Virus record (IMG/VR): IMGVR_UViG_3300021142_000235
Span: 1-20,336 of that record
Reading direction: 5' to 3' (one strand)
Length of the DNA: 20,336 nt
DNA from: a virus
Both the position numbers and the translations under genes were made by a program. Position 1 is the stretch's first letter. Every line of letters begins with the position of its first letter. Of this stretch, positions 1-20,336 are shown in pieces. The notes under the pieces are model-generated. The model saw nothing but the letters and a program-made list of their open reading frames with translations, searched no databases and was not told the DNA's origin.

Positions 1-130
1 ATTCTGGACTATAGCGAGCATGTGGTAGAAAATATTTTACAGCGTTTACACATAACCGGCGTGTTTTGAGATCAAGTCCTTCTAGTTTTACTGTAGTTTC
101 ATCTTCAATTATTAATTCAACTTGTTTCAT
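1..130 (-). CDS. uvsW: Probable UvsW-type helicase, N-terminal fragment (runs off window)
   Basis: Only the first 43 codons are present; the gene continues beyond the left edge. The ATG at 130 follows a GGTGGC-like ribosome binding site and lies 2 bases after the uvsY stop. The visible protein starts MKQVELIIEDETTVKLEG and reaches YFLPHARYSPE. T4 UvsW begins with a small domain containing a similar stretch (F-rich helix, then R-F/Y-N/S-P, then a G-x-W-D-G motif that would lie just outside this window). In T4, uvsW and uvsY are neighbours, which supports the call. UvsW is a 3'-5' DNA/RNA helicase acting in recombination-dependent replication and branch migration. The helicase motifs cannot be seen here, so identification rests on a short N-terminal resemblance plus synteny. 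Confidence 0.5.
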   Translation of the reverse strand, partial: MKQVELIIEDETTVKLEGLDLKTRRLCVNAVKYFLPHARYSPE

Positions 131-132
131 TG

Positions 133-600
133 TTAGCCACCTTTTGTATCAAGATTAGCATCTTCCATGCCAACTACTCGTAGTCGAACAATGTTTGATA
201 TTTGCCAATTTTTAATTTCTAGTCCCTTCATAAGGGCTAGGTATTTGTTTCTTACTAGGCCTACTTCATTAATAATCATATTCATGCTGACAATATCGTC
301 CTCGCCATCAATGTATTTTTCTATACTGCGATCAGTTAAATCACGCTGGTATCTTTCTAGATATTTTCTATAATGATCGCTTCGCATTTTGTCATATTTG
401 ATATTAAGATGTTTTAGGATAGCTTCTATTTCCTGAAGCTGCCCAAACCTGTGCGAGGTGATACCCGATAATTCTTGCGAATTTTTTTCCAGTTTACCAG
501 ATATTTTAGGTTCATTTTTAGCTGAATCAAGTTCGCTATTATAGTAATCAATTGCCGAAGGAATTTCAGCTAGATTTTCTACTATACGATTATACCACAT
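133..600 (-). CDS. uvsY: UvsY-like recombination mediator
   Basis: 155 residues, close to the 137-150 usual for UvsY of T4 and its marine relatives. UvsY helps load UvsX recombinase onto gp32-coated single-stranded DNA. The protein is a highly charged helical polypeptide without membrane segments. Its second half (residues about 93-145, from EKYIDGEDDIV through KNWQISNIVRLRVVGMEDA) matches the pattern I recall from cyanophage UvsY: a [RK]Y-[MI]-D-x-[DE] segment, a long amphipathic helix, then a [YW]-Q-I-x-N-I-[IV] motif near the C-terminus. It lies downstream of uvsX and just upstream of a probable uvsW, so recombination genes cluster here. No clear Shine-Dalgarno sequence precedes the ATG at 600; a TATAAT hexamer lies about 20 bases upstream inside the preceding gene but has no convincing -35. 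Recognition is from remembered family features, not a search. Confidence 0.65.
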   Translation of the reverse strand: MWYNRIVENLAEIPSAIDYYNSELDSAKNEPKISGKLEKNSQELSGITSHRFGQLQEIEAILKHLNIKYDKMRSDHYRKYLERYQRDLTDRSIEKYIDGEDDIVSMNMIINEVGLVRNKYLALMKGLEIKNWQISNIVRLRVVGMEDANLDTKGG

Positions 601-615
601 TAAAACACATATCTA

Positions 616-1125
616 TTATAAAGTTTTCCACAATTTCCAATCTAAGGCTTTGAGTAACAGCAATGTTTTTGCTTGCAGTTGAAGTTGCAGCCACACCACT
701 TCATTTGGATCTTTTCTAGCAACTGCATGCTCTACTTCGACTATTAATTTACGTAAATCATGATCAGTTAACACAAATGCCTGAGATAAAGCTTCTGCAT
801 ATGATGTGTGCACAGGTGTTTCTGGTACATCTTCATTTGGTTCATTTTCAGGTTTTGGTAATTTTATCGTTTTACGCTTAATTAATGATTCTAGTGTTTC
901 TTGTTTGGTTTCAAATTTTGGAACATCATTTTCGATGTGAATATTTTGAATCAACATAGAATCGTCAGCGTCTTGTTGATTTAGCACAGGATCAACGGAT
1001 AGTTTATCGTGTTCTTCAACAACGGAGTTGTCTGTAGACAACTCCGTTGTAGTGCTTGTGTTTTCGTTTATAGCTGTGCGCATTAAACGATCTTTAAATT
1101 TATTCTTCTTCGTATTCAGGTTCAT
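616..1125 (-). CDS. Hypothetical protein, disordered N-half and helical C-half
   Basis: I do not recognise this protein. The frame is open back to 1161, but the ATG at 1125 is preceded by AGGA at a good distance and gives 169 residues; an ATG at 1083, just past the end of the upstream gene, is an alternative. Residues 15-110 are rich in Ser, Thr, Asp, Glu and Pro with few hydrophobics and are probably disordered. The last 65 residues look like two amphipathic helices (from SYAEALSQAFVLTDHDLRKL, and a Q/L-rich helix ending WKLWKTL). It overlaps the upstream acidic gene by about 26 bases and sits between uvsX and uvsY. A perfect 14-15 bp inverted repeat lies inside its coding sequence (see separate entry). 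A recombination-related role is only guilt by association. Confidence 0.55.
   Translation of the reverse strand: MNLNTKKNKFKDRLMRTAINENTSTTTELSTDNSVVEEHDKLSVDPVLNQQDADDSMLIQNIHIENDVPKFETKQETLESLIKRKTIKLPKPENEPNEDVPETPVHTSYAEALSQAFVLTDHDLRKLIVEVEHAVARKDPNEVVWLQLQLQAKTLLLLKALDWKLWKTL
1019..1050. repeat. Perfect 14-15 bp inverted repeat inside a coding region
   Basis: Arms ACAACGGAGTTGTC and GACAACTCCGTTGT (1019-1032 and 1037-1050) flank a TGTA tetraloop; the loop ends can also pair. The repeat encodes the low-complexity stretch TTELSTDNSVV of the 616-1125 gene, so the pairing is not forced by a conserved protein motif. There is no U-tract after the stem in either direction, so it is not a standard intrinsic terminator. 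It could be an mRNA processing or stability hairpin, or a binding site. Confidence 0.7.
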
Positions 1126-1339
1126 CTTCATATCCTTCATCGAGGCTACTTGCCAGTTCATCTAGTGCGTAGTCCAAATGCTCATCTTCTTCCCTTAATT
1201 CTTCTAGGTCATCAAGATCTATATCTGCATCTATAAAGATTTTAAGAAACCGAACAGCAGCATCATTTTTCTTACCAGGTGGTACAAAATCTGAAAATAG
1301 CTCCCAAGTTTCCAATAGTACGTGTTCAGAAATTTCCAT
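1100..1339 (-). CDS. Small acidic protein downstream of uvsX
   Basis: 79 residues, not recognised. The first 40 residues (MEISEHVLLETWELFSDFVP, then a GKKNDAAVRFLKIF helix) look like a folded helical domain. The remainder is very acidic, ending in a run of Glu and Asp with Tyr (EDEPEYEEE). The start is well supported: AGGAGAATAAC precedes the ATG, and the uvsX stop codon lies inside that spacer, so translation is probably coupled to the last uvsX fragment. Its end overlaps the start of the next gene. A short acidic protein beside recombination genes could be a DNA-mimic or protein-binding accessory factor, but nothing in the sequence proves this. Confidence 0.65.
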   Translation of the reverse strand: MEISEHVLLETWELFSDFVPPGKKNDAAVRFLKIFIDADIDLDDLEELREEDEHLDYALDELASSLDEGYEDEPEYEEE

Positions 1340-1340
1340 G

Positions 1341-1868
1341 TTATTCTCCTATATCAGTTACCGTATCATTGTCTAGACTGTCTTGTGTTTGTAATAGTTT
1401 GCTTTCATCCCACTCATTCATGATTTGATCTAGAAGTGACGTAGGTATAGCTGAACGAAAATATTTGTGTTCTTTACCTGAGTTGTCAACATATTTTAGT
1501 TTTGTACTATCTTTTACTAAGACACCTTTCTTCTCAAAAAGGTCAATGAGACCACTATAAGGATCCATACCTGTATCCCAAGGGATTTTTATTTCAACGT
1601 TTTCAAACGGCTTGTTATATCTAGTCTTCATAATTTTGCATGCAGCACGAATACCACGAACATCTGTAACCTTTTTACCATCTTCGTCTTCTTTAAGCTT
1701 GCGCTTTTGCATAGCTACAACAATTGATGATGCATAAATGAAACCCGAGTTATGGCTGACTACGCCGCTATCTAATAGATAATGATGCGCATCGGGCACT
1801 GATATATCATATACTTTTTTGATACCTATATTTTTTTTACTTTTAATTTTGATTTTTTGTAGCGACAT
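1341..1868 (-). CDS. uvsX: UvsX fragment 3: C-intein 2 plus C-terminal extein
   Basis: 175 residues in two parts. Residues 1-40 (1749-1868) are a C-intein of conventional size: they carry the block F/G signature YDISVPDAHHYLLDSGVVSHN, ending in the catalytic His-Asn. Residues 41-175 (1341-1748) are the C-terminal UvsX extein and begin with Ser, the +1 nucleophile. The extein aligns with T4 UvsX after the L2 region: SGFIYASS matches TGPMYSAD, and DPYSGLIDLFEKKGVLVK matches DPYSGLLDMALELGFVVK. It would be joined in trans to fragment 2 after GG of KISGG. Its 5' end overlaps the 3' end of endonuclease gene 2 by 26 bases; an AAGGAG ribosome binding site lies about 10 bases upstream of the ATG. There is no other uvsX C-terminus in the window, so function should depend on trans-splicing. 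Confidence 0.92.
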   Translation of the reverse strand: MSLQKIKIKSKKNIGIKKVYDISVPDAHHYLLDSGVVSHNSGFIYASSIVVAMQKRKLKEDEDGKKVTDVRGIRAACKIMKTRYNKPFENVEIKIPWDTGMDPYSGLIDLFEKKGVLVKDSTKLKYVDNSGKEHKYFRSAIPTSLLDQIMNEWDESKLLQTQDSLDNDTVTDIGE

Positions 1869-2838
1869 TTTTGATATACTCCTTTACCATTTTAATTGAT
1901 TCTAGCATGTTATCTGATTCCCAAACTACTATAGTATGATACCCTCTGGTATTCAACATACACTGTTGTTTGTTTTTATCTCTGTCCCATATTTCTTGTG
2001 CTGTTAAATTTGTTTGTTTATGTAAGTATTCAGAATTATATTTTTTTGGATTACAATGCCAATAGTCTCCATAAAATTCAACACAAAGATTAAATTCTGG
2101 GACAACAAAATCGAAAAAATAATAACAATTAAAATTTGAATCTAAAATTCCATATTCACCATTTTCATTGCAGGCACTATAAATTTTGCAGCCAGCAAAT
2201 ATATTGCTTAATTCTAGAAAAAAGTTATTTGCCTTTTCTGAATTATGTCTATTTTTAAATTTTTTAGACCATAACTTTCGTCCTGCTACTTCTCCATGAT
2301 TGTTAATATACCCATCTAGTGTATAATTTATTTTTCTAGATTCACATAGAGCATTATATTTCAAAGTTCCTTCAGTTTCTCCAAATTTTGATATAAAATA
2401 TTGCAAAGACATATTATCAGAGCGTTGCATAATGTATGATTTAGCCTCATCCTCACTCATTCCATGTTCCATCCAATATTCTTTGCAAAATGGAGATCTA
2501 CGTTTTCTTTCAACCGTATCATATTTTTCTAATCTCAGTTGACTATTAGCATGTTGCACTATAGAAACTTGCTTGGTAGCATTTTCCATAGTGTATCCCT
2601 TCTTTATCCAATAATCAACGCTACGCGGACTTCGAGATTTCTGAAGTTGAGATATTTTTTCTTGCGATTCCTGCAATGACAATCCTTTTTTTAGCCAATA
2701 TTCAGCCGAAGTTTGACTGATTTTTTTAGGCTGTTTTAACTTTCTGTTGTTTTTGCACAATGATGAACATACATATTGTATAGTCATTATACTATCTTTT
2801 TTTCTTATCATTTTTCCGCATTCAACACATGGTTTCAT
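1843..2838 (-). CDS. Free-standing Vsr-like (EDxHD) homing endonuclease 2
   Basis: 331 residues from the ATG at 2838, preceded by GGAGGG and an 8-base spacer; the frame stays open upstream to a TTG that I reject because the hairpin arms lie there. The N-terminus has a zinc-finger pattern C-x2-C-x16-C-x3-C (residues 4-29). Three or four repeats of the form S-x-x-Y-W-[IL]-K-K-G-[LY]-[ST]-x2-x-[AS] follow (around EYWLKKGLS, DYWIKKGYT, EYWMEHGMS), probably DNA-binding units. The C-terminal nuclease has FFDFVVPEFNLCVEFYGDYW followed by HCNP, then W-x-R-D-K-x-K-x2-x-M-L and GYHTIVVWES, the order of catalytic elements in Vsr-fold nucleases such as I-Bth0305I. It lies between the two halves of split intein 2 and presumably cuts unfractured uvsX alleles there. 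Upstream hairpin and late promoter: see separate entries. Confidence 0.88.
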   Translation of the reverse strand: MKPCVECGKMIRKKDSIMTIQYVCSSLCKNNRKLKQPKKISQTSAEYWLKKGLSLQESQEKISQLQKSRSPRSVDYWIKKGYTMENATKQVSIVQHANSQLRLEKYDTVERKRRSPFCKEYWMEHGMSEDEAKSYIMQRSDNMSLQYFISKFGETEGTLKYNALCESRKINYTLDGYINNHGEVAGRKLWSKKFKNRHNSEKANNFFLELSNIFAGCKIYSACNENGEYGILDSNFNCYYFFDFVVPEFNLCVEFYGDYWHCNPKKYNSEYLHKQTNLTAQEIWDRDKNKQQCMLNTRGYHTIVVWESDNMLESIKMVKEYIKNVATKNQN

Positions 2839-2843
2839 GTGGT

Positions 2844-2895
2844 TTGCCCTCCAGTAATTTGTGTACGGTATATTTAGCAAATTACTGGAGGGCAA
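2844..2895 (-). promoter_or_regulatory. RBS-sequestering hairpin of endonuclease gene 2
   Basis: Perfect 18 bp inverted repeat: TTGCCCTCCAGTAATTTG at 2844-2861 and its exact reverse complement at 2878-2895, with a 16-base loop. In minus-strand RNA the 3' arm contains GGAGGG, the ribosome binding site of the ATG at 2838. RNA transcribed from upstream through this point should fold and block initiation. The loop holds a late-promoter octamer, so RNA started there would lack the 5' arm and leave the site free. The same logic is known for T4 I-TevI. The function is inferred; the pairing is seen directly. Confidence 0.85.
2871..2878 (-). promoter_or_regulatory. Putative late promoter GCTAAATA in hairpin loop
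   Basis: Minus-strand GCTAAATA matches the cyanophage-type late motif CTAAATA and 6 of 8 bases of T4 TATAAATA. If T4 spacing applies, RNA would start near 2865, inside the loop, so the 5' arm of the hairpin is omitted and the endonuclease ribosome binding site becomes accessible. Confidence 0.55.
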
Positions 2896-2905
2896 GGATT
2901 ATTAG

Positions 2906-4024
2906 TTAAACAAGTTGTAGGATTTCATCATTTACGTACAATTCCGCTACAGTTTTCCATACTAATTGATTATTAGACTGTTGCGTTGAAAACTTATGTT
3001 CGTTAGTGGCCTGAATTATTTCACCAGTTTCTAATTCAATTTCGATTACTTCTTTGTCATCAAATGTAAAAGTTTCTGAAACATCAATATCACCATCTAA
3101 TGTCACAACAACATCCCCTTGCCGAATATCTTCAATATTCTTTGATGAACCGTCTGCCATCCAGATTTTGTGTCCGGCTGTTAAACAACCGCCTGAAATT
3201 TTGTCATCTGGATCAAACATGTCTTGTGATTGATAACTATGATTAGTCACAACCATGCCTACATCATACTCGCCGAACATGTTCACGCAGTTGCGTACTA
3301 GTGCAGCCAGCGCCCGTGGTTTACGTCCCATGTCTCCTTTGAGGTCGCCTGCTTCAAATTGGTTTACATCGGTAGGTGTTAGCAACATGCCAAGACTATC
3401 AAGTACAAAAAGAGTCTTCTTGCGTTCTTCAGGAGCCAGGTCTTTGTACCATGCCATATAACCGGTAATAGTTTTAGCAACATCGTCAATCATAGCTAGG
3501 TTGACTTTGAAAAGCTTATCTGGATCAGTATCAACGCCAAGAGGTTTTAACCACTTTTCATCTAATGCGTTTTCTGTATCAATTAAGACAACAAATATAC
3601 CTTGTTGCTGTGCATTCCGAACCATATTACCAGAACAGATATAAGATTTACCAGAATTATGACTAGAAAATCCATCTCCCCAGTAACGGTGGTTATCATG
3701 TAGGACTTCGAAATCAAAACATTCTTGATCATCTATGTCTGTAGTTGCAATAACAGTTTGCGGTCCGCTTGTAGTTAATAAAACATCGCCTACATTCACT
3801 TCTCCAGCTAATACCCAATCTTCTGAATCTAATTGTAGAAGATGGGTATATGCACATGATGTAGTGTGTGATTCCGTAATTATTGAAACCATTTGTAATT
3901 TGCCCTTATCAAACCATTGACCTATCGGTTGATAACCATCGGGTGTATCTATTTCAATATGGTAATTATTACTAGCGACCATGTTTTTTAATAGTTCTAT
4001 AGTAACTTCCTGCTCAATAAACAT
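2906..4024 (-). CDS. uvsX: UvsX fragment 2: C-intein 1, central extein, N-intein 2
   Basis: 372 residues in three parts. Residues 1-123 (3656-4024) are an unusually large C-intein. It holds a block-B-like region (SCAYTHLLQL, with His but without the usual Thr three residues before it), VNVGDVLLT, and the F/G signature HRYWGDGFSSHN. Residues 124-279 (3188-3655) are central UvsX, starting SGKS to complete Walker A, with FVVLIDTENA and the Walker B strand TLFVLDSLG (residues 204-211), then TNHSYQSQDMF, matching T4 INHTYETQEMF. Residues 280-372 (2906-3187) are a conventional N-intein beginning Cys-Leu, with block B ATNEHKF (T-x2-H). The polypeptide must splice at both ends to contribute to UvsX. 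The start follows AGGA and overlaps endonuclease gene 1 by 11 bases; the stop lies 10 bases before the hairpin of endonuclease 2. Confidence 0.93.
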   Translation of the reverse strand: MFIEQEVTIELLKNMVASNNYHIEIDTPDGYQPIGQWFDKGKLQMVSIITESHTTSCAYTHLLQLDSEDWVLAGEVNVGDVLLTTSGPQTVIATTDIDDQECFDFEVLHDNHRYWGDGFSSHNSGKSYICSGNMVRNAQQQGIFVVLIDTENALDEKWLKPLGVDTDPDKLFKVNLAMIDDVAKTITGYMAWYKDLAPEERKKTLFVLDSLGMLLTPTDVNQFEAGDLKGDMGRKPRALAALVRNCVNMFGEYDVGMVVTNHSYQSQDMFDPDDKISGGCLTAGHKIWMADGSSKNIEDIRQGDVVVTLDGDIDVSETFTFDDKEVIEIELETGEIIQATNEHKFSTQQSNNQLVWKTVAELYVNDEILQLV

Positions 4025-5156
4025 AATTTTTTCCTATACTTTCTAACAAGGTTGTAACAACTACATCAGGTTGTTGTCTATATTCATTTTCCCAAATTAT
4101 GAGTAATTTAGACACGTGAGATGTATCTTCTTTAATTTTTGTTGCTCTAGTTGCGTCTGTTGTCCATTTTTCTTTCGAACAGTAACCATGTGTAAAAAAA
4201 TCTGCTGAAAAAAACAATGGATTTCTATGCCAATAATCTCCGTAGAATTCAATGACTGTTTTTGATTCAAGATGATAGAAATCTACTCTAAATCCGCCTA
4301 TCAATGCTTCGTGTGTAGTTGGCTTAAAATAACATGTTCCTTTGAGTTTTTCTCGAAGAGTTAAAAAAAGCTTATGCGATATATTTGAAAATGGAGACCT
4401 ATTGATTTGTCGCATTCGTTCGCACATATCGCTGTATGCTGTAATCGCATCATCCTCTGAATATCCCCTAAGTATATATCCATCAATTGATAATGATTTT
4501 TTACGATTTATAAGAGAAATTTCTTCAGTACTTTTAGATTGTAATGTATCTAGCCACGATTTAATTCTATTCTCAAATAAAATCTTCCCGCGTTCTTTCC
4601 CGTATTTTTCAGTATAAAATTTTAATCCATTAGTGGTTTGAACTCTACGCACTTGCTCGGCTGCATCAGATTCAGTCAATCCCTTACGTAACCAGTATTC
4701 AATCGATCTATGTGTATAAATGTTCTTGCCACGTGTTTTTTCAACTGATTTTTTGTTCCTCTCAAGTTGTATCTCTTTAACTTTGTCATTAGCCGCTGCT
4801 ATATCAAATCCTAAATCTGTCCAATATTTTACAGTATTTTTAAAATGTTTGCTACGCCTGGTGTCCTGTTCGTGCTTAATTTTTTCAAAATTTTTCTTGC
4901 CATACCGTAAAAACGCAGAAACATTTGATCGATCAGTTGGTATTTTCATCAATCTACGTAACCTTCCAACATAATTTATTAAATCATATTTTATAAAAGT
5001 TGCTATAGTTATATGCCACGTTTCTAATGACTTGCAAGTTCGGTCTTTAAATACTGCATTTAATCTAGTTATCTGTAAATCAGTTAATGCAATATTTCCT
5101 AATATTGCAATAACTGATTTCCGTTTCATAAATCTTTTAGCCTGTTTGTTCAACAT
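4014..5156 (-). CDS. Free-standing Vsr-like (EDxHD) homing endonuclease 1
   Basis: 380 residues, related to endonuclease 2 but clearly diverged. The central part has repeats of the same helical type (KYWTDLGFD, EYWLRKGLTESDAAEQVRR, GYILRGYSEDDAI), about 35-60 residues apart. The C-terminal nuclease contains GGFRVDFYHLESKTVIEFYG followed by DYWHRNP, then a W-rich/basic helix with ATKIKED and KLLIIWENEY. The D, E and H spacing agrees with the EDxHD Vsr-like family. Unlike endonuclease 2, its N-terminus (MLNKQAKRFMKRK) has no zinc finger. It sits between the two halves of split intein 1, the position expected for the nuclease that spreads the fracture at the uvsX Walker A site. AGGAAA lies 6 bases upstream of the ATG; the ATG itself is inside a hairpin arm. 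Confidence 0.88.
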   Translation of the reverse strand: MLNKQAKRFMKRKSVIAILGNIALTDLQITRLNAVFKDRTCKSLETWHITIATFIKYDLINYVGRLRRLMKIPTDRSNVSAFLRYGKKNFEKIKHEQDTRRSKHFKNTVKYWTDLGFDIAAANDKVKEIQLERNKKSVEKTRGKNIYTHRSIEYWLRKGLTESDAAEQVRRVQTTNGLKFYTEKYGKERGKILFENRIKSWLDTLQSKSTEEISLINRKKSLSIDGYILRGYSEDDAITAYSDMCERMRQINRSPFSNISHKLFLTLREKLKGTCYFKPTTHEALIGGFRVDFYHLESKTVIEFYGDYWHRNPLFFSADFFTHGYCSKEKWTTDATRATKIKEDTSHVSKLLIIWENEYRQQPDVVVTTLLESIGKNYVY

Positions 5157-5213
5157 ATTATGTTTCCTAGTATTATTTTTACATAGTATTTATTATTATG
5201 CTGGACAAACAGG
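5141..5213 (-). promoter_or_regulatory. Start-codon-sequestering hairpin of endonuclease gene 1
   Basis: Arms CCTGTTTGTTCAACAT (5141-5156) and ATGCTGGACAAACAGG (5198-5213) pair at 15 of 16 positions in minus-strand RNA (one G-U, one C-A mismatch), with a 41-base loop. The 3' arm begins exactly at the AUG of endonuclease 1, so the start codon and first five codons are in the stem. The loop contains the ribosome binding site and a late-promoter octamer. This reproduces the arrangement at endonuclease 2 with unrelated arm sequences, which argues for selection of the layout rather than simple duplication. Confidence 0.75.
5187..5194 (-). promoter_or_regulatory. Putative late promoter AATAAATA in hairpin loop
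   Basis: Minus-strand AATAAATA matches 7 of 8 bases of T4 TATAAATA and fits NATAAATA. It lies in the loop of the endonuclease 1 hairpin, 30 bases before the ATG, so RNA started from it would lack the 5' arm while keeping AGGAAA and the start codon. Confidence 0.6.
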
Positions 5214-5220
5214 TAAAATA

Positions 5221-5457
5221 TTATTTCAATTTATATTGTATACGAACCTTGGCTGATGCAGGCAAACAACCACTCTGACCAGCAAACATCGTAACCTTGC
5301 CTAATGGGATTCCATTCCTAAAGTTACCAGATATTGCATAATTTAGTGCATAATTACCCGAATCTACCCAGTGTTTTGGATCATTAAATCCAACAGAAAT
5401 ACCTGGAATACTTTTTGTCAGATCTTTTCTAAATTTTGAGATGTCAAAAGGACGCAT
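5221..5457 (-). CDS. uvsX: UvsX fragment 1: N-terminal extein plus 15-residue N-intein
   Basis: 78 residues. The frame is open to a GTG at 5499, but the ATG at 5457 has GGAGA 7 bases upstream and is preferred. Residues 1-63 are the UvsX N-terminus, running to GKVTMFAGQSG, the first half of Walker A. Residues 64-78 (5221-5268) are an N-intein of only 15 residues, CLPASAKVRIQYKLK, followed by a stop. Joined to SGKS of fragment 2 it gives GQSGSGKS, a perfect G-x4-G-K-S ATP-binding loop; without splicing UvsX would have no ATPase site. N-inteins this short are known from atypically split inteins (AceL-TerL about 25 residues, VidaL about 16). A strong hairpin separates this gene from gp32 upstream. 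Confidence 0.92.
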   Translation of the reverse strand: MRPFDISKFRKDLTKSIPGISVGFNDPKHWVDSGNYALNYAISGNFRNGIPLGKVTMFAGQSGCLPASAKVRIQYKLK

Positions 5458-5500
5458 GTGTGTCTCCAATGCTATAATGATGATGTTTTTTGATGTCACA

Positions 5501-5530
5501 ATTGTAACGAGGGATAACCCTCGTTACAAT
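5501..5530. terminator. Strong hairpin between gp32 and uvsX
   Basis: Perfect 13 bp inverted repeat ATTGTAACGAGGG / CCCTCGTTACAAT with a four-base loop (a 14th A-T pair is possible), starting 14 bases after the gp32 stop. In the direction of gp32 transcription the stem is followed by UUGUGACAUC, so the U-tract is poor; read on the plus strand it is followed by TTTTA. It is probably a partial terminator or a 3' stability element for gp32 mRNA. T4 also has a strong terminator after gene 32. Confidence 0.65.
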
Positions 5531-5543
5531 TTTATGATGTAGC

Positions 5544-6575
5544 TTACTTTCCTTGCTGACGCTTGCGTATTGCAGCAATAATATCATCAGGAGTTTGCAT
5601 GCGGGGTTTTTCAACTTGTGTAGTTACAGATTGTGTAGCTTGTGACTGATCTTCCCATGGTGGAGTATCATCAGTTGAGGGTTTTGCCTGAACTTTATTC
5701 AGTATTGAATTACCTGTCATGGCAACAGTTGTTTTTGTTGATACAACTGTTGCATCTGCGTCACTACTTGTGGTGTCATTACGCATGCTAGTTGGACGGT
5801 AAAATTGGCCCCATTTATCAAGATCATATAGTTCTTGATCAACGCTAGCTTGGAATAGTTCCATTATAGCATTTAGATGTGCTTCATCTGGTTTTTTAGG
5901 CAGAAAACTACTTAGGTTCCATAATCCATGAGTATTCATAGCAGCAGTTTCTATTTCTGATAGAGCACGCTCCTTCATAGCCCACTTGCTTGATGCATAG
6001 TTTGCATAACCGCCTTTAGTAGTCTTGATAAGGTAGAAATCACGTCCGTGGTCGAAATCAGTAGGACTATTTTCGAGATCTTGATCCATAAGGATTGATT
6101 TAATAACATCAAACACTGATGGATTGATGATAAATCTACGGATCGGATTTTCCGGTTCCTGATCATCCTTATTAGGGTTTGATGGAACAAAGCCTTGGAA
6201 CAGATAGCTCTTCTTTTTGTAATACTTCCGAGCCATGTCTTCGAGGCTCTTGTCTTTCCACCATGGACGAATTTCTGCTGTAATTGGACAAGAGCCTGCT
6301 TTCCACATATCTGTGCACGGAACTTGAACATCGACAGGTCTTCCAATAGGATCGCCTTTTACACCAGGAAATGGTAATTTAATGATTAAGCGTTCACACC
6401 AGAAAAAATCGTTTGATTCATCGCCGTCTGGTAAGAATCTAAGAGTAGCGCTTGAACCATCTGGATTATTCCAGAAAGGATAAATCGAATTGTCGCCACC
6501 GCCATTCTTTGCTCGGTCTTTATTGGCTTGTTGTGCCAGTAGTTTTGCTTGTATTTCTTTAAGACTTAGTGCCAT
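5544..6575 (-). CDS. 32: gp32-like single-stranded DNA-binding protein
   Basis: 343 residues (T4 gp32: 301). It binds single-stranded DNA cooperatively and coordinates replication, recombination and repair with UvsX/UvsY. The N-terminal basic region (MALSLKEIQAKLLAQQANKD) corresponds to the cooperative-binding B domain. The OB-fold core starts at about residue 31 (IYPFWNNPDGSSATLRFLPD, a pattern typical of T4-type gp32). Cysteines at 60, 87 and 96 lie in the zinc-loop region, but the T4 His/Cys set is not fully reproduced. The C-terminal 80 residues are Thr/Gln/Asp-rich and end in a basic helix (DDIIAAIRKRQQGK) instead of the acidic tail seen in T4. The ATG is preceded by AAAGGAGG and an 8-base spacer. 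It stands directly upstream of fractured uvsX, as expected for a recombination/replication block. Confidence 0.85.
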   Translation of the reverse strand: MALSLKEIQAKLLAQQANKDRAKNGGGDNSIYPFWNNPDGSSATLRFLPDGDESNDFFWCERLIIKLPFPGVKGDPIGRPVDVQVPCTDMWKAGSCPITAEIRPWWKDKSLEDMARKYYKKKSYLFQGFVPSNPNKDDQEPENPIRRFIINPSVFDVIKSILMDQDLENSPTDFDHGRDFYLIKTTKGGYANYASSKWAMKERALSEIETAAMNTHGLWNLSSFLPKKPDEAHLNAIMELFQASVDQELYDLDKWGQFYRPTSMRNDTTSSDADATVVSTKTTVAMTGNSILNKVQAKPSTDDTPPWEDQSQATQSVTTQVEKPRMQTPDDIIAAIRKRQQGK

Positions 6576-6653
6576 TTTATGTGCCTCCTTTATGTGCCTA
6601 ATTAGTGTCTAAGACAACTGTAGATCATCATTCTGTTCTACTGTTGACAATAC

Positions 6654-6661
6654 TATTTATC
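6654..6661 (-). promoter_or_regulatory. Putative late promoter GATAAATA upstream of gp32
   Basis: Minus-strand GATAAATA (7 of 8 to TATAAATA) lies 78 bases before the gp32 ATG. Nine bases upstream of it is TTTGCTTTC (6671-6679), 8 of 9 to a T4 MotA box, so the same octamer could act as the -10 of a middle promoter. Whether this phage has MotA is unknown. Confidence 0.45.
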
Positions 6662-6697
6662 CCAGTTGGTGAAAGCAAATTTGTTTTCGAAAAAAAA

Positions 6698-7547
6698 TTA
6701 ATCAAAAAGATCCAAGAAATCACTAGGATCAAGTTCGCACGACTCTATCCAGGCTTTTTTTTTGATAAATGGATTTTTGTTCCCATAACGGATCAGGGTC
6801 CATACCCTTGTTAATGAACGGTAACTGTGAAATAGACCACGGTCTAATATGTGTGGCTTTAAAATGTCCTAGAATTTCTTTTCCGCCCATTAGACTTTTC
6901 ATTGCATAAAGAGATGGAAGGTGAAATTCGTCACCATGCATAAATTGCTCAATACCGTCTGTTAGTTGAGTGTCTAAAAAGGCACAGGTTGTTAGGTTAG
7001 CAGCAATAGCTCCGGCACGCCAATTAAAATCTGGAGCAAGTAATCCATTAACATGAGAAATGCAGTCCAATGACATTCCACTTTTATATGTAGGGTTAAG
7101 TCTAATTTTGGTTTCTTCTTCCTGAAATCCGCCCGGTGGACCCGGGCGATAAAGTATGTCTGATCGTATGCTCAATACATTATCATACACGAAATCATTA
7201 TCAAGCTCATGTTGTCTTTTCATAATTCCAGCGTGATAATCGTATCAGGTTTGCTTCCAGTAAGACAATGGCAAAAATTTAAAGGTGTGTATAGCATTAT
7301 TGCAAAATTCATATGACTTCTGCCTGTCAAAAATGCTTTGAATCTCGCTATCGTCAAGAAAAAGGTAATCTATAAGTCTTGAATTATCAAATATTCTGTG
7401 TATTGTATTGGATGTGCATGAATTATCACAGGCTAATACAACGTACCAGTCTGGGTGGTTGTATATCCTGTCAAACAAACGTAGGTTATATGGTAGCACA
7501 TGTTCCCATGTCCTTGCTTGCCCTTTTACAATAATAGCGGTTCTCAT
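6698..7547 (-). pseudogene. Glycosyltransferase-like gene with in-frame TGA and poly-A frameshift
   Basis: Read as one gene it encodes about 282 residues starting MRTAIIVKGQARTWEHVLPY at the ATG at 7547, which overlaps the preceding stop as ATGA. Two lesions interrupt it. A TGA at 7245-7247 falls between SYWKQT and YDYHAGIMKRQHELDN, and the frame on both sides is the same. Later, a run of nine A residues (6755-6763) shifts the frame: as written it ends SLDRVVRT, while one A fewer gives AWIESCELDPSDFLDLFD and a stop at 6698, a far more protein-like acidic end. NDFVYDNVLSIRSDILYRP resembles the conserved [IV]-x-[IT]-R-x-D-[IVL]-L-[YF] stretch of a phage/bacterial glycosyltransferase-like family. 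Sequencing error, genuine decay or recoding are all possible. Intact stretches are 7245-7547 and 6729-7244. Confidence 0.6.
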
Positions 7548-8024
7548 GTCCATTTGTAAACCTTTAAACCGATTCTATGACCCAGCCATATTAACTTAGT
7601 ATTAACATTTGCGTCAGGTTCATCAGCAATAACTCTATATGGGCAAACCGTTTCATTTTCAATTGCATATGTACAAGATGCCCACTTAATGAGTGCCCGT
7701 GGATGGCCAATTGCATAATTTTGTGTATCGCGCGAGTCTAATGTTGCAAAACAAATTTCGTCTCCTCTTAGAGGATTTGCCCAATTTGGTATATAATTCG
7801 CAAATGCAAAATCACATTGGCACCAAACAATAGCGCCTATCATAGATGAATTAGCGTAAGGCCAACGGGTAAAAAAAATTATTCGATATTAACTTTTTTT
7901 GTAGGACTAGACCGCATCTAGTAATGATTTTAAAAACACTATCATTACTAGTGCAGGTTGCTACAATATAATCTTTATCTGCAGGCGGCGCATTTATCGA
8001 CGAAATAACAAGATAATCAAGCAT
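7544..8024 (-). pseudogene. Hypothetical gene split by poly-T frameshift
   Basis: The ATG at 8024 overlaps the stop of the upstream 897-residue gene (TAATG). As written the frame ends after 57 codons (ISNNFFYPLALR). Removing one T from the run of eight (7871-7878, T on the minus strand) gives FFTRWPYANSSMIGAIVWCQ and joins seamlessly to the downstream frame, yielding about 159 residues and an exact number of codons. The joined protein is not recognised; its end (NVNTKLIWLGHRIGLKVYKWT) faintly resembles the last strands of GNAT acetyltransferases. It ends in TGA overlapping the start of the glycosyltransferase-like gene, so the two probably form one translational unit. The lesion is of the same type, one base too many in a homopolymer, as in its neighbour. 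Confidence 0.55.
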
Positions 8025-10717
8025 TAAATTCCAGCAAGAGTTTTAATCCTGACTATTTCATCTTCTTTCATATGACTGCCTTCAGCAGCTATTGAGCGAG
8101 CTATTTCAGCTGATTTACTATAGAGGCCTCTATCAAATGATTCCCAAGTCTTATCTGGTTTGAGTTGATGTAATGCGTCCGATTGACCAACTACCATTAC
8201 AGGCCATGCCTGAACAAGTACAGCTAACCTACCACCACTCAGTTTTAATACATCACCATCTTCTAAATCATCATCGGTTTGAGTTATATCATATACCTCG
8301 CCGTCACTATACTGTGTCATATCATGCACAGTTGGACTCATAGGTCCTTTTTCTTTCCGGCGTATAAGATCTTGTGCCGCAGACATTGACTTGCTTCTCT
8401 TCCAATCTTTATCTGTAAACGGTCCCTTTCCACCGAAGCCAGGAACATTGCCTTGTCCAGATTTTTGAACATATGATTTTAATGTATCAGATGATATTTC
8501 ATTTAATTCATTATCTTCGCCAAACGCTCTTCTATACGAATTAGGATCCATGCTTGTTTTAGATCCAACGACGCTCAGGCCTTCGCCGCCTAACAGCAGA
8601 TCATACATCAGCTTGACAATATCACCTGGTCTACGTTTACTGTCAATTGCCTGCGATAACCACATAACCTTTTGTGGCTTCATAGGCTTCTGGCTCGGTG
8701 TTGAAATTAATTTTTTGGCAAAATCTTTCATTTGACCAAGATCTTGTAACTTTTCTAGGTGTTTTATATCATCAATAGTGAAATTGTCAGCAGGACCTTC
8801 TTCTAAGGTGTCTTCACTTTCATCAACAACTATATCCAGTACATCTACAGGTGTGAAATAAACTTCGTCGTCGCCTTCAAATTTTACAGGATATTCATTT
8901 CCTTCTGGTTGGCCAACTACTACACCATGCTGGCCGCTTTCTTTATGCTTTACGTGATCTCCCTTAAGAAATCCATTAGATTCATTAAAGTCATCTTCAT
9001 TCATTGCGGCGTAATCATCGTGGTCTATGTAAAAATCACTATCAGGATCGTAGTATTTTCCTTCTTTTGGATCATAGTACACAGTCTTTCCACTTTTAGT
9101 CATAAAAGGACCTTCAAGCCCTGATCTTTCTTGATAGCGATCTGTGTTAATTGGCCGCACTGCATGCCAACCTTCACCTAAGGTTGTAGCTTTTTCTCTA
9201 AAAGCTTTAACAGCTCGTCCAGGCGGGTCGTATGGCATATTGAGATTATCTACATATTCCCACTTATCGCCAACTTTTCTAACTATTTCGTATTCGTTTT
9301 TAACAGTGTGTGCGTCATGCCTATCCGGGAACCAAGTTAGATAAAGATCGCCCGCTTGGTCTATAACTTCTCCTGGAAAACCTGGAATAAATCGTATTTT
9401 ACTTGTGTCGCTTGAAACTTCTGAATTTTCAACAACATTGTCTGCACCAAAAATTTTAGTTGGATCAAATTCACTTAAAAAATTATCTATCTCGATTTCT
9501 TCAGGTAGGTATTGTTCATCCTCTACAATGTTTAAGCTGCTGTTGATAGCTTCTCGTACAAATGACAAGTCTTCTTCTGTTGGGCGTCTATTATCTGCAA
9601 TCATTATAGCTATTTCGGATAGTCTAGCTGCAGAACGTGTATCCTCACAAGCATCTGACAGTTCTTTCAACTGTAATTGCAATCTTTCCTGCACTGGCAT
9701 TCCGGAAGGAACATTTGATACGTTTGGACGTCTAGACCATTTGAATTGAGGTTTTGCCGGAAATGGACTTGCTGTGCCGACATATCTAGCTGCAACTGAC
9801 AGATCCGAATAGGTATCATCTCCTTGTTGGCATGAACATTGTTCAGCAAATATCTGCAAAAGATTTTCTGTCGCTTGTTCGTCAAGTATAACCGTAGGCG
9901 AAACAAGTATAGAAGCAGCGTTTTGATACCCTTTTGGGCCTTGTACCGATTTCATACGCTTGTTAATTAGATCTAATTGTTCTCTTATACCAACAATGTA
10001 TTCACTTAAGACTTGATTTTGTCTCATAGTAAATGCAGCTCTTTTTAAAGAAACATAATCGGCACTGAGAGAATATAATGATTCTGCTATATCGTCAAAA
10101 TTTGTGCCGCCGTTGCTTAAATGCCTTGCAAAAGCTTTGGCCCCATTTAGATGCAAATGCGGATATGCAAATCTTTCACCATTCTTGTTTTCAACAAAAA
10201 TTGCTTTTACATGCCTTGTTCTAGCACCATGTTTGTCTTGATTAACAACATCACTGTGCCTAACAATAACTTTTGCCTCGCCGATGCGTTGAAAGGAACT
10301 CTTTGTTGTCCCAAACCATTTACTAATGTCTTTGCTTTCGTGTATGTTGTTCACGGCTTCCTCCCGAGGTTCTATTTCTTTGTCAAATACCTGCCAGATA
10401 ACGTGTATGCCTTCTTTTTGTCCAACAGACTTTCGTATATGATGTCTAATCTTGTAAATTTTTGACCAGTCTTGCTCGTTGCTTAACTTTGGTGTTTTCA
10501 AGTTAATATAACTATTTTGTCCATTATCAATTACTGACACTAGAAATGTAAATTTTTCTAATGCAGGGTTATGGCTGCGATTGACTGCGAAAAATCTTGT
10601 TGCTTCGTCTGGATCAATTGTTTCATTGCCTTTTGCATCGTACATGCGTACGCTATCACATGAGCCTTTTAGAATTCCAAAAATCTTATTGGTAATAATT
10701 GACCAGTTAAAACTCAT
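8024..10717 (-). CDS. Large hypothetical phage protein (897 residues)
   Basis: Not recognised. The frame opens at a TTG at 10732, but the ATG at 10717 has GGAG 6 bases upstream and a late promoter 25 bases upstream, so late expression and a structural or packaging-associated role are likely (inference). Residues 1-270 look globular, with mixed strands and helices and a charged segment ARTRHVKAIFVENKNGERFA followed by PHLHLNGAKAFARHL. Residues about 370-460 are helical and acidic. Around residues 545-640 there are Tyr/Asp-rich segments (YYDPKEGKYYDPDSDFYIDH) and a possible SH3/KOW-like barrel (KHKESGQHGVVVGQPEGNEY). The last 200 residues are helical and end DEIVRIKTLAGI. It follows large terminase directly, where T4 would have the tail sheath gene 18, and it is not a sheath protein by eye. 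Confidence 0.75.
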   Translation of the reverse strand: MSFNWSIITNKIFGILKGSCDSVRMYDAKGNETIDPDEATRFFAVNRSHNPALEKFTFLVSVIDNGQNSYINLKTPKLSNEQDWSKIYKIRHHIRKSVGQKEGIHVIWQVFDKEIEPREEAVNNIHESKDISKWFGTTKSSFQRIGEAKVIVRHSDVVNQDKHGARTRHVKAIFVENKNGERFAYPHLHLNGAKAFARHLSNGGTNFDDIAESLYSLSADYVSLKRAAFTMRQNQVLSEYIVGIREQLDLINKRMKSVQGPKGYQNAASILVSPTVILDEQATENLLQIFAEQCSCQQGDDTYSDLSVAARYVGTASPFPAKPQFKWSRRPNVSNVPSGMPVQERLQLQLKELSDACEDTRSAARLSEIAIMIADNRRPTEEDLSFVREAINSSLNIVEDEQYLPEEIEIDNFLSEFDPTKIFGADNVVENSEVSSDTSKIRFIPGFPGEVIDQAGDLYLTWFPDRHDAHTVKNEYEIVRKVGDKWEYVDNLNMPYDPPGRAVKAFREKATTLGEGWHAVRPINTDRYQERSGLEGPFMTKSGKTVYYDPKEGKYYDPDSDFYIDHDDYAAMNEDDFNESNGFLKGDHVKHKESGQHGVVVGQPEGNEYPVKFEGDDEVYFTPVDVLDIVVDESEDTLEEGPADNFTIDDIKHLEKLQDLGQMKDFAKKLISTPSQKPMKPQKVMWLSQAIDSKRRPGDIVKLMYDLLLGGEGLSVVGSKTSMDPNSYRRAFGEDNELNEISSDTLKSYVQKSGQGNVPGFGGKGPFTDKDWKRSKSMSAAQDLIRRKEKGPMSPTVHDMTQYSDGEVYDITQTDDDLEDGDVLKLSGGRLAVLVQAWPVMVVGQSDALHQLKPDKTWESFDRGLYSKSAEIARSIAAEGSHMKEDEIVRIKTLAGI

Positions 10718-10742
10718 TACATGCTCCAGCAATATAGTCGTG

Positions 10743-10750
10743 TATTTAGT
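10743..10750 (-). promoter_or_regulatory. Putative late promoter ACTAAATA
   Basis: Minus-strand ACTAAATA (cyanophage-type CTAAATA) overlaps the terminase stop codon and ends 25 bases before the ATG at 10717 of the 897-residue gene, the same spacing as at the tail tube gene. Confidence 0.55.
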
Positions 10751-12341
10751 TAAGGATTACTGAAAACGGCAATGGATCTCTGTGTTCTGCCTCATTGTCG
10801 TCAAAAACGTCTTTGAGTAACTCGCCTACTTTATCATCCCAGTTTGTGACCATTTGCATCATTCTTACACATAACAATGTGCTCATAACACAATCATCGT
10901 GCTCGCCTTGTTTAGCTGCGAAACTATCGCCTTTGCTAACAAAGAACTTCAACTGCTTAACCAACATTTTACTATGTATTTTTAATTTGTTGCTTTCCAA
11001 TAAACTTTTTAGTTTGGCACACGCATTTGCTTTACTGCGTCCATTGGTATTCAAACCTCTGCGGTATCTAATCAAGCCCGTTTTGCGAGGTTCATTTAAT
11101 ATTACAGCGTTGAAATTTTCCTCACCTATTTCCAAGATGGACTGTAAGGCTGCTTCGCCCCACGTGTTGTTTTCAAAAGTATAATAGATATCTGGTTCAC
11201 CTTTATAGCCTTGCTTTTTACATTCTTGATATATGAAATTTATAATGAGTTGCATATTTCGCACTTGATTTGGAATACTAGTCTTGTTGCTTGTCCATTC
11301 TGCAATTTGTGTCATATCCGGCAGACTAAAAACCTGGATGCAGGCAGGGTCTTTACCAATGCCAGCACTTGGATCCAGGCTCACAAGATAGGTTTTGTCA
11401 GGTGTGATTGTGCTGTAGTAGCGTGTTTCACCAAGTTTAAAAAGGGGTTCATTTCCGCGTAAACGTTGCAGTGTTAGACTGCTTATCAATGTACTTTCTT
11501 CGCCTGCAAATTTGCATTCATATTCGCGTTGAAAACGCTCATCGCCGATTTTTGCTCGCTCAATTGCTGCCCATTTTTCGTCGCGACCTGGTACGTCACT
11601 GTAATGTGCTGAGAAAGCTTTGAAGCCGTTTATACCAAGCCCGTCAGGAACTTCAAACCCATCTTCATCTATTGTATTAACTGCGCCAAGCCAAAGCTCT
11701 GCAAATGTATCTTCGTCACTAGCAGGTGTCGATGTGATTATACACTTCCCACCTGTAGCTAGTGTAGGTGCCATAGCAGTCCAAAATTCCACTGCAACAC
11801 GTGGTCTAACGTAAGCAAACTCGTCTAGGTAAAGTAAACTAATCGACATGCCTCGACCACTGTCCGGAGTTGTTGTTGTAGCTACAATACGCGATCCGTT
11901 GTCAAATTTAATAGATGTAACATTATATTCTACAACACCGGGTCGGATATGGTCGGGTAATTCTTCGTATGCATATTTTATACGCATCATAATTTCATTT
12001 GCGCTTTTGAATTTATTAGCTGCAATTAAAACAGTAACATCTTCGTTAAACATGGCATACCACAGCATATAGCCAGCTGCTGTTGTGGTTTTTCCGCTTT
12101 GACGCGGAATCATTGCAATGGTGTTGCGATTCTTCCAGTATGTCTTTACTAAATCTTTTTGGAAGTGATATGCTGTAAACGGCATTTTACCGCGCAAAGG
12201 ATGCTGTATATACATAAAATGCTCCATGAACCAAAGAGGGTCCTGTGCACACTGCGCAAGTTCGCTAAATTGTTGCTGTGTTAGCGTTATTTTTTTAAAA
12301 GCTGGTTTTAACTTTTCATAATTGCTTGTATTTTTTGACAT
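10746..12341 (-). CDS. 17: Terminase large subunit (gp17)
   Basis: 531 residues. This is the packaging motor ATPase and headful nuclease that docks on the portal. The N-terminal ATPase domain has the P-loop MIPRQSGKTT (residues 77-86), Walker B with catalytic Glu SLLYLDE (168-174) and the coupling motif IITSTP (201-206). The C-terminal RNase-H-like nuclease has its three acidic positions in SLDPSAG (D323), YTFENNTWG (E390) and GEHDDCVMS (D482/D483). T4 gp17 is 610 residues; this one lacks some terminal extensions but all catalytic motifs are present, and there is no intein here. No Shine-Dalgarno sequence is visible; the stop of the Usg-like gene (TAA) lies one base before the ATG, so translation is probably by coupling. 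Confidence 0.96.
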   Translation of the reverse strand: MSKNTSNYEKLKPAFKKITLTQQQFSELAQCAQDPLWFMEHFMYIQHPLRGKMPFTAYHFQKDLVKTYWKNRNTIAMIPRQSGKTTTAAGYMLWYAMFNEDVTVLIAANKFKSANEIMMRIKYAYEELPDHIRPGVVEYNVTSIKFDNGSRIVATTTTPDSGRGMSISLLYLDEFAYVRPRVAVEFWTAMAPTLATGGKCIITSTPASDEDTFAELWLGAVNTIDEDGFEVPDGLGINGFKAFSAHYSDVPGRDEKWAAIERAKIGDERFQREYECKFAGEESTLISSLTLQRLRGNEPLFKLGETRYYSTITPDKTYLVSLDPSAGIGKDPACIQVFSLPDMTQIAEWTSNKTSIPNQVRNMQLIINFIYQECKKQGYKGEPDIYYTFENNTWGEAALQSILEIGEENFNAVILNEPRKTGLIRYRRGLNTNGRSKANACAKLKSLLESNKLKIHSKMLVKQLKFFVSKGDSFAAKQGEHDDCVMSTLLCVRMMQMVTNWDDKVGELLKDVFDDNEAEHRDPLPFSVILN

Positions 12342-12342
12342 G

Positions 12343-12588
12343 TTAATTCAAACTATATAATTCGCTTACTGCGCGATATGTTTTTGGTTGATCTCCTGAA
12401 ACACTGATTAGTATTTCAGCAATTACAGCATCTATAGATTTATGCCAATAATTTAGAAAATTATGAGTACGTAATAGTTCCGGTATGTGGTCTTCAAACC
12501 CCCAACTAAATTCCTGTAAAAGGCTAGGGCGATCTGGCATCCAGTAATATACTTTTAATAGTACGGGTTTTGTAGATTTTATTATCAT
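12343..12588 (-). CDS. Usg-like protein
   Basis: 81 residues. The ATG at 12588 follows AAGGAGG with a 5-base spacer; the longer TTG-initiated form is rejected. YWMPDRPSLLQEFSWGFEDH followed by IPELLRTHNFLNYWHKSID matches the Usg family pattern (Y-x-[LM]-P-D-[HR]-P-S-L-L-Q-x-F-x-W, then P-x-[LF] and [FY]-W-x3-[LI]-[DE]). Usg-like proteins are known mainly from Alphaproteobacteria, named for a gene upstream of a tryptophan operon gene, and have no established biochemical function. Its presence between the terminase subunits in a phage is unusual and suggests acquisition from an alphaproteobacterial host. Its ribosome binding site is inside an alternative-pairing region (see regulatory entry). 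Confidence 0.75.
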   Translation of the reverse strand: MIIKSTKPVLLKVYYWMPDRPSLLQEFSWGFEDHIPELLRTHNFLNYWHKSIDAVIAEILISVSGDQPKTYRAVSELYSLN

Positions 12589-12589
12589 T

Positions 12590-12645
12590 GTTGCCTCCTT
12601 CAAAAAACTAGAGGCAACTTTGATTATTTAAATGCATGTTGCCTC
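12590..12645 (-). promoter_or_regulatory. Three-element alternative-pairing region before usg-like gene
   Basis: The 8-base word GAGGCAAC occurs twice on the minus strand (12638-12645, at the end of the upstream coding region, and 12590-12597, overlapping the Shine-Dalgarno sequence), with its complement GTTGCCTC between them (12611-12618). The middle element can pair with the first, giving a stem followed by TAGTTTTTT like an intrinsic terminator, or with the last, hiding the ribosome binding site. The pairings are exact; a switch function is inference. Confidence 0.5.
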
Positions 12646-13580
12646 ACTATTGTACTCATTGGACTGTGACTACCATCATCTACTGGTTCTTCATCATGTA
12701 GTGGATCTTTATCAAAACTGGGCTTTGTAGGGTCACTGAGCGGGCTCATGGCACCGCTTTCGTTTTCTCTTTCAGTTTCTTCCAGGTATTTGGTATAATC
12801 ATTTATTAGTTTATTATGTAATTCCTGTATTAAACCATTATCACCTGCACTACCTTTAATGCGTTGCGGATTTTCAACTGCTTGCCAAATATATTCAGGT
12901 TCATCAATTTCTTCACCTTCGTCTTTGAATTTACGATGACCATAATCGTATTCAGCTACATCTTCTTCTAATTCAACATTTTCATCCATAGTTGGATCAT
13001 AATAATCAATCTCGCCGCCACGTTCTCGTGCGTCAGCGCATCTATCGCATTGGTAGCCTAATTCAACATCTCTAGCTGTCAGTCGGTTAGGATAACCACA
13101 TGTCGGACAAGGTCGATTGCGTATACCTGCTCTTAGTGAGCTGCGCCCGCCGGGATCTGCAAAATCATCATCATCAAAATCATCATAATCATCATCAAAA
13201 TCATCATAATCATCATCATCATCTACGTTGTTTTCAGCAATTCCTGTAGTTACATCATCAGATGCGGGCTCAGCTGCTTTAGTTGGCAGTCCTGCATTTT
13301 TTCGCAAATCATTTAAGCCGTGCATAACATCTGCGTTGGCTTGTCCATCCATAGGCTCTTGTATTGGGCCGGCGTCAACTGCTTGCATTGCTTGGTCGTC
13401 AGCAGACATTTCAGGATCAACTGGAGCTCCAATTGGGGAAGAGGCAATGTCTGCAGTTTGCGTGTGCGGTTCAATTATTCCTGCTAGTTGTGCAATGCGT
13501 GCAACTTCATCAGCGTTGACACTTTGCACGTCTATCATGGTTGTGTCACTTGTTACGTTTAATTTATATGTGCGTTCCAT
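12624..13580 (-). CDS. Acidic zinc-ribbon protein, unknown role
   Basis: 318 residues, not recognised. N-terminal residues 20-36 contain NADEVARIAQLAGI. A Pro/Ala/Asp-rich, probably disordered part follows, then an extreme Asp tract (about residues 118-142) built of YDDFDDD units. Residues about 155-182 form a zinc ribbon, RPCPTCGYP followed 17 residues later by CDRCADA (C-x2-C-x17-C-x2-C). The remainder is acidic and helical, ending MSTIVRQHAFK. The start follows AAGGG with a 7-base spacer and lies one base from the stop of the preceding gene. Acidic protein plus zinc ribbon near the terminase could fit a scaffold or DNA/RNA-binding virion accessory protein, but this is speculation. Confidence 0.7.
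   Translation of the reverse strand: MERTYKLNVTSDTTMIDVQSVNADEVARIAQLAGIIEPHTQTADIASSPIGAPVDPEMSADDQAMQAVDAGPIQEPMDGQANADVMHGLNDLRKNAGLPTKAAEPASDDVTTGIAENNVDDDDDYDDFDDDYDDFDDDDFADPGGRSSLRAGIRNRPCPTCGYPNRLTARDVELGYQCDRCADARERGGEIDYYDPTMDENVELEEDVAEYDYGHRKFKDEGEEIDEPEYIWQAVENPQRIKGSAGDNGLIQELHNKLINDYTKYLEETERENESGAMSPLSDPTKPSFDKDPLHDEEPVDDGSHSPMSTIVRQHAFK
13162..13233. repeat. Asp-codon microsatellite with 21-base unit
   Basis: ATC/ATG-type triplets (TCA on the plus strand) are organised in a 21-base unit encoding YDDFDDD that occurs about twice, flanked by plain Asp-codon runs. It encodes the acidic tract of the zinc-ribbon protein. Copy-number change would keep the frame, altering only tract length. 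Confidence 0.7.
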
Positions 13581-13581
13581 T

Positions 13582-14370
13582 TTAGTTTTTCCCTTTTGGT
13601 TGCACCAGTTGCTTGGCTTTGCCGGTAGCCGGATCTTTTACAAACTTAACCTTTTGTTGAGCATTGTCGCTCATGGTGCCTTTACTATTGACATATGCTG
13701 TATCAATCGGTTGTTTTGTTGAACCAGCTGTAACAGGTTTTGGAGTATCAATATGAGCGTTGAAATCACTAGTGTCTTGTATAGGTTCTCCTGGATCAAT
13801 ATCTTCCATTTGTAGCCAGCTGAATAAAGGTGCCGATGGCTCAATTTCCATACTTGGACGACTGTCTGCAATACCAGCAAGATATGATAGTAAACCTTTG
13901 TTATATTCGTTTCCAAACAATGGTTCTACCGGTGGTTGTTCGGATTGATTGTACTCTCGATCTGTGCTTAATCTTGCAGCATGCTCATCACCGGCTGCTT
14001 CAGATTCTTTATCAGCTAATCTGCGCCATATGTCATAGTCAGCATAGCGTTCAATTGGTTCATTTGCTGCTCGTACAACAATATATTTTTCAGGTATATT
14101 TGAACAAAGTCTAAGATCCTGCTGTAAAATATAAGGGACGCAAGGTGTTCCAACTGTAAATTCCATTTTGTAGACATCCTTATTAGGAATGTCAATGAAG
14201 TCCATGTGGTCTTCTAATATTTTTTCAGGGGTAGTGATGTGTTTAAGATCAAGTTTCTTTAACCATTCTCCGATAATTTGTACCTGCTCAGCTGTTGGCT
14301 GTTGTGAAAATTTGATCACGTAATTGTGATCTTTTGAACTTTCAGCAAGATATTCACTAAAACTTTTCAT
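13582..14370 (-). CDS. Hypothetical late phage protein
   Basis: 262 residues, not recognised. It starts MKSFSEYLAES, a type of N-terminus that recurs in virion-associated proteins of T4-like phages. Residues 15-115 look like a folded alpha/beta domain (YVIKFSQQPTAEQVQIIGEW onward). The C-terminal half is Pro/Asp/Gln-rich with a segment GLLSYLAGIADSRP and a basic tail (KFVKDPATGKAKQLVQPKGKN). AGGAG precedes the ATG and a late-promoter octamer GATAAATA lies 22 bases upstream of it, so it should be expressed late. It is followed immediately by the acidic zinc-ribbon gene (one base apart), so the two are probably co-expressed. Confidence 0.7.
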   Translation of the reverse strand: MKSFSEYLAESSKDHNYVIKFSQQPTAEQVQIIGEWLKKLDLKHITTPEKILEDHMDFIDIPNKDVYKMEFTVGTPCVPYILQQDLRLCSNIPEKYIVVRAANEPIERYADYDIWRRLADKESEAAGDEHAARLSTDREYNQSEQPPVEPLFGNEYNKGLLSYLAGIADSRPSMEIEPSAPLFSWLQMEDIDPGEPIQDTSDFNAHIDTPKPVTAGSTKQPIDTAYVNSKGTMSDNAQQKVKFVKDPATGKAKQLVQPKGKN

Positions 14371-14391
14371 TTCAGACGGCTCCTATGTTCT

Positions 14392-14856
14392 CTATTTATC
14401 ACTGCTATTCATTTGACGCAGTTGTTTGAGTATCTCGTTCCTATCAAGTGCAACTGCTGTGCCATCTACAGTTTCTTTTTCCGGAGCTGTTTGCCTATCT
14501 AGTTTCAATTTATCAAGCTGCAATTTTAAAAGTTTCAGTTTTTTTTCAACTTTGTTGTTTTTGGCATCTACTGCAATTTTCAGCATGGCACTTGAACTGC
14601 TAAAAATTTCTCCTGCGTGTCTTACCTCTACATTCATACCCAATTCTTGTAAATCTTTGTGGGCCTGTATAGCTAGATTAGCCAGTTCATCCATTTCTGT
14701 ATCATGGACATCATGCCCATCAAGTTGATGTAGTTGCGATTCTATTTCTTTAGCGTCAGCGAGGGCTTGCTCTAGGTCATTTTCCGTAATTTGATATTCC
14801 GGTGTCATGTTTGGTAGGTCAAGTGCGTCTTCTAATTTGGCAAATGCTTTACTCAT
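14392..14856 (-). CDS. 16: Probable terminase small subunit (gp16-like)
   Basis: 154 residues, close to T4 gp16 (164). gp16 recognises phage DNA and regulates gp17 ATPase during packaging. The pattern fits: an N-terminal DALDLP segment (like the conserved LPG/ALDLP region), a disordered acidic linker with D-L-E-x-A, then a central helical hairpin GEIFSSSSAMLKIAVDAKNN followed by KVEKKLKLLKLQLDKLKLD, and a Gln/Asp tail. The central coiled-coil is what forms the oligomeric ring in T4. In T4, gene 16 is beside 17; here the two are separated by three genes. No Shine-Dalgarno sequence is visible; GTAAATAC lies 8 bases before the ATG. Identification is by resemblance and position. Confidence 0.65.
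   Translation of the reverse strand: MSKAFAKLEDALDLPNMTPEYQITENDLEQALADAKEIESQLHQLDGHDVHDTEMDELANLAIQAHKDLQELGMNVEVRHAGEIFSSSSAMLKIAVDAKNNKVEKKLKLLKLQLDKLKLDRQTAPEKETVDGTAVALDRNEILKQLRQMNSSDK
14393..14400 (-). promoter_or_regulatory. Putative late promoter GATAAATA
   Basis: Minus-strand GATAAATA (7 of 8 to T4 consensus) overlaps the last codons of the small terminase gene and ends 22 bases before the ATG at 14370, with AGGAG in between. Confidence 0.6.
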
Positions 14857-14874
14857 AACCGTATTTACTTATTT

Positions 14875-15324
14875 TTATTTGTTTCGTTTAATATTTTTGC
14901 CTTTTGCAACGAATATATCATCTTCTGTAAGAATTCTAAATTGTAAACCGTGTTTTTTGCAATACAACATTGCGGCCGCCCATTTTGCAGTATTGACAAC
15001 TAGCGCAGCCTTGTCTCTTTTGCTTTTAGCGTTTTCCAATATAGCTTCTTTACGTGGCTTGACTTCGATTATTTCAGCTCTTTGTTTTCCAAATTTATCT
15101 TTGTAGACTACCATAAAATCTGGATAATATGTATGTAATTTACCAGTCAAAGGATTTTTATAAGGAATTGAAATGCTTTCACTTGCCCAGTTTATGACAT
15201 TAGGATGAGTATCAAGCAGTCTCATTACCCGCAGTTCCCATGCGCTTCTATATACTGGAACTGCATTACCTACAAGCTTTTTTGGATTCAATGGTGTAAA
15301 TTCACCTTGGCTGTATTTTGTCAT
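14875..15324 (-). CDS. 4: Head completion nuclease gp4 (TnsA-like fold)
   Basis: 149 residues, the same size as T4 gp4 (150). gp4 is a head-completion protein that acts on the filled head and carries a PD-(D/E)xK nuclease fold like TnsA. Seen here: AWELRVMRLLD (catalytic-helix Glu at about residue 30), TYYPDF (Asp 69) and EIIEVKP (Glu 87, Lys 89), the complete E-D-ExK arrangement. The opening TPLNPKKLVGNAVPVYRS is typical of the family. The ATG follows AGGG with a 7-base gap and is separated from the upstream gene by 3 bases. Confidence 0.85.
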   Translation of the reverse strand: MTKYSQGEFTPLNPKKLVGNAVPVYRSAWELRVMRLLDTHPNVINWASESISIPYKNPLTGKLHTYYPDFMVVYKDKFGKQRAEIIEVKPRKEAILENAKSKRDKAALVVNTAKWAAAMLYCKKHGLQFRILTEDDIFVAKGKNIKRNK

Positions 15325-15327
15325 AAT

Positions 15328-16833
15328 TTACCCTATAATTGCTGCGCTAAGTGATCCTCGTAACGTAGGATTTCTGGGCCATGGTGGCGACCATGCGGAT
15401 ATCTGTTGATTTACCACTCCGACTGCTGTAGTTGAAGGTGCAAGAGCGTTATATGCGGCCAGAAGTTGTAAGGTTGGCCCTGCTGGTGTAATTAACGTGC
15501 TAACCGGGATTCCTTGTGTAGCTGCAACATAGGCTGCAACGGACGCGATGCTTTGTACCAGCTGTTGGGGTACGCTACTTCCATAATAACCGGCAGCGAG
15601 TGAGAGTGCAGTTGCGGAAATTATAGGATTATTACTTTGTTTGGGATTGGCTAGTAAAGCCGATGCAGGGCTTGGCAGGGCAGTCAACAGCTGGCCAGTT
15701 AGAGTATTTTTATACTGTAATCCGCCGCTGGCAGAAGTTATTGCTATCTGGCCGCTTTGTTGAGCTATCTGTTGTGTGATCGTTTGTGCAGTAAAATTGT
15801 TAGGTGTAGGTGTTTTGGTACCAAAATTTAGATTGGTAGACAAAGATGTTGTAGGGATTACCGCAGCTGGTAAAGATGCACCCGGAGCAAAGGCTATAGG
15901 GCCTGTACCTGCAGTCGGTGGCGGAGTAGCCGGTAATGATAAAATTGGAATAGTCGGGTTGGACAAATTGTTTGATTGAAAGGTTGGTACCGCTATAGTC
16001 GGGTTTGTATTTAGATTTGTGGATGTAAAAATTCTAGGTATCGCTCCTTGTGTTTGGAACGCAGCCGTTTGACTTGGATTGATAAAATCATCAGCATCAA
16101 ACCCAAAGTTTGGCATATAGCCATAGGGTGCGCCAGTAGACGATATAGGTTGTGCGAATGCAAAATAATCTAGTGCTTCATATTTAAGTGTTAGGTTAAC
16201 TGTTGTAGGGTCGCTTGATGAGTAGTCTTGATTTCCCCAATCAACTGAAGTTATTTTTGGATTGACGTAGTTAAATGCAGTATAGGTGTTTGCAAACAAC
16301 GTATATACACTAATGCCTGTAAAAAAATTAGTTTGAGCGTCTAATATAGGCATGAAACCCCAACCTGCTCCTAAAGAAAATGTAGGGTCTACTGGGGACT
16401 GTGCGTAATCGATACTTGGTGTGGTAGGAGATGTGGTTCTACGACTATCAGCAAAATAATAGGTAAAATAATCGACCCATGTTGCAAGAGGACTGTTATC
16501 AACTGTATCGTAAAGAGTTAATGACGCGTCTTGGTATTCAATTTTTTTATAAACAACGACCTTTTTATTATATTGATTCAAATCTTCGGCTATGAGATTC
16601 ACTTTTGGTCTGTCAACAGTTTTAACCTTAAACGTGAGACTTCTGTTGCCATTGTATGTATTAATTGCGTTGGTGTTACTATTACCAAGCATTGTTTGTG
16701 CACCAGGGCTTAGGAAAAATTGTACATAAAATTCAAACGACGGTTTTGGAACAGCCGTCATATATTGTCCTTGATTGCTTGTGCCGAATGCTCTACTCGC
16801 AACTTGTGGTGATCTTAAAAATACCTGTGTCAT
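15328..16833 (-). CDS. Tail-tube-like structural protein with low-complexity C-terminus
   Basis: 501 residues from the ATG at 16833. The frame is open to 16887, but the terminator lies there. An ATG at 16761 with AAGGA upstream is a good alternative start; the one at 16833 has no ribosome binding site. Residues 20-230 look like a tail-tube domain: SFEFYVQFFLSP, LTFKVKTVDRPKVN, VYKKIEYQDASLTLYDT, and SVDWGNQDYSSSDPTTVNLT followed by LKYEALDY. The last matches AYDSMDYSSSDAVMLTLTVRYDNA of the adjacent gp19, indicating paralogy; a gp54-like tube-initiator role is possible. From about residue 260 on, the protein is a Pro/Thr/Ala/Ser/Gln-rich stretch of 240 residues with few charges, unusual for a tube protein. 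It could be an exposed or assembly-related extension. Confidence 0.6.
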   Translation of the reverse strand: MTQVFLRSPQVASRAFGTSNQGQYMTAVPKPSFEFYVQFFLSPGAQTMLGNSNTNAINTYNGNRSLTFKVKTVDRPKVNLIAEDLNQYNKKVVVYKKIEYQDASLTLYDTVDNSPLATWVDYFTYYFADSRRTTSPTTPSIDYAQSPVDPTFSLGAGWGFMPILDAQTNFFTGISVYTLFANTYTAFNYVNPKITSVDWGNQDYSSSDPTTVNLTLKYEALDYFAFAQPISSTGAPYGYMPNFGFDADDFINPSQTAAFQTQGAIPRIFTSTNLNTNPTIAVPTFQSNNLSNPTIPILSLPATPPPTAGTGPIAFAPGASLPAAVIPTTSLSTNLNFGTKTPTPNNFTAQTITQQIAQQSGQIAITSASGGLQYKNTLTGQLLTALPSPASALLANPKQSNNPIISATALSLAAGYYGSSVPQQLVQSIASVAAYVAATQGIPVSTLITPAGPTLQLLAAYNALAPSTTAVGVVNQQISAWSPPWPRNPTLRGSLSAAIIG

Positions 16834-16838
16834 AAAAA

Positions 16839-16846
16839 TATTTATC
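16839..16846 (-). promoter_or_regulatory. Putative late promoter GATAAATA after terminator
   Basis: Minus-strand GATAAATA lies directly downstream of the intrinsic terminator and 5 bases before the ATG at 16833. With T4 spacing RNA would begin at or next to that ATG, implying a leaderless message or use of the later ATG at 16761 (AAGGA 6 bases upstream). Confidence 0.5.
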
Positions 16847-16849
16847 ATA

Positions 16850-16878
16850 AAAAAACGGCGCAAATTGCGCCGTTTTTT
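16850..16878. terminator. Bidirectional intrinsic terminator
   Basis: AAAAAACGGCGCAA and its exact complement TTGCGCCGTTTTTT flank a single A. The GC core CGGCGC/GCGCCG with a five-base loop is followed by a run of six T on either strand (seven on the minus strand with the next base). It sits 27 bases after the gp19 stop, so it should end the tail tube transcript before the next late promoter. Confidence 0.9.
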
Positions 16879-16905
16879 GTTCTGCATGCCCGGAGTTGAA
16901 TAAAA

Positions 16906-17562
16906 TTAAACTGATGCAATACCACTTGAAAGCGGCAAAGCTGGATTGAACGCTAGCGGAGCAATGCCCGTCAACGCCGCTTCATCGCCTTGTGTAGCAT
17001 TGTCGTATCTAACTGTTAGCGTTAGCATAACTGCATCCGAACTACTATAATCCATGCTATCATATGCAACTGTTTCTAAATAACAACCTTCCAGATACCA
17101 ACTCTCTAGTACAGAATCATTTAGTCCTTGTACGGTTCCATCTAGTGTTTGAATAAACATAGAGAATTTGTAGTTAATACCAGCAGCAGCAGCTGATTGC
17201 GTATAGTGGTTCATCTGTTTCTGCAGTTGACCGCTAACCATTGAAGTAATGTTATTTGTTACATCATCTCTAAGGGTAATTTCAATAGTCTGCCATTCTG
17301 GTTTTTGAGCTATATATGTTATGTTGTTATAGCTGTGTAGCGGTGTATTGTTAAATTGTATCGACGGACGTGCAGCCGTGACTACTTGAATGGTAAAAAC
17401 AGTTTGATTGCTGGCTCCTGTAGATCCAAAACCATTTGTTATGATTCTAAATCTGTGTTTTAGTTTTGGCATTAGAATACCTACACCAGTTTGAGCAGGC
17501 AATGGTACGCCAAATTTGTCTACTGTTGTCAGTCCAGGATTAATTGGTGAAACTAATGACAT
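16906..17562 (-). CDS. 19: Tail tube protein gp19
   Basis: 218 residues, somewhat longer than T4 gp19 (163). It polymerises into the inner tube of the contractile tail. Diagnostic stretches for the T4-type/marine gp19 family are present: MPKLKHRFRI after a 30-residue N-terminal arm, ITYIAQKPEWQTIEITLRDD, AGINYKFSMFIQTLDG, and LESWYLEGCYLETVAYDSMD followed by YSSSD...LTVRYDNA. The ATG is preceded by GGAGGA with a 6-base spacer and by a late promoter CATAAATA ending 25 bases upstream. A strong terminator follows the stop, so it is probably expressed as a single-gene late transcript, consistent with the high copy number of tube subunits. Confidence 0.9.
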   Translation of the reverse strand: MSLVSPINPGLTTVDKFGVPLPAQTGVGILMPKLKHRFRIITNGFGSTGASNQTVFTIQVVTAARPSIQFNNTPLHSYNNITYIAQKPEWQTIEITLRDDVTNNITSMVSGQLQKQMNHYTQSAAAAGINYKFSMFIQTLDGTVQGLNDSVLESWYLEGCYLETVAYDSMDYSSSDAVMLTLTVRYDNATQGDEAALTGIAPLAFNPALPLSSGIASV

Positions 17563-17587
17563 TATATATCCTCCGTATTTGCTATCT

Positions 17588-17595
17588 TATTTATG
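17588..17595 (-). promoter_or_regulatory. Putative late promoter CATAAATA of tail tube gene
   Basis: Minus-strand CATAAATA, 7 of 8 to T4 TATAAATA, ends 25 bases before the gp19 ATG with a strong ribosome binding site between. It is in the divergent intergenic region shared with the plus-strand operon. Confidence 0.7.
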
Positions 17596-17626
17596 ACGCA
17601 GTCTTAATTTCTAAGGGTGGGGTATT

Positions 17627-17655
17627 TTGCAGTTGCGGTTTGAAAAAATTATAAT
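17627..17655 (+). promoter_or_regulatory. Putative sigma-70 type promoter of plus-strand operon
   Basis: TTGCAG (17627-17632), a 17-base spacer, then a perfect TATAAT (17650-17655). RNA would start about 17661-17662, at the first ATG of the operon, which has no ribosome binding site; a leaderless transcript is therefore possible. The host-type promoter suggests early expression, in contrast to the late-type promoters of the minus strand. Confidence 0.5.
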
Positions 17656-17660
17656 TGACA

Positions 17661-18275
17661 ATGATCTATACATGTGATTCTGTAACAAGTGATACACTGT
17701 CTAACGAGTTGTTGCAAAAACTCGAATTATTTGTTAGTAACCAGCAAAACGAGCATCACGATCATCCAGCCGTAATAAACATGGGGCACAATCCCTACAC
17801 AGGACTATTGTGGAATATTCAAAAACAACATAGATGGCAAAGTGCCCAAGGTAGTATCGCTATCCTACTCCATTCTGATAAGATAGTAGGACTAAGCTGC
17901 GTTGAATTATCAGATGAATATAAAAATTTCAATATAACAATCGGCGGGGTTCGCTGCTGGCTTGATAAAAGACATAGGACAGAAAATCAAGTAACCAAAT
18001 ATCTTTTGTCACAAAATTTGTCATGGAGTATTAAACAAAAAGCTGATGCTATGATGCTTACATTTAACGACTATAACAAAATCATTTATGATACTATACG
18101 CAACAAAACACAAGGAAGAGCTGCCGGGTTAGGAAAGATATGGAGTTCTTGGTGGAATAATTGTATTTGTATTTCACGCCCATTAATTGTTAGAAACACT
18201 GCGCAATGGTGTGTTTTAAAACCTATAAACGAATTAGTAACGCTGCAAATAGCCAAGGAACTCGAGTATGATTAA
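17661..18275 (+). CDS. GNAT-like acyltransferase (tentative)
   Basis: 204 residues from the ATG at 17661; the TTG at 17655 overlaps the -10 box and is rejected. The central part has the order expected of a GNAT fold: GSIAILLHSDKIVGLSCVEL (strands 2-4), NITIGGVRCWLDKRHRTENQ followed by VTKYLLSQNLSWSIKQ (strand 4, acetyl-CoA loop region and helix 3), then DAMMLTFNDYNKIIYDTI (strand 5 and helix 4, with the N-x2-x-x-Y pattern). The canonical Q/R-x2-G-x-G/A motif is not exact. A GNAT protein would transfer an acyl group from acyl-CoA to an amine; the substrate is unknown. It is first in a tight plus-strand operon and overlaps the PP-loop gene by 8 bases. Confidence 0.5.
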   Translation: MIYTCDSVTSDTLSNELLQKLELFVSNQQNEHHDHPAVINMGHNPYTGLLWNIQKQHRWQSAQGSIAILLHSDKIVGLSCVELSDEYKNFNITIGGVRCWLDKRHRTENQVTKYLLSQNLSWSIKQKADAMMLTFNDYNKIIYDTIRNKTQGRAAGLGKIWSSWWNNCICISRPLIVRNTAQWCVLKPINELVTLQIAKELEYD

Positions 18276-19212
18276 TGTATATGAACAATTTGAATTAACC
18301 TTAGGAAATCATCTTCAATATTGGTTTAACGATAACAGAGGGCAACATTGGCGAAATGATCCTTTAGAAGTTGCTCATTGTTGCGTAGGTGAGAATTACA
18401 TCAATGCGCAATCAAAAACTTTTAATCAATCAATAACAGACACAGCAAATGTTTTTTATTCAAGGCATGGCAGTGATTTTTTGCTCTTTCTTAGTGGCGG
18501 GCTAGACAGCGAAGTGGCATTACAAACTTTTATAAATGCTAAAAATACAGTGAAACCTTTTATTATACGTTTTACTAATGAGCTTAATAAAGAAGATGTA
18601 TCCGACGCACTGAGATTATGTAACACCAACGGAATAGAGCCTATCATATATGAATTTGATCCTTTACAATTTTTTCATTCAGGAGAATGGAAAAGAGTGG
18701 CTGAGACATATCAGTGTTACACATTCTATCAACAAATGTTGATTTACATTGCAGAACGTACAAGGAAACCTATGATCACTGTAGATGAGGTAGAAGTTGC
18801 CAAATTGTCAGACAAATGGTATTTTGTAAAAAAGGAAGATCAGGACGGTTGCTGGCATAGATTTGTAGAACGCACTAGTTGTCCCGCATATAATAATTTT
18901 TATACGTACGATCCTGCTACAATTTTAGCATTTATTCAATCGCCTACTGTGCAAAATCTTATAAATGACAAAATACCAGGTAAACTAGGCTGGAATTCCA
19001 GTAAACACAAAATATACACCGAATTAACGGATTTTGATCTTATTCCTAGAAATAAACGTCACGGAATGGAAAGATTAATGCATATATGGTGGTATGTATT
19101 AGAACACACTGCTAGAATATTGCATAATTCGCCTGTGGATTTTAAATTTGAAGCAACATCGATAATTCCGCAACTTTCCACAGGCAAAGGTTTAATATGC
19201 AATTCTCTGTAA
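18268..19212 (+). CDS. PP-loop ATP pyrophosphatase (asparagine synthase/ExsB-like)
   Basis: 314 residues. LLFLSGGLDSEVALQTF (residues 72-88) is the PP-loop motif SGGxDS that binds ATP pyrophosphate in enzymes which adenylate a carboxyl or carbonyl group (asparagine synthetase B, QueC/ExsB, argininosuccinate synthase families). The following strand PFIIRFTNELNKEDVSDALR and IEPIIYEF fit the Rossmann-like alpha/beta fold. There is no N-terminal glutaminase domain, so any amide nitrogen would come from ammonia or a partner. The C-terminal third (PGKLGWNSSKHKIYTELTDF, RHGMERLMHIWW) is not recognised. The ATG is preceded by AAGGA and overlaps the GNAT-like gene; the end overlaps the next gene by 16 bases. 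It probably acts with the flanking acyltransferase-like proteins on one small molecule or surface group (inference). Confidence 0.75.
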   Translation: MINVYEQFELTLGNHLQYWFNDNRGQHWRNDPLEVAHCCVGENYINAQSKTFNQSITDTANVFYSRHGSDFLLFLSGGLDSEVALQTFINAKNTVKPFIIRFTNELNKEDVSDALRLCNTNGIEPIIYEFDPLQFFHSGEWKRVAETYQCYTFYQQMLIYIAERTRKPMITVDEVEVAKLSDKWYFVKKEDQDGCWHRFVERTSCPAYNNFYTYDPATILAFIQSPTVQNLINDKIPGKLGWNSSKHKIYTELTDFDLIPRNKRHGMERLMHIWWYVLEHTARILHNSPVDFKFEATSIIPQLSTGKGLICNSL

Positions 19213-19763
19213 AATGGTTAGACTACAGCGACAGACACGTCATTAAAGACATAGCCAAATCTGTTTACACCAAACCAAGTCACTTATACCCTACAAATTT
19301 AAGCGGTGATTCTCCTCTCTATAATTATTTTTTGGTGCCGCCATCGGTTATAGGTTCTGATCAGCGTAAGGTTGCTGTAATTGTAAACAGCAACGGAGAG
19401 CCTGTTGTTGCAACAGGTGTTCGAGAATTAGGAAACATTCCTGCTTGGTTATTAAGTTGGACTGTAAGTTCAATATCTTCTATGTCGTTTGTGGCTGCAT
19501 GGAGACAAACCTTAAATTTTACAACAGCCTATTACGAATCAAAAAGTATAAATGAATTTTACGTGGTTAGTCCGGTTGAGCGCGAAGAAGCATATAGTAG
19601 AATGACAAGTTTTATGAGAAACCGATATTGGACTTTTGTCGAGCAAACTATCCCCAAAGGCACTAGGCCAACACACAGTCTTTATCATACCATAACTGGT
19701 AACATTTTATATACATATGATATAAACATAAGAAGGTATATTTTGAAAAGAGATCCTGTATGA
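19197..19763 (+). CDS. Hypothetical protein, possibly GNAT-like
   Basis: 188 residues, not firmly recognised. KVAVIVNSNGEPVVATGVREL could be the central strands of an acyltransferase fold; AWLLSWTVSSISSMSFVAAW is a Trp/Ser-rich segment; INEFYVVSPVEREEAYSRMT followed by SFMRNRYWTFVEQTIPKG resembles strand 5 plus the final helices of GNAT proteins (xxFYxxVxPxxxxAYxR). No acetyl-CoA loop motif is evident. The ATG has AAAGG 7 bases upstream and overlaps the PP-loop gene; its stop overlaps the desaturase start as ATGA, so translation of the whole operon is coupled. Confidence 0.6.
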   Translation: MQFSVKWLDYSDRHVIKDIAKSVYTKPSHLYPTNLSGDSPLYNYFLVPPSVIGSDQRKVAVIVNSNGEPVVATGVRELGNIPAWLLSWTVSSISSMSFVAAWRQTLNFTTAYYESKSINEFYVVSPVEREEAYSRMTSFMRNRYWTFVEQTIPKGTRPTHSLYHTITGNILYTYDINIRRYILKRDPV

Positions 19764-20336
19764 TTAATTGGTTAAAGCAAAACTATCACACATATAAAGT
19801 AACTGGACAAATTCCAGCATTTTTTGCCATAATTGGCCCATATCATTTATTAGCACTTATAGGCATAATTGCTGCATATTTCACATGGTCTTGGTACTAT
19901 CTTGTATATTTTGTGCTTGGATATGTTGTTTTTGGAGGTATAGGCGATGCGGTTATATTACACAGACACCTATCTCACAATAGTGTTGCGTTGCGACCCA
20001 GATTAAAACCGCTACTATATTGGATAGCTTGTATAACAGGCCAAGGCTCGCCAATCTGGTGGGCAGCATTACACCGTGGCTATCATCATGCTTATTCTGA
20101 TAAAGAAAAAGATTTGCATTCACCTATGAAAGGTAAATGGTCAGCTTATATGGGATGGATGTTAGCCATTACTCATGATACTGTCAATTTGAAGTATGCG
20201 GCAACCTTACTAAGAGATAAACATTTGATTTTTTTCCATAAACATTACAACAAAGTGATATGGGCTACCTTAGCAGTAATCTTTACAATAAATCCAATGT
20301 TCTGTCTGTGGTTTGTAGTTATTCCGTGCGTATTTG
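19760..20336 (+). CDS. Fatty acid desaturase (N-terminal part, runs off window)
   Basis: 192 residues are visible with no stop before the right edge. It is a membrane di-iron desaturase of the delta-9 acyl-CoA/acyl-lipid type. Residues 22-62 make two membrane segments (FAIIGPYHLLALIGIIAAYF, WYYLVYFVLGYVVFGGIG). The first histidine box is HRHLSH (H68, H73) and the second is HRGYHHAYSD (H105, H109, H110), followed by the DLHSP motif typical of the family. The third box (H-x2-H-H) should lie beyond the window. After residue 160 another hydrophobic pair begins (IWATLAVIFTINPMFCLWFV). It introduces a double bond into membrane fatty acids, a membrane-tuning function unusual for a phage. The ATG overlaps the preceding stop (ATGA). 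Confidence 0.9.
   Translation, partial: MINWLKQNYHTYKVTGQIPAFFAIIGPYHLLALIGIIAAYFTWSWYYLVYFVLGYVVFGGIGDAVILHRHLSHNSVALRPRLKPLLYWIACITGQGSPIWWAALHRGYHHAYSDKEKDLHSPMKGKWSAYMGWMLAITHDTVNLKYAATLLRDKHLIFFHKHYNKVIWATLAVIFTINPMFCLWFVVIPCVF

What the first reader, a model, noticed from the sequence alone, without database searches (positions are those of the whole stretch)
1341..5457. uvsX is fractured twice, with two split inteins and two endonuclease genes
Seen: three separate minus-strand genes carry consecutive UvsX exteins of 63, 156 and 135 residues. Each junction is bracketed by an N-intein starting Cys and a C-intein ending His-Asn followed by Ser, and each gap contains a Vsr-like endonuclease gene. 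Joined, the exteins give a UvsX of about 354 residues, comparable to T4 (391). Known: fractured genes with split inteins and free-standing EDxHD nucleases were described from environmental metagenomes. Less usual is an essential recombinase needing two independent trans-splicing events, with the middle fragment carrying an intein half at both ends, which demands that the two inteins be orthogonal.
Basis: partly seen in the sequence, partly recalled or inferred. Interest (0 to 1): 0.9.

Follow-up and report, generated by a model that had tools for sequence, protein, structure and literature searches.

The report
Recombinase gene split twice by inteins
In this bacteriophage the gene for its main DNA-recombination enzyme is broken into three separate genes by two mobile elements with DNA-cutting enzymes, and the three protein pieces carry two different self-splicing halves that should weld them back into one enzyme, a natural version of the multi-piece protein assembly that bioengineers build.

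Summary
Confirmed. Three minus-strand genes carry consecutive UvsX exteins (63+156+135 = 354 aa), two split inteins and an endonuclease gene in each gap. Two other contigs carry the locus at 99.99-100% nucleotide identity. Intein 1 is an ortholog of VidaL (PDB 6vgv), atypically split (15-aa N-half) in the Walker A loop; intein 2 is canonically split. The endonuclease model resembles Vsr and I-Bth0305I (Z 9.8, 9.4). The cassettes look mobile: the site-2 cassette is 89-98% identical to relatives whose exteins are 69-81% identical; two contigs 99.86% identical over 2.8 kb differ at site 1 (occupied against empty); endonuclease remnants remain where the gene was deleted and the split kept. Double fracture occurs in five other lineages, two of them cut by contig ends. 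Newly seen: both endonuclease leaders form a hairpin over ribosome site or start codon with a late-promoter-like TAAATA, the arrangement known for T4 I-TevI (hairpin plus motif in 19 of 27 such leaders, 5 of 241 controls). The neighbouring uvsW is fractured too. The two split sites differ, which should keep the middle piece (IntC-extein-IntN) from cyclising. Splicing, cutting and timing are inferred, not tested. New variant of a known kind.

The parts
5221..5457 (-). uvsX fragment A: extein 1 (5269-5457, 63 aa, to GQSG) + 15-aa IntN1 (5224-5268) + stop
   Evidence: phrog_97 E 2.9e-12
5141..5213 (-). HEN1 leader: 17-nt imperfect inverted repeat (arms 5213-5197 and 5157-5141, the second holding the ATG at 5156), TAAATA at 5192-5187 in the loop
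   Evidence: z -5.1; stem score 14; TAAATA position
4014..5156 (-). HEN1, Vsr-like endonuclease gene, 380 aa; overlaps the start of fragment B by 11 nt
   Evidence: phrog_22677 E 7e-13; 75% identical copy at the same place in L086; aligned with HEN2 relatives
2906..4024 (-). uvsX fragment B: IntC1 (3656-4024, 123 aa), extein 2 (3188-3655, SGKS...KISGG), IntN2 (2909-3187, 93 aa) + stop
   Evidence: phrog_97 E 2e-29, Intein_splicing E 1.5e-7, under its curated cut-off
2844..2895 (-). HEN2 leader: perfect 18-bp hairpin (2895-2878 / 2861-2844) whose 3' arm holds the GGAGG ribosome site; TAAATA at 2876-2871 in the loop
   Evidence: -29 kcal/mol; lowest-energy place of 910 70-nt folds scanned; z -7.1
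1843..2838 (-). HEN2, Vsr-like endonuclease gene, 331 aa; its 3' end overlaps the start of fragment C by 26 nt and holds that fragment's ribosome-site-like sequence
   Evidence: AlphaFold model with VIA Z 9.8 to Vsr 1cw0, 9.4 to I-Bth0305I 3r3p; 89-96% identical copies at the same site
1341..1868 (-). uvsX fragment C: IntC2 (1749-1868, 40 aa) + extein 3 (1344-1748, 135 aa) + stop
   Evidence: phrog_97 E 9.6e-15
133..600 (-). uvsY-like recombination mediator, downstream neighbour on the same strand
   Evidence: phrog_231 E 4.3e-15
1..130 (-). 5' end of a uvsW-like helicase gene that is itself fractured by a split intein and a third endonuclease gene beyond the window
   Evidence: L107:6488-9254, same virus
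5544..6575 (-). gp32-like single-strand DNA-binding protein, upstream neighbour
   Evidence: phrog_1192 E 1e-59

Best explanation
The uvsX gene of a T4-type phage has been invaded at two sites by two independent split-intein/homing-endonuclease cassettes. Each cassette consists of IntN, stop, an RNA hairpin with an internal late-promoter-like motif, an endonuclease gene, and IntC. The three UvsX pieces, each with its own ribosome-site-like sequence, are probably made from one message and joined after translation by two trans-splicing reactions. Intein 1 (VidaL family, 15+123 aa) restores the Walker A loop GQSG|SGKS; intein 2 (canonical, 93+40 aa) restores KISGG|SGF. The endonucleases cut uvsX alleles that lack the cassette, and recombination copies the cassette in. 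Their leaders would hide the ribosome site or start codon in read-through transcripts and free it in transcripts that start inside the hairpin late in infection. Shown from sequence: anatomy, family membership, horizontal movement of the cassettes, hairpin and motif, decay of endonucleases with the split kept. Inferred: splicing, cutting, late timing. The different split sites (and the opposite charge of the halves) should keep the pairs apart and stop the middle piece, which has IntC-extein-IntN order, from cyclising.
For: Cys1 at both N-halves, His-Asn at both C-halves and Ser+1 at both junctions. Intein 1 matches VidaL 6vgv at E 2e-40, profile E 5e-58, including the flanking ESG/SGK extein residues; the AlphaFold model of the cis form from L087 superposes on 6vgv (TM 0.94). 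Endonuclease model: Vsr Z 9.8; I-Bth0305I Z 9.4, rmsd 2.7 over 95 of 97 residues. Homing: window against L147, L150, L152 and L142, exteins 69-81% nt identity, IntN2, HEN2 and IntC2 91-98%, leader 89-97%, with a sharp upstream edge and a slope in extein 3. L217 and L317 are 99.857% identical over 2,804 nt, but L217 has IntC1 and the 3' part of HEN1 at site 1 (its contig starts there) while L317 reads GESG-AGKS unbroken. Relatives with site 1 empty and site 2 filled, and the reverse. Hairpin with TAAATA: 19 of 27 endonuclease leaders against 5 of 241 other leaders. No second full uvsX in 10 of 10 records. Endonuclease remnants in L003, L283 and L086.
Against: No splicing, cutting or expression data for this virus; genome incomplete. 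The HEN fold match is weak by Foldseek (best E 0.08) and by sequence (Vsr E 0.04) and rests on VIA-align, where unrelated-looking rows (FASTKD4, mitoribosomal proteins) follow closely at Z 8.0-8.4; catalytic residues were not mapped onto 3r3p. Of 27 leaders 8 fail the joint test: 3 have the stem only, 2 the motif only, 3 neither; ribosome site or ATG falls in an arm in 20 of 27, and this was not scored for the controls. The rows are related, so the p value is not a strict probability. TAAATA as late promoter is inferred from position only (8 of 11 minus-strand copies lie within 90 nt upstream of one of 20 listed gene starts), and the T4 consensus TATAAATA is absent. The charge pattern fails at site 2 in L093 and L209.
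Confidence: 0.86

Rival explanations
1. Decaying pseudogene: the fragments are remnants of a broken uvsX and the phage uses another recombinase.
For: Gene in three pieces; window genome incomplete.
Against: All frames open, each with a ribosome-site-like sequence; splice residues kept; same arrangement at 99.99-100% identity in two other contigs and in diverged relatives; no other uvsX in 50.7 kb of the same virus nor in the 306-kb doubly fractured record.
Confidence: 0.05
2. The fragments assemble without splicing, as a non-covalent complex, the intein halves being dead.
For: No direct splicing data.
Against: Intein 1 interrupts the Walker A loop itself; nucleophiles and His-Asn ends are kept, and VidaL, of the same family and with the same flanks, trans-splices (half-life about 1 min at 37 C, PMC13014065, passages).
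Confidence: 0.03
3. The fracture is an adaptive regulatory device of the phage (a three-input assembly gate on recombination) and not a parasite's scar.
For: Recurrent in several lineages; endonuclease lost while the split is kept; fractured uvsW beside it.
Against: Patchy presence on the extein tree (at least 13 changes at site 1 and 14 at site 2), empty sites in near relatives and homing signature are what a mobile element gives; keeping the split after endonuclease loss needs only that fusion is hard.
Confidence: 0.06

Closest known systems
VidaL atypically split intein (PDB 6vgv/6vgw)
   Same: Same fold and family (E 2e-40 / 5e-58), same flanking extein residues ESG/SGK; by eye, L003's IntN and IntC are nearly letter-identical to the crystallised chain.
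   Different: Here IntN has 15 aa (VidaL 16), and it is one of two split inteins in one protein, with an endonuclease gene in the gap.
Fractured genes with free-standing EDxHD endonucleases (Dassa et al. 2009; recalled, paper not held)
   Same: Split intein halves on two gene pieces, Vsr-like endonuclease gene in between.
   Different: Twice in one gene, giving a middle piece with intein halves at both ends; leaders with RBS-hiding hairpin and late-promoter-like motif (whether that paper mentions such leaders I could not check).
T4 I-TevI, segB and Aeh1 mobE regulation (PMC2988022, passages read)
   Same: RNA hairpin hides the ribosome site in read-through transcripts; late promoter placed so that late transcripts do not form it.
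   Different: Endonuclease family and setting (split intein instead of group I intron or intergenic); promoter only inferred.
Pseudomonas phage PA5oct uvsX (NC_071039)
   Same: Site-1 split with endonuclease gene and hairpin leader with TAAATA; several relatives are listed on P. aeruginosa PAO1.
   Different: Site 2 empty. A split polB was published for the relative MIJ3 (PMC6892783, passages); RecA is not named in that paper's main text (0 occurrences).
Escherichia phage ELT1 uvsX (MZ892903, Tequatrovirus, host K-12 MG1655)
   Same: Fractured at site 2 (MTGG|TGVM) by a split intein, endonuclease gene in the gap, leader hairpin that overlaps ribosome site and start codon.
   Different: NUMOD3-type endonuclease, site 1 uninterrupted.
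Salicola phage SCTP-2 uvsX (MF360958)
   Same: Homologous inteins at both sites.
   Different: Both unsplit, in one gene.

Membership tests
UvsX/RecA recombinase (joined exteins) | RecA core with intact Walker A after joining | tested here: met
   phrog_97 E 1.6e-67; 9gbg, 7z3m, 3io5 and RecA chains; GQSGSGKS from letters
VidaL-type atypically split intein (intein 1) | Sequence and HINT fold of the family | tested here: met
   sequence of the window's IntC1; fold from the cis relative L087
VidaL-type atypically split intein (intein 1) | IntN of about 15-17 aa, split after the second strand | tested here: met
   15 aa in window; in the L087 model the equivalent point (residue 19) lies between strands 11-16 and 21-26
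VidaL-type atypically split intein (intein 1) | Trans-splicing activity | not testable with these tools
   known for VidaL only (PMC13014065 passages)
Canonical split intein (intein 2) | IntN about 90-130 aa and IntC 35-50 aa, Cys1, block-B TxxH, C-terminal His-Asn | tested here: met
   93 + 40 aa, C, TNEH, SHN; profile matches gp41-1 (E 8e-10)
EDxHD/Vsr-like homing endonuclease (family name recalled) | Vsr-like catalytic domain fold | tested here: met
   HEN2 model: VIA Z 9.8 (1cw0), 9.4 (3r3p), residues 199-327; Foldseek E 0.08 and sequence E 0.04 weak; HEN1 not modelled
EDxHD/Vsr-like homing endonuclease (family name recalled) | The E-D-x-H-D catalytic residues | tested here: inconclusive
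   D243, E254, H261, D287 invariant and E228 at least 90% conserved in 24 rows, not mapped onto 3r3p
EDxHD/Vsr-like homing endonuclease (family name recalled) | Cuts the cassette-free allele and homes | not testable with these tools
   indirect:
Fractured gene | Endonuclease gene between two gene pieces carrying complementary intein halves | tested here: met
   both junctions
I-TevI-type leader | RBS or start codon inside a stable hairpin | tested here: met
   predicted folds only
I-TevI-type leader | Active late promoter inside the hairpin | tested here: inconclusive
   TAAATA in the loop, position only

The most novel reading that the evidence does not exclude
Fractured-gene cassettes are one class of mobile element that carries its own timing module (ribosome site or start codon shut in a hairpin, opened by a late promoter inside it), and two such cassettes can stack in one essential gene only if their inteins are split at different places, because the middle piece has the circularising order IntC-extein-IntN. 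The doubly fractured UvsX would then be a natural, orthogonal three-piece protein ligation, working on the very recombinase that homing depends on.
Probability: 0.55. Interest if true: 0.82.

Novelty: new variant of a known kind. Interest (0 to 1): 0.72.

Why it matters
Tandem trans-splicing of three segments with two orthogonal split inteins is something protein engineers build (e.g. PMC12707363, passages read); here the same logic appears to exist in nature, in a key recombination gene, in several phage lineages. The naturally matched pairs (15-aa VidaL-type + canonical) could serve as orthogonal tools. The near-isogenic pair L217/L317, the endonuclease-deletion remnants and the fractured uvsX of ELT1 (a T4 relative on E. 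coli K-12) make homing, timing and splicing of fractured genes directly testable in a standard laboratory phage.

Tried and rejected
Second intact uvsX: searched in 10 records with phrog_97; besides the uvsX pieces there is one weak unidentified hit each in PA5oct (E 5e-5) and in G006 (E 9e-5), both over the P-loop part of the profile. Host genomes: alignment A1 against genome contigs gave no relative (16 stretches matched a pattern, none confirmed), so no prophage or host link was found. T4 consensus TATAAATA: 0 in the window (3.25 expected); the shorter TAAATA was then used (13 found, 32 expected). Assembly chimera: rejected. Chance hairpins: made unlikely by shuffles and by the control leaders.

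Limits of the counts: the census has 163 rows, one per distinct pair of states and middle-extein sequence, from loci fetched for several reasons, with capped lists, so it is no frequency in nature; rows from overlapping loci of one virus (L101 of L086; L103/L106 of the window's virus) are counted again; 'split(gap)' may hide endonucleases of other families (L222 has an unrelated ORF there). In one search, 5 loci with endonuclease ORFs under 300 aa were set aside and 1 of 28 leaders gave no stem, leaving 27; 'TAAATA between the arms' there includes the 5' arm. In one search, 106 of the 163 rows were used (at most 22 with both sites empty; rows with a middle-extein match under 90 bits or under 230 aa dropped); quick tree, with long branches flagged, L093 among them. 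The charge counts include near-duplicate rows and the test is not corrected for relatedness; five site-2 rows were not parsed. Of papers only passages found by word search were read, none whole; Dassa 2009 and Burton 2020 are not held and are known here from recall or reference lists.
Full report
WHAT IS THERE. On the minus strand, in order: gp32-like gene, uvsX fragment A, endonuclease gene HEN1, fragment B, endonuclease gene HEN2, fragment C, two unidentified genes, a uvsY-like gene, and the start of a uvsW-like gene. A is a 63-residue extein followed by a 15-residue N-intein and a stop. B starts with a 123-residue C-intein ending SSHN, continues with 156 extein residues (SGKS...KISGG) and ends with a 93-residue N-intein. 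C is a 40-residue C-intein ending VVSHN and 135 extein residues. Joined, the exteins give 354 residues that match UvsX (PHROG 97 E 1.6e-67) and solved UvsX/RecA chains. From the letters, each of the five genes has a ribosome-site-like sequence; HEN1 overlaps B and HEN2 overlaps C, so those of B and C lie inside the endonuclease genes.

IT IS REAL. Two other IMG/VR contigs carry the locus at 100.000 and 99.992% nt identity over 12,021 nt. A search with PHROG 97 found no second full uvsX in any of 10 records (the complete PA5oct and SCTP-2 genomes, a 306-kb contig and a 50.7-kb contig of the window's virus among them), apart from two weak P-loop hits. The window's virus is not completely sequenced.

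INTEIN 1 is a VidaL ortholog. Against PDB chain sequences, IntC1 finds VidaL (6vgv) at E 2.2e-40; the profile of 20 unsplit relatives finds it at 5.2e-58 over 143 positions, flanking extein residues included. The model of the unsplit form from L087 (pLDDT 93) has VidaL as best Foldseek match, TM 0.94. By eye, locus L003 carries almost exactly the VidaL sequence, which points to the uvsX Walker A loop as VidaL's home. PMC10189870 and PMC13014065 (passages) call a 15-aa IntN the shortest characterised; the window's has 15. INTEIN 2 is canonically split and its N-half profile matches gp41-1 (E 8e-10; two Tako8 rows rank above it but no stretch of theirs passes on its own).

ENDONUCLEASES. HEN1 and HEN2 are about 21% identical to each other. 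The HEN2 model (24-row alignment, pLDDT 86, pTM 0.43) has a C-terminal domain, residues 199-327, that VIA-align matches to Vsr (Z 9.8) and to the I-Bth0305I catalytic domain (Z 9.4, 95 of 97 residues, 2.7 A). The margin is modest: other rows reach 8.0-8.4, and Foldseek alone is weak (E 0.08).

THE CASSETTES MOVE. Relatives show many combinations: both sites empty, site 1 unsplit, split without Vsr-like endonuclease, split with it, and site 2 likewise (163 rows; 72 empty/empty, 20 cis/empty, 20 split+HEN/empty, 11 empty/split+HEN, 9 split/empty, 5 empty/split, 3 split/split, 3 cis/split, 2 empty/cis, 1 cis/cis, 1 split+HEN/split+HEN, the rest partial). Double fracture: the window's virus; L086 (HEN2 reduced to about its last 90 codons, contig ends inside IntC2); L002 (no endonuclease); L222 (site 2 with a 525-aa ORF of another family); L093 (306-kb contig, about 31% identical, site 2 one residue further by my reading, Cys+1); and L217 (contig starts inside HEN1). 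Between the window and L147, L150, L152 and L142, exteins 1 and 2 are 69-78% identical in DNA, but IntN2, leader, HEN2 and IntC2 are 89-98%, with a sharp edge upstream and a slope in extein 3 from 85-97% next to the junction to 57-62% at its end, as co-conversion leaves. L217 and L317 are 99.857% identical over 2,804 nt from 14 nt inside extein 2 onward, site-2 cassette included, yet L217 has IntC1 and part of HEN1 at site 1 and L317 reads GESG-AGKS uninterrupted. On a quick extein tree of 106 rows, site 1 needs at least 13 and site 2 at least 14 changes of occupied/empty, and the label 'site-1 split+HEN, site 2 empty' is hardly clustered (17 changes, shuffled mean 18.5). Where the endonuclease is gone, the gap in L003 aligns with about the last 60 nt and that in L283 with about the last 90 nt of the endonuclease gene of a near relative, i.e. 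the part with the downstream ribosome site: internal deletion, split kept.

THE LEADERS. The lowest-energy fold in the region is a perfect 18-bp hairpin before HEN2 whose 3' arm holds its GGAGG; HEN1's start codon lies in the 3' arm of a second hairpin (z -7.1 and -5.1). TAAATA lies in the loop of both. Over 27 distinct endonuclease leaders of fractured uvsX loci, with arms of quite different sequence, 22 have a stem score of 9 or more, 21 have TAAATA in the 5' arm or loop and 19 both (3 stem only, 2 motif only, 3 neither); ribosome site or ATG falls in an arm in 20. Of 241 leaders of other ORFs in the same loci 67, 17 and 5 have stem, motif and both (rows are related, so the Fisher value of 1e-18 overstates). 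TAAATA is depleted in the window (13 against 32 expected) but 8 of the 11 minus-strand copies sit within 90 nt upstream of listed gene starts. This is the arrangement described for T4 I-TevI, segB and Aeh1 mobE: the hairpin hides the ribosome site in early and middle transcripts and a late promoter makes transcripts too short to form it (PMC2988022, passages). A search for papers holding 'homing endonuclease', 'intein', 'late promoter' and 'hairpin' gave that review alone, so I found no report of it for fractured genes; the library holds open-licence papers only.

WHY THE TWO INTEINS CAN COEXIST (inference). The middle piece has the order IntC1-extein-IntN2, the order used to make cyclic peptides when both halves come from one intein (recalled). 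Here the break lies after 15 residues in intein 1 and after 93 in intein 2, so IntN1+IntC2 is far too little and IntC1+IntN2 overlaps. The double-fracture lineages whose IntN halves could both be read (window, L086, L002, L222, L093) all show this short/long combination (15-18 and 93-94 residues). Net charge: IntN1 positive in 29 of 32 and IntC1 negative in 32 of 32 site-1 split rows; IntN2 acidic wherever parsed, IntC2 mostly basic or neutral (negative in L093 and L209). The first 15 residues are more basic in split than in unsplit site-1 inteins (+3.1, n 28, against +0.8, n 21; p 0.0002 without correction for kinship).

ISOLATES. PA5oct carries the site-1 fracture with its endonuclease; nine related Pseudomonas phages have IntC1 and HEN1 matches at the same spacing (their split was not read letter by letter). 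ELT1 (Tequatrovirus, E. coli K-12 MG1655), SEA1 and Pm5461 carry the site-2 fracture with a NUMOD3-type endonuclease gene between; ELT1's leader hairpin overlaps its ribosome site and start codon.

NEXT DOOR. In the overlapping contig G001, the uvsW-like helicase is fractured as well, at its DE|CH box, with a NUMOD3-type endonuclease gene between the halves; the C-half ends Ser-Asn, not His-Asn. If all splice, the neighbouring recombination genes of this phage need three trans-splicing events. T4 homing draws on UvsX, UvsY and gp32 (PMC2988022, passages), so the cassettes have settled in the machinery they would depend on.

VERDICT. Observation and interpretation hold. Each part is of a known kind; the stacking of two differently split inteins in one key gene, its recurrence, and the I-TevI-like leaders are, as far as my searches reach (open-licence papers only), not described. 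Splicing remains to be shown.

Noticed in passing
L107:6488-9254 (window 1-130 is its 5' end): uvsW-like SF2 helicase of the same virus fractured at the DECH box by a third split intein, with a NUMOD3-type endonuclease gene between the halves; the C-intein ends Ser-Asn.
   Followed up: partly
L329 (ELT1), L330 (Pm5461), L331 (SEA1): Cultured T4-like phages have uvsX fractured at the same second site with a NUMOD3-type endonuclease; annotated as two recombination proteins.
   Followed up: partly
L332:1623-4894 (LR756500): A VidaL-like split intein with a Vsr-like endonuclease ORF in the P-loop of an ATPase that looks PhoH-like by eye, so the family seems to invade Walker A loops of other proteins too.
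   Followed up: no
L002:1505-3634: Terminase large subunit (by eye) with two intein-like insertions in one open frame, at what look like its ATPase motifs.
   Followed up: no
L222:7120-8694: A 525-aa ORF (DUF7487 plus weak acetyltransferase-like stretch) in place of the Vsr-like endonuclease in a doubly fractured uvsX.
   Followed up: no
L093:9735-10046: Reverse-strand 103-aa ORF in the second gap of the 306-kb doubly fractured phage, perhaps an endonuclease remnant in the opposite orientation.
   Followed up: no
window:19760-20335: Fatty-acid desaturase-like gene (Pfam E 3e-6, just under its cut-off) on the plus strand, running off the window; a possible auxiliary metabolic gene.
   Followed up: no
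G005 (306 kb): Nine intein-domain matches in one phage record; intein-rich genome.
   Followed up: no
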